From a virus, in IMG/VR virus record IMGVR_UViG_3300042320_000567, positions 1 through 45,032 of that record: a DNA stretch of 45,032 bases; one strand, given 5' to 3'. This document shows, piece by piece, positions 1 to 45,032 of the stretch. The notes under the pieces are model-generated. The model was not told the DNA's origin and did not search any database. It worked only from the letters and a program-made list of their open reading frames with translations. The position numbers and the translations under genes were made by a program. Numbering within the stretch: the stretch's first letter is position 1; each line of letters begins with the position of its first letter.

Positions 1-50
1 GCTGCGGTTTCGGCCTCGCGGGCGAGGGCGTTGCGGGTGATGTCGTCCAT
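1..50 (-). CDS. 5' end of the small coiled-coil gene at 44776-44973, repeated
   Basis: These 50 bases are the second copy of the first codons of the leftward gene that lies complete at 44776-44973. Its ATG is on the minus strand at 50-48. It is the same gene seen twice because the window ends overlap, not a truncated paralogue. Confidence 0.9.
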   Translation of the reverse strand, partial: MDDITRNALAREAETA

Positions 51-109
51 GGGATCTCCGGTTGGTGGGTGAGCCCCCGGCGGGACTCATGGGTGCCGGG
101 TGAAGGCCA
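1..109. repeat. Terminal direct repeat, left copy
   Basis: The first 109 bases are identical to bases 44924-45032. This is what an assembler leaves when it closes a circular or circularly permuted molecule, and it makes the unique genome 44,923 bp. A true short terminal repeat of the packaged DNA is also possible; the sequence alone does not separate the two. Confidence 0.95.
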
Positions 110-280
110 CCACCGGAGCGGGACGACGCCCGCGAGTATTCAGTTTTCAAGGATCAATGTTGTGCCGGGCCAACCGGCGGTGCAGGCTTACTTAGGCCGT
201 GTTGGGCTCGTGGTAACGCGTCGTGTACCCGGTTCCGCGGAGGTTCGGTTTTGCGAGGGATCCTCTCCCCTCGTGATGCC
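51..280 (-). promoter_or_regulatory. Long untranslated leader upstream of the 65-codon gene
   Basis: About 230 bases between the promoter candidate at 281-308 and the start of the leftward gene across the window end. No convincing gene was seen. On the minus strand it carries a 6-bp hairpin (CGAGGG/CCCTCG, about 255-273) soon after the expected transcript start, followed by GC-rich segments able to pair. A GGAG ribosome binding site sits 8 bases before the ATG at 50. It could be a structured 5' leader or contain a small RNA; neither is shown. Confidence 0.4.
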
Positions 281-308
281 ACTGTACACCATGCGCCGCC
301 GTGGTCAG
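281..308 (-). promoter_or_regulatory. Leftward sigma70-type promoter candidate P1
   Basis: On the minus strand there is a CTGACC (-35-like, 308-303), a 16-base spacer and TACAGT (-10-like, 286-281). The spacer and the start of the -10 share 16 identical bases (285-300) with a second site at 44409-44424 that has TTGAGC/TAGGAT at the same spacing. The match between two otherwise unrelated intergenic places supports a shared promoter. It would drive the gene that crosses the window ends. Confidence 0.5.
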
Positions 309-661
309 CCCTGTGCAACATCTCTTAACAATGCCTCTGCATCGCTGACCGAGCGCGCCACACCAGCAATGCCGCCAGCCGCCTGGACTGCATCCAGCCA
401 CTGCTGCTGCTCAGGGCGCAGTCTGCCGGTAGCGGTCTTGACCTCTATAGAGGTGAACACGGCCACCTGCTGACCGACCATCTCTGGCGTGATGGTGACC
501 GTGCGCCAGCCGATCAGGTCAGCGCTGCCCTTGCATAGGCCGAACTGCACTGGGCGACCGTTGGCGTCCTTGAGCGTGCCGGTGTTGTTGCGGAACAGGC
601 GCGTGTCACCGTTGCTGCAGGCAATGCGGATGTGCTGCTGGATGGATTGTTCAGAAAGCAC
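305..661 (-). CDS. VRR-NUC domain nuclease
   Basis: A 118-residue protein that is almost only a VRR-NUC (PD-(D/E)xK) domain, the stand-alone phage type related to Holliday-junction-resolving nucleases. Visible motifs are GSAD (residues 45-48), EVK (73-75) as the catalytic E-x-K, and a following helix with QQQWLDAVQAAGG. The opening SEQSIQQHI is the usual start of the family. I chose GTG at 661 because it puts this sequence at the N-terminus and overlaps the upstream stop by only 11 bases; an in-frame ATG at 745 would add 28 residues unlike the family. It is likely a structure-specific endonuclease in replication or recombination, next to the helicase gene. The promoter candidate P1 overlaps its end. 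Confidence 0.8.
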   Translation of the reverse strand: MLSEQSIQQHIRIACSNGDTRLFRNNTGTLKDANGRPVQFGLCKGSADLIGWRTVTITPEMVGQQVAVFTSIEVKTATGRLRPEQQQWLDAVQAAGGIAGVARSVSDAEALLRDVAQG

Positions 662-1139
662 TGCTATTTGATGGCGAAAAATAAAAGGCAAAAACACGCT
701 TATGAGCATTTGCAAGTGTTTTATTTTCCATTTCAACCCACTCAACTATATCGCTGGCGTAATTGCAAATATCATTTGCGTTTATAACTGCCCATTCAAA
801 TGGCAGCAAAACCCATTTTGATTTGCCGCGCTCATCAACATGCGTCAATCGAGGCCGAAAGCGTTGACCGTCCCACCTGGGGCCCATGCTCCATTCTTGG
901 TCGCATCCATAAAAAGTAGATTCTCTAAGCAATCGTTCCCATGGGCTGCCATCATAATTTAAGCCATGAAAATTAATTGATTTATAAAATGAACATGCCG
1001 CGTAATCTGTCGCGGATTGCGCATTGCCTGGCAGCTCATCCGCGCCATCTATATCTTGCGCTTCGCACCAAGCCTCAACAACTGCGGCAATAGCATCAGG
1101 CAGCATCATGCCTTCAAGATCAATGCAAAACTTGCTCAC
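651..1139 (-). CDS. Hypothetical protein, tryptophan- and tyrosine-rich
   Basis: A 162-residue protein of unknown function. The GTG start at 1139 overlaps the helicase stop by four bases (GTGA) and has GGAG nine bases upstream; an upstream ATG at 1196 would lie deep in the helicase gene. It is soluble and acidic in its N-terminal third, with an aromatic central part (FHGLNYDGSPWERLL). Local composition is more AT-rich than the neighbours, mostly at 660-1000, which suggests a recent arrival. No motif was recognised. Position between the helicase and the VRR-NUC nuclease suggests a nucleic-acid-related accessory role, by context only. Confidence 0.65.
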   Translation of the reverse strand: MSKFCIDLEGMMLPDAIAAVVEAWCEAQDIDGADELPGNAQSATDYAACSFYKSINFHGLNYDGSPWERLLRESTFYGCDQEWSMGPRWDGQRFRPRLTHVDERGKSKWVLLPFEWAVINANDICNYASDIVEWVEMENKTLANAHKRVFAFYFSPSNSSAF

Positions 1140-2497
1140 TTGACTTTGCTCCACTGTCCTTTGGTTTGGCGTGCGGCTAAGACGTGCTTTGCCCATGCGA
1201 CTGGATTTTTGTATCCCCGCTGCTGACCTAGTGCGATCAACTGCTGCAGCGTTTGAGCGCCGCTTTGCTCACGCCGCTTGGCGCGCATGGCTAGCTCCAC
1301 CAGCTCCCCATCCACCTGCTGCAGCTCGCGTGCCTCGGCAGCGAACATATGCCCACACTCACCGCATTGCTTGGCCTGGCTGGCCATGGCGGCAAAGCAA
1401 CTGGGGCACACCTTGACGCTGGGTGCTTTCTCCCGATCCCGCTTGCGCTCGCCGTCCAAGCTCCACTCGCGCGGCTCTAGGTGATGGCCAAGCCGGAGCG
1501 TATTGCCGACGTGATCCAGCACCACTGCTGCAGCCTTGCCGGGCGATGGCCTAAGGCACCGGCCGATCATCTGCAGGTGCAGGCTGGTGGATGCAGTGGG
1601 TCTGAGCAGGATGCAGCCGCCGACTGATGGAACATCGACGCCCTCGCCGATCAGTGCGCAGCTGGTGAGCACCTTGATCCGGCCAGTGCCTAGCGCCTGC
1701 AGCAGGTCACGCCGCTGCTCGCTAGTCATGCTGCCGTCAATACTGGCCGCGGCGATGCCTGCTGATTGGAAGAGTGCTGCCACTGCTTCCGCGTGCGCCA
1801 CAGAGCAGCAGAACGCGATTGCAGTCTGGCCCGATAGGTGCTTGCGGTAGTGGCCTAGGCAGTCGCCCATGATCGTGCCGACACGGTGCTCCGCCTCACG
1901 GGCGTCAAAGTCACCCATCCGCTTGCGCAGGCCGGTGGTGTCAAAACCCGGTGGCGCTAGCACCTTGGCCGCGGCGAGGTAGCCGTTGTCGGTTAGCCAG
2001 GCAGCGCTGGGACCTTCCACCATGACCTGATAGTGCTCGCCAAGGCCGCGGCCGTCGAGCCTGATCGGGGTTGCGGTGACGCCCAGCAGATGCGATTGGT
2101 GGAAATGCTCCAGCGTTTTGGCCCAGGTGCCGGCATTGCTGTGGTGGGCCTCGTCGATGATCACCAGCTGAAAGAAATCAGGCGGCAGTTTGTGCAGCCT
2201 GCGGGCAAGCGTCTGGACGCTGGCAACCTGCACTGCTGCGGATAGATCCATGCCGCGGTTGGCGGCGATCACGCCATGCGGCATCGGCAGTGAACGGCAG
2301 GCTTGATCCAGCAGCTCCTGCCGGTGAACGGCGATCAACACGCGGTTGCCCTTGCGAGCAGCGGATTGGGCGATGTGGCTGAAAATCACCGTCTTGCCGC
2401 CGCCGGTCGGCAGCACTGCCAGCACCTTGCGGTGGCCTAGCTGGTATTGCAGGCGGATGGCGGTGATCAGCTGTTGCTGGTAGGGGCGGAGGTTCAT
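1136..2497 (-). CDS. Superfamily II DEAD/DEAH-box helicase
   Basis: A 453-residue DNA helicase of the SSL2/type III restriction helicase class (COG1061-like). Motif I PTGGGKT is at residues 30-36, motif II DEAH at 115-118, motif III TAT near 141, and motif VI QMIGRCLRPS in the second RecA fold. A C-terminal zinc-binding stretch has CPSC and CGECGH. The ATG at 2497 follows GGAG by eight bases and overlaps the upstream stop as ATGA; an upstream in-frame start would add 53 residues unlike the family. It probably unwinds or branch-migrates phage DNA in replication or recombination, acting with the VRR-NUC nuclease downstream in the same unit. Confidence 0.9.
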   Translation of the reverse strand: MNLRPYQQQLITAIRLQYQLGHRKVLAVLPTGGGKTVIFSHIAQSAARKGNRVLIAVHRQELLDQACRSLPMPHGVIAANRGMDLSAAVQVASVQTLARRLHKLPPDFFQLVIIDEAHHSNAGTWAKTLEHFHQSHLLGVTATPIRLDGRGLGEHYQVMVEGPSAAWLTDNGYLAAAKVLAPPGFDTTGLRKRMGDFDAREAEHRVGTIMGDCLGHYRKHLSGQTAIAFCCSVAHAEAVAALFQSAGIAAASIDGSMTSEQRRDLLQALGTGRIKVLTSCALIGEGVDVPSVGGCILLRPTASTSLHLQMIGRCLRPSPGKAAAVVLDHVGNTLRLGHHLEPREWSLDGERKRDREKAPSVKVCPSCFAAMASQAKQCGECGHMFAAEARELQQVDGELVELAMRAKRREQSGAQTLQQLIALGQQRGYKNPVAWAKHVLAARQTKGQWSKVK

Positions 2498-2742
2498 AGA
2501 GGCAGCTCCAATTGCGTGCCATCTGCAGGTGTTCCGTGCATGGCAATTTGGGCCATAGTCACGGCACGGCGTTGCCGCTCGTATGCAGGCCGCGCATAGC
2601 CCAGCTGGTAAAGGTGCAGATCGTTCTGCAGCAAGGCAATGGCGACAGCTCGCCATGACGGCGCGCGGCCTGACGCAGCTACTTTGGCCGGCACCTCATC
2701 TGGAATCTCGTGCGAATAACAACGGGCTTTCCACGTGCGCAC
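2494..2742 (-). CDS. Small stand-alone protein resembling the DUF3440 C-terminal region of PAPS-reductase-like proteins
   Basis: About 82 residues with the signature RTWKARCYSHEIPDEVP, then RAPSWRAVAIALLQNDLHL. The second part recalls the tail of IbrA/DUF3440 proteins, and a similar NSMVTSWKRFAITMLKNDH occurs at the end of the PAPS-reductase-like gene upstream. Its presence as a separate protein suggests a partner or regulator of that enzyme. The start is uncertain: GTG at 2742 keeps the overlap with the upstream gene to 47 bases, while ATG at 2826 would give 110 residues and 131 bases of overlap. The end couples to the helicase start (ATGA). Confidence 0.65.
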   Translation of the reverse strand: MRTWKARCYSHEIPDEVPAKVAASGRAPSWRAVAIALLQNDLHLYQLGYARPAYERQRRAVTMAQIAMHGTPADGTQLELPL

Positions 2743-3121
2743 GTATTCCGAGACTCTGGCGGTAGCGCATCTCCCAGGCGCGAATGGCTCGATCCGCTTG
2801 TTGGTTTGCCAATGTCCGTTGCTCATCGGTCAAAAGTCCCCATGCTTGTCTAATGATGTCTTCAGGGCATCGAAGGGCCAGCGCGCAGGCTGCGTGCCCG
2901 ATCCATGCTTTGCGGTTGAGGTTGTAGTCAGTCAGTGCATTGATGCAGCTGTTGGGCCATTCCACGGTGACCCGTTGCATGTAGCGCCCGTAAAGGCGGT
3001 GATTGCCGGTGAAGATCTGTGCGCGATACAGAGCAATGCGTCGATTTGGCACATCGCCCCACATGTTGTAGCCGATCTCTTCCCAAGTATCAATGGGCAA
3101 CCAGATCCTTTTGAGCTTCAC
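2696..3121 (-). CDS. Conserved hypothetical protein of the IbrAB-like cluster
   Basis: A 141-residue protein. GTG at 3121 has AGAGG nine bases upstream and lies inside the end of the EctC-ParB gene (32-base overlap). It opens with KRIWLPIDTWEEIGYNMWGD and has a central VEWPNSCINALTDYNLNR and a C-terminal helix with TDEQRTLANQQADRAI. I recall proteins of this look beside phage IbrB-like genes but know no name or activity. It has many conserved-looking aromatic residues and no membrane segment. The tight overlaps on both sides suggest that it works with the PAPS-reductase-like and ParB-like proteins. Confidence 0.7.
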   Translation of the reverse strand: MKLKRIWLPIDTWEEIGYNMWGDVPNRRIALYRAQIFTGNHRLYGRYMQRVTVEWPNSCINALTDYNLNRKAWIGHAACALALRCPEDIIRQAWGLLTDEQRTLANQQADRAIRAWEMRYRQSLGIRAHVESPLLFARDSR

Positions 3122-4031
3122 GTTCGAGATCCTCTGTGATGTTGTCGATCTGCTCAACGTCCCATGCCTTGCTGAAATCCTTGCCAAGGAATAGCGAGGC
3201 TAGACCGGTCACCTGTTTCAGGCGCAACAGCTCATCAGGGCTCATGCCAATATGCTTGCAAATCCATGCATCGCCTTTGCCCATCTCGATCAATTCGGCA
3301 ACGATCACGCTCATCAGTTCGATGTTGTGTGAACCACGAGCGCGGTTGTGACGGATGGTTGACGCCATGCGGTCATGGAGCTCCTTGCGGAGTACAACCA
3401 CTGGCAAGCGGCCACCTTCGCGTTCACGGATGCGTTGGCTGTTTTTTAGCGTCAGGTATCGATGAAAACCGTCAACGACCACATAAAGGTCACGCTCGGC
3501 ATCATGCACGACAACGACAGGTTGCGTGTAACCATCTTCCCAGATGGATGTTTCGAGTAGCGCCATTTCAGGCGGCGCCACAGAGTTGGGGTTGTAATCG
3601 TTGGCGGTAACTTTCTCAATAGGAATACTGCGAACAGAATAGACCGGGGATCGCCAAGGGTAAGAGTCGTTCTCGTCATGGAGTTCATTGCCTTTAAGGG
3701 GTGGGTTGAATACGCAGATCAACGTGGTGGGCTCTAAGGCTTCAAACGTGTGAGCATCGTGCTTGTCAAGCACGTAGGTCACGTCAGGGCCAATCGCGAT
3801 GATTTCTTGCGTGGTTTCATTGATCAGCAGACCTTTGCCGCTGACGCAGTAGCACGTTTCAAGGTGGTGTTGATAGTGCCAGCGGTGCGGCTTGCCAGGG
3901 TGAATAACGGTTTTAGTCATGCTGTAGCCCATGCCGTCGGTTTCGACGACAAGCCGATGACTGGTGAAACCACCACGTGGGCATTGCACAACGCGGTCAT
4001 CAGGAAGTTGTGCGGCGTTCAGGATCTTCAT
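3090..4031 (-). CDS. Fusion of an ectoine-synthase-like (EctC) cupin and a ParB/IbrB-like domain
   Basis: A 313-residue two-domain protein. Residues 1-125 match EctC over its whole length, ending VFNPPLKGNELHDENDSYP as the family does. The literature iron ligands of EctC (Glu57, Tyr85, His93) correspond here to E58, Y86 and H94. The substrate-contact positions Thr40, Cys105, Phe107, Glu115 and His117 correspond to T41, C106, F108, E116 and H118, a constant offset of one. Residues about 130-240 are ParB-like with NPNSVAPPEM, DGYTQPVVVV and VVVDGFHRYL, and a helix-turn-helix-like end follows. ATG at 4031 overlaps the upstream stop (ATGA); no Shine-Dalgarno is seen, so coupling is likely. EctC closes N-gamma-acetyl-diaminobutyrate to ectoine; whether this domain does so, or senses or modifies something else, is unknown. 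No ectA or ectB is present. Confidence 0.85.
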   Translation of the reverse strand: MKILNAAQLPDDRVVQCPRGGFTSHRLVVETDGMGYSMTKTVIHPGKPHRWHYQHHLETCYCVSGKGLLINETTQEIIAIGPDVTYVLDKHDAHTFEALEPTTLICVFNPPLKGNELHDENDSYPWRSPVYSVRSIPIEKVTANDYNPNSVAPPEMALLETSIWEDGYTQPVVVVHDAERDLYVVVDGFHRYLTLKNSQRIREREGGRLPVVVLRKELHDRMASTIRHNRARGSHNIELMSVIVAELIEMGKGDAWICKHIGMSPDELLRLKQVTGLASLFLGKDFSKAWDVEQIDNITEDLEREAQKDLVAH

Positions 4032-5347
4032 TTGGCGGAACGGTTGAGGACTTGGCTGTACTTGCGTTGGATTGATCTCTGGCGGCGCTGCTGCTCTTGC
4101 GTTGGCGCCAGGCCCAAGTATTTGCAGGTGTGGTCGTTCTTGAGCATTGTGATAGCAAACCTCTTCCAAGATGTGACCATGCTGTTGTGGCATGGCAGAT
4201 CATCAAGGTGGTCAGGCGGCACCTTGATCACTACGCGGCGCAAATTGTTGCCGCCGTGGCGCGTGGTGCCATTGATGTAAAAGCGAATGCCAATACGGCC
4301 AAGAGCTTCAATAATGGCATCAGGAAGACCGCGCCCCACCCTGCCCCAGTAGCGGATTGACTGGATGAAGCGCTGCTTAAAATTTGCGCTTGACTGATCC
4401 GGCAAGGTGGCCAGCAGGAACTTCACAAAGGATTTCCAAGTGTGGCCTGCGGGCAGCTTAAAGGATTTGTAATCAAGCTGTTTGCCGTAGGTAGCCATGA
4501 AGTTAGCACCGCCAACTCTCGCGCAAAGCCTCGCCCAGACCTGCGGGTCGATTACCCGATACATAGCAAGACTGGATTTGGACTCTGACATAAACGGAGA
4601 AGCAACCCGCATCTTTTTGATAGGAATGCCAGCCATGTAAAACACGTCATAAAGGTTGTTGTAATCCCATCCAAATTTGGCGTTAGCGGTCCAGATGTCC
4701 TCTGTGCGCCAGTCATAGATCGGATAGCAGTTGTAGGTATGCGCCGTGTTTTTCTTGGTCCACATGCGGCCAAGCATGGTCTCTTTCTCTTGATTCAGGA
4801 TGGCCCGAAAACGGTTGAGCGATTCAACGGTGCGAATGCCGATCAAGTTTGCGCAAGGCTCGCCATGGCTGTACCACTCCGCAAACATGTCCCAGAAAGT
4901 GGCGTAATCCATGTTCTCGATGAACAGGTCGCCAAAGGGATGGTTTTGGAGATTGACGATGTAATCCTGCTGCGGCATGGGGCGAATCCAGCGGTGACGG
5001 TCGGCTTCGCCCCAGCACTGCCAGTCAATTTCGTAGGAGGAAACGGTGCAAGGCAGGGTGATGGGCAGGCAGCACCAATAGATGTCAAGGATGTCCCGGT
5101 TGGCTTGGAGGATGCGATGCATGAACTCCTCGCTATGGGTGTAATTGGCCTCGTTGTCCATAATCTGAACGCCAATTTTGATCGGCAGCTTGCGCTCTCG
5201 CACGTAGTCGCAAACAAGATTCAGAAGAACTCCGCTGTCCTTGCCACCAGAGAAGGAGACGTACACACGGGTAAAATGCTGAAAGATAAAGTCGAGCCGC
5301 TCAATAGCGGCGTCGTAAACATTTTGCTCTAAATAGGTTCTGCTCAT
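4028..5347 (-). CDS. PAPS-reductase-family ATP pyrophosphatase, IbrA/DUF3440-like
   Basis: A 439-residue protein with the PP-loop SFSGGKDSG at residues 31-39, which binds ATP in PAPS reductases, DndC and related enzymes that adenylate a substrate. The C-terminal third is DUF3440-like (SMVTSWKRFAITMLKNDH). This arrangement matches IbrA, the partner of ParB-like IbrB in Escherichia coli, and an IbrB-like domain is indeed encoded by the next gene. I infer activation of a substrate by ATP, perhaps sulfur or another group transfer to a nucleic acid or nucleotide; the true substrate is unknown. The ATG at 5347 overlaps the stop of the small gene upstream (ATGA). It is not expected to be a sulfate-assimilation enzyme, given its length and neighbours. 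Confidence 0.88.
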   Translation of the reverse strand: MSRTYLEQNVYDAAIERLDFIFQHFTRVYVSFSGGKDSGVLLNLVCDYVRERKLPIKIGVQIMDNEANYTHSEEFMHRILQANRDILDIYWCCLPITLPCTVSSYEIDWQCWGEADRHRWIRPMPQQDYIVNLQNHPFGDLFIENMDYATFWDMFAEWYSHGEPCANLIGIRTVESLNRFRAILNQEKETMLGRMWTKKNTAHTYNCYPIYDWRTEDIWTANAKFGWDYNNLYDVFYMAGIPIKKMRVASPFMSESKSSLAMYRVIDPQVWARLCARVGGANFMATYGKQLDYKSFKLPAGHTWKSFVKFLLATLPDQSSANFKQRFIQSIRYWGRVGRGLPDAIIEALGRIGIRFYINGTTRHGGNNLRRVVIKVPPDHLDDLPCHNSMVTSWKRFAITMLKNDHTCKYLGLAPTQEQQRRQRSIQRKYSQVLNRSAK

Positions 5348-5514
5348 GAGTTGGGTAGATACTCTTTTGTTACGTCTTGAATTTCAAGAAGATCGCAACC
5401 TTTGTATGATTTGGCAAAGCCAATCCGCAATTCCGCCTCAGTAGCGAATTGAGTGGTGTTAACCACGCATTTGCCCCAAGGGCGTTGGTAGGTGATTCGG
5501 TAAATAGGGTTCAC
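5344..5514 (-). CDS. Small hypothetical protein, first gene of the leftward cluster
   Basis: About 56 residues (NPIYRITYQRPWGKCVVNTT at the N-terminus, DLLEIQDVTKEYLPNS at the end), with no recognised family. It looks like a small beta-rich soluble protein. GTG at 5514 is preferred because the only longer option, TTG at 5544, lies inside the inverted repeat thought to be the divergent operator. No clear Shine-Dalgarno is seen for either. The stop overlaps the ATG of the PAPS-reductase-like gene by four bases, so the two are probably translated together. Confidence 0.6.
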   Translation of the reverse strand: MNPIYRITYQRPWGKCVVNTTQFATEAELRIGFAKSYKGCDLLEIQDVTKEYLPNS

Positions 5515-5530
5515 AAGCAGGCGCAGCCGT

Positions 5531-5597
5531 GGGGTGCCTTGCAACCTTAGCGACTTTGGCTAAGCTTGGCAAGCTTTCAGCCGAAGCCGTGCACCCC
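5531..5597. promoter_or_regulatory. Nested inverted repeat at the divergence point of the two transcription blocks
   Basis: The inner arms are CTTGCAACCTTAGC (5538-5551) and GCTAAGCTTGGCAAG (5559-5573), which pair with one mismatch and one extra base around a 7-base spacer. The outer arms GGGGTGC (5531-5537) and GCACCCC (5591-5597) pair perfectly. Weak -35/-10 pairs can be placed on both strands within it: TTGCAA, 16 bases, TAAGCT rightward; TTGCCA, 17 bases, TAAGGT leftward. It is a likely operator and divergent promoter, possibly bound by the ribbon-helix-helix protein encoded immediately to the right. The promoter assignment is weaker than the repeat itself. Confidence 0.6.
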
Positions 5598-5726
5598 ATC
5601 TCAGTTTTGTTCACGCCGCAACAGATGCAGTGGCTAGACCGGCAACGCGCTGCTGGCCTGTCCCGCAGCGCAGTAATCCGCCTTGTGGTTGAGGAAGCCA
5701 TGCGCCGCGCCAAGGAGTCCGAGTGA
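5589..5726 (+). CDS. Small ribbon-helix-helix (CopG-like) DNA-binding protein
   Basis: A 45-residue protein, the size of CopG, with a beta strand ISVLFTPQQ, then helix MQWLDRQRAAGL, a turn, and helix SRSAVIRLVVEEAMRRA. This is the ribbon-helix-helix pattern of dimeric repressors. I chose GTG at 5589; GTG at 5529 would add 20 residues encoded by the inverted repeat itself, which would be unusual. It is first in the rightward block beside the candidate operator, so it may repress its own and the divergent promoter. The stop overlaps the GTG of the primase gene (GTGA), preceded by AAGGAG. Confidence 0.7.
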   Translation: MHPISVLFTPQQMQWLDRQRAAGLSRSAVIRLVVEEAMRRAKESE

Positions 5727-7792
5727 ACCTGCGCGATGAGTTAAACCGCCTGCCCGATGGGTGGGGATACGTTGCTGTTGACGGCCAGAAGCGGCCGTAT
5801 CAACTCAAGTGGCAGGACAACCCACTAGATAAAGCCAGCCTGCAGGCCGAACTTGATTCCGGTCGCGCTCGTGCTATCGGTGTTTGCTGTGGTGTGCCAT
5901 CTGGTGGCCTGCTGTTCCTAGACCACGACGGCCGCAGCGCTAGCACCATCCTTCGCGACTGGGGTTGTCCCATGTCGTCGTTGCCGCGTTCGTGGACTGT
6001 TACCTCCGGTCGTGACGGCAGGTTTCAGGTCATCTACCGCGTACCAGAGGAGTATTGGCATGGCATCGCCACACGCAAATACAAGTCAGGTGTCACCGAC
6101 TCCGACGGCAAGCCCGAGCAGGTGGAGCTCCGTTGGACCGGCTGCCAGTCTGTTGTAGCCGGCGCGCACCCAACCACCAGCGGTTACCGCTGGGTAGCCA
6201 AATACAGCCCCGAAGACCTCGACCTAGCCGAGGCGCCGCTTTGCCTGATCGAGCGGATGCTTAAGCCAGTGGCCGAACCGGTGGTCTTGCCACCAGTAGC
6301 GCATGGCGCTGACGATGCCGCCCGGGCGCGTTCTTACCTCGAAGCCCTGGCCAGCAGTCGCGCTGATGACTACGACGACTGGCTAGCCGTTGGGATGGCG
6401 CTCCATAGCGTTGGCGATGACGCCTTGCTAGACGACTGGGAGCAGTGGTCAGCGCAGTCCGGCAAGCACAAGCCCAGTGATTGCCAGCGCAAATGGCGCA
6501 GCTTCAAGAAATCCGGCATCAGCCTTGGCACCCTTGGCGACATGGCCAAGAAAGACGGCTGGCGACCCCATCGGCGTGAGCCGCAGCGCAGGGTTGCGAC
6601 AGGCGGCGGCAGTGGTGACAGCGATGCCAATGCGCCGATCATCACGAAACCGGAAAAGCTGGAAACCGCAGAGCTATTGGCACTGCTACGCAGTCAAACC
6701 GATGAGATCCGCTACAACGTCTTCACCCAACAGATCGAAATCAAGGGCAAGGTCATTGATGGCGCCGACCGCTTTTACCTGAAGCTGGCAGAGATGGGCT
6801 ACAAGGTCGGCAAGGAGCTGGCTATTGACTGCCTTGTGCAGGTCGCCAACGAGAACCCCTACGACCCCGTAACCGAGTACCTGACCCATTGCGAGCAGCA
6901 CGTTCAGCCGGCTTACATCGACGGCCTTGCTACCGCATACCTTCGCCCAGAGGACCAAGGCGGTGAGACCACGATCTACGACGAGATGCTTAAGCGCACC
7001 ATGATCGGTGCTGTTGCTCGTGCCTTTGATCCTGGTTTCAAGCATGATACCGCTTGCGTGATCATGGGCGATCAAGGTGCATACAAATCCAGCTTCTGGG
7101 GCTGTTTGGGTGGTCCGTTTTACTCAGATGCGTTGGGTGACATCAGCACCAAAGACGACGTAATGGTGCTCCATCGGTCATGGATAATGGAATGGGCGGA
7201 GCTTGATCACATCACCAATCGCAAGCACGCTGGACAAGTCAAGGCGTTTTTATCGCAGGCGGTAGATCTGCTCCGCGTGCCATATGGCAAGGCTGTTGAA
7301 GCATTCCCAAGGCGTGGCATCATTGTTGGCACCACCAATAAAACCGCTGGTTTTCTTGTAGATGAAACCGGCAACCGTCGTTTTTGGGTGATACCAACAA
7401 CCCGCACACAGGTGGATCAAATCAATACCGCCATGCTCTTAATGGAACGTGATGCCATCTGGTCTGCAGCGGTTCATGCCTACCGCAACGGTGAAACCAG
7501 CCGGCTGCCGGCTGCCATGGAGCTTGCCGTTCAGCAGGAAAACGATGCCTACATGATCGAGTCGCCATGGCGTGCCGCCATCCTTTCCTACCTCGCTGAT
7601 CGCCGCAGCACTGACCTGCTGACCTCCGAGGAGATCCTCGCCAAGGCCATCCAGAAACCCATGGAGCGCCAGTCCAAGGCCGACCAGATGCAGGTGGCTT
7701 CGATCCTGAAGGAGCTGGGTTGGGCGAAACGCCGCGAATCGACCGGCAAGAGGCGCTGGTACTACCAGTTGGACGGCCAACATGCCGGCTAG
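5723..7792 (+). CDS. Primase-polymerase / D5-VirE-type replicative helicase
   Basis: A 689-residue multidomain replication protein. Residues about 5-175 form a bifunctional primase-polymerase (AEP) domain with LLFLDHDG as the metal-binding acidic motif. Residues about 195-285 resemble the PriCT-2 segment (DYDDWLAVGMALH, CQRKWRSFK). The C-terminal half is a VirE/D5-like ATPase with a Walker A GDQGAYKSS (about 449-457), a Walker B-like SWIMEWAELD, and the arginine-bearing NRRFWVIP. GTG at 5723 has AAGGAG five bases upstream. It should prime and unwind phage DNA; with no DNA polymerase seen in the genome, host polymerase III probably extends. Confidence 0.9.
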   Translation: MNLRDELNRLPDGWGYVAVDGQKRPYQLKWQDNPLDKASLQAELDSGRARAIGVCCGVPSGGLLFLDHDGRSASTILRDWGCPMSSLPRSWTVTSGRDGRFQVIYRVPEEYWHGIATRKYKSGVTDSDGKPEQVELRWTGCQSVVAGAHPTTSGYRWVAKYSPEDLDLAEAPLCLIERMLKPVAEPVVLPPVAHGADDAARARSYLEALASSRADDYDDWLAVGMALHSVGDDALLDDWEQWSAQSGKHKPSDCQRKWRSFKKSGISLGTLGDMAKKDGWRPHRREPQRRVATGGGSGDSDANAPIITKPEKLETAELLALLRSQTDEIRYNVFTQQIEIKGKVIDGADRFYLKLAEMGYKVGKELAIDCLVQVANENPYDPVTEYLTHCEQHVQPAYIDGLATAYLRPEDQGGETTIYDEMLKRTMIGAVARAFDPGFKHDTACVIMGDQGAYKSSFWGCLGGPFYSDALGDISTKDDVMVLHRSWIMEWAELDHITNRKHAGQVKAFLSQAVDLLRVPYGKAVEAFPRRGIIVGTTNKTAGFLVDETGNRRFWVIPTTRTQVDQINTAMLLMERDAIWSAAVHAYRNGETSRLPAAMELAVQQENDAYMIESPWRAAILSYLADRRSTDLLTSEEILAKAIQKPMERQSKADQMQVASILKELGWAKRRESTGKRRWYYQLDGQHAG

Positions 7793-8010
7793 ACGGTCAG
7801 ACGCCTTGCGCTGCAGTCGATCTCAGCCGCCTAACCAGCGGACCGACCCACTTCCCTTACAGAGTTACCCCGTACTCCCCCCCTACCCCCTCTTTACTTA
7901 CTTACTACTAGAGGTTAGGAGGTTAGACGGTTAGGAGAAGCCTTGGCCCGCAAGGAATCTCGCCGTCCTAACCCCAAAACCCTGGTTGGACGTATGCTGC
8001 CGCCTCACCC
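7793..8010 (+). other. Noncoding region with tandem GGTTAG repeats and a pyrimidine tract; origin or regulatory candidate
   Basis: A 218-base gap, the longest in the rightward block. Three 8-base units (A/C)GGTTAG(G/A) lie in tandem at 7912-7935, and the complement CTAACC occurs at 7831-7836 and 7968-7973. A strongly pyrimidine-rich strand runs from about 7867 to 7907 and includes a long C run and TTAC repeated. CGTCCTAACC (7965-7974) can pair with GGTTGGACG (7984-7992) with one bulge. Iterons beside an AT/pyrimidine-skewed stretch and between primase and clamp genes fit an origin of replication, or an operator for the ribbon-helix-helix protein that follows. No gene is seen. Confidence 0.5.
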
Positions 8011-8304
8011 ATGGAACCAATGCAAGAAATCAAAGTCCGCTTCCAGCCCGAAGACCTCACCGCCTTGGATCAGCAGGCCGCATCACTCGGCACCAGCCGC
8101 GCGCAGCTGATCCGTGACCGTTCCTTAAGCAGTGGGGTTGCAGGGTTGACCACAGCCGACTACCATCGCCTCGTGTCCGGTGCTGCTGCCCACATGCGTG
8201 GTGATCTGTCGCACCGACACGTTGAGCATCTCGTTGCGTATGTCATCACAAGACTCGATCAGCATTCCCGCCAAGCAGTCGCCGGTGATCAACCGGCTTC
8301 ATGA
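8011..8304 (+). CDS. Ribbon-helix-helix domain protein
   Basis: A 97-residue protein. Residues 6-42 show a ribbon-helix-helix fold: strand IKVRFQPEDL, helix TALDQQAASLG, then TSRAQLIRDRSLSSG. The remaining half has no recognised motif and may mediate oligomerisation. ATG at 8011 or ATG at 8020 could start it; neither has a good Shine-Dalgarno. It is a likely transcriptional regulator or plasmid-type repressor, and the repeat-rich intergenic region directly upstream is a candidate binding site. The 3' end overlaps the next gene. Confidence 0.75.
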   Translation: MEPMQEIKVRFQPEDLTALDQQAASLGTSRAQLIRDRSLSSGVAGLTTADYHRLVSGAAAHMRGDLSHRHVEHLVAYVITRLDQHSRQAVAGDQPAS

Positions 8305-8452
8305 ATCCATCACCCAGGCATTGGCTTACGCCCATGCCATCCGCGACAACGCACAGGACGACAGCCAGCCGATCCCGTTGGAACTCGTTGGTTCGTTTCA
8401 AGTTGATTGCGACGCCATCATCAACGCCTTATCCGAAGCTGCTGCACAATGA
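8240..8452 (+). CDS. Small hypothetical protein preceding the sliding clamp
   Basis: A 70-residue protein starting at ATG 8240 inside the previous gene and ending in an ATGA overlap with dnaN. The N-terminus is Ser/Gln-rich (SSQDSISIPAKQSP), followed by helix VINRLHESITQALAYAHAI and a second helix near the end. No family is recognised. The double overlap suggests that it is translated with the regulator and the clamp. A longer reading from 8180 would overlap the previous gene more and is less likely. Confidence 0.55.
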   Translation: MSSQDSISIPAKQSPVINRLHESITQALAYAHAIRDNAQDDSQPIPLELVGSFQVDCDAIINALSEAAAQ

Positions 8453-9495
8453 AATTCACCTGCTCACAGGCCGACCTGTCCCATGCTCTCCGCGCTGTAT
8501 CCCGCGCTGTAGGCACCGGGCGCTCTGGCCATCCGATCCTTGCTGGCGTACTCCTCGCTGCTGATGCCGGCGCCGTACGCATCACCGCTTACGACCTCGA
8601 CCTTGGCATCAGCACCGCCATCACCGCTGCTGTAAACACCGCTGGCGCTTGCGTGGTACCCCATCGGCTCCTGGCGGACATCACAGGCCGTCTGGACGCT
8701 TCTGAGGCGCTGTCGCTGGCTGTGGACGGTACACGCATCACGCTGACCGCTGCAGGCGGCTCCTACAGCCTCTCCGTGGCCTCTGCGGAGGATTTTCCTG
8801 CATTGCCCGTGGTGGATGCTGCTGCAGGCGCTGCTGTGGACCTCACAGCGCCATTGGCGGCCGTATTGCCTGCTGCTGCCACCGACGCGTCTAAGCAGCT
8901 GCTGACCGGCGTGCACGTCACCATCGCAAGCGGTGCCTTGCGCCTTGAGGCCACAGACGGCCATCGACTTGCCGTGCGTACCGCCGACACCGATGCCGCA
9001 GACCTCGACCTCGTGTTACCCGCTCGCACCCTGCAGCAGATCCGTCAGCCGGCCACCATCACCGCAGACAAGCATCAGGCCGCTATCGCCCTTGCTGATG
9101 GCACCATGATCGTCTCGCGGTTGCTGGATGGCATCTACCCCAACGTGCAAGCGCTGGTACCCGCCAGCTACGAGCACACGGCTACCGTTAGCCGCCTTGC
9201 CATGCTGGCTGCACTTGAGCGCGTAGCCGTCATTGCCGACAGCCACAACAGCGTCGTCAAGCTCACCACCAAAGCCAAGCGACTCACCATTGCCGCCGAG
9301 GCCGAAGCCAACAGCGGCTCAGAGTCCATTGCCATGGATGGCACGCTGCCCACGCTTGCCTTCAACGTGCATTACCTCATTGATGCCTTTAAGCATCTCG
9401 ACGGTGATACTGCTACTATCAGCGGCAACACCTCAACTACCCCTGTAGTATTTGAGCCTGGTCTTACACTGGTAATGCCAGTTCAGGTACGCTGA
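8449..9495 (+). CDS. dnaN: DNA polymerase III beta subunit (sliding clamp)
   Basis: A 348-residue protein with the three-domain clamp pattern: KFTCSQADLSHALRAVSRAV at the start, PILAGVLLAADAG in domain I, LLTGVHVTIASGALRLEATDGHRLAV in domain II, and a C-terminal TLVMPVQV corresponding to the usual MPMR end. It is slightly shorter than bacterial clamps (about 370-390). It encircles DNA and tethers the replicative polymerase. ATG at 8449 overlaps the upstream stop. A phage-borne clamp without a phage polymerase suggests that it recruits host polymerase III or other clamp-binding host proteins. Confidence 0.92.
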   Translation: MKFTCSQADLSHALRAVSRAVGTGRSGHPILAGVLLAADAGAVRITAYDLDLGISTAITAAVNTAGACVVPHRLLADITGRLDASEALSLAVDGTRITLTAAGGSYSLSVASAEDFPALPVVDAAAGAAVDLTAPLAAVLPAAATDASKQLLTGVHVTIASGALRLEATDGHRLAVRTADTDAADLDLVLPARTLQQIRQPATITADKHQAAIALADGTMIVSRLLDGIYPNVQALVPASYEHTATVSRLAMLAALERVAVIADSHNSVVKLTTKAKRLTIAAEAEANSGSESIAMDGTLPTLAFNVHYLIDAFKHLDGDTATISGNTSTTPVVFEPGLTLVMPVQVR

Positions 9496-9499
9496 TCAC

Positions 9500-9847
9500 A
9501 TGGCACGGTCAAAGACCAAAGAGAAAACCCACTACACTCACGAAGAGCTGTTGTGCATTTGGTCTGAATTGGCCGAGATAGTAGCTGCTGGCTCGAACGG
9601 CATATCAATCCCAAAGCTCATTATTGAAAAATGGGGGGTGTGCCGTCCGACCGCAGATAAGTGGTACGACTGCGCCAAACAGTTGTTGTATCAAACGTGG
9701 GATAAGTCAACGCTGGCCGAAATAAAGGCAAAGCGACTGCAAACGCTAGAGATGACAATTGAACGCGGAATGAGAACTAACCAGCTTGGTTCCGTTATCG
9801 GCGCTGTCCGCCTGCAAGCTGAAATGCTTGGCCTTGTTGGCAAGTGA
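9500..9847 (+). CDS. Terminase small subunit (putative)
   Basis: A 115-residue basic protein directly before the large terminase, with a GTGA overlap to it. The central part (ISIPKLIIEKWGVCRPTADK) looks like a helix-turn-helix for recognising the packaging site, and the C-terminal helix (AKRLQTLEMTIERGMRT) is likely an oligomerisation or terminase-contact segment. Family assignment rests mainly on position, size and the helix-turn-helix. It should select phage DNA for packaging. Confidence 0.75.
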   Translation: MARSKTKEKTHYTHEELLCIWSELAEIVAAGSNGISIPKLIIEKWGVCRPTADKWYDCAKQLLYQTWDKSTLAEIKAKRLQTLEMTIERGMRTNQLGSVIGAVRLQAEMLGLVGK

Positions 9848-11190
9848 GCTGCATTGAAGCTGATCTGCTTTTGCGATCAGCATTGCAATTAGATGAATCC
9901 AACGAGCTGGATTTAGCCGAGCGCCTGGCCGCCATCCGCGCAGACCTGCACCCAGGGCAGCTTGCGTTTGTGGATGACACCGCAACGCAGATTCTTGGTA
10001 TCTCTGCCGGGTATGGCGCCGGCAAGACTAGGGCGCTATGCGCCAAGGCGGTAATGCTGGCCGCAGCCAATCAAGGCTTTATCGGCGCCGTGATGGAACC
10101 CACTGGCCCACTGATCCGTGACATCTGGCAGAACGACTTTGATGATTTCCTAGAGGCGTATGACATTCCGTACACCTTCAGAGCTAGTCCGCTGCCGGAA
10201 TACACGCTGCACCTACCGCAGGGTGACACCAAGATCCTTTGCCGGTCGTTTGAGAACTGGTCACGGATTATCGGCTTGAACCTTGCCTGGGTGTTGGCTG
10301 ACGAGATCGATACGGTGACGCCCAGCATTGCCAACAAGGCATTTCCCAAGATCCTTGGTCGTTTGCGCTCGGGCAATGTCCGGCAGTTTGCCGCGGCCAG
10401 CACGCCAGAGGGTTTCCGCTGGATGTGGAACACGTTTGGCAGTGATGACGCAAAAGCGCGGCCAGATCGGCATCTGATCAAGATGCGCACCGTAGACAAC
10501 CCACACTTGCCACCGGACTTTATTGAGCGACTGCAGGCCAACTACGATCCAAGCTTGCTCAAGGCGTATCTAGACGGCGAATTCGTCAACCTCACCACTG
10601 GCCAGGTGTATGACCGCTTTGATCGCAGCAAACATGTATTGGCAACCATGCCAGACATCAGTAAAGAGCCGCTCAGGGTTGGCGTTGACTTTAACGTTGG
10701 CAACATGTCAGCCGTAATTGCCATCCGGCAGGGCAGCAGCCTGTTAGTAATAGATGAGATCTCAGGTGCGCATGACACTGACGCCCTGGCGCAGTCGATC
10801 AAATCCAGATACCCGACGCATCGCATCTATGTTTACCCTGACGCCAGTGGCGGCAACCGCAGCACCAACGCTGCACAAACAGACATCCAAATCCTTGAGT
10901 CGTACGGCATGTCAAACCAATCGCCGCGCAGCAATCCTCCCGTCCGCGATCGCGTGGCTGCTGTTCAAGCTTTGCTGGAAAACGGCAAAGGCCAAGTTCG
11001 GCTACAGGTAGCAAGCGGCTGCCGCAAAGTGATTGAGTGCCTTGAGTTGCAGTCCTACAACGAGAAAGGTGAGCCTGACAAGGACGCAGGCTATGACCAC
11101 ATGAACGATGCACTTGGCTACATCATCTGGCGTGAGTTCAACCCACTGCACGCCAATGCTGGACGAAGCACTGGCATCAGGCTATATTAA
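9844..11190 (+). CDS. Terminase large subunit
   Basis: A 448-residue packaging motor. The ATPase domain has Walker A SAGYGAGKT (54-62), Walker B LADEID (151-156) and a coupling AAASTPEG. The C-terminal RNase H-like nuclease has acidic residues in RVGVDFNVGN, IYVYPDASG and DHMNDALGY. It cuts concatemers and pumps DNA into the prohead. GTG at 9844 overlaps the previous stop (GTGA). Which packaging mode applies (headful, cos or terminal repeats) cannot be told from the sequence alone. Confidence 0.95.
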   Translation: MSCIEADLLLRSALQLDESNELDLAERLAAIRADLHPGQLAFVDDTATQILGISAGYGAGKTRALCAKAVMLAAANQGFIGAVMEPTGPLIRDIWQNDFDDFLEAYDIPYTFRASPLPEYTLHLPQGDTKILCRSFENWSRIIGLNLAWVLADEIDTVTPSIANKAFPKILGRLRSGNVRQFAAASTPEGFRWMWNTFGSDDAKARPDRHLIKMRTVDNPHLPPDFIERLQANYDPSLLKAYLDGEFVNLTTGQVYDRFDRSKHVLATMPDISKEPLRVGVDFNVGNMSAVIAIRQGSSLLVIDEISGAHDTDALAQSIKSRYPTHRIYVYPDASGGNRSTNAAQTDIQILESYGMSNQSPRSNPPVRDRVAAVQALLENGKGQVRLQVASGCRKVIECLELQSYNEKGEPDKDAGYDHMNDALGYIIWREFNPLHANAGRSTGIRLY

Positions 11191-11214
11191 ATCCGCTATC
11201 TATTTACTGCACTC

Positions 11215-11532
11215 ATGCTGACCGGCGCTGAACTACTGTCGAAAGTCAAAGAAGCTGGGCACCTTAACAAGACCGAGCTGGTCCGTGAATGCGGCTACAT
11301 CAAAGGCGAAAAGCTTTGCTTCACCGCGTTTTACGAAGCGCTCCTCGAGGCCAAGGGCATTGCATTGGCTGGCCCTAAAAAGGCAGGTCGCACCTTGACC
11401 TACAAAACCAAGGTGCAGTTCAACGGCAAGCTGTCCATTGGTGAAGGGTACGTCAAGGAGATGGGCTTCAACCCTGGCGATGAGTTTGAAATTAAGGTAA
11501 CCCGCAACAGCGTTACACTGACTGCAGCTTGA
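11215..11532 (+). CDS. Cyanobacterial-type AbrB (cyAbrB) transcriptional regulator
   Basis: A 105-residue protein. The first half (LTGAELLSKVKEAGHLNKTE, then FTAFYEALLEAKGIAL) is the hallmark of the cyanobacteria-specific cyAbrB family, and the second half (KVQFNGKLSIGEGYVKEMG) is an AbrB/SpoVT-like swapped-hairpin DNA-binding domain. Host cyAbrB proteins control carbon and nitrogen metabolism in cyanobacteria, so a phage copy could imitate or compete with them. It sits oddly between terminase and portal genes. ATG at 11215 follows a 24-base gap. This is one of the strongest clues to a cyanobacterial host. Confidence 0.85.
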   Translation: MLTGAELLSKVKEAGHLNKTELVRECGYIKGEKLCFTAFYEALLEAKGIALAGPKKAGRTLTYKTKVQFNGKLSIGEGYVKEMGFNPGDEFEIKVTRNSVTLTAA

Positions 11533-11540
11533 CATATGAC

Positions 11541-12986
11541 ATGTACACGGGTTTCAACTACTACGACCGGCCTACGGCAGAGCGTAAGGTCACCCGTGTG
11601 CAGGATGCAAACTCCACGTGGTACGCGCAAGAGGCGCATTGGATTCTGATTGAAGACTTGCTGGGCGGAACTTACGAGATGCGCCGCAAGCACCGCCGCT
11701 ACCTGCCGCAAGAGCCACGCGAGCAAGACGAGTCCTACGACAACCGTCTTGCTCGCAGCGTGGTGCCGCCGTACTACCAACGCCTAGAGCGACTGCTGGC
11801 TGGGATGTTGACCCGCAAGCCGGTGCGGTTGATCGATACCAGTGACACCATCCGTGAGCAGTTGTTTGACGTTGACCTCAACGGCAACGACCTCAACGTG
11901 TGGACCTATGAGACCGCGCGCAAGATGGTGCGCTATGGCCACATTGGCACGCTAGTAGATGCACCTGCTGATGGCGGCAGGCCGTATTGGGTGACCTACA
12001 CACCACGCGACATCCTTGGATGGCGCACTGAGGCAAAGGAAGGCAAGCAGCAGCTGACCATGCTGCGCCTGCAGGAGCTGGCCAGCGTGCCTGATGGTGA
12101 GTACGGCGAGAAGGTGGTGCAGCAGGTGCGTGTATTGACGCCTGGCGAGTACCAGATCCACCAAAAGGATGACAAGGGCGACTTCCGCATTGTGGACGAA
12201 GGCCGCACCAGCCTTAGCGAGATCCCATTCAGCGTTGCCTATGCCAACCGCGTGGGCTTTATGGAATCACGGCCGCCGCTGGAGGATATTGCCGAGCTAA
12301 ACCTGAAGACCTATCAGATTCAGTCTGACCTTGATAACCAGTTGCACATCTCAGCGGTGCCAATGCTGGCGTTTTATGGATTCCCAAGCAGTGCCGAGGA
12401 AGTATCAGCAGGCCCCGGTGAAGCGATTGCATTTCCTGCAGAAGGCCGCGCTGAGTACATCGAACCCGGCGGTACCAGTTTTCAGCATCAGTTCCAGCGG
12501 CTAGAGCAGCTTGCATTGCAGATCAATGAGCTTGGCCTGTCGGCAGTGCTAGGCCAGAAACTGACTGCCGAGACCGCTGAAGCAAAGCGCATCAATCGCA
12601 GTCAAGGTGACAGCACCATGATGGTGATTGCGCAAAATATGCAGGATATGATCGACAACTGCCTGCAGTTCCATGCGCAGTACCTCGGCCAGAATGAAGC
12701 CGCCGGCAGCTGCCATGTGAACCGTGACTTTATGGGTATCCGGCTTGACCCGCAGGAGATTACCAGCCTGCGCGAGCTTTACACTGCTGGCACCATCACT
12801 CAAGAAACCCTGCTGCAGCAACTGGCTGATGGCGAGGTCTTGGGCGATGATTTCGACGTTGAACAAGAACTGGAGGCCACGGCTAATGCGGGAATGGACC
12901 TACAACCTGCTGGACAGGCTGACCGACTGGCTAGTGGATCTGATGATTATGTTGGAACCGAAGAGGCCACGCCGCCAAGAGCTTGA
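11541..12986 (+). CDS. Portal protein (DUF4055-like)
   Basis: About 481 residues. The N-terminal part has the DUF4055 pattern (RRYLPQEPREQDESYDNRL, then LERLLAGMLTRKP), and a helical core (QIQSDLDNQLHISAVPMLAF) and an Asp/Glu-rich C-terminus follow. It forms the dodecameric DNA gate at the capsid vertex. I chose ATG at 11541; TTG at 11529 would overlap the previous stop and add four residues. Neither has a clear ribosome binding site. Its position after the terminase is as in other siphophages. Confidence 0.88.
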   Translation: MYTGFNYYDRPTAERKVTRVQDANSTWYAQEAHWILIEDLLGGTYEMRRKHRRYLPQEPREQDESYDNRLARSVVPPYYQRLERLLAGMLTRKPVRLIDTSDTIREQLFDVDLNGNDLNVWTYETARKMVRYGHIGTLVDAPADGGRPYWVTYTPRDILGWRTEAKEGKQQLTMLRLQELASVPDGEYGEKVVQQVRVLTPGEYQIHQKDDKGDFRIVDEGRTSLSEIPFSVAYANRVGFMESRPPLEDIAELNLKTYQIQSDLDNQLHISAVPMLAFYGFPSSAEEVSAGPGEAIAFPAEGRAEYIEPGGTSFQHQFQRLEQLALQINELGLSAVLGQKLTAETAEAKRINRSQGDSTMMVIAQNMQDMIDNCLQFHAQYLGQNEAAGSCHVNRDFMGIRLDPQEITSLRELYTAGTITQETLLQQLADGEVLGDDFDVEQELEATANAGMDLQPAGQADRLASGSDDYVGTEEATPPRA

Positions 12987-13206
12987 TTATCACGTCAGTG
13001 TGCTGCCAGATGAAATCTTGGCAATCATCCGCATTAGCTGGTACAAAGATGGCAAGCCCGATTCAATTGATGAGGTGGTATTGATGGAAGACGGCCAAAA
13101 CGGGTATGACGCGTTTGCGGAAGTCGTGACTAGCGCGCTGCATCGCGGCGCCAATTTAAGCATCCGCTCTGGCTATAGCGCAACAGACTTGGGCATCATG
13201 CAATGA
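12886..13206 (+). CDS. Hypothetical protein between portal and MuF
   Basis: A 106-residue protein. ATG at 12886 has GGAGG nine bases upstream and lies in the last 100 bases of the portal gene. The N-terminal helix (YNLLDRLTDWLVDLMIMLEP) may be amphipathic, and the remainder (ISWYKDGKPDSIDEVVLMED) is a beta-rich soluble domain. No family was recognised. The stop overlaps the MuF start as ATGA. It may be a minor head protein, by position. Confidence 0.6.
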   Translation: MREWTYNLLDRLTDWLVDLMIMLEPKRPRRQELDYHVSVLPDEILAIIRISWYKDGKPDSIDEVVLMEDGQNGYDAFAEVVTSALHRGANLSIRSGYSATDLGIMQ

Positions 13207-14393
13207 CAACACCAGCCAGGCTGTACCGCAACGCGATTGACCTGAATCGCTATAGCAATAGCGTGGCTCGGCGTGTCATCAACGCATACAACGACATCAT
13301 CATTGATGCAGTCAATCAGCTGCGCACCATTGATGATTTGGCAGCGCCGGTCAAGGCTGCCAGGTTGCGCGCCATCTTGGCGCAGCTCAAGGATTCACTG
13401 GCTGGCTGGGCTGGTGATGCAACAGAGTTAACGGTCACTGAGCTGCAAGGCTTGGCTGAGCTGCAGTCTGAATTTGTAGCCGAAGAGCTACGCAAGGCGC
13501 TGCCAGCTGGTGCGCGCACGGCGGTCAATACCGTGGAAATCAGCCCGCAGTTTGCGCAAAGCGTGGTCACAACCGACCCAACGCAAATCAACGTGGTTGC
13601 GCTATCGGATGATCTGTTTGCAGCAGTGCAAGGCGCACCGCAGACATTCAGCCTCACTGCTGCGCAAGGTGCCACCATTACGCTGCCCAATGGCGAGGTA
13701 GTCAGCAAGGCGTTCAGGGGCATTGCCGTTGATCAGGCTGAGCGATTTTCGCAGGTGGTGCGGCAAGGATTGCTGACAGGTGAAACCACGCCAGACATCG
13801 CCAAGCGCTTGATTGGCAGCCTGCAATTTGGCGAGCAGGCCAAGACCGTAGGGCAGCTTGTGGCAGCAGGCGGCCAGGCAACTGCCGTGGCCGACAACCA
13901 AGTCATGGCTCTAGTGCGCACCAGCATCAATCAAGTGGCCAATAGCGCCAGCCAGCAGGTGTATGAGGCCAATCAAGACATTACCAAGAAATATCGCTAC
14001 GTTGCCACGCTTGATACCCGCACCACCGCAATCTGTCGTGCATTAGATGGCCGCGAGTTTGAATACGGCAAAGGGCCAATGCCGCCGCAGCACTTCAACT
14101 GCCGCTCAACCACGGTGCCCATCATTGATCCAGACATCCTGCCGCCGTCTACTACTGCAACCCGCGCTAGCAAGGATGGCCAAGTGCCAATCAACCAAAG
14201 CTATGGCGAGTGGCTAGCCAAGCAACCACGCAGCGTGCAGGCTGAAGCATTAGGACCAGAGAAAGTGCCATACTTCAACCGGCTTGCCAATAAGTACGGC
14301 CCGCGCGATGCAATTGCAAAGCTAGTCCGTGATGACGGTTCAGAGGTAACCTTGGAGCAGCTACGCAAACGATATGGACCTGCCAAGCCTTAG
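13203..14393 (+). CDS. MuF/SPP1 gp7-like head morphogenesis protein
   Basis: A 396-residue protein. The MuF minor head domain lies at about residues 265-305, with RYVATLDTRTTAICRALDG and the cysteine/histidine end PPQHFNCRSTTVPI. The N-terminal two thirds are helical. Such proteins ride in the prohead beside the portal and can be injected with DNA. The C-terminus (YGEWLAKQPRSVQAEALGP, then RDAIAKLVRDDG) is seen in some MuF proteins too. ATG at 13203 overlaps the upstream stop. Confidence 0.9.
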   Translation: MTTPARLYRNAIDLNRYSNSVARRVINAYNDIIIDAVNQLRTIDDLAAPVKAARLRAILAQLKDSLAGWAGDATELTVTELQGLAELQSEFVAEELRKALPAGARTAVNTVEISPQFAQSVVTTDPTQINVVALSDDLFAAVQGAPQTFSLTAAQGATITLPNGEVVSKAFRGIAVDQAERFSQVVRQGLLTGETTPDIAKRLIGSLQFGEQAKTVGQLVAAGGQATAVADNQVMALVRTSINQVANSASQQVYEANQDITKKYRYVATLDTRTTAICRALDGREFEYGKGPMPPQHFNCRSTTVPIIDPDILPPSTTATRASKDGQVPINQSYGEWLAKQPRSVQAEALGPEKVPYFNRLANKYGPRDAIAKLVRDDGSEVTLEQLRKRYGPAKP

Positions 14394-14676
14394 GCATTTC
14401 CAAAATGGCCTGATCGTCAGCGATCCTGTCGAAGCCTTTATTGACGGCAATTGGATTGCTGCAGTGCTATGCCAACGTGATGATGGCAGCCAATACTGGG
14501 CAACGCTTGACATGGCTAAGCTTGCATCAGTAACTGAGTGGCGCGATGCCGTTAAAGAAGGGCAAGTCACAGGCTGCAGTATCAGCCAACATCAAGACCG
14601 AGATGAAAAAGGGCAAACCGCAAAAGCAATCCGTGGCAATCGCGCTGTCAAAAGCCGGAAAAGCAAGGAAGCGTAA
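14374..14676 (+). CDS. Hypothetical head-region protein
   Basis: A 100-residue protein beginning inside the last 20 bases of the MuF gene. The central part ([20 protein letters not shown]) reads like a small beta domain, and the last 30 residues are rich in Lys, Arg and Gln. No family is recognised. It may be an internal or accessory head protein; evidence is only position and an intact reading frame in a packed operon. Confidence 0.5.
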
Positions 14677-14679
14677 GTG

Positions 14680-14850
14680 ATGGCCAAGAAACCTGGGCTT
14701 TACGCCAACATCAATGCCAAGCGCGAGCGCATTGAGCGTGGCAGCAACGAACGCATGGCACGCAAGGGTGAAGAGGGCAGGCCATCTGCTGCTGCATTTA
14801 AGGCTGCAGCTAAGACTGCCAAGAAACGCAAGCGCAAAGGCGTAAAGTAG
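14680..14850 (+). CDS. Small basic head-region protein (56 residues)
   Basis: It begins with AKKPGLYANINAKRERIERG and ends with many lysines and arginines (KTAKKRKRKGVK). ATG at 14680 has AAGGA about ten bases upstream. Proteins of this size and wording are common between MuF and scaffold genes of siphophages, but their function is unknown to me. The high positive charge would suit DNA or scaffold contact in the prohead. Confidence 0.7.
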   Translation: MAKKPGLYANINAKRERIERGSNERMARKGEEGRPSAAAFKAAAKTAKKRKRKGVK

Positions 14851-14878
14851 GAGCGCACTCTATCCCTGCGGGATACGC

Positions 14879-15550
14879 ATGTCTGACGAAAACCAGACCC
14901 AGGAGCCTGCGGCAACTGGTGACACTGAAGCGCTGCAACGTAGCGTTGAAGCGCTAGAACGCAAGAATCAAGAATTGATCGCCGAGCTGCGATCAGCAAA
15001 GAAATCACCGAAGCTACCCGATGGCGTCAACATCGACGAGCTGCTTGATTTCAAGCGCAAAGCCGAACAAGCCGAACTTGAGCAACAAGGAAAATACTCC
15101 GAAGCAAGGCAAGCTTTGGAGCAGCAGTACCGCGAGGCGACGGCGCAGAAGGACCAGCGCATCGCAGAACTCGAGTCCCGTGTCCGTGAGTTGGAGCTGG
15201 TCACACCAGCCGTGACCGCATTGGCGGACATCGTGCATGACCCCGACTTGGTGCTCAAGACCAAGCTGAGCAGTGATCAGATTGAGCGTGACCCTGATGG
15301 CACGGTGGTAGTCGTCGATGGCTACCAGCGCACACCTGTTAGCGAATGGGCCAAGACGCTACCCGCCTGGATGCAAAAGCAACCCAAGCCGCAGGGTAGT
15401 GGCGCACCATCTGGCCGCAGTAACGGTGACGCCACTTTTGGCATCAAAAACCCGTTCCTGCAAGAGTCATTCAATTTGACCGAGCAATCACGCCTGTTCC
15501 GCACCGACCGTGATATGTACAACCGATTGAAAGCTGCAGCAGGACGTTAA
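14879..15550 (+). CDS. Capsid scaffolding protein
   Basis: A 223-residue, strongly charged protein with a long predicted coiled coil (about residues 18-110, e.g. ALQRSVEALERKNQELIAEL) and a basic, less regular C-terminus (RTDRDMYNRLKAA). Position directly before the capsid gene and this composition are typical of scaffold proteins, which nucleate prohead assembly and then leave. A short hairpin TATCCC-TGC-GGGATA (14860-14874) precedes its ATG and may tune translation. No protease motif is seen. Confidence 0.85.
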   Translation: MSDENQTQEPAATGDTEALQRSVEALERKNQELIAELRSAKKSPKLPDGVNIDELLDFKRKAEQAELEQQGKYSEARQALEQQYREATAQKDQRIAELESRVRELELVTPAVTALADIVHDPDLVLKTKLSSDQIERDPDGTVVVVDGYQRTPVSEWAKTLPAWMQKQPKPQGSGAPSGRSNGDATFGIKNPFLQESFNLTEQSRLFRTDRDMYNRLKAAAGR

Positions 15551-15622
15551 TATATTTGCAACCGGCTGCGCTGGGTATCTAAGGGCTGCGCCCACAATCA
15601 ACCAATCCCCTGAGGTTTCATC

Positions 15623-16645
15623 ATGGCGACCCTTCGCTCTGATGTCATCATCCCCGAGATTTTCACGCCTTACGTCATTGAGCAAACCACACTGCGTGAT
15701 GCCTTCTTGGCATCCGGCGTGGTGCAGCCCATGGCTGAGCTGAACGCTGCAGAGGGTGGTGACTACATCAACGTTCCCTTCTGGAAGGCCAACCTGTCCG
15801 GCGATTTTGAAGTGCTGACTGACAGCACCTCGCTGACGCCTGGCAAGATCACTGCCGACAAACAAGTTGGCGTGATCCTGCACCGCGGCCGCGCCTTTGA
15901 GTCCCGTGACCTTGCAGCCCTTGCTGCTGGCGCTGACCCGATGGCTGCCATCGGCGCCAAGGTTGCCTCTTATGTGGCCAACCAGCGCCAGAAGGACCTG
16001 ATCAAAACGCTGGAAGGCGTGTTTGGCGGTCTGACCTCCAACTCCGGCGCTGCTTTTGCTCCGCTGTCGTTTGACCTGAGCGGCATGACTGCCCTTGGCC
16101 CCCGCCAAGTGGCCAAAGCTCGTGCGCTGTTGGGCGATCAAGGCGACAAGCTCACCGCCGTTGCCATGCACTCTGCGGTCTATTACGACCTCGTTGAGCG
16201 CAAGGCCATCGACTACGTGACCAACACCGAAGCACGCGGTGGCGGCACTGTGGCTACCACTGGCATTGCTCCTGTGTTTGCAGGCAGCATCGCTGGTGCT
16301 TACGGCGGCGACAACCCCGTGCCCGCCTACATGGGCCTGCGTGTGATCGTCTCTGACGACCTGGCGCCCACCAGCACCAACTACCCCGTCTATTTCTTCA
16401 CCCAAGGCGCTATCGCCAGCGGTGAGCAAATGGCGATGCAGACCGAAACCGACCGTGACATCCTCGCCAAGAGCGATGCCATGTCCATCGACCTGCACTA
16501 CTGCTACCACCCTGTGGGCGCTAAGTGGGCCGTCACGACCCCCAACCCCACCCAAGCTCAGCTTGCCACCGTCGGCAACTGGACCAAGGTGTACGAAACC
16601 AAGAACCTTGGTATCGTCCGTGGCACCGTCACTTCTAACTTCTGA
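15623..16645 (+). CDS. Major capsid protein (HK97-fold class)
   Basis: A 340-residue protein downstream of the scaffold, beginning RSDVIIPEIFTPYVIEQTT, with the conserved-looking YINVPFWKANL and the long-helix segment (AAIGAKVASYVANQRQKDL). These are the marks of siphophage coat proteins related to the HK97 fold. GAGG seven bases before ATG is one of the best ribosome binding sites of the genome, as expected for the most abundant protein. The 72-base gap upstream contains two copies of GGCTGCG and pairs TGGG with CCCA, perhaps a leader stem; no promoter is obvious. Confidence 0.9.
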   Translation: MATLRSDVIIPEIFTPYVIEQTTLRDAFLASGVVQPMAELNAAEGGDYINVPFWKANLSGDFEVLTDSTSLTPGKITADKQVGVILHRGRAFESRDLAALAAGADPMAAIGAKVASYVANQRQKDLIKTLEGVFGGLTSNSGAAFAPLSFDLSGMTALGPRQVAKARALLGDQGDKLTAVAMHSAVYYDLVERKAIDYVTNTEARGGGTVATTGIAPVFAGSIAGAYGGDNPVPAYMGLRVIVSDDLAPTSTNYPVYFFTQGAIASGEQMAMQTETDRDILAKSDAMSIDLHYCYHPVGAKWAVTTPNPTQAQLATVGNWTKVYETKNLGIVRGTVTSNF

Positions 16646-16656
16646 GGTAACTAACC

Positions 16657-17058
16657 ATGGCGCAACCCTCCCAGTTTGAAATCAGCACTGAGCAGTACAT
16701 CACTGCCAGTCATTTCATCGCCTCTTCTGTGGCTGACGTGCAGTTCTTCACCGCTCCGGTGAAGTGCGAAGTGGTAGCAGTGCGCGAGATCCACACTGTT
16801 GCTGGCACCGATGGCAGTGCCGTCACTGGCACCATCCGCCGCTGCCAAGGCACCGAAGCTGCTACAGCTGGCGATGATCTCCTCGGCGATACCAAGCTCG
16901 ACCTCAAGGGCACTGCCCTGACCGAGCAGGCTCCTGCCCTGACCGCCACTAATGGCAACTTGGTGCTGGAAGCCGGCAACCGCTTGGCACTTGACGTGAC
17001 AGGCACCACCACATCTCTGGCTGGTGTGATCCTGACCGTGCTGCTCAAGCGCGTCTGA
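16657..17058 (+). CDS. Small head protein, possible capsid decoration protein
   Basis: A 133-residue beta-rich, Thr/Ala-rich protein immediately after the capsid gene, with GAGG before its ATG. The sequence (VKCEVVAVREIHTVAGTDGS, later NLVLEAGNRLALDVTG) suggests a jelly-roll or beta-sandwich. Position and strong translation signal favour a decoration or cement protein. No family name is claimed. Confidence 0.65.
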   Translation: MAQPSQFEISTEQYITASHFIASSVADVQFFTAPVKCEVVAVREIHTVAGTDGSAVTGTIRRCQGTEAATAGDDLLGDTKLDLKGTALTEQAPALTATNGNLVLEAGNRLALDVTGTTTSLAGVILTVLLKRV

Positions 17059-17234
17059 TGGGGCTGTTCGCTTTCCGGCGACTGCGTGATCAAGAGGCTG
17101 CCTCTTCGGAGGTGGCCTCATTTTCTATTGCAGAGCCAATGCCTACACTAGATGTAACGGAGCCTGACGATGGCAATCACGATCATCGCAACGCCAAACG
17201 CGGCAGACGCAAACTCATACCTGACGTTGGCTGA
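17058..17234 (+). CDS. Small hypothetical protein overlapping the head-completion gene
   Basis: A 58-residue frame starting MGLFAFRRLRDQEAASSEV and ending in a basic, polar tail (RNAKRGRRKLIPDVG). ATG overlaps the previous stop as TGATG. Its last 65 bases are shared with the start of the next gene in another frame. Proteins with this beginning occur at the same place in related siphophages as I recall. Function is unknown; it is short and probably partly disordered. Confidence 0.55.
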   Translation: MGLFAFRRLRDQEAASSEVASFSIAEPMPTLDVTEPDDGNHDHRNAKRGRRKLIPDVG

Positions 17235-17733
17235 TGCGCAGGCCATCATTGATGGCATGGTGCTAGATGCTGACGTGACAGCCTGGGCTGCCGCAACCAC
17301 GGACAACAAAAACCGTGCGTTGTATTCCGCTGCGCAGAGGCTAGATCGTGAACGCTTTCTTGGTGCTCGCTCTACTGATACCCAGTCAATGCAATGGCCG
17401 CGAACTGGTGTTCGTAAGCCCGATACCTATATCAATACCTACGCGGTGGGATTTCCGTTTCGCATTACCACCGACTATTTTGCCGACAACGAAATCCCAG
17501 ATCAAATCAAGCGCGCGCAGGTGGTGCTGGCCGTTTACCTTAACAACAACCCAGACGGCCTTGGCCTTAGCGGGCTGGAAGACTACAAAAACGTCAAAAT
17601 CGGCAGCCTAGACGTGACGCCTAACCTTGGCTATGGCGCCGTTGGCGTTGACAAGGTACCGCCGATCATGGAGCGCTATTTGACAGGGCTTAGAATCAGC
17701 GGACCAGGTAACGTTGCGATCAAACGGAGCTGA
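17170..17733 (+). CDS. Head-tail connector / DnaT-like head completion protein
   Basis: A 187-residue protein of the family often labelled DnaT-like, actually an adaptor between portal and tail. Visible are PNAADANSYLTLADAQAII, then YSAAQRLDRERFLGAR and a basic C-terminus. ATG at 17170 has GGAG seven bases upstream. It should dock onto the portal after DNA filling. The DnaT label is historical; nothing here suggests a primosome role. Confidence 0.82.
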   Translation: MAITIIATPNAADANSYLTLADAQAIIDGMVLDADVTAWAAATTDNKNRALYSAAQRLDRERFLGARSTDTQSMQWPRTGVRKPDTYINTYAVGFPFRITTDYFADNEIPDQIKRAQVVLAVYLNNNPDGLGLSGLEDYKNVKIGSLDVTPNLGYGAVGVDKVPPIMERYLTGLRISGPGNVAIKRS

Positions 17734-17735
17734 CC

Positions 17736-17966
17736 ATGGATCGGTCTTACAGCATCGGTTTTGAGTACATCGACGATACCGCTGCGCATGCCGGCCGCTT
17801 CTGGCAGATCTACGCCGTGGCTGATGCAGTAATCGCCAGCGCTGTGATCGAAAACCAGACTGGCAATACGTTTGCATCAGTGCCACTCAAGGCGGGCGAT
17901 TCGGTCTCTGGTGTGTTCACCAGCGTTACCCTTGCTTCCGGCAAAGTTGTTGCATACAAGGTATGA
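17736..17966 (+). CDS. Small beta-rich structural protein, paralogue 1
   Basis: A 76-residue protein with GGAG six bases before ATG. It shares with the next gene the pattern HAGRFWQIYAVADAVI...SGVFTSVTL...GKVVAYKV, so the two arose by tandem duplication. It is probably a small exterior or neck protein of the head; no database family is recalled. Ends in an ATGA overlap with its paralogue. Confidence 0.65.
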   Translation: MDRSYSIGFEYIDDTAAHAGRFWQIYAVADAVIASAVIENQTGNTFASVPLKAGDSVSGVFTSVTLASGKVVAYKV

Positions 17967-18217
17967 ACATGAGCGACTCCAACGTCTTAGGCATTGACTA
18001 CGGCAAAGGCGGAACGTTTATTGGCGACACGACAACGCGAACCGGCCGTTGGTGCGCAATCCACTTTACGACTAACACGCACATCGACACTATTGTCTCG
18101 GCGAACTACGACGGCAGTACGTTGTCAGGGCAAAGCTTCAGCGCCTCAACTACGCTATATGGCGTGTTTACCAGCATTAAGCTACAAAACGGCCACTGCG
18201 TTGCATACAAGCTCTGA
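17963..18217 (+). CDS. Small beta-rich structural protein, paralogue 2
   Basis: An 84-residue protein similar to the preceding gene (GRWCAIHFTTNTHIDTIV, YGVFTSIKLQNGHCVAYKL), diverged at perhaps two thirds of positions. Two close ATG codons (17963, 17969) could start it. The stop overlaps the next gene as TGATG. Like its paralogue it may be a trimeric head or neck fibre knob, an inference from size and glycine/beta content only. Confidence 0.65.
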   Translation: MNMSDSNVLGIDYGKGGTFIGDTTTRTGRWCAIHFTTNTHIDTIVSANYDGSTLSGQSFSASTTLYGVFTSIKLQNGHCVAYKL

Positions 18218-18573
18218 TGTCCTTAGCCAACCCGCTACGTAAGGTTGCTGGCAAACTGATGGCACGGTTTGGCGGTGAGGCGACCATCCGCCGCGTCACG
18301 ATGGGCAGCTACAACCCAGTGACTGGCGCTGCTGTTGAGACCACGACTGACACAGCAGTTCAAGGCGTGCTGGAAGATGTCGCCTTGCGCGAGGTCAATG
18401 ATTTGATCCAAGCAGGCGACAAGCGGCTGATCATTGCAGCGGCTGATCTGGCCAACGCACCTACCACAGCTGATCGCGTCGTCATCGGTGGCCGCAGCTT
18501 GCAAGTGATCGAGGTGCGAACTGTCGAGCAAGACAATACCGCGATCACCTATGAGCTGATCCTGAGGGACTGA
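18217..18573 (+). CDS. Head closure / neck protein
   Basis: A 118-residue protein in the place of the head-closure (stopper) protein, with a beta-rich pattern (EATIRRVTMGSYNPVTGAAV, RSLQVIEVRTVEQDNTAITY) as in phage stopper folds. It probably seals the connector after packaging. Overlaps both neighbours by one base (TGATG). Assignment is by order and fold-like pattern. Confidence 0.7.
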   Translation: MSLANPLRKVAGKLMARFGGEATIRRVTMGSYNPVTGAAVETTTDTAVQGVLEDVALREVNDLIQAGDKRLIIAAADLANAPTTADRVVIGGRSLQVIEVRTVEQDNTAITYELILRD

Positions 18574-18983
18574 TGGCACGCACCATACGAATTGGCGATA
18601 TTGGCGATTACGCCAGCCAGCAGATGGAGAAGCTGTTGCGTGCATCGGTGCTAGAAACTGACGCGTTGCTCAAAGCCGCCAGCCCAGTGGATACGGGTAG
18701 GTTTCGCTTTAGCTGGCAGGTTGGTGAAAATACCACTGGACGCCCACCTGACTATTACGGCAACGAAGGAGGACCAAATGCCAACATTCCACCGCTCGTA
18801 AAGCTGAACTATCAAAACGAGCGCATTGGCAATGTCTACAGCGTCCACAACAACCTGCCATATGCGGAGCCATTGGCTAATGGCAGCAGCAAACAGGCAT
18901 CTGCCGGCTGGATCCAAGGCATCGCCAAGGACGTGCAAGGCCGGGTCAGAATTGCGGCAGATCGCATCGGCAGGGAATCATGA
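18573..18983 (+). CDS. HK97 gp10-like neck protein
   Basis: A 136-residue protein with the family core LLKAASPVDTGRFRFSWQVG and the end segment SVHNNLPYAEPLANGSSKQA, both characteristic of HK97 gp10/lambda Z-like proteins that join head to tail. ATG overlaps the stop of the stopper gene and its own end overlaps the next start (ATGA). Confidence 0.85.
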   Translation: MARTIRIGDIGDYASQQMEKLLRASVLETDALLKAASPVDTGRFRFSWQVGENTTGRPPDYYGNEGGPNANIPPLVKLNYQNERIGNVYSVHNNLPYAEPLANGSSKQASAGWIQGIAKDVQGRVRIAADRIGRES

Positions 18984-19402
18984 GCAGCACCATCAATGAT
19001 GTCCGTGCTGCCATTGAAGGGCGCATTGCTACGCACATGGCAATTGCACCGGCATATCCGGTGAGTTACCAGAACGTGCCATTTACGCCACCAAACAATG
19101 CACCGTGGCTGCAGGCATTCATCCGCTTTGGCGACAATGCCTATGCCACGCTTCTGCCTACAGGTAGCGCAGGGTTTAACCGGCATAATGGCGTGCTGAC
19201 CGTGAACATCTTCACGCCTATTGGCGTTGGCACTGTTGCTAACTTCACCATTGCCGAGAGGATCAAGAATCTGTTTGACCGTGTGACTGTATCAGGCATC
19301 ATCTTTGACCCAGTATCTGGTCCGGCACAGGTAACGCCTGCTGCGCCACAGCCGTATTACCAGACCCAATTGACCGCAACGTTTGAAGCCTATTTAGACT
19401 GA
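18980..19402 (+). CDS. Tail terminator protein (DUF4128-like)
   Basis: A 140-residue protein directly before the tail tube gene. The N-terminal helix (INDVRAAIEGRIATHMAI), then VSYQNVPFTPPNNAPWLQAF, match the DUF4128 tail-terminator class (lambda gpU-like fold). It caps the tail tube at its head-proximal end and sets tail completion. Confidence 0.8.
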   Translation: MSSTINDVRAAIEGRIATHMAIAPAYPVSYQNVPFTPPNNAPWLQAFIRFGDNAYATLLPTGSAGFNRHNGVLTVNIFTPIGVGTVANFTIAERIKNLFDRVTVSGIIFDPVSGPAQVTPAAPQPYYQTQLTATFEAYLD

Positions 19403-19425
19403 GCGCAGCCACTACCGTTCACAAC

Positions 19426-20184
19426 ATGGCTGTTACTGTTCTGTCCGGTACGTCCGGCGCCCTCTACTACAAACCCGCCGGCACCAACGGCAACTTCCCC
19501 GAGTCTGGAGTTAATGCCAGCACGGATGTTATCACCGTTCAGCCGTACCTGAATTTCAAGGCTGGCGATCCGGTCAAGTTCCGCGTCATCAACAGCCAGA
19601 CTGGCGGATCCGGCACTGGTACGCTGCCGTCTCCCATTGATGCAGCCACCACCTACTACGTGCTGTCCTACACGGCTGCGACTGGTGCGCTGACCGTCTC
19701 CACGTCGGCTGGTGGCACCATCCTTGCCATCACTGACGACGGCACGGCAGTGGCGCCCAACGAGTTTGAGGTGTACTACGCCGATTTTGCTGCCGTTGGG
19801 CAAGTGCAGTCTTGGTCTTTTGAGATCAGCCGCGCTGAGATTGACGTGACCACTATCGGCCAAGCCGCTGGGCAGTATGCACCCTTCCGTGCCTACATCC
19901 CTGGTTTTGCCGACGGCAATGGCACTGCTACCGTCTACGTGACCAACGAAGACGCTGCACTGTCTAACCGCATGGTGGAAGACGTGCTGCAGCGTCAGCA
20001 GGTAGGTTGCGCGTTCAAGCTGTACACCGACAAGCAGGGGACTGAGGCGCTGAGCCGCAGTATCGCCATGGATGCAGTGCTGACCTCGGCCAGCCTGAAC
20101 GTCAACCCTGACGATGCCCAGCAGGTGGAGATCGCCTTCCGTCCGGCTGGCGTGCCGACGTTTGACTTCAGCACCAGTGCCTGA
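19426..20184 (+). CDS. Major tail tube protein
   Basis: A 252-residue protein in tail-tube position. The C-terminal half (QSWSFEISRAEIDVTTIGQA, then YAPFRAYIPGFADGNGTATV) is typical of siphophage tube proteins. The N-terminal third (about residues 25-110) is Ser/Thr/Gly-rich with a repeat-like, Ig-like character (STDVITVQPYLNFKAGDPVK) and may project from the tube. A strong intrinsic terminator follows. Confidence 0.85.
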   Translation: MAVTVLSGTSGALYYKPAGTNGNFPESGVNASTDVITVQPYLNFKAGDPVKFRVINSQTGGSGTGTLPSPIDAATTYYVLSYTAATGALTVSTSAGGTILAITDDGTAVAPNEFEVYYADFAAVGQVQSWSFEISRAEIDVTTIGQAAGQYAPFRAYIPGFADGNGTATVYVTNEDAALSNRMVEDVLQRQQVGCAFKLYTDKQGTEALSRSIAMDAVLTSASLNVNPDDAQQVEIAFRPAGVPTFDFSTSA

Positions 20185-20194
20185 TAGCAAAATC

Positions 20195-20220
20195 GCCCCG
20201 GCTTGCGCTGGGGCTTTTTT
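20195..20220 (+). terminator. Intrinsic terminator after the tail tube gene
   Basis: GCCCCGGC (20195-20202) pairs with GCTGGGGC (20207-20214) over eight base pairs (one G-U) around a TTGC loop, followed by six T. It ends the head/tail-tube transcription segment and would lower expression of the tail chaperone and tape measure relative to capsid and tube. Confidence 0.88.
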
Positions 20221-20252
20221 GTGTTTAGAGTACACCTAACTCATCAACTTTT

Positions 20253-20609
20253 ATGGGATCCGCGCTTGCACGCCTCAAAAAAGCAGCCAACCTGACGCCA
20301 ACCAAGCGGGTTGTAACGCTAACAGATGGCAGTGTGTTTGAGTTTTACGCTGCGCCACTCACGATGGCCGAGCGTGAGCGCGCACAAAAAATGCCTGGCG
20401 GCGATGACACCAATGGCTTTGCATTGAACTTGCTAGTTACGAAGGCCGTGGACGACACCGGCAAGCGCTTGTTTGCAGCTGGCGAAATTGCCGAACTCAA
20501 GGAAGAGGTGCTAGATGCTGACCTGCAAGGCATGATGTTGGCGATCATCACCAACCCAGAGGACGCAGAACAGCTGGACATGAAAAGCATTAAAGAAGGA
20601 GCTAAGTAA
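20253..20609 (+). CDS. Tail assembly chaperone (gpG-like)
   Basis: A 118-residue protein between tail tube and tape measure, the place of lambda gpG. Residues 1-118 are helical and acidic at the C-terminus (DADLQGMMLAIITNPEDAEQ). It binds the tape measure protein during tail assembly. A longer product, made by frameshift into the frame continuing to 20769, is likely (see next entries). The 32 bases between the terminator and the ATG could hold a promoter, but none is clear. Confidence 0.85.
   Translation: MGSALARLKKAANLTPTKRVVTLTDGSVFEFYAAPLTMAERERAQKMPGGDDTNGFALNLLVTKAVDDTGKRLFAAGEIAELKEEVLDADLQGMMLAIITNPEDAEQLDMKSIKEGAK
20596..20609 (+). promoter_or_regulatory. Candidate +1 programmed frameshift site
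   Basis: AAGGAG (20596-20601), two bases, AAG (20604-20606), then the zero-frame stop TAA (20607-20609). A Shine-Dalgarno-like element just upstream of a codon followed by a stop is the layout of the prfB (release factor 2) +1 site. The coding frame that follows (from 20608) is +1 (equivalently -2) and has no start codon of its own near this point. Confidence 0.55.
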
Positions 20610-20769
20610 AGACAATCTGCTACTGCTACAGCTTGGCGTTGCAAAGGAGCTTGGCTATAGCTTGGCCAGGCTCAATCAAGAGGTGACGCTAGAGGAGCTG
20701 CTGATTTGGAGCAGCTACTTTGAGCTTCAAAACGAGGAGCAGGAGCGTAGAATGAAGCAAAGGCGGTAG
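20608..20769 (+). CDS. Frameshift extension of the tail assembly chaperone (gpT-like)
   Basis: Fifty-three codons in the +1 frame relative to the chaperone, read KDNLLLLQLGVAKELGYSLA and ending EEQERRMKQRR. The content LGVAKELGYSLARLNQ, then TLEELLIWSSYFELQNEEQ is what the second part of siphophage tail chaperones looks like. The frame is open only from 20584 and holds no ATG, GTG or upstream TTG, so it is most easily expressed as a fusion of about 170 residues. Lambda makes the equivalent gpGT by a -1 shift; +1 and -2 shifts are known in other phages. Confidence 0.75.
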   Translation, partial: KDNLLLLQLGVAKELGYSLARLNQEVTLEELLIWSSYFELQNEEQERRMKQRR

Positions 20770-20778
20770 GGTTGCGCT

Positions 20779-23550
20779 GTGTCTGTCGTCGCTAATGTTG
20801 CCATTAACGTTGACAGCCGCAATGCTGTTAGCAAACTGCGCGAGGTACAGTCGCAGGCAAGCGCGACGGAGAAGGCATTTGGTGCGCTGCAGTCCGCTTT
20901 GGGCGCCTTGGGCGCTGGCTTTGCGCTGACAAAGGTCATTGCAGATGTTAAAGAATTAGATACCAATCTGCGGCGTCTAAGCACTGTCGGCGTTGATGTA
21001 GGCAAGATCAGTCCAGCTCTTTCAAAGCTAAGTGCTGAGCTAGGCGGTGTCGCAAGCAAAGCTGAATTAGCGGCAGCCTCGTATCAAGCGGCATCCGCAG
21101 GTTTTAGTGATACTGCAGGCAATGTCAATATCCTGCGCGCTGCAACCAAGGCTGCCGTTGGCGGCCTGGCTGATACGCAAGCTGTAACCGAAGTTCTAGT
21201 CAAGACTTTGAACAGTTATGGAATGTCTGGCAACCAAGCCATACAAGTAACTGACAGTATTTCTAAAGCGGTAGAGCTTGGCAATCAAGAATGGTCGGAC
21301 TACACTAGCCAGTTAGGCCGTGTTGCATCTATTGCAGCGCTTGCTGGTGTCAGCCTTAATGAAGTCAATACATTTATTGCTGCTGCTACCAAGAATGGCG
21401 CCACGGCTGAAATTGCATTTACCGGCCTTGGCGCAACTCTGAACACACTGCTACAACCTACCAAGGAAAGCCAAGAGGCTGCCGCGCAACTGGGCATTCA
21501 ATGGAACTACAGCGGGTTGCAAGCCAAAGGATTTACAGGCTTAATGGCTGAACTGGCTGTAGCTATTGAAAAAGACAAAGAAGCATCTGCGCGTCTACTT
21601 GGAAGCCAAGAAGCAATGCGTGGTGCATTTGCCGCTGCATCCAAAAATGGCGCAGACTTCAAAAAAATTCTTGAGCAAATTGGCGACGCATCTGGTAAAA
21701 CAGACGCTGACTTTCAAACCATGAAAGGCAGCCTTGAGAATACACTCAAGGCATTAGACACGGCATTCAAAAATCTTAGCGAAGCATTAGGCAAAGCCTT
21801 TGGGCCAACACTTGTCATTGTTATTCAAGACGTCACCAAAGGCGTAAATGCTTTTGCCGGTGCAATGAATGCCGTGCCGCAACCTGTAATGGACGCAGCC
21901 GGTGCGGCAGCAAAGGCAGTGGCTCAAATGCTGCTACTTAAAAAAGCCATTGAAGCCATTATTGCATTGCGGCTTGGCATTGCCGCAATGTTTGCTGCCA
22001 CTGCAACAGGTGCGGCGACTGCTGCCACTGCAGCATCTGGTTTGAGTATGAATATGCGATATCTGCAAGGTTCTATGGCGGCGGCGCAAACGCAGGCCAC
22101 TGGATTAGTTGGCGTACTTAAAAATCTGGCTGCATTTGGTATCATTACAGTTGGCATCAATCTTGCGGTTAGCGGCTTGCAGCAAGTTATTGCAGCCAAC
22201 TTGGAAATTGCAAGGTTGCGTGGCGAGCGGCAGGCCGGTGGGGCTGCGGCAATTTATCAAGGCGCCGCACCGATTGAATCTAAACAAGCTGCACAATCCA
22301 CGCTTGCTGCCATACAAAAAGAGCGCCAGCGGCTCAACTCTGCCGGAACAATTGCCACGGGAATGCTTGGCCCTCTAGCGCCACTTGTTGGCGGCATGTC
22401 ACCAGGCGCTAGGGCTGATCGCTTGGGTGTATTGCGTGAACGCGAGTTACGTGCTGCCGGAACAGCTGCGCTACCCACCCGCGTGGCACCCAATGCCATG
22501 GGTACGCAAGTCGACGACATGGTAGGTGGCGGCAATGGCGGTGGCGGTGCAGGTGGTGGCCGCGGTGGCGCAGCAAGCAAAGCAGCCAACGAAGCAGAAC
22601 GCGCCGCAAAAGCAGCAGCCCAAGAAGCCGCAAGGGTCAAAGATGTCATCCGCGATAGGTTGGCAGAGGGCCAATTTATGCGTTTTAAATCGGAGATGCA
22701 GGACAGAATTGCAAATGCAGAAATTGCTGGCGACAAAATGCTGGCAGCGCGATTGAATGGCGCACAGCGTGAACTGGACATTCAATACCAATATGCGCAA
22801 GAGTTAGCAAAAGAAAAAGACATAGACGCTCAAAGGGCAATTATCTTTGAAGGCCAAGTCGCCTTGGTCGCCAATCAGCGCGAGGTTCAGCGAGAACTGA
22901 ATAAACTGCAACAGCAAAACGACCAAGACAGGCTTGCATCGCTGCAAAAAGCCATTGAAAAACAATATGAACTTAATGCAGCTGTGCAAAATCAACTGCG
23001 GCTTGCCGATGGTGTTGCCAATACGCTGGGCGAAGGATTGGGATCAGCCTTTAATGCCTTGATTGCTGGCGCGCAAGGATGGGAAAAAAGTCTGCAGCAA
23101 ATTGCGTCTGGTGTTCTTCTTGATATTGCCAATCAACTAATCAGGATCTTTGTCATTGAGCAGGCAATCAATGCCATCAAGGCATTCCTTACGCCGTTTA
23201 GTCCAGCAACGCCACTTGGCGCAGGCGGCGGAACGGTTGGCAAGTTTGGAACACTTGGCCCGAACTATGGCATCCCACAGCGCGCCAAAGGCGGCCCGGT
23301 ATCCAGCGGCCAAACCTACATGGTGGGCGAGCGTGGCCCTGAACTGTTCGTGCCTGGCCGCAGCGGGTCCATCGTGCCCAACGACAAGCTGGGCAGCGGC
23401 GGCAGCACCAGCGTTGTAGTAAACGTCGATGCCAGCGGCAGTAAAGTAGAAGGCAACGACCAACAGGGCAACCAACTGGGCCGCGTCATTGCTGCCGCCG
23501 TCCAGCAAGAACTCATCAAACAAAAACGCCCTGGAGGCTTGCTGGTGTAA
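20779..23550 (+). CDS. Tape measure protein
   Basis: A 923-residue protein, the longest helical gene product, starting at GTG 20779. It has a TP901-type tape-measure core (residues about 55-330, e.g. AASYQAASAGFSDTAGNVNI), a hydrophobic central block (about 375-480, many Ala and Ile/Leu segments), a Gly-rich linker near 575-595, and a helical, Gln-rich end. The C-terminus has QRAKGGPVSSGQTYMVGERG, a common motif in these proteins. At about 1.5 angstrom per residue the tail would be near 140 nm. It fixes tail length and forms the DNA channel on injection. Confidence 0.93.
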   Translation: MSVVANVAINVDSRNAVSKLREVQSQASATEKAFGALQSALGALGAGFALTKVIADVKELDTNLRRLSTVGVDVGKISPALSKLSAELGGVASKAELAAASYQAASAGFSDTAGNVNILRAATKAAVGGLADTQAVTEVLVKTLNSYGMSGNQAIQVTDSISKAVELGNQEWSDYTSQLGRVASIAALAGVSLNEVNTFIAAATKNGATAEIAFTGLGATLNTLLQPTKESQEAAAQLGIQWNYSGLQAKGFTGLMAELAVAIEKDKEASARLLGSQEAMRGAFAAASKNGADFKKILEQIGDASGKTDADFQTMKGSLENTLKALDTAFKNLSEALGKAFGPTLVIVIQDVTKGVNAFAGAMNAVPQPVMDAAGAAAKAVAQMLLLKKAIEAIIALRLGIAAMFAATATGAATAATAASGLSMNMRYLQGSMAAAQTQATGLVGVLKNLAAFGIITVGINLAVSGLQQVIAANLEIARLRGERQAGGAAAIYQGAAPIESKQAAQSTLAAIQKERQRLNSAGTIATGMLGPLAPLVGGMSPGARADRLGVLRERELRAAGTAALPTRVAPNAMGTQVDDMVGGGNGGGGAGGGRGGAASKAANEAERAAKAAAQEAARVKDVIRDRLAEGQFMRFKSEMQDRIANAEIAGDKMLAARLNGAQRELDIQYQYAQELAKEKDIDAQRAIIFEGQVALVANQREVQRELNKLQQQNDQDRLASLQKAIEKQYELNAAVQNQLRLADGVANTLGEGLGSAFNALIAGAQGWEKSLQQIASGVLLDIANQLIRIFVIEQAINAIKAFLTPFSPATPLGAGGGTVGKFGTLGPNYGIPQRAKGGPVSSGQTYMVGERGPELFVPGRSGSIVPNDKLGSGGSTSVVVNVDASGSKVEGNDQQGNQLGRVIAAAVQQELIKQKRPGGLLV

Positions 23551-23891
23551 TGGCTACCTTTCCCAACTACAAACCGACGTATTCGGCCACCAAAAGCAGC
23601 GAGCCAAAGATTCGTACTACGCAATTTGGCGACGGCTACCAACAACGCATCACCTTCGGCCTCAACCAAAACCCCAAGGAATGGCGACTGTCTTTTAACG
23701 TCACCGACGATGACGCCGACGTCATCGAAGCATTCCTAGACGCTCGGGCTGCTGATGCCGCTTCTTTCACTTGGACCCCTCCAGGTGAAGCCGTCAGCTA
23801 CAAGTGGATTTGCCCTAGCTGGACGCGCGAGCTATTTGATTTTGATCGCAGCAAGATTGACGCGACCTTCACGCAGGTATTTGAGCCGTGA
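23550..23891 (+). CDS. Minor tail protein M (distal tail)
   Basis: A 113-residue protein of the lambda gpM type: TKSSEPKIRTTQFGDGYQQR at the start and FTWTPPGEAVSYKWICPSW in the second half. It belongs to the tail tip and sits in the canonical M-L-K-I-J order. ATG overlaps the tape-measure stop. Confidence 0.88.
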   Translation: MATFPNYKPTYSATKSSEPKIRTTQFGDGYQQRITFGLNQNPKEWRLSFNVTDDDADVIEAFLDARAADAASFTWTPPGEAVSYKWICPSWTRELFDFDRSKIDATFTQVFEP

Positions 23892-24610
23892 CCGTCCCCG
23901 TTTCTGATCTTCAGGCAATCGCGCCCAGCGCCGTTATCGAGCTATTCGTGCTGGAGTTGAACGTCCCGCAACACGGCGTAGCCGACATTTACCGCTTCCA
24001 CGCTGGCACCAACCTGAACGCCAACGGTGAGCTGGTATGGGCCGGCAATAGCTACCTCCGCTTTCCCATTGAGGCAGACGGTTTTGCTTATGAAGGCAAG
24101 GGTTCCCTGCCTCGTCCACGCCTGCGCTGCAGCAACATCATGGGCACCATCACCGCAATCTTGCTGACCTTGCCAAAGGGCCTGGAAGGTGCCAAGGTGT
24201 CCCGGATCCGCACCCTAGCCCGGTACATCGACGCTGTGAATTTCCCCGGTGGCGTCAACCCTTACGGCACCCCGGACCCGACAGCAGAGTTTCCACGCGA
24301 GGTCTACTACATCGACCGCAAGTCAGTCGAAACCCGCGATGCGGTGGAGTTTGAACTCGCAGCGGCGTTCGATCTGATCGGGGTACGTGCACCCCGACGC
24401 CAGTGCATCAGCAACATTTGCCAGTGGGCCTACAGGTCTGCAGAGTGTAGCTACACCGGCACTTCCTACTACAACGAAAACGATCAAAGCGTCGCCACCG
24501 CGCCAGAAGATGTCTGCGGCAAACGATTGAGCAGCTGTCAAATCCGCTTTGGCTCAACAGCCCCGTTGCCCTTTGGCTCATTCCCCGGCGTGGGCACATA
24601 TTCCTCATGA
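23888..24610 (+). CDS. Minor tail protein L
   Basis: A 240-residue protein similar to lambda gpL. The C-terminal quarter has a set of cysteines ([34 protein letters not shown]), which in lambda gpL coordinate an iron-sulfur cluster; the pattern is kept here. It belongs to the tail tip between M and K. GTG at 23888 overlaps the previous stop (GTGA). Confidence 0.9.
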
Positions 24611-25326
24611 CCTGGCGTACCGCAGCACTTGATCACGCCAAGGCCGAGGATCCACGCGAAGCCTGCGGGCTGCTGGTGGTGGTCAAAGGCCGCGAACGCT
24701 ACTGGCCGTGCCAGAACCTCTGCACCGGTGCAGACCAGTTCATCCTCAACCCGGATGACTACGCAGCCGCCGAAGATGCCGGCGAAATCATCGCGGTGGT
24801 CCATAGCCATCCGGTCACCCCGCCACAACCCAGCGGCCCTGATCTGGTGGCCTGCGAAAACAGCGGCCTACCGTGGCATATCGTCAACCCCAAAACCGAG
24901 GTGTGGGGCGGCTGCGAACCATCCGGCTACAAGGCACCCCTAGTCGGCCGCGAATGGGCATGGGGCATTACCGACTGCTGGACGCTGGCCCGTGACTGGT
25001 ACGTCGAGCATGGCCTGCAACTACCCGACTGGGAGCGCCCGCTGACGCCAGAGGCATTTGAGGCAGATCCCCTGTTTGATCGCTACTGGAAAGAAGCCGG
25101 CTTCCGCGAGCTGGACGAAGAGGAAGAGCTGCAGCCCGGCGATGCGCTACTGATGAGCATCAGCGGTTCCGGCCTCAATCACGTCGGCGTTTACATCGGC
25201 GACCAGCTGGTGCTGCACCACATTCGCGGCCGGCTCAGTAGTCGCGACATGTACGGCGGCTGGCTGCAGAAATGCACTGGCCGCCGTCTCCGCCATTACG
25301 ATGCAGGGAGGCTAGAGCTGACGTGA
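24607..25326 (+). CDS. Minor tail protein K: JAMM protease plus NlpC/P60 domain
   Basis: A 239-residue lambda gpK-like protein. An N-terminal JAB/JAMM metalloprotease domain has the exact H-x-H-x7-S-x2-D motif ([14 protein letters not shown]) with an upstream glutamate. A C-terminal NlpC/P60 cysteine peptidase domain has [11 protein letters not shown] (catalytic Cys) and LNHVGVYIG (catalytic His). The second domain can cut peptidoglycan peptides at infection. Overlaps L by four bases and I by one. Confidence 0.92.
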
Positions 25327-25922
25327 TGTTGCGCACAATCCGCATCTACGGGCGCTTGGCCAAGTTCCTGAAGCGCCGCAAGTTTGAAGCCGAAGTCTCC
25401 AACGCAGCCGAGGCTGTGCGCTTCCTTGTAACCAACTTCCCCCAGCTGGAACGCCACATGGCAGAACAGCATTACCGCGTAAGCGTCGGCACCTACGATC
25501 TGTCACTCGACGAGATCCACGATCCAGCCGGCAGCCAAGAAATCAAGATCGTGCCAGTGGTGACCGGCGCTGGCGCTACGGGGCGAATTATTGCCGGAGT
25601 GGCGTTGGTAGCGCTGGCTTTCGCTAGCGGTGCTGGTTTCTTGGGAGCGGCATTCGCCAAAAATATCGGATTATTTACGGCCTTAAAAGGCGTAGGCGCC
25701 GTTCTTGCTCTCGGCGGCGTATCTCAGCTACTCACACCTGTCCCAACACTTAGCGCCCCTTCAACGGTTGACACCGCCAAGGACCCCCGCAAAAGCTATT
25801 CCTTTAGTGGAATACAAAACACCAGCCGTCAAGGCACTCCAGTGCCCATCGTTTACGGCGAGACACTGGTGGGCTCAATTGTGATTTCAGCAGGCATCGA
25901 CACTGAGCAGGTAACAGCATGA
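25326..25922 (+). CDS. Tail tip assembly protein I
   Basis: A 198-residue lambda gpI-like protein. A ubiquitin-like N-terminal part (RTIRIYGRLAKFLKRRKFEA) is followed by a hydrophobic Gly/Ala-rich segment (about residues 85-135) and a C-terminal QGTPVPIVYGETLVGSIVIS. It assists J assembly and is probably not in the mature virion. The ATG at 25326 overlaps the K stop as TGATG; an upstream in-frame ATG inside K is rejected. Confidence 0.9.
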   Translation: MLRTIRIYGRLAKFLKRRKFEAEVSNAAEAVRFLVTNFPQLERHMAEQHYRVSVGTYDLSLDEIHDPAGSQEIKIVPVVTGAGATGRIIAGVALVALAFASGAGFLGAAFAKNIGLFTALKGVGAVLALGGVSQLLTPVPTLSAPSTVDTAKDPRKSYSFSGIQNTSRQGTPVPIVYGETLVGSIVISAGIDTEQVTA

Positions 25923-28900
25923 AACGGATTGGCGGTTCTGGTGGCGGTGGCGGTGGCGGCAAAGGCCGCAGCAGTGGCGGTGGCCCGCAGACCTATACGC
26001 CCACCGAAGCTGCCGACACGCTCAACTCAAGGCAATACGCCAACCTCATCGACCTCATCAGCGAAGGCGAAATCCAAGGGCTCAAAGACGGCCACAAATC
26101 GATCTTCATCAATAACACTCCCCTACAAAATCAAGACAACTCATACAACTTCAACAACGTAACAGTCTGGACACGCAACGGAACCCAGAACCAGGATTAC
26201 ATCCCAACCGTTGACGCTGTTGAGAACGAAGTTGCCGTTGGCGTAACAGTTCTCCAGGCAACGCCAGTCGTTCGCAGTATCACAGACACCGCAGTCGATG
26301 CCGTCCGCGTCACCATCAACATTCCTGCCCTGCAGCGAATCACAGATCAGGGTGACATTGTTGGCAGTGTTTTCAGATTTCAGATCTCCACGCAATACTC
26401 AAGCGGTGGTTATACCGTTGTTGTTGATGACGTAATTAGAGGCCGGACAGCCGATCTATACCAGCGCGACTACCTAATCACCCTGACGGGATCCAAACCT
26501 GTCAATATCAAGGTGACTCGCGTCACCGACGACAACTCAGAGCAAGACGCACCAGGCGGTGAATCCGCAAAAATCACAAACGCATTCAGTTGGTCGAGTT
26601 ACACAGAACTTACCTATGCAAAGCTGCGCTATCCCAACAGCGCATTAGTAGCAGTACGCATCGACGCTGAGCAGTTCAACTCCATCCCTTCGCGCACCTA
26701 CTTGGTGCGTGGCATCAAGGTCCGCATTCCCAATAACGCCACCGTCGATTCAGTCACCGGCCGCCTGATCTATGCAGGCATATGGAATGGCAGCTTTAAC
26801 GCCGCGCAATGGTGCAGCGACCCCGCCTGGATCCTGTGGGATCTGCTCACCTCCCGCTACGGATTCGGCCAGCACATCAGCGCCGCCCAGCTGGACAAGT
26901 TTGCTTTCTACTCCGCCAGCCAGTATTGCGCTGAATTGGTACCTGACGGCTTCGGCGGTCAAGAGCCCCGTTTCTCCTGCAACATCAACATCCAAACGCA
27001 GGAAGACGCCTACAAGTTGATCAATGACATGTGTTCGGTGTTCCGGGCCATGCCCTACTGGAGCACTGGTGCGCTAACCATTAGCCAAGACCGCCCCGCT
27101 GACTCCGCCTATCTGTTCACGCTGGCAAACGTCTCCGAGGAAGGCTTCAGCTATTCGGGCAGCAGTCTAAAGACACGGCCAAATGTAGCCGTGGTCAGTT
27201 ACCTTGACCTAGAGCTGCGGGACGTTGCCTACGAGGTCGTCGAGGATCAAACCTCGATCAGCAAATACGGCGCCATCACCACCGAGATCAGCGCCTTTGC
27301 CTGCACCAGTCGTGGGCAAGCCGGTCGAATTGGGGAGTGGCTCCTCTACTCCGAGCAATACGAAGGCGAGGTAATCAGCTTCTCCGCCAGCATTGACGCC
27401 GGCGTGATGGTGCGGCCTGGCCAGATCATCGAGGTTAGCGACCCCGTGCGAGCTGGTGCCCGCCGCGGTGGCCGCATCGCCTCCGCAACTACCACGGCAA
27501 TCACCGTCGATGACGCAACCGGCCTGACATCAAGCGGCGCCACGCTGTCGGTCATTCTGCCGGATGGCACGGTGGCCGCCCGCAGCGTCGCCAGTATCGC
27601 CGGCAAGGTCATCAACCTGACATCCGCACTACCCACGGCACCCAATGCCAACAGCATCTGGATCCTTGAAACCGCTTCAATCCAGACCTCGACCTGGCGC
27701 GTGATCAGCGTTGCTGAACAAGATCAGGCCACCTACCAGATATCGGCCCTCGCCTACAACTCGAGCAAGTACGCCTACGTGGAGCGAGGCCGGCCGCTTG
27801 AGGTTCGCGACATAACCGATCTCAACGAGATACCCGATGCACCAGCCAGCCTCTCGTTTGAGGAGGCGCTCTACAGCTACCAAAACCAGATCCGCGCCAA
27901 GGTAATTGTTTCTTGGCCGGCGGTACTTGGCATTGCCCAGTACCGGGTGAAATGGCGCAAAGACAGCGCCAACTGGGCTGTGGTCGATGTGCTGACCAAC
28001 GACTACGAAATCCTCGACATCACGCCTGGGTTGTTTGAGGTGCAGGTGTTCTCCATGAGCGCCGCCCTAAAGTTGTCCACCACAGCAGCCACCGGCAGCA
28101 TCACGGCGCTTGGCAAGACAGCCCCGCCGTCCAACGTGACCGGCTTCTCATCGATCCTCGATGGCAACATCGGTGCCACCCTGATCTGGAACCCCGTCCC
28201 CGACTTAGACCTCAGCGAATACGAAATCAGGCAGGGCACAGTCTGGGCGTCCGCCACCTTCGTCACCAACGTGGCTGCCACCAGCTACAAACTCGGCCAG
28301 CTGGCTCCCGGTACGCGCAGCTACATGATCCGCGCCATCGACACCTCAGGTGTCTACAGCGCCGCAGCTGCCAGCACCACCGTCACCATCACTTCACCCT
28401 CAACACCGAGCGTCACCGCCACAGTGGCCGGCGACTTGGTGACACTCAGTTGGCCAGCATCCACCGCCAGCTATGCCATTGCCGCCTATGTGGTCCGGTC
28501 CAGCGCCGGTGCCATTGGCGAAATCAAGACCACCACCACCTCGCTACCGATCATCTGGAACGGCGTGCGGACTTTCTACGTGAAAGCGGTGGACTTGGCC
28601 GGCAACGAGAGTGCCGAAGGTTCAGCAGCAGTCACAATCACCCAAGCCGCCGCGCCAACTGTCTCGGTTTCTTACACAGGCCAAAACGCCGTACTGACTT
28701 GGAGCGAAGTAAACGGTACGACAAAAACGCGCTTTTACCGAATTGCACGCAACGACGCAACTGTTGCAATTTTGCAATCTACAAACTACACCACGCGTAT
28801 TGACTGGACAGGTTCGCAGACATTCACTGTCCAAGCTGTTGACGCAAACAACAATCTTGGCGCTGCTGCAACTGTTGCTATCGGCCCCACGGTGCCGCCA

Positions 28901-30142
28901 GCTCCTAATGTGCAAAACGCTTTCAGGGGTGAACAGGTCCTGTTGAGCTGGGATCCCGTGCAGGGCAGCCTTGAAACGGCCTACTACAAAGTGCTCAGGG
29001 GCAGCACCTTTGCATCAGCTACCACATTGGCTGAAATCAAATCCACTGCCTACAGCCTGAAGGTTGATTGGACCGGCACGCAGCGATTCTGGGTAGCGGC
29101 AGTTGACGTTATTGGCAACCAGGGCCCCGAGCAATTCCAAGACGTGGTGGTCACGTCGCCATCGGCACCTGTGATCAGCCAGCAAGTGATTGACAACAAC
29201 GTGTTGCTGCGCTGGACCGACTCCACGCAAACGCTGCCCATCGTCTATTACGAACTGCGCCGCGGCACCACCTACGCAAGCGGCACCTCGGTCGGCACCA
29301 AGCAGGGGCTGTTCACCACGGTATTTGAGACCGTCTCTGGCACCTACACCTACTGGCTGGCGGGCATTGACAGTGCAGGCAACGTTGGCACCCCGGCCAG
29401 CGTCTCCGCCCTCGTTAACCAGCCTCCGGATTACATCCTGCGCTCGGACATCAACAGCACCTTTAGCGGCACCTCCACCAACCTGACGCCCAATGGCACG
29501 GGCCTGCTGGCAACGGTAGATACGACAGAAACTTGGCAGTCGCACTTCACCTCCCGCGGCTGGAGCACACTGCAGGACCAAGTGAGCGCTGGCTTCACCA
29601 TCTACGCCATGCCGTCTACCACCACCGGCAGCTACGTCGAGGAGTTCGACTACAGCACCGTGCTGGCTGGCACGAAAATCACCTCAACGCTCACGCGTCA
29701 GACGGTGGCCGGTTCTGTGACGGTAACCCCAACGCTCAGCGTAAAAACCGCATCTGGCGACCCTTGGACCGACTACGCAAACCAAGAGTCCATCTATGCC
29801 ACCAACTTCCGCTACGTGAAGGTCCGTTACGACTTCACCAGCACAGGCGGCGATGACCTGCTGCAGCTCAGTGGACTGAACGTCCGCCTCGACATCAAGA
29901 TCAAGAACGACATGGGCAATGGCACGGCAAACTCTGCGGATACTGGTGGAACGACGGTCAACTTCAATGTGCCGTTTGTGGACATTGAAAGCATTGGTGT
30001 CACACCAAGCGGAACGACGCCCAGAATCGCGATCTATGATTTTGTGGACGTCGCCAATCCCACCAGCTTCAAGGTGCTGCTGTTCGACACTGCGGGCAAC
30101 CGTGTGAGCGGCGCCTTCAGCTGGCAAGCCCGAGGAAGCTAA
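25919..30142 (+). CDS. Central tail fibre / host specificity protein J
   Basis: A 1407-residue protein. The glycine-rich start is followed by the conserved J/TipJ core (LNSRQYANLIDLISEGEIQG; later WDLLTSRYGFGQHIS and YWSTGALTISQDRP), which closes the tail tip. From about residue 640 to 1185 there is a run of about six fibronectin-III-like units of 85-95 residues, each with a W or YxxR/FxVxAVD pattern, e.g. FYVKAVDLAGNESAEGSA. The last 200 residues form a beta domain likely to touch the receptor. One repeat (28640-28900) is visibly more AT-rich than its neighbours, which suggests exchange of modules. Confidence 0.93.
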   Translation: MKRIGGSGGGGGGGKGRSSGGGPQTYTPTEAADTLNSRQYANLIDLISEGEIQGLKDGHKSIFINNTPLQNQDNSYNFNNVTVWTRNGTQNQDYIPTVDAVENEVAVGVTVLQATPVVRSITDTAVDAVRVTINIPALQRITDQGDIVGSVFRFQISTQYSSGGYTVVVDDVIRGRTADLYQRDYLITLTGSKPVNIKVTRVTDDNSEQDAPGGESAKITNAFSWSSYTELTYAKLRYPNSALVAVRIDAEQFNSIPSRTYLVRGIKVRIPNNATVDSVTGRLIYAGIWNGSFNAAQWCSDPAWILWDLLTSRYGFGQHISAAQLDKFAFYSASQYCAELVPDGFGGQEPRFSCNINIQTQEDAYKLINDMCSVFRAMPYWSTGALTISQDRPADSAYLFTLANVSEEGFSYSGSSLKTRPNVAVVSYLDLELRDVAYEVVEDQTSISKYGAITTEISAFACTSRGQAGRIGEWLLYSEQYEGEVISFSASIDAGVMVRPGQIIEVSDPVRAGARRGGRIASATTTAITVDDATGLTSSGATLSVILPDGTVAARSVASIAGKVINLTSALPTAPNANSIWILETASIQTSTWRVISVAEQDQATYQISALAYNSSKYAYVERGRPLEVRDITDLNEIPDAPASLSFEEALYSYQNQIRAKVIVSWPAVLGIAQYRVKWRKDSANWAVVDVLTNDYEILDITPGLFEVQVFSMSAALKLSTTAATGSITALGKTAPPSNVTGFSSILDGNIGATLIWNPVPDLDLSEYEIRQGTVWASATFVTNVAATSYKLGQLAPGTRSYMIRAIDTSGVYSAAAASTTVTITSPSTPSVTATVAGDLVTLSWPASTASYAIAAYVVRSSAGAIGEIKTTTTSLPIIWNGVRTFYVKAVDLAGNESAEGSAAVTITQAAAPTVSVSYTGQNAVLTWSEVNGTTKTRFYRIARNDATVAILQSTNYTTRIDWTGSQTFTVQAVDANNNLGAAATVAIGPTVPPAPNVQNAFRGEQVLLSWDPVQGSLETAYYKVLRGSTFASATTLAEIKSTAYSLKVDWTGTQRFWVAAVDVIGNQGPEQFQDVVVTSPSAPVISQQVIDNNVLLRWTDSTQTLPIVYYELRRGTTYASGTSVGTKQGLFTTVFETVSGTYTYWLAGIDSAGNVGTPASVSALVNQPPDYILRSDINSTFSGTSTNLTPNGTGLLATVDTTETWQSHFTSRGWSTLQDQVSAGFTIYAMPSTTTGSYVEEFDYSTVLAGTKITSTLTRQTVAGSVTVTPTLSVKTASGDPWTDYANQESIYATNFRYVKVRYDFTSTGGDDLLQLSGLNVRLDIKIKNDMGNGTANSADTGGTTVNFNVPFVDIESIGVTPSGTTPRIAIYDFVDVANPTSFKVLLFDTAGNRVSGAFSWQARGS

Positions 30143-30145
30143 GCC

Positions 30146-32404
30146 ATGGCCAACTGGTCCAATCCGCTGCTAACCAGCACGTACACCAACTTCGTGACGG
30201 AAATAAAGGACCGTGACACGGACCTGGCGCTGCAGTTTGACGGCACAACCAGTAGCAACATCCCCACAAACGCCATCCGCTGGAACAGCTCGGTCAACCG
30301 CTGGCAGAAGTGGAACGGCAGCAGCTGGGCAGAGCTAACCAGCACCTATGCGCTAACTGGTCTCAGCACCACCAGCAATGCCACCATTGGCGGCACATTG
30401 GGTTCTGGGGCGATCACCAGCACGGGCAGCGTCACAGGCACGGCGCTGATCCCCAGCGGCAGCTCGGCGCCAACCAACGGGCTCTACTTGGCGGGCAGCA
30501 ACATAATTGGCTTGGCCACGAACAGCGCGGGCCGGGTGTTCATCGATGCTGCTGGCGAGGTGGGCATCGGCACCGCCACGCCAGGAACATGCCTTGATGT
30601 CACGCTGGCAACTGCAAGCGCAACGGTCGGCAACATTCGTATTGCCCCAAGTTCTGCCGGCCAAGCTCGCTACCACCTATTTAACGGCGGCGGTATTGCT
30701 GAATGGTTGTTTGGTCAAAAAACAGGATCCAGTCATAACTTCATCCTGAGCAAAAGCGTCGCGGGTTCAGAGTCTGATTACCTGACAGTTGACACCGCTG
30801 GTCGCGTTGGCATCGGTACGCTGTCGCCGGCCAGCGGGCTGCATGTGCTGGAAGACGGCAACGCGCAGATCAACATCAGCGCAACAAATGCTGGGAGCAA
30901 TAGCGCCGGCATTTCATTTGAGAATCAAGGACAACGCAATTGGCAGATCTGGGCTGATCGCGCAACAGACCAGTTCAGGATTGGCAACAACAGCCGAGGA
31001 TCAACAAACCTTGCAATTAACAGTTCTGGCAACCTCGGCCTAGGGACGACTGCCCCTTATAGCCGCTTCACTGTTGTCCCGTCATCCACGCCTTCAACTC
31101 CGGCAACGGCCAATCAAATCACCGTTGGCGAGTCATCTGGGAATGGCGCCTATCGATTGCAGCTCGGGTATCTCTACGACACGCTGGGTCGCGGCTCCAT
31201 CCAGGCTTATGACAACGGCAACGCAAGCCCCCTAATACTCAATGGCGCGGGTGGAAACGTAGGAATCGGGACGAGTAGTCCTAGTTACATACTGGATCTC
31301 AACAGTGGAGGAGCAACTCCCGCACAGATTGGTACAACAGTAAACTGGAATTTCCCTGGTTTTATATTGCGGCGCAACGCTTCAAATGTATCAACAGCAA
31401 AAATGCTGAGCATGATGCTGCAAGGTGATACGGATAGTGACACTACTCTTACTAACCACCTCAATATCTGGGGCACTTATAGCGCAGCTCCAACTACTGG
31501 CTCAACAACTGCTGGACTTAGCGGTGTCTTGAACATTGGCGCGCCGTCTGGCATTGCAGCGCATGTCAACGGAAGCCAGCGCTGGATCGTCACCTCAGCC
31601 GGCCGCTTTGGCTTGGGTACCACAGCCCCTGGAACAAGCTTCGATGTTGCGCTGGCTGCACCTTCGGCCACGATTGGCAACATCCGCATTACGCCAAGTT
31701 CTCCTGGCCAGGCCCGGTATCACCTCTACAACGGAGGAGCCACAGCTGAGTGGGTGTTTGGCCAAGCCACTAGCACCAGCCACGACTTCACCTTCAGCAA
31801 GTCCGTTGGCGGCAGTGAAAGCGAGTACCTGCGCATCGGCGCCTCCGGCCAGATCGGCATCGGCGGCGCCAACTACGGCACCAGCGGCCAAGTGCTCACC
31901 AGCAACGGCTCCGGTGCGTCGCCGTCGTGGACCACTGTTACCGCACTGACCGCTGGCACTGCCGTAAGTGCGACAGGCACTGCCGTTGATTTCACCGGCA
32001 TTCCATCATCGGCAAAGCGCATCACCGTGATGATCGACGCCGTGAGCACGGATGCCACTGCCACACTCGCAGTTCAGCTAGGAGATAGTGGCGGCATTGA
32101 AACTTCTGGCTATACCGGAGGCCTTGCATGGACAGGTCCAAACACAGGCAGCAGCGGATCGGCCAGCACATTCCCACTTGCTGTAGGAGCCGCGAGTGAT
32201 ACCGTTTCTGGTCACGCTGTTATTACTAAAGTTTCTGGCAACACATGGGTACTATCCAGCACAGTAGCCCGTGACAATGATGACCTTGTATTTATCAGCG
32301 GTGGATCAAAAGGCCTCTCTGCAACATTGGATCGCATCCGCATTACCACAACAGGCGGCAGCGCATCCTTTGACGCAGGCACTGTGAACATTCTGTATGA
32401 GTGA
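30146..32404 (+). CDS. Long tail fibre protein with an internal duplication
   Basis: A 752-residue fibre. The N-terminal 70 residues (TDLALQFDGTTSSNIPTNAI, WQKWNGSSWAEL) form the usual attachment domain. The shaft has many GxVGIGTxxP turns. A unit of about 85 residues occurs twice (about 30569-30815 and 31616-31870), both with ATVGNIRI or ATIGNIRI, GQARYHL and AEW(L/V)FGQ, with about 70 percent agreement by eye. The C-terminal domain (DFTGIPSSAKRITVMIDAVS) is common at fibre ends of cyanophages. GAGG precedes the ATG. Confidence 0.85.
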   Translation: MANWSNPLLTSTYTNFVTEIKDRDTDLALQFDGTTSSNIPTNAIRWNSSVNRWQKWNGSSWAELTSTYALTGLSTTSNATIGGTLGSGAITSTGSVTGTALIPSGSSAPTNGLYLAGSNIIGLATNSAGRVFIDAAGEVGIGTATPGTCLDVTLATASATVGNIRIAPSSAGQARYHLFNGGGIAEWLFGQKTGSSHNFILSKSVAGSESDYLTVDTAGRVGIGTLSPASGLHVLEDGNAQINISATNAGSNSAGISFENQGQRNWQIWADRATDQFRIGNNSRGSTNLAINSSGNLGLGTTAPYSRFTVVPSSTPSTPATANQITVGESSGNGAYRLQLGYLYDTLGRGSIQAYDNGNASPLILNGAGGNVGIGTSSPSYILDLNSGGATPAQIGTTVNWNFPGFILRRNASNVSTAKMLSMMLQGDTDSDTTLTNHLNIWGTYSAAPTTGSTTAGLSGVLNIGAPSGIAAHVNGSQRWIVTSAGRFGLGTTAPGTSFDVALAAPSATIGNIRITPSSPGQARYHLYNGGATAEWVFGQATSTSHDFTFSKSVGGSESEYLRIGASGQIGIGGANYGTSGQVLTSNGSGASPSWTTVTALTAGTAVSATGTAVDFTGIPSSAKRITVMIDAVSTDATATLAVQLGDSGGIETSGYTGGLAWTGPNTGSSGSASTFPLAVGAASDTVSGHAVITKVSGNTWVLSSTVARDNDDLVFISGGSKGLSATLDRIRITTTGGSASFDAGTVNILYE

Positions 32405-32452
32405 TGTTGTCTATCCGGCAGCAGCTACACTTTCACCATCTAACCCCACTCC

Positions 32453-32608
32453 ATGCCCGAGTCCAAGCAAAAGCTGGTTGAGCTGATCGAGGCTTACGCC
32501 ACCGCAAAAGCCACCGGCAATGCCCTACTGGTCCAGTCCGCTGGCGCCACGTTGGTCGGCTACCTAGAAAGCGTTGAGATCACCGAATCCGAGCAAACCG
32601 ATGACTGA
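32453..32608 (+). CDS. Small conserved protein (51 residues)
   Basis: A mostly helical acidic protein: PESKQKLVELIEAYATAKAT, then LLVQSAGATLVGYLESVEIT. ATG at 32453, stop at 32606-32608 overlapping the next start by eight bases. No function known. It lies in the fibre region and may be a fibre chaperone or virion part. Confidence 0.6.
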   Translation: MPESKQKLVELIEAYATAKATGNALLVQSAGATLVGYLESVEITESEQTDD

Positions 32609-32921
32609 CATCACCTACACCTGGGTCATTCCCCAGCTGGACTGCGCTCCCCACGAAAACGGCCTAGACGACGTGGTGAAGACGATCCACTGGCGTTACC
32701 AAGCCACCGACGGCGCCTACACCGCCGATTGCTACGGCACCGTTGGCGTGGGCGACGTGGACCCCGACGCTTTCACGCCCTATCCCGATCTAACCAAAGA
32801 TCAAATCGTCGAGTGGCTGGAAGCCAATCTGGACGTTGAATCGCTGGAGCAAGGGCTTGCAGCCGAGCTGGCCGACCTGGCCAATCCGCCGATCGTGTCG
32901 CCCGCCCTGCCATGGCAGTAA
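32601..32921 (+). CDS. Conserved phage protein of the DUF7936-like kind
   Basis: A 106-residue protein, TDITYTWVIPQLDCAPHENG, then DVVKTIHWRYQATDGAYTAD and a helical C-terminus (DQIVEWLEANLDVESLEQGL). I recall close relatives in marine T4-like cyanophages, where they are unassigned. The family number is from memory and not certain. ATG at 32601 is preferred over an upstream start inside the previous gene. It is likely a fibre-associated or structural protein. Confidence 0.65.
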   Translation: MTDITYTWVIPQLDCAPHENGLDDVVKTIHWRYQATDGAYTADCYGTVGVGDVDPDAFTPYPDLTKDQIVEWLEANLDVESLEQGLAAELADLANPPIVSPALPWQ

Positions 32922-33048
32922 AAGCGAAAGCCGGTCTTTCTGGCACCATCCGCAAGGAATCGGTGCCCAAGACCACCAGCATTGGTTACGGCGCCCGCAG
33001 TCGTCCCGGCGACGCGGGAAGAAACCCCTTAAAGGCCAAGGACGCTAA
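32912..33048 (+). CDS. Small basic protein with an apparent frame change
   Basis: The ATG frame reads AVKAKAGLSGTIRKESVPKT, then SIGYGARSRP, which I recall as the start of a small cyanophage protein usually ending in a lysine-rich -GQGR tail. That tail (RRRGKKPLKGQGR, stop at 33046-33048) is present but in the -1 frame. The join would be at the CCC near 33005-33007. Without a shift the ATG frame runs on about 100 bases into the next gene. It may be a -1 programmed shift, a natural lesion or a one-base sequencing gap. Confidence 0.5.
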
Positions 33049-33057
33049 GCTGAAGTT

Positions 33058-33396
33058 ATGGCTATCTCGCCCGGCACTTACAACATCAGCCTGCAGCGCC
33101 GGGCGGACTACAGCATCACGCTGCAGTTCAAAGACAGCACTGACGCAGCAATCAACTTGACCGGCTGGACTGTCGCCGCCCAAGCCTGGAACCAAGCCCG
33201 CACCAGCAAATACGCCGACTTTACGGTTACCTACACAAACCGCGCTACTGGTACCGTCGCCATCGCCCTGACCGACGACCAGACAACAATCTTTCCCAAC
33301 GAGGCGTACTACGACGTTCTGCTGACCAACCCCTCCGGCCTAAGGGAGTATTACCTCGAGGGCGCTATTTACGTGTCCGAGGGTTACACCGCATGA
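33058..33396 (+). CDS. Fibre-region beta-sandwich protein
   Basis: A 112-residue protein, SPGTYNISLQRRADYSITLQ, then INLTGWTVAAQAWNQA and IFPNEAYYDVLLTNPSG. The pattern is that of the small beta-sandwich proteins (BppU N-terminal-like) that appear in baseplate and fibre modules. It is probably a baseplate or fibre adaptor. Stop overlaps the next ATG. Confidence 0.7.
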   Translation: MAISPGTYNISLQRRADYSITLQFKDSTDAAINLTGWTVAAQAWNQARTSKYADFTVTYTNRATGTVAIALTDDQTTIFPNEAYYDVLLTNPSGLREYYLEGAIYVSEGYTA

Positions 33397-33725
33397 CCAC
33401 TGTCAACGTCAGCGCTGTAACCAATACCGTCACCGTTACCGAAAACGGCAGTAGCACCGTAGTTACGGTTCCCGTAACTTCCACGGTCACTGCAATCACC
33501 GTCGGGCCTCAAGGTCCACAAGGTGTTGTTGGCGCTGGCTACGACTTCATCCAATCCAGCTCTGCATCTACCTGGACCATCAACCACAACCTCGGCTATA
33601 AGCCCAGCGTTGATGTGTACGACAGTGGCAGCCAGCAGATCCAGGCTGAGGTTTCGCATCCCAGCACTAACCAGACGGTTATCCTATTGACAGCACCTAC
33701 CGCCGGCTTTGCGAGGCTGACTTGA
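33393..33725 (+). CDS. Fibre protein with a short collagen-like motif
   Basis: A 110-residue protein. A Thr/Val-rich N-terminal part (about residues 1-36, strands TVNVSAVTNTVTVTENGSST) is followed by GPQGPQG (38-44), a collagen-like hinge, and a C-terminal domain WTINHNLGYKPSVDVYDSGS seen in phage fibre tips. It is probably a short trimeric fibre. Overlaps the previous gene (ATGA). Confidence 0.75.
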   Translation: MTTVNVSAVTNTVTVTENGSSTVVTVPVTSTVTAITVGPQGPQGVVGAGYDFIQSSSASTWTINHNLGYKPSVDVYDSGSQQIQAEVSHPSTNQTVILLTAPTAGFARLT

Positions 33726-33726
33726 A

Positions 33727-34518
33727 ATGGCCAAGAAGATCTTTACAGACTTCGACTTTCAATCAGTTAGCAAGGTCACCAACCTCCCATCGCCAAGTTC
33801 AGCTGGCGACGCCGCACCCAAGTCCTACGTTGACAGTTTGGTCGAAGGGCTTGCCTGGAAGGACAGCTGCCGCGTCTCCACCCAGGCCAACCTCGACCTG
33901 AGCAACCCTGGCGCCACCATCGACGGCATCACGATGGCTAGCCAAGATCGCGTGCTGGTACGGGCGCAATCCACGGCATCCGAGAACGGCATTTATGTGT
34001 GGAACGGCTCTGCCGTAGCGCTAACCCGCTCGCTGGATGCAAGCACCTTCGCCGAGCTGGAGCAGGCGGTCACCACCGTCGAGGAAGGCACCAGCGCTGC
34101 TACAACATGGCGCCAAGATCAAATCAACGGCACCATTGGCAGCAGCTCAATCAGCTGGGTTGCATTTGGTACGTCGGCACCGTCCGCCAGTGAATCCACT
34201 GCTGGCATCGCCGAGTTGGCAACGCAAGCCGAAACCGACACTGGCACTGACGACGCCCGCATCGTCACCCCACTCAAGCTGGCCAACTGGTCCGGCCGCC
34301 TGCGCAAGGTATCCAGCAACGTAGGCGATGGCAGCGCCACCAGCTATACCGTGACTCACAACCTGAACACTCGCGACGTACTCGTCCGCGTATTCCCCAA
34401 CAGCGGCCAGTACGACGACGTGGAAGTAGACGTGCAACGCACAGGCGTAAACACCGTGGCTGTGGTGTTTGCCACCGCCCCTGCCTCTAACGCCTACCGC
34501 GTAGTGGTGCTTGGCTGA
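33727..34518 (+). CDS. Tail fibre protein (attachment/receptor-binding)
   Basis: A 263-residue protein with the standard fibre start (FDFQSVSKVTNLPSPSSAGD, AAPKSYVDSLVEGLAWKDSC), a middle domain (DRVLVRAQSTASENGIYVWN), the repeat-like AELATQAETDTGTDDARIVT, and the same TVTHNLNTRDVLVRVFPNSG tip fold as the preceding gene. These parts make up many cyanophage fibres. Overlaps the next gene as TGATG. Confidence 0.82.
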   Translation: MAKKIFTDFDFQSVSKVTNLPSPSSAGDAAPKSYVDSLVEGLAWKDSCRVSTQANLDLSNPGATIDGITMASQDRVLVRAQSTASENGIYVWNGSAVALTRSLDASTFAELEQAVTTVEEGTSAATTWRQDQINGTIGSSSISWVAFGTSAPSASESTAGIAELATQAETDTGTDDARIVTPLKLANWSGRLRKVSSNVGDGSATSYTVTHNLNTRDVLVRVFPNSGQYDDVEVDVQRTGVNTVAVVFATAPASNAYRVVVLG

Positions 34519-35189
34519 TGAGCCGTAACTTTCTCACACCCATTGTCCTGCCTGCTGGCACGACATCAAACGCACCGCTCAACCTGCAATCAGGCACCAA
34601 CCTGACGACAGCAGCAGCTGGCGCTGTCGAGTTTGATGGCAAGGTGCTTTACACCACGCCAGTCAGCCGTGGCGTGTCGCCATCGATGATGTTCTATCGG
34701 TTAAATAGTAACTATGCCGGGGCAAATAGTTCTACGGCGCAGTCGCTGTTCAATGTTGGCGTTTCACTAGATGCGGGCACTGTTTACGCCTTTACGTCTG
34801 ACTTTTTGCTTTCAAGAACAGCGGGCACAACAAGCCACACACTTGGAATACTGTTTGGCGGCACCGCTACTCTTAACAACATTTTTTACACTGCCTATGT
34901 GACAGGAGCCACTGTTGCCCCTCCAACCGTTGGCACAGGCACTACATCTGCTGCTCATATTACTGTTGCGACGATTGCAAACCTTACATCAGCAACCGCC
35001 CTATCTACAATTCAATATGGATACACTTATTATGGCACGGTAAGCATTGATGCAGGCGGCACTTTTGTTCCCCAGTACAAGCTTTCAGCGGCTCCGGGTG
35101 GGGCCTATTCCACAATCGCGGGGTCTTTTTTTGCCATCTGGCCCATCGGCGCAGCTGGTGCCAACACCTCCGTGGGGCCTTGGGCTTGA
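34518..35189 (+). CDS. Distal fibre / receptor-binding protein candidate
   Basis: A 223-residue protein. The first 50 residues are of fibre type (VLPAGTTSNAPLNLQSGTNL, AAGAVEFDGKVLYTTP), while the rest (SLFNVGVSLDAGTVYAFTSD and beyond) is Ser/Thr/Ala-rich with local base composition more AT-rich than the surroundings from about 34690 to 35050. This suggests a host-range tip exchanged between phages. Its last place in the fibre series supports a receptor-binding role. Confidence 0.7.
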   Translation: MSRNFLTPIVLPAGTTSNAPLNLQSGTNLTTAAAGAVEFDGKVLYTTPVSRGVSPSMMFYRLNSNYAGANSSTAQSLFNVGVSLDAGTVYAFTSDFLLSRTAGTTSHTLGILFGGTATLNNIFYTAYVTGATVAPPTVGTGTTSAAHITVATIANLTSATALSTIQYGYTYYGTVSIDAGGTFVPQYKLSAAPGGAYSTIAGSFFAIWPIGAAGANTSVGPWA

Positions 35190-35233
35190 GCACTGAGCAG
35201 CCGCTAGGCTACTACTGAGGCGTAATTGTTCCC

Positions 35234-35500
35234 ATGCCACCAGCCGACGATGTCTCGCATGGAGACATTTACCACAAGCTTGGATCGCTCGAAGGCAAGC
35301 TCGAGACCGTGCTGATCCAGCTCAGCGAAAAACGCGGCGACATGGCTGCTGCGTTCTCCCGACTCCGCGAAATCGAAACCCGCGTCGCCATTGGCGTCGG
35401 CCTCGCCATCGGCTTGAGCTTCCTCATCCCGTTCGCAATCAACGCAGCAGCACCCAAACTGCACTTTGAACACAGCCCATCTACTCAGGTTGGCAAGTAG
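35234..35500 (+). CDS. Small membrane protein, holin candidate
   Basis: An 88-residue protein. A helical, charged N-terminus (YHKLGSLEGKLETVLIQLSE) precedes one hydrophobic segment at about residues 51-73 (VAIGVGLAIGLSFLIPFAIN) and a short tail. Directly followed by another small hydrophobic protein and by the endolysin, it is a reasonable holin or holin partner. One transmembrane helix is fewer than class I and II holins have, so this is tentative. Confidence 0.6.
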   Translation: MPPADDVSHGDIYHKLGSLEGKLETVLIQLSEKRGDMAAAFSRLREIETRVAIGVGLAIGLSFLIPFAINAAAPKLHFEHSPSTQVGK

Positions 35501-35524
35501 TCTTAAGACACCGATCTAAGCACA

Positions 35525-35665
35525 ATGAGCCCCGAGACTGCCGCCATCATCGCCATCGTCATCGCTGCTGGCAGCGAGATCATCGCGATCAGCCCGCTCA
35601 AGTCCAATAGCTGGATTCAGCTGCTGCTGCAGGCCGGGCGTCTGGTGTTCCCCAAGAACCGTTAA
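35525..35665 (+). CDS. Very small hydrophobic protein, holin/antiholin candidate
   Basis: Forty-six residues, PETAAIIAIVIAAGSEIIAI (hydrophobic residues about 4-23), then SPLKSNSWIQLLLQAGRLVF and a basic end. Similar sequences accompany cyanophage lysis genes as I recall. It may be the true holin, or the partner of the gene before. ATG at 35525, stop three bases before the endolysin start. Confidence 0.65.
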   Translation: MSPETAAIIAIVIAAGSEIIAISPLKSNSWIQLLLQAGRLVFPKNR

Positions 35666-35668
35666 TCA

Positions 35669-36718
35669 ATGAGCAACTTCCTCGCTGCCGCCAAGTGGAC
35701 CGATAAGCAGGCGCCACAGCCACATCAAATTGCGGCGTGGAATACGGCATGGCAATGGCTCACCCTTGGGCAGCAGGCGGAATTCCTAGAAATGTTCCGT
35801 GCTGCACCGGTAATGCCTGCAGCGCCATGGCTTGAGCCAGCGCTCAAGGTCATCCGCGAATTTGAAGGCTTGCGGCTTGAGGCATACCGATGCCCAGCTG
35901 GCGTGCCAACCATCGGCTATGGCTCCACGCGGTTGATTGATGCACCAGTGCGCATGGGCGACAAGATCACGCAGCAGATGGCCGAGGAGCTGCTTTGCGA
36001 TCAAGTCGAAAACCTATTCGCCCCTGGCCTATTTGGCCTACTGCCTTTGATGAAGGCATGGAAACCCAATCAGCAAGCTGCGCTGGTGTCTTGGGCTTTC
36101 AATGTAGGACTTGGTGCCGTAGAGGAGTCCACGTTGCGCAAGCGGCTGGCGGCTGGCGAGGCGCCCAGCGTAGTTGTGCCAGAGGAATTGCCCAAGTGGG
36201 ATAAAGCTGACGGCAAAACGCTAGAAGGGCTGGCGAGGCGCCGTGCCGCTGAGGTGCGGTTATTTACTGGCAATCTTGAGCATCAACAGCAACCGGCCAA
36301 GTTGACGCCATCTAGTTCGTTTGCATCGCGCATCACGCCACACATCACGCTAGGTGAATTCGCATTGAACCAAGAGGCGCGGCGCTTTGATGCGCAGCAT
36401 CAAGTGAACACAGCGGCCGAGCTTGCTGCATTCATGGAGCGGGCACGGTCTGCATTTGGTGGCAAGCCTGTGATCATCACCAGCGGCTATCGGCCAGCGG
36501 CAATCAACCGATCAGTAGGTGGCGCCAGTAGCTCAGAGCACCTGTACAACGCGCCTAACGTGGGCGCCGTGGACTTTTACATCCAAGGCGTTGACATCAA
36601 TAAGCTGCAGGCATGGTGCGACAAGGAATGGCCGTATAGTCTTGGCTACGGCGCACCCAAGGGCTTTGTGCATCTTGGCATTCGCGCTGGCCGCCCTAAA
36701 GTCCGCTGGGATTATTGA
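35669..36718 (+). CDS. Endolysin with lysozyme (GH24) and M15 peptidase domains
   Basis: A 349-residue two-enzyme lysin. Residues about 50-205 are a T4-type lysozyme: the E-8aa-(D/C)-5aa-T signature is E66, C75, T81 (E66 in REFEGLRL, T81 in VPTIGYGST), the cysteine variant as in P21/P1-like endolysins. Residues about 225-349 resemble Peptidase_M15 (D-Ala/L-Ala carboxypeptidase type) with SGYRPAAINR, SSEHLYNAPN, GAVDF and FVHLGIR carrying the zinc ligands. It cleaves both the sugar chain and the peptide of peptidoglycan at host lysis. No signal peptide is seen, so it depends on a holin. Confidence 0.93.
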   Translation: MSNFLAAAKWTDKQAPQPHQIAAWNTAWQWLTLGQQAEFLEMFRAAPVMPAAPWLEPALKVIREFEGLRLEAYRCPAGVPTIGYGSTRLIDAPVRMGDKITQQMAEELLCDQVENLFAPGLFGLLPLMKAWKPNQQAALVSWAFNVGLGAVEESTLRKRLAAGEAPSVVVPEELPKWDKADGKTLEGLARRRAAEVRLFTGNLEHQQQPAKLTPSSSFASRITPHITLGEFALNQEARRFDAQHQVNTAAELAAFMERARSAFGGKPVIITSGYRPAAINRSVGGASSSEHLYNAPNVGAVDFYIQGVDINKLQAWCDKEWPYSLGYGAPKGFVHLGIRAGRPKVRWDY

Positions 36719-37233
36719 TGATCATTCCTGACCACGAGATTTGCCGCCTGTGCAAGCAACATGCAATGGTGGTGCCGTATAACGCAGAACTGCAGAACCC
36801 ATCATCCCTTGATGTGCTGCTCGGCGACAACCTAATGGTGGAAGTGGAGCACACTGCAGACCTGCAATTGCTAAGCATTGCGCACCATACAGAGGCGGAT
36901 CCTTACTGGCTGGCGCCTAGTGAGTTTGCGCTAGCTGAGACGCAGGAGTTTTTTAACCTGCCAGATCACATTGCCGCGCAGTTTGTACTGAAGTCCAGCC
37001 GCGCAAGGTCTGGCCTAGAGCACCTGCTTGCTGGATACTGTGACCCAGGCTGGCACGGCAGTCGGCTCACATTAGAACTACACAACAGCCGTCGTTATCA
37101 CAACATTGCATTGTGGCCCGGCATGAAGATTGGCCAGATGGTGTTTCATGCCATCGCTGGCACGCCAGAGCGCACCTATGCAGTAACCGGACGGTATAAC
37201 AACGATTCAATCGTCACTGCCTCGCGCGGATAA
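36718..37233 (+). CDS. dcd: dCTP deaminase (dUTPase superfamily)
   Basis: A 171-residue protein with the family marks NPSSLDVLLGDNL (28-40), SSRARSGLEH (93-102), CDPGWHG (108-114) and TLELHN (118-123, likely catalytic E120). It deaminates dCTP to dUTP, feeding thymidylate synthesis. A dUTPase or bifunctional role is possible within the superfamily. ATG at 36718 overlaps the endolysin stop (TGATG). Placing it after the lysis genes is unusual but seen in cyanophages. Confidence 0.85.
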   Translation: MIIPDHEICRLCKQHAMVVPYNAELQNPSSLDVLLGDNLMVEVEHTADLQLLSIAHHTEADPYWLAPSEFALAETQEFFNLPDHIAAQFVLKSSRARSGLEHLLAGYCDPGWHGSRLTLELHNSRRYHNIALWPGMKIGQMVFHAIAGTPERTYAVTGRYNNDSIVTASRG

Positions 37234-37371
37234 GTACATGTCACAAGCTTGCTGATAGTGCCACTGCGCCTGCCAGTCTTGCTTGTGCTCCTTTACCATT
37301 CCTGCATAAGTGACGCGCCATATATCGCCAACCTGCTCTAGTGTTGGCGGTAGCAGGTTGTTGTTAGTCAT
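37207..37371 (-). CDS. Small leftward protein (54 residues)
   Basis: An open leftward frame with protein-like content, TNNNLLPPTLEQVGDIWRVT, then AGMVKEHKQDWQAQWHYQQA and DMYLSARGSDD. It overlaps the end of the dcd gene by 27 bases on the other strand and fills an otherwise empty 154-base gap. No Shine-Dalgarno is seen. Its tryptophan-rich, helical composition argues for a real gene. No family is recognised. Confidence 0.45.
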   Translation of the reverse strand: MTNNNLLPPTLEQVGDIWRVTYAGMVKEHKQDWQAQWHYQQACDMYLSARGSDD

Positions 37372-37387
37372 GTCTTGGGGCCAGTGG

Positions 37388-37627
37388 ATGATTGTGGAAC
37401 TATCAGTAGAGGATCAACTACGGATAGAAGGGCAGGCAAGAGCTGCCCTTGCCCATGATGACCCTAGCCAAGTGGCACATTTATGCGCGTCGCTGATTCG
37501 TCAAAATGCGTATCAATCTAAGCTAATCCAGCAGGCAACTGGTCATATTGCCAAACTAGAAATGGAGCAGTTTTTAAGCTGCTCCAAACCAAAGCGATGG
37601 TGGCAGCGACTGCTACGCCACCAGTGA
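37388..37627 (+). CDS. Small conserved protein at the end of the rightward block
   Basis: A 79-residue protein from ATG 37388: VELSVEDQLRIEGQARAALA, then SQVAHLCASLIRQNAYQSKL and a basic end. I recall similar proteins in T4-like cyanophages, unassigned. Other ATG codons at 37310 and 37370 would add sequence unlike this. Its end overlaps the end of the sigma factor gene by 15 bases (convergent). Confidence 0.6.
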   Translation: MIVELSVEDQLRIEGQARAALAHDDPSQVAHLCASLIRQNAYQSKLIQQATGHIAKLEMEQFLSCSKPKRWWQRLLRHQ

Positions 37628-38500
37628 TGGCTGCAGAATCAGCCTTAGCTTGCGTTGCGCACGTTGCGCACGCTGTCTGACGCGCTCTCTGCATACACCA
37701 AGATTGCGGCCAATTTCGGCATAACTTTCTGGTGTTTCACAGCCAATGCCATAGTTTCTACGCACAACATCCCTATCAAAGGGATCTAGGCGAAAAAAAG
37801 CCAGCTGCAGCTGCTCAACGCGCTCACAAATCTCTTCAGGGTTGTGGTCTTCATCAATGCCGTACTCGTCGGCAATCATGTCCAGTATTGTGCTACCATC
37901 TTCGGTGATCAGTGCATCTAGGCTTCGGTGTGGCCTATTGCGCTCCATCAGCATCAATAGCTCATCTGTTTTGATGTTGAGGATGTCGGCCACTTCGCGG
38001 ACAGTAGGCGTGCGGCCATTGGCTTGCGCAAACTCACGTTGGGTTTTGGCAGCAGCGTAAGTTTTCTCTAGCGCGTGTTGCGGCACTCGAATCAACCGCT
38101 CTTTGGTATCAATGGCGCGGGTAATGGCTTGGCGAATCCACCAGTAGGCATAAGTAGAAAACTTATACCCTTTAGTGCCGTCAAACATCTCCGCGGCACG
38201 ATGCAGGCCCAGTGCTCCTTCTTGGATCAAGTCCATTAGATCCATGTTGTTGGACTGCAGCCGGGTGACGTACCGCTTGGAGATATGAACCACCAAGCGC
38301 AAGTTGCAATTGATGATCATGTCACGCGCGCGAATGCCAACGCGGATCTCGCGTTGTTCTTGCTTGGTGCGTTCGCCTTTGGCGTCACGCAGCTCAAGGT
38401 ATCGCCGCACTTGACGCGACAGTTGAATTTCCTGCTCAGCCGACAGCAATGGATATCGGCCGATGGCGGTGAGGTACTGCTTGAACGAGTCGGGCGTCAT
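37613..38500 (-). CDS. RNA polymerase sigma-70 family factor, group 2-like
   Basis: A 295-residue sigma factor with regions 1.2 (SFKQYLTAIGRYPLLSAEQE), 2 (residues about 55-130, including GYKFSTYAYWWIRQAITRAI, the -10 recognition and melting part), 3 (about 135-210) and 4 (about 225-290, ending GRNLGVCRERVRQRAQRAQR for -35 recognition). Region 1.1 is missing, as in cyanobacterial group 2 sigma factors, which it resembles more than T4 gp55. Region 4.2 has RQRAQRAQRKL where RpoD has RQIEAKALRKL. It probably redirects host RNA polymerase to phage late promoters. It is the last gene of the leftward block, with its own 110-base upstream gap. Confidence 0.9.
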   Translation of the reverse strand: MTPDSFKQYLTAIGRYPLLSAEQEIQLSRQVRRYLELRDAKGERTKQEQREIRVGIRARDMIINCNLRLVVHISKRYVTRLQSNNMDLMDLIQEGALGLHRAAEMFDGTKGYKFSTYAYWWIRQAITRAIDTKERLIRVPQHALEKTYAAAKTQREFAQANGRTPTVREVADILNIKTDELLMLMERNRPHRSLDALITEDGSTILDMIADEYGIDEDHNPEEICERVEQLQLAFFRLDPFDRDVVRRNYGIGCETPESYAEIGRNLGVCRERVRQRAQRAQRKLRLILQPSLVA

Positions 38501-38610
38501 TTCGGGGTGTTATGCTGTTGATCCAATGACTTTCGGAGTCACTGGGCATTCCGTAGTTGGGAGAGGCTGCGGTGAGGCTGGCACCTCGTGAGGACCGGCC
38601 ACCTTTCCCC
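38501..38610 (-). promoter_or_regulatory. Gap upstream of the sigma factor gene with a stem-loop
   Basis: On the minus strand AGTGACT pairs with AGTCATT over seven base pairs (one G-T) around CCGAA, about 20 bases before the sigma ATG. Farther upstream lies a GC-rich segment with CCTCACGAGG and other short pairings. No clear promoter or ribosome binding site was found; ATG follows CACCCCGAA. The structure could regulate sigma factor translation. Confidence 0.35.
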
Positions 38611-38844
38611 CTAATTAGTGGCGTCGCAGTGGTCAAAGTAAAACCCCTGCAACCGTTGAACGATATCATGCGCAGCCGTTAGCTGCTGAAAAAAGTCATC
38701 GTTTACAAGGTAGCTAGTGCTGCGCTCTTGGCAGTCGTAGCACTCATGTCGCCTGCGCTTGGCGCGGTTGTTGTAGGTGCGCTCTTGCAATACCAGCCGC
38801 ATCCGGCCATTGCATTTAGGGCACCGCTGCTCGCCAATGTTCAT
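38611..38844 (-). CDS. Zinc-ribbon protein, NrdR-like motif
   Basis: A 77-residue protein with CPKC (C8, C11) and CYDC (C35, C38) and the spacing and RRRHECYDCQERSTSYL wording of the NrdR zinc ribbon. The NrdR ATP-cone is absent, so it is only the DNA-binding part, with an acidic helical end (NDDFFQQLTAAHDIVQRLQG). It may be a small transcription regulator. Start at ATG 38844 overlaps the previous stop (ATGA). Confidence 0.75.
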   Translation of the reverse strand: MNIGEQRCPKCNGRMRLVLQERTYNNRAKRRRHECYDCQERSTSYLVNDDFFQQLTAAHDIVQRLQGFYFDHCDATN

Positions 38845-38930
38845 GGCAGCAGCTTCGACGCCAGCCATAGCGCCAGGCAGCACGTCACGACGTAGACGAC
38901 CAGAAGCTCGAACATCAGGGGCAGCGTCAT
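38841..38930 (-). CDS. Twenty-nine-residue membrane microprotein
   Basis: TLPLMFELLVVYVVTCCLAL is nearly all hydrophobic, followed by WLASKLLP: one transmembrane helix. Both ends overlap neighbours as ATGA, which is strong evidence for coupled translation in this packed unit despite the small size. Function unknown; it could affect the host membrane or be a lysis regulator. Confidence 0.6.
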   Translation of the reverse strand: MTLPLMFELLVVYVVTCCLALWLASKLLP

Positions 38931-39082
38931 TGCCCCTCCAGCTTGGTGACAGCAGTCTTCAGCTCTTGCATCTCGCGGTAGATGAAATAATCCTCAGGGT
39001 CGTCATAGTTCCGGTCCAGCGCCTGGTCTACTGCAGTCTGAGCTAAGAACAACAGTCTGTCGATCAGTTCGCGGTCAGTCAT
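38927..39082 (-). CDS. Small helical protein (51 residues)
   Basis: TDRELIDRLLFLAQTAVDQA, then DDPEDYFIYREMQELKTAVT. Acidic, helical. ATG at 39082 overlaps the preceding stop by eight bases (ATGACTGA). An upstream in-frame ATG at 39238 would overlap the previous gene almost completely. No family is recognised. Confidence 0.6.
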   Translation of the reverse strand: MTDRELIDRLLFLAQTAVDQALDRNYDDPEDYFIYREMQELKTAVTKLEGQ

Positions 39083-39275
39083 TGGCACCCTCCAGCTCGG
39101 CGGCGATGGCGATGAGTTCATCTGCATCGCACTCCCACACGTCATGGCCGTGGTTTTGCTGGGTGCAAGCAACAGCAGCGCGAAGGGCACCGGCAATAGA
39201 TGGCCCATCCATAAGAGTTGGCACAGCGCGAAACCCATTCAACACCGCCTGTGCAGCGGGAGATAGCTCAGTCAT
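39075..39275 (-). CDS. Small protein of a repeated cyanobacterial/cyanophage family, copy 1
   Basis: A 66-residue protein, TELSPAAQAVLNGFRAVPTL, then IAGALRAAVACTQQN and an end DADELIAIAAELEGAND. The start (MTELSPAA), the ALRAA middle and the IAAELEG end recur in the gene at 40537-40794. I recall many such proteins in Synechococcus and their phages. Function is unknown. ATG at 39275 overlaps the upstream stop as TGATG. Confidence 0.65.
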   Translation of the reverse strand: MTELSPAAQAVLNGFRAVPTLMDGPSIAGALRAAVACTQQNHGHDVWECDADELIAIAAELEGAND

Positions 39276-39718
39276 CACTCACCCTCCTCCTGCGGCACCG
39301 GCAGCGCCCAGTGGGGGAGCCAGTGGGAGAAGGCGTACTTGAGCTGGGGCACTCCAGGATTGTCGATACTGATCAACCTCCAATCTCCATCAACCTTTCC
39401 GCACATCCAGCATCTTCCCTGATCATCGCAATCCTCCGGCCCCGGCAGGCGCTCAGCGACGGGCACCGGCTCGATGGCGGGGCGGCCCCAGCGGACGAGG
39501 GCTTCTTGGATTACCCATTCAACCGACTTGTTTCCTTTAACGCAGTGAAGTGCTAGGTCTTGCATCTCCGCATCACTCGGCCCCTGCGGCTCGGGCTGGG
39601 CCAGGGAAGCGCGAGCGGTATCAAGGCAGATCTCGAAGAGAGTTTTATGCCGCAATGGCCAATTAGCTTTTTCTAAACAGTCAGCAAGCTCAGCGCACAG
39701 CGCACGAAAGTCAGTCAT
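39275..39718 (-). CDS. Hypothetical protein with a DUF551-like end
   Basis: A 147-residue protein. The C-terminal half has the wording EPVPVAERLPGPEDCDDQGR, then CWMCGKVDGDWRLI and YAFSHWLPHWALPVP, like DUF551 proteins of phages. The N-terminal part is helical (TDFRALCAELADCLEKANWP). The family is widespread in cyanobacteria and phages without known function. Start overlaps the upstream stop (TAATG). Confidence 0.65.
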   Translation of the reverse strand: MTDFRALCAELADCLEKANWPLRHKTLFEICLDTARASLAQPEPQGPSDAEMQDLALHCVKGNKSVEWVIQEALVRWGRPAIEPVPVAERLPGPEDCDDQGRCWMCGKVDGDWRLISIDNPGVPQLKYAFSHWLPHWALPVPQEEGE

Positions 39719-39990
39719 TAGTTCAAATCCTCGTCATAAACTTTGCAGATAAACATCCCATCTTTTGCAAAACCACGCGCAGCAGCACCGCTTATCGCTG
39801 CATTCGCGTGTTCGCAAAGTGGCAGCAAGCGCTCAGCAATCTCGGCTAACCCGTAGAAGTCAACACCGAAGTCGTTGATGCATTTCTGCTTAAGCGCTTC
39901 AGTCTCCTCATCGGTCTCAGGTTCAGGTTTGCCGATCATTGCAGCAAACAATTCGATAGCTTCAAAGTCGTGAACAGTTGTTTTACGCAT
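39718..39990 (-). CDS. Small hypothetical protein
   Basis: A 90-residue acidic protein, RKTTVHDFEAIELFAAMIGK, then DEETEALKQKCINDFGVDFY and HANAAISGAAARGFAKDGMF. ATG at 39990 has GGAG seven bases upstream; a longer start would lie inside the previous gene. No family recognised. Confidence 0.6.
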   Translation of the reverse strand: MRKTTVHDFEAIELFAAMIGKPEPETDEETEALKQKCINDFGVDFYGLAEIAERLLPLCEHANAAISGAAARGFAKDGMFICKVYDEDLN

Positions 39991-40300
39991 CGAGATTCTC
40001 CGATTTGTAGGGTCCAGTGGGTTGGCCGTGTTCGTCAGTAAAACCAGCTTCAAAAAGAAACTGCCTGGCAGCATCCTTATCGCCAGCTAAGGCGCGTTCC
40101 ATCAGTGTTGGAGCGGTAAGCTCAACGGCCATGTCTTCTAAGGTTGAACACCGAACACCTACAAGGGTGGTGTCATCGCTGTAGCTCTCCCAAGCGTCAG
40201 CCAAAAGAGTAAGTACATTAGCGATGCCATGGCGCGTGTCCTGGCCGTATTCAAACTCTTCAATCAAGCGCTGAGCGCGTTGGGTTAGGTGGTCAGTCAT
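39983..40300 (-). CDS. Small hypothetical protein
   Basis: A 105-residue protein, TDHLTQRAQRLIEEFEYGQD, then LTLLADAWESYSDDTTLVGV and APTLMERALAGDKDAARQFL. Helical and acidic. ATG at 40300 overlaps the upstream stop by eight bases. The ending AGDKDAARQFLFEAGF may be an adaptor helix. No family recognised. Confidence 0.6.
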   Translation of the reverse strand: MTDHLTQRAQRLIEEFEYGQDTRHGIANVLTLLADAWESYSDDTTLVGVRCSTLEDMAVELTAPTLMERALAGDKDAARQFLFEAGFTDEHGQPTGPYKSENLDA

Positions 40301-40544
40301 TTTGAGCGGCAGCAAATAGGTTGGTAGCAATCTGATTGCGATGCTTCTGTGTTTTCCAGACAAGCTCGATGTAAGCATTTATGACGGAAGCGGCAAGAAG
40401 ACGGTCTTCCATGCCAAAGCAGTAATCCTTTCGTGTGTACCTGAGCGCGTGCTCCAAGTCACGCAGTCGGCTACCAGGAATGGGCCATACCGTTCCATCA
40501 AAGTGAACAAACGGACTGCCTTCATGGATGGTGAAATCAGCCAT
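40293..40544 (-). CDS. Small hypothetical protein
   Basis: An 83-residue protein, ADFTIHEGSPFVHFDGTVWP, then RLRDLEHALRYTRKDYCFGM and a helical end. ATG at 40544, overlapping the previous stop by eight bases. Upstream in-frame ATG codons are rejected because they fall inside the upstream gene. Function unknown. Confidence 0.6.
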   Translation of the reverse strand: MADFTIHEGSPFVHFDGTVWPIPGSRLRDLEHALRYTRKDYCFGMEDRLLAASVINAYIELVWKTQKHRNQIATNLFAAAQND

Positions 40545-40794
40545 TGCACTTACCCTCCAGCTCGGCGGCGATAACGAGAAGCTGATCGCGCACCTTGCAA
40601 CGATTGCGAATGGCGGCAAGTGAAAAGGATCCTTTGTCGATGTCATTAGGCTCCGGCACCACTTGATCCGCAGCGGCACGGAGGGCGGCGGCGAGGCAGG
40701 CCTCCTGCCAGTTGCCCTCAAGAGGACCGAGCAACTCATGTCGCTCATCAAACGCTTGCACAATGGTGCGCGCGGCGGGGGAGAGGTCAGTCAT
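40537..40794 (-). CDS. Small protein of a repeated cyanobacterial/cyanophage family, copy 2
   Basis: An 85-residue protein, TDLSPAARTIVQAFDERHEL, then AALRAAADQVVPEPND and RDQLLVIAAELEG. It matches the gene at 39075-39275 at both ends and in the ALRAA middle, but has an extra internal segment (KGSFSLAAIRNRCKV). Two copies 1.3 kb apart indicate duplication or repeated uptake. Function unknown. Confidence 0.65.
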   Translation of the reverse strand: MTDLSPAARTIVQAFDERHELLGPLEGNWQEACLAAALRAAADQVVPEPNDIDKGSFSLAAIRNRCKVRDQLLVIAAELEGKCNG

Positions 40795-40999
40795 CGAGCT
40801 GCTCCGCTTTGATGCCGTGCTTGAGAATCCACTCTGTTATCTCACCCATCTCGTCGGTAGTAACTAGCCGCTCTACTTGAACTCGAACGAGTTGGTCGGG
40901 TTCAACAAGCAAGCGAAGTCCTATAACGGCTTTGTGCGAAATGCCGAAAGCATCAAGCAGCCCTCGTATTTCTTGGCTGTGGCCTGACATGTAAGTCAT
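40787..40999 (-). CDS. Small hypothetical protein
   Basis: A 70-residue protein, SGHSQEIRGLLDAFGISHKA, then LLVEPDQLVRVQVERLVTTD and EMGEITEWILKHGIKAEQ. A helix-strand-strand-helix order is likely. ATG at 40999 overlaps the previous stop (ATGA); ATG at 40990 is also possible. No family known to me. Confidence 0.6.
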   Translation of the reverse strand: MTYMSGHSQEIRGLLDAFGISHKAVIGLRLLVEPDQLVRVQVERLVTTDEMGEITEWILKHGIKAEQLDD

Positions 41000-41331
41000 T
41001 CAGGTAGCGCCTCCAGTGCGCGGCGGATGGGTTCGGCCATTGCTATCGCTCCCTCCGTGGGAATAAGAGCAATCAAGCGGTCAAGCTCTACTTGAGCCTG
41101 TTCCTTCAAGCTCGGTGGCTTGGGGCGGCGGGATGCACGTAGGGGTACGGTGTAGCCCCTACTGGCAAACCACTCACAGCAAGCTTCTAGCTCTTGGTCG
41201 GCGCCCCATTGGGCGGCGCGAGCGGCGATGTGTTCGTCGCTCAATGCAACTCGAACTGGTGTTCCTTCATGCCAGATTTCGGCCACCCACGCCTGCATCA
41301 GCTCAGTCGGTGGGGTAATAGGATGAGTCAT
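40996..41331 (-). CDS. Conserved hypothetical protein of cyanobacteria and cyanophages
   Basis: A 111-residue protein, THPITPPTELMQAWVAEIWH, then DEHIAARAAQWGADQELEAC and a C-terminal helix. I recall close relatives in Synechococcus genomes, where they are unassigned. The EGTPVRVALSDEHIAARAAQ part is the most typical. Start overlaps the DUF3310 stop (ATGA). Confidence 0.65.
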   Translation of the reverse strand: MTHPITPPTELMQAWVAEIWHEGTPVRVALSDEHIAARAAQWGADQELEACCEWFASRGYTVPLRASRRPKPPSLKEQAQVELDRLIALIPTEGAIAMAEPIRRALEALPE

Positions 41332-41570
41332 TTCCTGGCCTCCTGCTCAAGCCACTCGGCCGCCTCGAGCAGCAGCCGGCGCATGTACCAATCGGCTTTG
41401 CCAAGATCTTCTACGGCATTGCCCTTGTGCTCAGCACGCCATAGGTACTTAAACACTTGGCCCTTGCAGTAAGCCTTAAAACCTTCGGTGCCAAGTGCAG
41501 CCTTAATGGCCTGGATGCATTCAATGTCGCCTTGCTTGTAATGCGGTGGGTGGTTTACTAGGTCGGTCAT
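41328..41570 (-). CDS. DUF3310 protein
   Basis: An 80-residue protein. The signature VNHPPHYKQGDIECIQAIKA, then FKAYCKGQVFKYLWRAEHKG and DLGKADWYMRRLL is that of DUF3310, a phage family sometimes labelled nucleotide kinase without proof. The start ATG lies five bases after an intrinsic terminator-like hairpin (41575-41596), with no Shine-Dalgarno visible; this is an unusual placement. Confidence 0.85.
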   Translation of the reverse strand: MTDLVNHPPHYKQGDIECIQAIKAALGTEGFKAYCKGQVFKYLWRAEHKGNAVEDLGKADWYMRRLLLEAAEWLEQEARK

Positions 41571-41574
41571 TGTG

Positions 41575-41596
41575 AAAAGGTGGCCGTTAGGCCACC
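41575..41596 (-). terminator. Intrinsic terminator just before the DUF3310 gene
   Basis: On the minus strand GGTGGCC pairs perfectly with GGCCACC around TAAC, followed by four T. It ends eight bases after the stop of the 50-residue gene and only four to five bases before the DUF3310 ATG. It should end or attenuate transcription of the recombination genes and may hide the start of DUF3310. Confidence 0.8.
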
Positions 41597-41604
41597 AGTG
41601 CGCG

Positions 41605-41757
41605 TTAGTTGTCGGTCAAGTTAGGCAGTGCTTCACTGCGCAGTAACCATGCAGCAAATGCAACGTGGCTAGCAACAGCTTGCTTGTTGACTGGTGCCAT
41701 TGGGTAAGACTCTGCCCACCAGCGGCGGAATAGCGCCTCAAGATCTGCTTCGCTCAT
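41605..41757 (-). CDS. Small hypothetical protein (50 residues)
   Basis: SEADLEALFRRWWAESYPMA, then VNKQAVASHVAFAAWLLRSE and ALPNLTDN. Helical. ATG at 41757 overlaps the SSB stop as TGATG, and a terminator follows, so it is the last gene of the recombination unit. No family recognised. Confidence 0.65.
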   Translation of the reverse strand: MSEADLEALFRRWWAESYPMAPVNKQAVASHVAFAAWLLRSEALPNLTDN

Positions 41758-42101
41758 CAGAATGCAGGCTCCTCAACTTGCGTGGCGCGAGGCAGAAACT
41801 CAAACCGCTGCACATTAAGCACATGCTTGCTGCGCTTGCCGCCGGTTTCTTTGTCGTTCCACTCTTGGCGCCGGACGTTGCCCGTCACCATGATGGAATC
41901 ACCCTTCTTGCAACGATCAACAACAAGCTCTGCAGACTTGCCCCACATTTCAATGTCAATCACATTATTGATGTAATTGCCATCCTTGTCCTTGCCCTCT
42001 TGAATGCCACCTGCAAAGTTGGCAACCATGCTGCCGCTTTCAAAAGCACGCAGCTGAGGATCAGAAATGATGCGAACGATACCGGATGCGTAAAGGCTCA
42101 T
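41757..42101 (-). CDS. ssb: Single-stranded DNA-binding protein
   Basis: A 114-residue OB-fold protein: SLYASGIVRIISDPQLRAFE, then VIDIEMWGKSAELVVDRCKK and GDSIMVTGNVRRQEW. The end VEEPAF resembles the acidic tip of bacterial SSB (DDIPF) that recruits partner proteins. It coats single-stranded DNA in replication and Red-like recombination with Bet and the exonuclease upstream. ATG at 42101 overlaps the previous stop. Confidence 0.9.
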   Translation of the reverse strand: MSLYASGIVRIISDPQLRAFESGSMVANFAGGIQEGKDKDGNYINNVIDIEMWGKSAELVVDRCKKGDSIMVTGNVRRQEWNDKETGGKRSKHVLNVQRFEFLPRATQVEEPAF

Positions 42102-42310
42102 GGCAGTGGTGTGATGTTATTGGCCTCTTCAAAGGCCAGGATTTGAGATAGCGGGTACCGCACCCGTGGCGTACCGGCTGGAAAGCCGATGCGCGGGATG
42201 GTGTAGTACCTAGGGCCAATGCCGCGCGCGCGTTGGTTTTTGATGGCTGATGGCTTCAGCCCCCATCGCGTGGCCAATTGATCATTGGTCAGGTACGGCT
42301 CAGTTATCAA
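42098..42310 (-). CDS. Helix-turn-helix protein (excisionase-like)
   Basis: About 70 residues, with TEPYLTNDQLATRWGLKPSA, then IKNQRARGIGPRYYTI and VRYPLSQILAFEEANN: the winged helix-turn-helix form of excisionase and MerR-like small proteins. TTG at 42310 has GAGG six bases upstream and is preferred over TTG at 42322. It may be a regulator or DNA-architecture protein. No integrase is seen, so an excision role is unlikely. Confidence 0.7.
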   Translation of the reverse strand: MITEPYLTNDQLATRWGLKPSAIKNQRARGIGPRYYTIPRIGFPAGTPRVRYPLSQILAFEEANNITPLP

Positions 42311-43043
42311 ATGGATCCTCAATAGCGGGCTCTAGCTCAGCCTCCTTGGCCAGTGCTAGTTCTATGAGCTGCTGGTTCTGCTCATCGTTTAGATCAGGCT
42401 TGCGCTTGTCCATGCGTGCAACAACCTCTTGCAGCTTGTCCATCGTGTCGGCTTTGGCAATAGCAGCCTTGCCGGCTTGGAACAGCTTGGCATCGCCTGC
42501 AGGCGATGCGGCAACCGTGACTGGTTGCACTTCGGCCTGTTCCATCTCGTCGGTGCTGTAGACACCTGAGAGGTCAGCAGGAAATGCCTTGCGCAACGCA
42601 AGCGCCTCGCTGCACTTAGCGATCATTGCGGCGGGCATCTTGGACCACAGGCCCTGTCCGGCGTTGTAGTCGGCAAACCGCGCCACACCGACAAACGGAT
42701 GGCTGGCACCCTTGCGGTGAATGATCGTCTTGGCCGCGGCAGGTGGCTTGCTGCCAAGCCACACGTCAGCCCATTGGCCATCTTCGCCACACCAGTACGT
42801 CTCTGAGCCGTCGAGCTGGCCGGTACGTTCGGCGATGCTGCGGAGGCCGTCGATGCCGGCCTGGATGGTCATGCGCCCACTGCGTCGGATGGCGTAGATC
42901 TGCTTTGAAAACGGATCCAAACCTGTCCGCTGGCAGGCATAGGCGAACAGGCGCAGCTCGTCAACGCTGCAGCCTGGCGCGATTGTGGTGCTGATCAGTT
43001 GCGTCTGCTCTGGGGTCCAGAGCGCAAGTGAGCTAGAAGTCAT
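42300..43043 (-). CDS. bet: Single-strand annealing protein (Bet/RecT-like)
   Basis: A 247-residue protein of the lambda Bet type: TPEQTQLISTTIAPGCSVDE, then CQRTGLDPFSKQIYAIRRSG and AMIAKCSEALALRKAFPADL, plus GGIYSTDEM-like GVYSTDEMEQ. It anneals complementary single strands during phage recombination and concatemer formation. A C-terminal helical tail (residues about 185-247) may touch SSB. It overlaps the exonuclease by 11 bases. Confidence 0.92.
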   Translation of the reverse strand: MTSSSLALWTPEQTQLISTTIAPGCSVDELRLFAYACQRTGLDPFSKQIYAIRRSGRMTIQAGIDGLRSIAERTGQLDGSETYWCGEDGQWADVWLGSKPPAAAKTIIHRKGASHPFVGVARFADYNAGQGLWSKMPAAMIAKCSEALALRKAFPADLSGVYSTDEMEQAEVQPVTVAASPAGDAKLFQAGKAAIAKADTMDKLQEVVARMDKRKPDLNDEQNQQLIELALAKEAELEPAIEDPFDN

Positions 43044-43821
43044 CAGATGTCATGGTTGGGGTAGTGCCAAGTGCCCAGCTGGGCAAGCTCAGCGTTTCGC
43101 AGATGGTGCTATAGCCAGGCCACTCATCAATGGCACGGCAGTCGGCAATGGTCTGCAGGTTCTGGCGCCGTAGCGCTTCACCTGCCTTCATCGCCTCCGC
43201 ATCCAGCTCGTAGACGGCGACACAGAACGGATAGGTCTTCTCCACTGCGATGAAGAGAAACCGATCTGCGGGAACACCGGCCAAGTAGTGGTCGGCTTGG
43301 ACATGGTAGCGGAAGGATGCGACAGATCGCGCAAAGGCTGCCGGGCTGGCATCCGTGGTGGTCTTGAGGTCAACCACTGTCGAGCCATCAAACCAGTCCG
43401 GGCGGCACTTGCAGCGCAAGCCGGATTGCGCATCATCAAACCAAAAGGATTGCTCGGCCTTGCCATGGGACAGCAGTGCCGCGGCGTAAGGGTGCTGACG
43501 CACCGCAGACGCCATAGCCATGGCCTGCTCCATGTCGGATGCAGTCACGGCCTCGATGCCGGATGCTTCCATCTCGGCAGCCATCTCCTTGCCAGCTTTG
43601 GTATTACGCGGCAGGCAGACGGCATAGCGCTTGGCTAGCTCGTCTGGCTCGAGTACAGCGCAATGCACCAAGCTGCCTAGCTTCATCGCTGCGGTCTGCA
43701 CCGACGGCGGCCGCTGCGGGTTGAGATACCGAGCCCAGTAGTGATAGGGGCTGGCGGCAACGGCGTGCAGGTGGCTAGCGCTAACGGCTGGATCAGCGTG
43801 GTATTCAGCGTTGCTGGTCAT
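43033..43821 (-). CDS. RecE/YqaJ-like PD-(D/E)xK exonuclease (DUF3799)
   Basis: A 262-residue protein. It starts AEYHADPAVSASHLHAVAAS and has MKLGSLVHCAVLEPDEL and the catalytic segment CRPDWFDGSTVVDLKTTTDA (D...DxK), then FRYHVQADHYLAG: the DUF3799/RecE exonuclease pattern. It resects double-strand ends so that Bet can anneal. ATG at 43821 overlaps the preceding stop (ATGA). Together with Bet and SSB it forms a Red-like module. Confidence 0.9.
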   Translation of the reverse strand: MTSNAEYHADPAVSASHLHAVAASPYHYWARYLNPQRPPSVQTAAMKLGSLVHCAVLEPDELAKRYAVCLPRNTKAGKEMAAEMEASGIEAVTASDMEQAMAMASAVRQHPYAAALLSHGKAEQSFWFDDAQSGLRCKCRPDWFDGSTVVDLKTTTDASPAAFARSVASFRYHVQADHYLAGVPADRFLFIAVEKTYPFCVAVYELDAEAMKAGEALRRQNLQTIADCRAIDEWPGYSTICETLSLPSWALGTTPTMTSDDF

Positions 43822-44009
43822 GCTGCTCTCAGCTGGCGGTGCAGGTGCGTTTGCGGGCCGTAGCACTGCTGCAGTTCTGGGAATGCAAGCAGCACACGCT
43901 GTTTGTTTTCAGGATCGGCGTGCAGTGTCGCCTCAGCCAAGCGGCGGTAGAAACCGCCGCTGTGGTGGATAGCCGTCTGCAGCGTCCAGTAGGTGTCGTT
44001 GGTGGTCAT
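43818..44009 (-). CDS. Small hypothetical protein before the exonuclease
   Basis: A 63-residue protein, TTNDTYWTLQTAIHHSGGFY, then RLAEATLHADPENKQRVLLA and a histidine-containing end. Helical. ATG at 44009 overlaps the previous stop (ATGA), and its own stop overlaps the exonuclease ATG. It may assist the recombination set. No family recognised. Confidence 0.6.
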   Translation of the reverse strand: MTTNDTYWTLQTAIHHSGGFYRRLAEATLHADPENKQRVLLAFPELQQCYGPQTHLHRQLRAA

Positions 44010-44131
44010 GGCTTCAGCTGCTGCTGGCAAGCGTGGTGAGCCTGCACCTGCTGTTTGCCGGTGTCATATGCCATGGCAGCAATGCCAAAGATGATGGCCA
44101 GCATTGCGAGTCGGTCGATGGTCTTGATCAT
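44006..44131 (-). CDS. Small membrane protein (41 residues)
   Basis: IKTIDRLAMLAIIFGIAAMA forms one hydrophobic helix (residues about 8-22), then YDTGKQQVQAHHACQQQLKP. ATG at 44131 is preceded by an 18-base leader shared with two other genes (44132-44149). The stop overlaps the next ATG. Function unknown. Confidence 0.6.
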   Translation of the reverse strand: MIKTIDRLAMLAIIFGIAAMAYDTGKQQVQAHHACQQQLKP

Positions 44132-44149
44132 GGTTCTCGAGTTGGGGTG
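44132..44149 (-). repeat. Shared 18-base leader motif, copy A
   Basis: On the minus strand CACCCCAACTCGAGAACC runs directly into ATG at 44131. It differs from copies B (44363-44380) and C (44618-44635) at only a few positions. It may be a common ribosome binding or regulatory leader. Confidence 0.55.
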
Positions 44150-44188
44150 ATGCCGGATTGGGTGCGGCTCCGGCGGGCCGCGTGGGGG

Positions 44189-44362
44189 TCAGCTTGCTAG
44201 GCGCTTAGCGCGGGCTGCCATTGCGCCAGCCATGATATAGGTGTCGTATTCGCGCTGATAGCGGTGGTAGTCGGCCATGCTCGGCCACCGCAGTGAAGTG
44301 CCAAATTGCTCCTTGCGAAGCTGAGCGCAGTGGAGAATGTTGTGCCAGTCAGAGGCGTTCAT
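44189..44362 (-). CDS. Small hypothetical protein (57 residues)
   Basis: NASDWHNILHCAQLRKEQFG, then TSLRWPSMADYHRYQREYDT and MAARAKRLAS. A helical, basic protein with two tryptophans. ATG at 44362 follows leader copy B. The first gene after promoter candidate P2, so it could begin the recombination transcript. No family recognised. Confidence 0.55.
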   Translation of the reverse strand: MNASDWHNILHCAQLRKEQFGTSLRWPSMADYHRYQREYDTYIMAGAMAARAKRLAS

Positions 44363-44380
44363 GTCTTTCGGTTTGGGGTG
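44363..44380 (-). repeat. Shared 18-base leader motif, copy B
   Basis: CACCCCAAACCGAAAGAC on the minus strand, immediately followed by ATG at 44362. Sixteen of 18 bases or close to it agree with copy C. Confidence 0.55.
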
Positions 44381-44404
44381 GAGGCTTTCGCCTCCTGTCC
44401 CAAT

Positions 44405-44432
44405 ATCCTACACCATGCGCCGCCCCGCTCAA
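44405..44432 (-). promoter_or_regulatory. Leftward sigma70-type promoter candidate P2
   Basis: Minus strand TTGAGC (44432-44427), 16 bases, TAGGAT (44410-44405), followed about 40 bases later by an ATG. Bases 44409-44424 are identical to 285-300 in P1. It is in the gap right after the helix-turn-helix gene. Expected to start the transcript of the recombination and small-gene block. Confidence 0.6.
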
Positions 44433-44617
44433 CCGTGGGCAGTCACAATCCGTTGCACACGGCTGCGGCTGATGCCTAGGTGGTCAGCAATGCGGCGTTG
44501 CGTCCAGCCGTAGCTGCGCAGCCGCTTGGCGCGTTGCTCAGTGGACTCAGTGGCCCACAGGATGATGATGATCGGCAGGAGTAGCAGCGCTGCGATCAGT
44601 GCGAGTGTGGTGCTCAT
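44429..44617 (-). CDS. Membrane-anchored helix-turn-helix protein (62 residues)
   Basis: The N-terminus STTLALIAALLLLPIIIILW is a transmembrane helix, joined by ATESTEQRAKRLRSY to a helix-turn-helix GWTQRRIADHLGISRSRVQR. A DNA-binding domain tied to the membrane in such a short protein is unusual. ATG at 44617 follows leader copy C; an upstream in-frame ATG is rejected because the preceding sequence is noncoding in look. Possible role: membrane-dependent repressor or DNA anchor. Confidence 0.7.
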   Translation of the reverse strand: MSTTLALIAALLLLPIIIILWATESTEQRAKRLRSYGWTQRRIADHLGISRSRVQRIVTAHG

Positions 44618-44635
44618 GATTCTCGGTTTGGGGTG
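44618..44635 (-). repeat. Shared 18-base leader motif, copy C
   Basis: CACCCCAAACCGAGAATC on the minus strand, immediately followed by ATG at 44617. A looser relative, CACCCACCAACCGGAGATCCC, precedes the ATG at 44973 (and 50). Confidence 0.55.
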
Positions 44636-44754
44636 TTGCGGTGATTGGGATGCCTCTGTGATCGCAGCTCGCTGAGGTGGTAAAAGCTGGCTGTTCTCTT
44701 GTCCACAGCGGAGAATCCGGGGCGCGCTATCCGGCTTATGGCCTAAATCATTGT

Positions 44755-44768
44755 GCCCCCGAAGGGGC
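44755..44768 (-). terminator. Stem-loop after the 65-codon gene, weak terminator candidate
   Basis: GCCCC pairs with GGGGC around a TTCG loop on the minus strand, eight bases after the stop of the gene at 44776. It is not followed by a T run, so it is more likely a stabilising or partial terminator. The rest of the 44636-44754 gap holds no gene that I can support. Confidence 0.4.
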
Positions 44769-44775
44769 GGTGCCC

Positions 44776-44973
44776 TTAGAACCATTCCTCAAGCGCGGCC
44801 TGGGCGTTGCCCAGATCGTGCTCGATTGAGTCAGCCAGCGCGATGGCTTCTTGGGCCATTGCGAGCAGCTGCTCGGTGGAGCGGCTCCACGCCTCGAAGG
44901 CCGCATCCACCTCAGCGATTAACGCTGCGGTTTCGGCCTCGCGGGCGAGGGCGTTGCGGGTGATGTCGTCCAT
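44776..44973 (-). CDS. Small coiled-coil protein across the genome join
   Basis: A 65-residue acidic, helical protein, DDITRNALAREAETAALIAE, then VDAAFEAWSRSTEQLLAMAQ and EHDLGNAQAALEEWF. Heptad spacing suggests a coiled coil or helical bundle. GGAG eight bases before ATG. Its promoter P1 and a 230-base leader lie at the beginning of the window because the molecule is circular. No family recognised. Confidence 0.65.
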   Translation of the reverse strand: MDDITRNALAREAETAALIAEVDAAFEAWSRSTEQLLAMAQEAIALADSIEHDLGNAQAALEEWF

Positions 44974-45032
44974 GGGATCTCCGGTTGGTGGGTGAGCCCC
45001 CGGCGGGACTCATGGGTGCCGGGTGAAGGCCA
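44924..45032. repeat. Terminal direct repeat, right copy
   Basis: These 109 bases equal bases 1-109. They should be counted once; the last unique base is 44923. Confidence 0.95.

Follow-up and report, generated by a model that had tools for sequence, protein, structure and literature searches.

The window, by which is meant the whole 45,032-nucleotide stretch of viral DNA that was analysed, carries a mobile cassette of four overlapping minus-strand genes (positions 2494-5347) that is an enlarged variant of the known IbrA/IbrB pair, and that probably marks phage DNA chemically, since related phages carry a DNA methyltransferase in the same place. The presence of methyltransferases in the slot of close relatives likewise lends indirect support to the proposal of DNA modification made in an earlier note on this sequence, whose genes all proved to be real and correctly placed. 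The conserved unit consists of an IbrA-like enzyme, a fusion of an ectoine-synthase (EctC) domain with a ParB domain, a protein of 141 residues (p141) and a detached DUF3440 tail (Table 1).

The conserved unit and its boundaries

Table 1. Positions of the cassette genes and of the slot that holds them.
Feature	Positions	Strand	Basis
IbrA-like enzyme, 439 aa; PP-loop (SGGKDS) adenine-nucleotide hydrolase domain and DUF3440	4028-5347	-	Pfam/PHROGs, alignment, AF2 model
EctC-ParB fusion, 313 aa; ectoine-synthase-type iron cupin (aa 1-128, N-terminal), IbrB-type ParB/Srx (aa 129-295, C-terminal)	3090-4031	-	Domain matches, ATGA junction with IbrA
p141, 141 aa, all-helical, conserved	2696-3121	-	GTG start; 32-nt overlap with EctC-ParB
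Detached DUF3440-tail protein, 110 aa	2494-2826	-	hhalign to IbrA C-terminus; alignment
Small protein, 56 aa from GTG at 5514	5344-5514	-	ATGA junction with IbrA
RadD-like SF2 helicase, 453 aa, fixed slot flank	1136-2497	-	Start 2497
Primase/VapE-like helicase, second fixed slot flank	5723-7792	+
Exchangeable slot, between both fixed flanks	2498-5746		Contents replaced in sibling phages

The EctC-ParB gene was started at 4031, where ATGA overlaps the IbrA stop, and a longer open frame beginning at 4193 was dropped. The detached-tail gene overlaps that of p141 by 131 nt and meets the helicase gene at an ATGA junction, and the best start of the small protein, 5514, is about where the conserved part in its relatives begins.

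Of 223 viral loci retrieved (82 distinct ParB sequences), 212 preserve the order and strand of the four genes. The earlier note had suggested a search for this gene order in other phages and had held that its absence would count against the proposal; such strong synteny rules that absence out. The helicase and the small protein, which the note had also counted as members, do not belong to the unit conserved across loci. In 25 contigs both enzymes are ~96% identical and the adjoining helicase only ~47%, which indicates that the block is transferred as one module; the helicase also occurs without the cassette and was accordingly rejected as part of it. The small protein is an accessory that lies upstream of systems of the IbrAB type in just one phage backbone, and a 162-aa protein and VRR_NUC likewise fell outside the conserved unit across the compared loci. 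Median dN/dS against relatives is 0.038 for IbrA, 0.044 for EctC-ParB, 0.15 for the overlapping p141 gene and 0.077 for the tail copy (0.031 outside the overlap), so that by this measure the genes are conserved beyond chance. Cultured phages with the cassette are Gaia, Nebkiss and XCL1123.

Domains and residues of the cassette proteins

The IbrA-like enzyme matches DUF3440 (PF11922, E 1.4e-53) and PAPS_reduct (PF01507, E 1.2e-8), its SGGKDS motif is intact in the alignment, and a ParB-domain partner of IbrB type adjoins it. The kinship with IbrA/IbrB put forward in the earlier note is borne out by PHROGs matches and by invariant motifs in common with the enteric proteins. No cysteine column is invariant among 29 IbrA proteins, the best being C408 (28 of 29). 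A search of PDB sequences with IbrA gave no match. The AF2 model of the enzyme most closely resembles the PAPS domain of FAD synthase/FMN adenylyltransferase (Z 13.7), and ATP sulfurylase and PAPS/APS reductases were also matched; the model is only moderate (pLDDT 69.5), and interpretation is therefore limited to its PP-loop half. PADLOC returned weak DndC/BrxP matches for IbrA, matches for the helicase and none for the other proteins.

In the fusion protein, Ectoine_synth is matched at E 2.6e-36 and ParB_N at E 1.3e-4. The ParB part scores slightly below the PF02195 cut-off (22.4 against 26.3); it matches phrog_2159 at E 6.5e-78, shares 54 invariant positions with IbrB of E. coli phage and Klebsiella, and keeps the motifs DG.HR and TIRHNRARG.H in common with enteric IbrB. 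The EctC part passes the NCBIfam cut-off for the ectoine synthase subfamily (132.5 against 128 bits), and its iron ligands Glu-57, Tyr-84 and His-92 are kept in all 20 fusions and in two stand-alone EctC frames. Trp-21 and Asn-38 of ectoine synthase, residues reported to be conserved (PMC6344544), are changed throughout the same 20 fusions, Trp-21 to Phe in every one and Asn-38 to Thr in 18 and to His in two. In nearly all relatives EctC and a ParB/IbrB domain are either fused to each other or translated together; wherever a locus is long enough to judge, EctC has IbrA, ParB and p141 as its neighbours, and the ectABC neighbourhood is absent. Every true phage EctC found belongs to this cassette; that of phage record MT835761 was set aside as phage evidence, as it adjoins an EctB-like gene and resembles a bacterial ectoine operon.

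The AF2 model of p141 is good (pLDDT 91). Its fold gave no usable match in Foldseek (best E 2.8) or VIA-align (best Z 3.5), which does not imply that the fold is novel, and a relationship to IbrA was rejected (hhalign probability 1.5). Among 84,980 bacterial and archaeal species p141 has a single match, on a contig with phage-like genes (L088). The detached tail protein is related only to the C-terminal tail of DUF3440 (hhalign probability 96.5, E 7.5e-10).

An exchangeable slot and the proposed function of the cassette

The slot, which lies among genes for replication and recombination, is exchangeable with respect to DNA methyltransferases in two phage backbones. In the first, 61 distinct slots comprise 16 EctC cassettes, two EctC-less IbrAB-p141 versions and 29 with a DNA methyltransferase (28 N6/N4 enzymes, as a rule joined to an SF2 helicase, and one MT-A70), the rest holding HNH or unknown genes or being empty; cassette and methyltransferase (18 versus 29) occur together in none of the 61. 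In the second backbone 80 loci include 14 cassettes and 18 methyltransferases, and none has both. The slot-count probabilities of 3.6e-7 and 0.019 derive from related loci and so are not independent-sample values. One sibling (L238), with flanks of 94% and 85% nucleotide identity, carries a methyltransferase between them, in another (L239; 93% and 86%) the site is empty, and the slot of a near-identical sibling phage holds an EctC-less IbrAB-p141 version. No N6/N4 methyltransferase was found on 16 long cassette contigs, three of which carry a C5 methyltransferase elsewhere. Such exclusivity would follow simply from a slot that takes one insert at a time, and since HNH endonucleases and unknown genes are also among the occupants, the slot may be a general site for optional genes.

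Besides the replacement of methyltransferases, the lack of N6/N4 methyltransferases on long cassette contigs, the replication and recombination genes beside the slot and the intact active sites speak for DNA marking. We infer DNA as the target, and a chemistry, an order of steps and a protective effect can be proposed. The PP-loop enzyme would activate a group with ATP by adenylation; the IbrB-type ParB domain would bind nucleotide and/or DNA and so couple the reaction to its target, ParB-like partners such as DpdB and DndB being known from DNA modification systems (PMC12839542); and the fused iron cupin would then form a ring by dehydration, acting on a substrate that resembles the one used by ectoine synthase without being identical to it. 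p141 and the detached tail may serve as non-catalytic adaptors. The product would mark phage DNA and substitute for a DNA methyltransferase in protection from restriction. A broader version, in which the mark is a new DNA base modification made by adding an ATP-activated group with a cysteine-free PP-loop enzyme and by iron-cupin ring closure, and in which all IbrA/IbrB pairs, in phages, plasmids and enterobacterial chromosomes alike, are DNA-marking systems and not transcription regulators, is advanced only tentatively. No report of DNA modification by the cassette was found in the literature searched.

Regulation, in which a regulator of host or phage, or an RNA, would be modified by the enzymes with a resulting change in gene expression, appears unlikely; the earlier note had named alteration of a host regulator as its second option. 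Membership in the IbrA/IbrB family is firm, the only biology reported for that family is activation of prophage eib genes in E. coli (Sandt 2002, cited in PMC10434257), and E. coli ybdNM lies within a regulated operon (PMC9068703); however, the cassette substitutes for DNA methyltransferases, is located among replication genes and passes between distinct backbones as an autonomous unit, behaviour more in keeping with a self-contained function than with a network-bound regulator. It is rather improbable that the cassette instead produces, changes or degrades a nucleotide or metabolite used in phage-host conflict and leaves DNA unmarked. EctC does act on small molecules, as do FAD synthase and ATP sulfurylase, the proteins structurally closest to IbrA; relatives of the ParB fold include free serine kinase and SbnI, and a slot that also receives methyltransferases and HNH genes could serve phage-host conflict in general, but the near-constant linkage of EctC to a ParB/IbrB domain and the lack of a known signalling enzyme argue against it.

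Phosphorothioation of the Dnd/Ssp type with sulfur from the host is very improbable, because IbrA lacks an invariant cysteine and no cysteine desulfurase is encoded in the window. The PP-loop domain is weakly DndC-like (E 1.8e-7; in a second search E 8.9e-5, far under the cut-off), but neither aminotransferase class V nor DndB is matched in the window, and a sulfur route leaves the ectoine-synthase domain without a role. PF00266 is absent from the 45-kb record, the controls being positive in 14 of 14, and supply by the host is possible; the earlier note had remarked on the missing desulfurase and on the poor fit to Dnd, and both observations stand. DndE had no match in the record or in control genomes. 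An auxiliary metabolic role, with EctC making ectoine for a salt-stressed host, is scarcely credible: the subfamily score and intact iron site agree with it, but no EctA or EctB adjoins, the two substrate-holding residues are replaced in every fusion, and true phage EctC is confined to this cassette.

The preferred reading, that DNA is marked, bears on a family whose relatives number at least 215 among phage records and at least 594 among plasmid records at the sensitivity used; no biochemical function for IbrA/IbrB was found in the literature searched, though the pair was described in 2002. Swapping with DNA methyltransferases in sibling phages gives this family a concrete, testable function; the cassette also connects orphan ectoine synthases with the biology of phages, and a new DNA base affecting restriction enzymes and sequencing may come to light through it.

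Comparison with known systems

In the literature searched, ectoine synthase is linked neither with DNA modification in phages nor with PAPS reductase, though Iyer 2013 (NAR 41:7635) may contain an earlier prediction; Rakesh 2024, on phosphorothioation, mentions neither Ibr nor DUF3440. Dnd/Ssp resemble the present system in using a PP-loop enzyme for DNA marking, and Dpd and DndB in having a ParB-like partner (PMC12839542), whereas the cassette has no desulfurase, no DndB and no invariant cysteine. Ectoine synthases of known structure (5ONM, 5BXX) fall in one family with the EctC domain on the evidence of sequence, iron ligands and the majority of active-site residues, and differ from the fusions at positions 21 and 38, in lacking the ParB fusion and in their association with ectA/ectB, which is missing here.

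Among IbrA/IbrB systems (E. coli ECOR-9, K-12 ybdN/ybdM, and phage and plasmid homologues) a PP-loop and DUF3440 enzyme adjoins a ParB-domain protein, as in the window, but the enteric phage and plasmid pairs examined have no EctC fusion, p141 or detached tail, all three of which are present here. Microcystis phage Mwe-JY13, Pseudomonas phage Amjad_SA and contig L237 combine IbrA, ParB and p141 as here, in a ParB-p141-IbrA type without EctC or detached tail; in L237, a sibling of this phage, the system lies in the same slot, and its ParB and p141 are fused. The same cassette, which as a system has no description in the literature searched, is found in Mycobacterium phage Gaia (gp103-106) and Pseudoalteromonas phage XCL1123, with IbrA at 65-69% identity; EctC and ParB lie in separate frames in XCL1123, and in Gaia, where one extra gene is inserted, gp104 is already annotated as 'ectoine synthase/ParB multidomain protein'.

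Composition of the cassette

The IbrA-like cassette lies in a chain of overlapping minus-strand genes, flanked in this 45-kb viral record by a rightward primase/VapE gene and a leftward RadD-like helicase gene. Gene coordinates, domain matches and alignment of the 110-aa protein show that the earlier note described the genes and domains correctly, apart from the start of the EctC-ParB fusion, which is corrected to 4031. The IbrA-like enzyme matches DUF3440 (E 1.4e-53) and PAPS_reduct (E 1.2e-8), the fusion matches Ectoine_synth (E 2.6e-36) and ParB_N (E 1.3e-4), and two PHROG families are matched within the cassette (phrog_2302, E 2.1e-109; phrog_2159, E 6.5e-78); the 110-aa protein is related only to the C-terminal tail of DUF3440 (hhalign probability 96.5, E 7.5e-10). 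In 25 of 25 aligned relatives the tail gene, which overlaps p141 in a second frame, keeps its initial methionine. The tblastn-derived p141 frames of five contigs (L066, L068, L075, L076, L077) hold a stop codon, reflecting assembly error, wrong extension or real decay.

Features of the window, ordered by position
Feature	Coordinates	Strand	Remarks
RadD-like helicase	2497-1136	minus	leftward flank
Detached DUF3440-tail protein	2826-2494	minus	110 aa; 131-nt overlap with p141 (2696-2826); ATGA junction with helicase
p141	3121-2696	minus	141 aa; GTG start; 32-nt overlap
EctC-ParB fusion	4031-3090	minus	313 aa; ATGA junction
IbrA-like enzyme	5347-4028	minus	439 aa
Small protein upstream of IbrA	5344-5514	minus	ends at 5344
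Primase/VapE	from 5723	plus	rightward flank
DNA polymerase sliding clamp	8407-9495	plus	
dCTP deaminase	36715-37233	plus	
RNA polymerase sigma factor	37613-38500	minus	phage-encoded; phrog_351 E 5.6e-74

The EctC part aligns with solved ectoine synthases (E 6e-23). When compared with the P. lautus enzyme, the reference for active-site residues (PMC6344544), all 20 fusions keep the three iron ligands, Ser-23, Arg-25, Thr-40, Tyr-52 and Phe-106; two substrate-contacting residues are altered, Trp-21 to Phe in 20 of 20 and Asn-38 to Thr (18) or His (2). The kept ligands and changed contacts thus suggest a working iron cupin whose substrate differs from that of ectoine synthase. In IbrA the SGGKDS motif is kept (SAGKDS in one relative), and no cysteine is invariant among 29 proteins including enteric IbrA, the best being C408 (28/29) and C93 (26/29). 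In a predicted model of moderate confidence (pLDDT 69.5) the PP-loop half has the FAD synthase PAPS domain as its best structural match (Z 13.7, 179 residues, rmsd 3.9); APS reductase, ATP sulfurylase and FMN adenylyltransferase come next. Adenylyl transfer is no poorer a fit than sulfur transfer. The ParB part has 54 invariant positions in common with enteric IbrB, including DG.HR and TIRHNRARG.H, and gives weak profile matches to Noc, ParB, SbnI and free serine kinase. The p141 model, predicted all-helical with high confidence, returned no usable structural match.

Conservation and exchange of the module

With the fusion as query, 80 loci were recovered from viral contigs; p141 and EctC alone, used as further queries, yielded sets that overlap. 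The order IbrA-EctC-ParB-p141-tail is kept on one strand in 212 of 223 viral loci, many of which repeat a contig that another query had also retrieved; at the nucleotide level 82 ParB sequences are distinct, and 73 of these come with all five domains (both counts take in the few phage records). Conservation of gene order in other phages, which the earlier note had proposed as a check, is thereby observed; most exceptions are cut off by the end of the contig, and in two IbrA has shifted to the end of the block. Cultured carriers of the cassette are Pseudoalteromonas phage XCL1123 and the Mycobacterium phages Gaia and Nebkiss. XCL1123 encodes EctC and ParB in two adjoining frames instead of one, and so does L088, a contig that bears phage-like genes and was assigned to a Planctomycetota genome bin; in L088 a sliding clamp gene also adjoins the cassette. 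In 50,697 phage records EctC is confined to the cassette, apart from one match, L161 (MT835761.1); this record, filed as a bacteriophage, was rejected as a phage EctC, as its EctB-like and EctC genes look like a bacterial ectoine operon.

Purifying selection acts on each of the four genes. Across 25 contigs mean identity to the window is 95.6% for IbrA and 95.7% for EctC-ParB versus 47% for the adjoining helicase, and nucleotide similarity starts near 5320 and, in many of them, stops at about 2470. The four genes therefore form a module that passes from one distinct phage to another, with the helicase, which the earlier note had counted in the set, only a neighbour.

Alternative contents of the slot

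Relatives of the window's phage that lack the cassette were found by scans with helicase and VapE, and 61 distinct VapE-helicase slot sequences were classified, methyltransferases being detected with three query sequences and Pfam checks on selected frames. The EctC cassette occupies 16 slots; 28 have an N6/N4 DNA methyltransferase, in most cases as a fusion with an SF2 helicase; others hold an EctC-less system of a ParB-p141 fusion and short IbrA without detached tail (2; L237, L325), MT-A70 (1), an HNH endonuclease only (3), or uncharacterised proteins of 342 aa (3) or 168 aa (1), and 7 are short, empty or undetermined. Cassette and methyltransferase occur together in none of the 61. The flanks of L237 are 99.5% and 98.6% identical to those of the window, so one near-identical lineage bears two different IbrAB systems; L238 (flanks 94%/85%) has a methyltransferase in the slot, and in L239 (93%/86%) the site, about 0.2 kb long, is empty. 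In a second phage backbone, with a helicase that shares about 47% identity with the window's, 80 loci include 14 cassettes, 18 helicase-methyltransferase genes at the same place and none with both. The no-overlap probabilities (3.6e-7 and 0.019) ignore relatedness, the contigs not being independent samples, and a single slot itself favours one insert.

Most relatives are metagenome fragments. Among 16 long cassette contigs none has an N6/N4 methyltransferase and three (L016, L095, L009) have a C5 cytosine methyltransferase, that of L016 apparently directly after the helicase. Eight contigs whose slot holds neither cassette nor methyltransferase were checked as well, and two of them carry an N6/N4 methyltransferase elsewhere; all nine slot-methyltransferase controls gave the expected match; no D12-type methyltransferase was found in these checks.

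The small protein (L237:2403-2552 in that contig) accompanies IbrAB-type systems in the slots of backbone 1, whether or not EctC is present, and is missing from slots that lack such systems; backbone-2 cassettes do not have it. It is possibly an accessory or leader gene. A 342-354-aa family shares the slot of both backbones (L270:2857-3885, L308, L323, L414:4867-5931, L458), with no significant Pfam match and one weak IS110 transposase-like match. HNH-AP2 or other HNH endonucleases, alone or beside a methyltransferase (L274:6315-7004, L281:6438-7004, L304), may drive swapping of slot contents.

Proposed function and relation to known systems

Three features make a DNA-marking system, with DNA the presumed target, the simplest reading of the cassette: in two backbones it alternates with DNA methyltransferases, its neighbours are genes of replication and recombination, and it combines a PP-loop enzyme that uses ATP with a ParB-fold partner and an iron cupin of the ring-closing kind. 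ParB-like partners occur in Dpd and Dnd systems (PMC12839542). By analogy with family reactions, IbrA would carry out an activation step and EctC a ring closure; p141 and the tail copy might, at a guess, be adaptors. The fusion of p141 to ParB in L237 suggests at most that these two work together.

The cassette is very unlikely to be a Dnd/Ssp system, since cysteine desulfurase (PF00266; controls 14/14 positive) and DndB gave no match in the window and no IbrA cysteine is invariant, in agreement with the earlier view that plain Dnd does not fit. Nor is it an ectoine operon. In the literature within reach, which excluded preprints and most subscription papers, no paper describing the cassette or linking ectoine synthase to phage DNA modification was found; the Gaia record already names the EctC-ParB fusion. 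Plasmids commonly carry IbrA relatives (at least 594 records including L162, NZ_CP040994.1, many from Klebsiella and E. coli), which are often annotated just as PAPS reductase or DUF3440 protein. By sequence the cassette is a member of IbrA/IbrB, of which it represents a variant enlarged by the EctC fusion, p141 and the tail copy.

Follow-up and report, generated by a model that had tools for sequence, protein, structure and literature searches.

An ectoine-synthase-type (EctC) cupin found in phages is very probably an active, dedicated part of an IbrA-IbrB (IbrAB) module, in which it is fused to, or encoded beside, a ParB/IbrB-like protein and accompanied by the PAPS-reductase-like protein IbrA. 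We consider it plausible, with a probability of roughly 0.45, that this module modifies phage nucleic acid and that EctC serves as its tailoring enzyme, the target and the substrate being those that we infer below.

The record studied is a virus record of 45,032 bases, and 'the window' refers to that whole stretch. It carries a direct terminal repeat of 109 bases and is therefore probably a complete genome. As the preliminary description of this DNA had stated, the EctC-ParB fusion is one uninterrupted gene at 3090-4031. It is a single open frame of 313 codons (313 aa) on the minus strand, and its start codon overlaps the stop codon of the PAPS-reductase-like gene upstream (ATG and TGA within ATGA). 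That description had named the fusion and its PAPS-reductase-like neighbour correctly and had missed two further members of the cassette, here called X and Y. The features are the following.

3654-4031, minus strand: EctC-type cupin domain, residues 1-126 of the fusion protein (P0001), with Fe ligands E58, Y86 and H94
3090-3653, minus strand: ParB/IbrB domain, residues 127-313 and the stop codon, with GYTQP, DGFHR and ASTIRHNRARGSH motifs followed by a helical region
4028-5347, minus strand: IbrA, a PAPS-reductase-like N-type ATP pyrophosphatase with DUF3440 (PF11922, 1e-53; PF01507, 1e-8)
2696-3121, minus strand: X, about 141 aa, all-helical, conserved third member by co-occurrence (AF2 mean pLDDT 92.6)
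2494-2826, minus strand: Y, up to 110 aa, conserved fourth member, resembling the C-terminal end of DUF3440
1136-2500, minus strand: SF2 helicase (PF04851, 2e-29), start inferred at MNLRPYQQQ, flanking a variable slot
5723-7792, plus strand: VapE-type primase (PF05272, 3e-60), the other flank of the slot, given as context only

Elsewhere in the window (37613-38500, minus strand) lies a complete phage-encoded sigma-70 family factor with regions 1.2, 2, 3 and 4.

The N-terminal part of the fusion protein belongs to the ectoine synthase family. The Pfam profile PF06339 (Ectoine_synth) matches residues 15-126 at 2e-36 (125.5 bits against a cut-off of 27), the NCBIfam ectoine synthase model NF009806 scores 132.9 bits, above its curated cut-off of 128, and the sequence matches of this part in the PDB are to EctC only (6e-23). 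The EctC half of the AF2 model is of good quality, and Foldseek matches it best to EctC (5bxx, with a TM of 0.93 on the target and an rmsd of 1.4 A). Profile search and structural comparison, both proposed in the preliminary description, agree on EctC. Residue roles were taken from Czech et al. (PMC6344544). The window protein keeps the Fe ligands together with S24, R26, T41, Y53, E116 and H118. Across 144 distinct phage-type EctC proteins, S23, R25, T40, Y52, E57, Y85, E115 and H117 are invariant; the iron ligands Glu57, Tyr84/85 and His92/93 are kept in 144, 144 and 143 of them, respectively, and F106/107 in 142. The phage type shares with ectoine synthase (PF06339; 5BXX, 5ONM-5ONO) the cupin fold, the Fe ligands E57/Y84-85/H92-93 and the residues R25, T40, Y52, E114-115 and H116-117.

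The earlier claim that all iron and substrate residues are retained stands for E58, Y86, H94, R26, T41 and Y53, but not for W21 and N38, which are F22 and T39 in the window protein. Phage-type EctC differs from ectoine synthase at these positions in general: a Trp near position 21 occurs in just one of 231 phage rows, the others having Phe or no residue there, and residue 38 is mostly Thr or His, at a position that varies among cellular EctC too. In addition, Cys60 is invariant in phage EctC, whereas the nine canonical EctC compared have Val. Trp21 is a conserved residue in bona fide (437) and orphan (145) EctC alike and is needed for most of the activity, of which a W21A variant keeps 9.7% (PMC6344544); its loss makes activity of the phage protein on N-gamma-acetyl-diaminobutyrate uncertain. 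The dN/dS ratio is 0.058 for EctC and 0.015 for ParB. Taken with the kept and the altered sites, these values indicate an iron centre under strong selection and a changed pocket wall, and with the invariant catalytic residues they sustain the earlier view that the cupin is not a mere remnant. As judged from these sequences, catalysis by the phage EctC is likely, and its natural substrate is uncertain.

The C-terminal part has the ParB N-terminal (CTPase/NTPase) fold, as identified by its match to ParB-like phrog_2159 (4e-78) and by profile matches to Noc and ParB structures, despite a PF02195 (ParB_N) score slightly under the Pfam gathering score (1e-4, 22.7 against 26.3 bits). The GYTQP and DGFHRY motifs pointed out earlier are both present, in keeping with the original ParB-like assignment, and the ParB motifs are invariant in 131 rows. 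The ParB half of the full-length AF2 model is poor, so no structural claim is made for it. Its nearest relatives carry the name IbrB, and IbrA and IbrB are annotated (annotation only) as co-activators of prophage gene expression, a naming that suggests regulation. A survey of the ParB fold describes it as a nucleotide switch that binds CTP, ATP or GTP, and its main text makes no mention of ectoine synthase or IbrB (PMC12704722).

The fusion is real and recurrent, but neither unique nor required. Among the 144 distinct phage-type EctC proteins, 81 are fused to ParB and 63 are separate genes, and copies of the fusion that are 83-100% identical occur in dozens of independent contigs. The 81 distinct fused proteins rule out a sequencing error or two-gene artefact, and they supply the same fusion in other phages for which a survey had been suggested. 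It was previously annotated as 'ectoine synthase/ParB multidomain protein' in Mycobacterium phage Gaia (gp104) and Pseudoalteromonas phage XCL1123; among the papers searched, none described a function for the EctC-ParB fusion or the chemistry of DUF3440. Gaia gp104 has the same architecture and neighbours, IbrA being gp103 of that phage, and is 68% identical. XCL1123 has the same neighbours but carries the two domains as two adjacent genes, as do many virus contigs and two loci in metagenome-assembled genomes (MAGs; L088 and L089), and the XCL1123 gene pair places the fusion junction at the natural ends of both proteins. At another locus (L220, 4498-5259) a GIY-YIG-like homing endonuclease has, by eye, apparently been inserted between the EctC and ParB genes.

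The content of the cassette, four to five proteins, is more constant than its order. The commonest arrangements in 158 EctC-bearing loci are IbrA>[EctC-ParB]>X>Y (86 loci) and IbrA>EctC>ParB>X>Y (36 loci); X>Y>IbrA>EctC>ParB, IbrA>EctC>X>Y>ParB and ParB>X>Y>IbrA>EctC also occur. Constant content in shuffled order argues for a functional module. Because the first two scans used phage-type motifs, the search was repeated with a cellular EctC seed, and IbrA and ParB were found in 78 of the 80 best viral loci (the best 80 of 104 candidates, a set that overlaps the earlier ones); of the other two, the first has ParB together with X and the second is truncated by a contig end. In a set of 80 genome loci, IbrA lies next to ParB/IbrB in essentially all, which identifies the pair as an IbrA/IbrB module. 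The IbrA/IbrB of Streptococcus, Listeria, E. coli and other (pro)phages are likewise two adjacent proteins, and a Streptococcus phage IbrB is about 60% identical to the ParB part of the window; most of these systems differ, however, in having neither EctC nor Y, and X is seldom present beyond one other phage type. EctC is absent from the majority of bacterial-genome IbrAB pairs and from a Microcystis phage type with the order ParB>X>IbrA. Small proteins of uncertain family (about 125-145 aa) occupy the place of EctC between IbrA and ParB at several loci (L112, L113, L158, L161-L166); a GNAT-like reading of them was rejected, with a Pfam value of 0.056 at best and no PDB support. In Tissierella praeacuta (L152, 6617-7992) IbrA lies in four frame pieces beside an intact ParB and is perhaps a decaying copy.

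A tree of IbrA (130 rows, quick method, midpoint root) places all 71 EctC-bearing loci in a single clade (SH-aLRT 100, branch 0.79). EctC presence requires exactly one change on this tree, and the fused versus split state requires six, of which starred branches force no fewer than four. The tree is most simply explained by a single entry of EctC into IbrAB, followed by joint inheritance during which EctC became fused or split several times. The earlier suggestion that the cupin acts with its PAPS-reductase-like neighbour gains support from this single origin and from the inseparability of the two in phages.

The partners offer some indication of the chemistry. IbrA keeps the SGGKDS pyrophosphatase loop, and motif analysis found no ECGxH reductase (PAPS reductase/CysH) motif in it; it therefore probably adenylates something rather than reducing PAPS. 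IbrA proteins of the EctC clade differ from other IbrA in about 33 near-invariant, clade-specific residues, including C92, C100 and C275 (C93 is common to other IbrA), which hints that the chemistry of IbrA may have changed together with the arrival of EctC. The GTG start of X, read from the sequence, overlaps the end of the fusion gene; its confident AF2 model has no match in the PDB, and it has one strong viral match (57% identity). Y, whose true start may lie further in, matches DUF3440 at 0.084 (Pfam) and phrog_15645 at 1.6e-4, and is conserved in nearly all EctC loci. PADLOC returned no match for EctC-ParB, X or Y and a weak match of IbrA to DndC (2e-7), and against the NCBIfam DndC model the score is 21.5 bits, under a cut-off of 290.4. 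In DndB/DndC and DpdB/DpdA, a DNA-modification enzyme has a ParB-fold protein as its partner (PMC12839542), a pairing that the cassette resembles; the cassette differs in having no recognised cysteine desulfurase DndA, no recognised DndD/E and no TGT, and we claim no membership in either system. Fusobacterium phage phiFN37 (L245, 2716-8492) carries IbrA/IbrB and a helicase, then a second ParB-like gene with a queuine tRNA-ribosyltransferase-like gene, a pair that resembles the DpdB/DpdA DNA-modification pair.

At 81% identity to the terminase of Synechococcus phage S-H1, the window's terminase suggests a relative of the cyanosiphoviruses that probably infects picocyanobacteria. The window helicase is 75% identical to that of S-H1, whose copy adjoins an adenine methyltransferase. 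The slot between helicase and primase was compared in about 30 loci of sister cyanophages: it holds the Ibr-EctC cassette in the window and in four sister loci with the helicase in view, an adenine-specific methyltransferase and a second helicase in ten, S-H1 included, and other cargo in fifteen (about 15 of 30). None of these loci has both cassette and methyltransferase. As unrelated cargo uses the same slot, its sharing with methyltransferases supports DNA modification weakly; together with the replication and recombination genes that neighbour the cassette, it is suggestive of such modification and is not proof.

The IbrA motifs, the ParB precedents in Dnd and Dpd, and the chemistry of EctC together lead to the modification module proposed at the outset. 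EctC catalyses an intramolecular amidine formation with loss of water. In the proposed mechanism, the phage EctC would be a catalytically competent iron cupin and the dedicated tailoring subunit of the module. The ParB/IbrB part, with its nucleotide-binding fold and DNA-binding-like helical region, would load on DNA and position IbrA, which would adenylate a carbonyl, on either a base or a small molecule, and so activate it for joining to an amine. EctC would then cyclise the amide, whether attached or still a precursor, by condensing it with an adjacent amine; water would be lost and a cyclic amidine of the kind found in ectoine formed. The outcome would be modified phage nucleic acid, probably shielded from host nucleases. 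Catalysis, substrate, nucleic-acid target and protective role are all things that we infer. A narrower version would be a phage nucleic-acid hypermodification of a new kind, in which a ParB clamp controls the attachment of an amino-acid-like group to a base by the ATP pyrophosphatase and an EctC-type cyclodehydratase then turns that group into an ectoine-like cyclic amidine; at this level of detail it seems doubtful.

The product of catalytic tailoring could instead be a small diffusible molecule, or else a nucleotide or RNA that carries the modification (for anti-defence, as a signal, or on tRNA), and not modified phage DNA; we regard this as possible, if tentatively so. EctC takes free small molecules as its substrates; TilS, TtcA and ThiI, which are PP-loop relatives, modify tRNA; and X has no recognisable nucleic-acid-binding fold. 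The ParB half, however, has a DNA-binding type of architecture, and the cassette lies among DNA replication and recombination genes. Regulation would be the role if the cupin bound an osmolyte or precursor and switched ParB/IbrB as a co-activator of phage genes. The annotation of IbrB as co-activator would agree with such a sensor, as would the occurrence of cupins within regulators and the nucleotide-switch nature of the ParB fold, but a sensor would not need to keep all catalytic and iron residues, EctC is encoded on its own for 63 of the 144 proteins, and most bacterial-genome IbrAB are without EctC. The MAG genomes that hold L087-L089 contain no other EctC and no EctB over the cut-off, which also argues against it. 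We consider the sensor unlikely, and it fits less well than joint action of the cupin with the PAPS-reductase-like protein.

Two further explanations are less probable still. Viral ectoine synthase has been proposed as an osmoprotective auxiliary gene in an estuary survey (PMC13079714), and genuine EctC family membership, with the metal and most substrate residues kept, would suit a gene that boosts host ectoine synthesis. Against this, an EctA-EctB query (tblastn) had no match in the window or in any of the viral EctC loci retrieved, including the 80 best viral loci (of 104) from the cellular-EctC seed, phage EctC stands practically always with IbrA/ParB, Trp21 is lost, and phage and cellular EctC part with one change on the tree. 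The phage of the window is closest to Synechococcus phages, and to our knowledge their hosts are not ectoine makers. We reject this explanation on context and regard it as very improbable; the preliminary description had noted no ectA, ectB or ectD nearby and called a phage ectoine pathway unlikely. One 'phage' record was left out of these counts (L085, 1-1633), in which EctB lies beside EctC and which is most likely bacterial DNA. A plasmid-type partition protein for phage-plasmid maintenance with an inherited, idle cupin would account for the ParB fold and for the PHROG name 'ParB-like partition protein', but no ParA was noticed among the annotated neighbours (from a reading of the annotation only), the IbrA partner is fixed in essentially all 80 genome loci, and the cupin is under strong purifying selection; there is hardly any probability left for it.

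IbrA/IbrB occur in hundreds of phages and are often labelled as sulfur-metabolism genes, and a well-understood cyclising enzyme locked into one branch of IbrAB is a strong clue to their chemistry. Gaia, grown on M. smegmatis mc2 155, is a cultured phage in which this chemistry is open to experiment. Viral 'ectoine synthase' genes counted as osmoprotective (PMC13079714) most likely have another job, and the cassette offers a possible parallel for the orphan EctC of cells. On plasmids of Aliiroseovarius, Rhizobium and Agrobacterium (L396, L398 and L404), orphan ectoine synthase genes lie beside ketosynthase, carrier-protein or adenylate-forming genes, which suggests that these EctC are used in other biosynthetic pathways.
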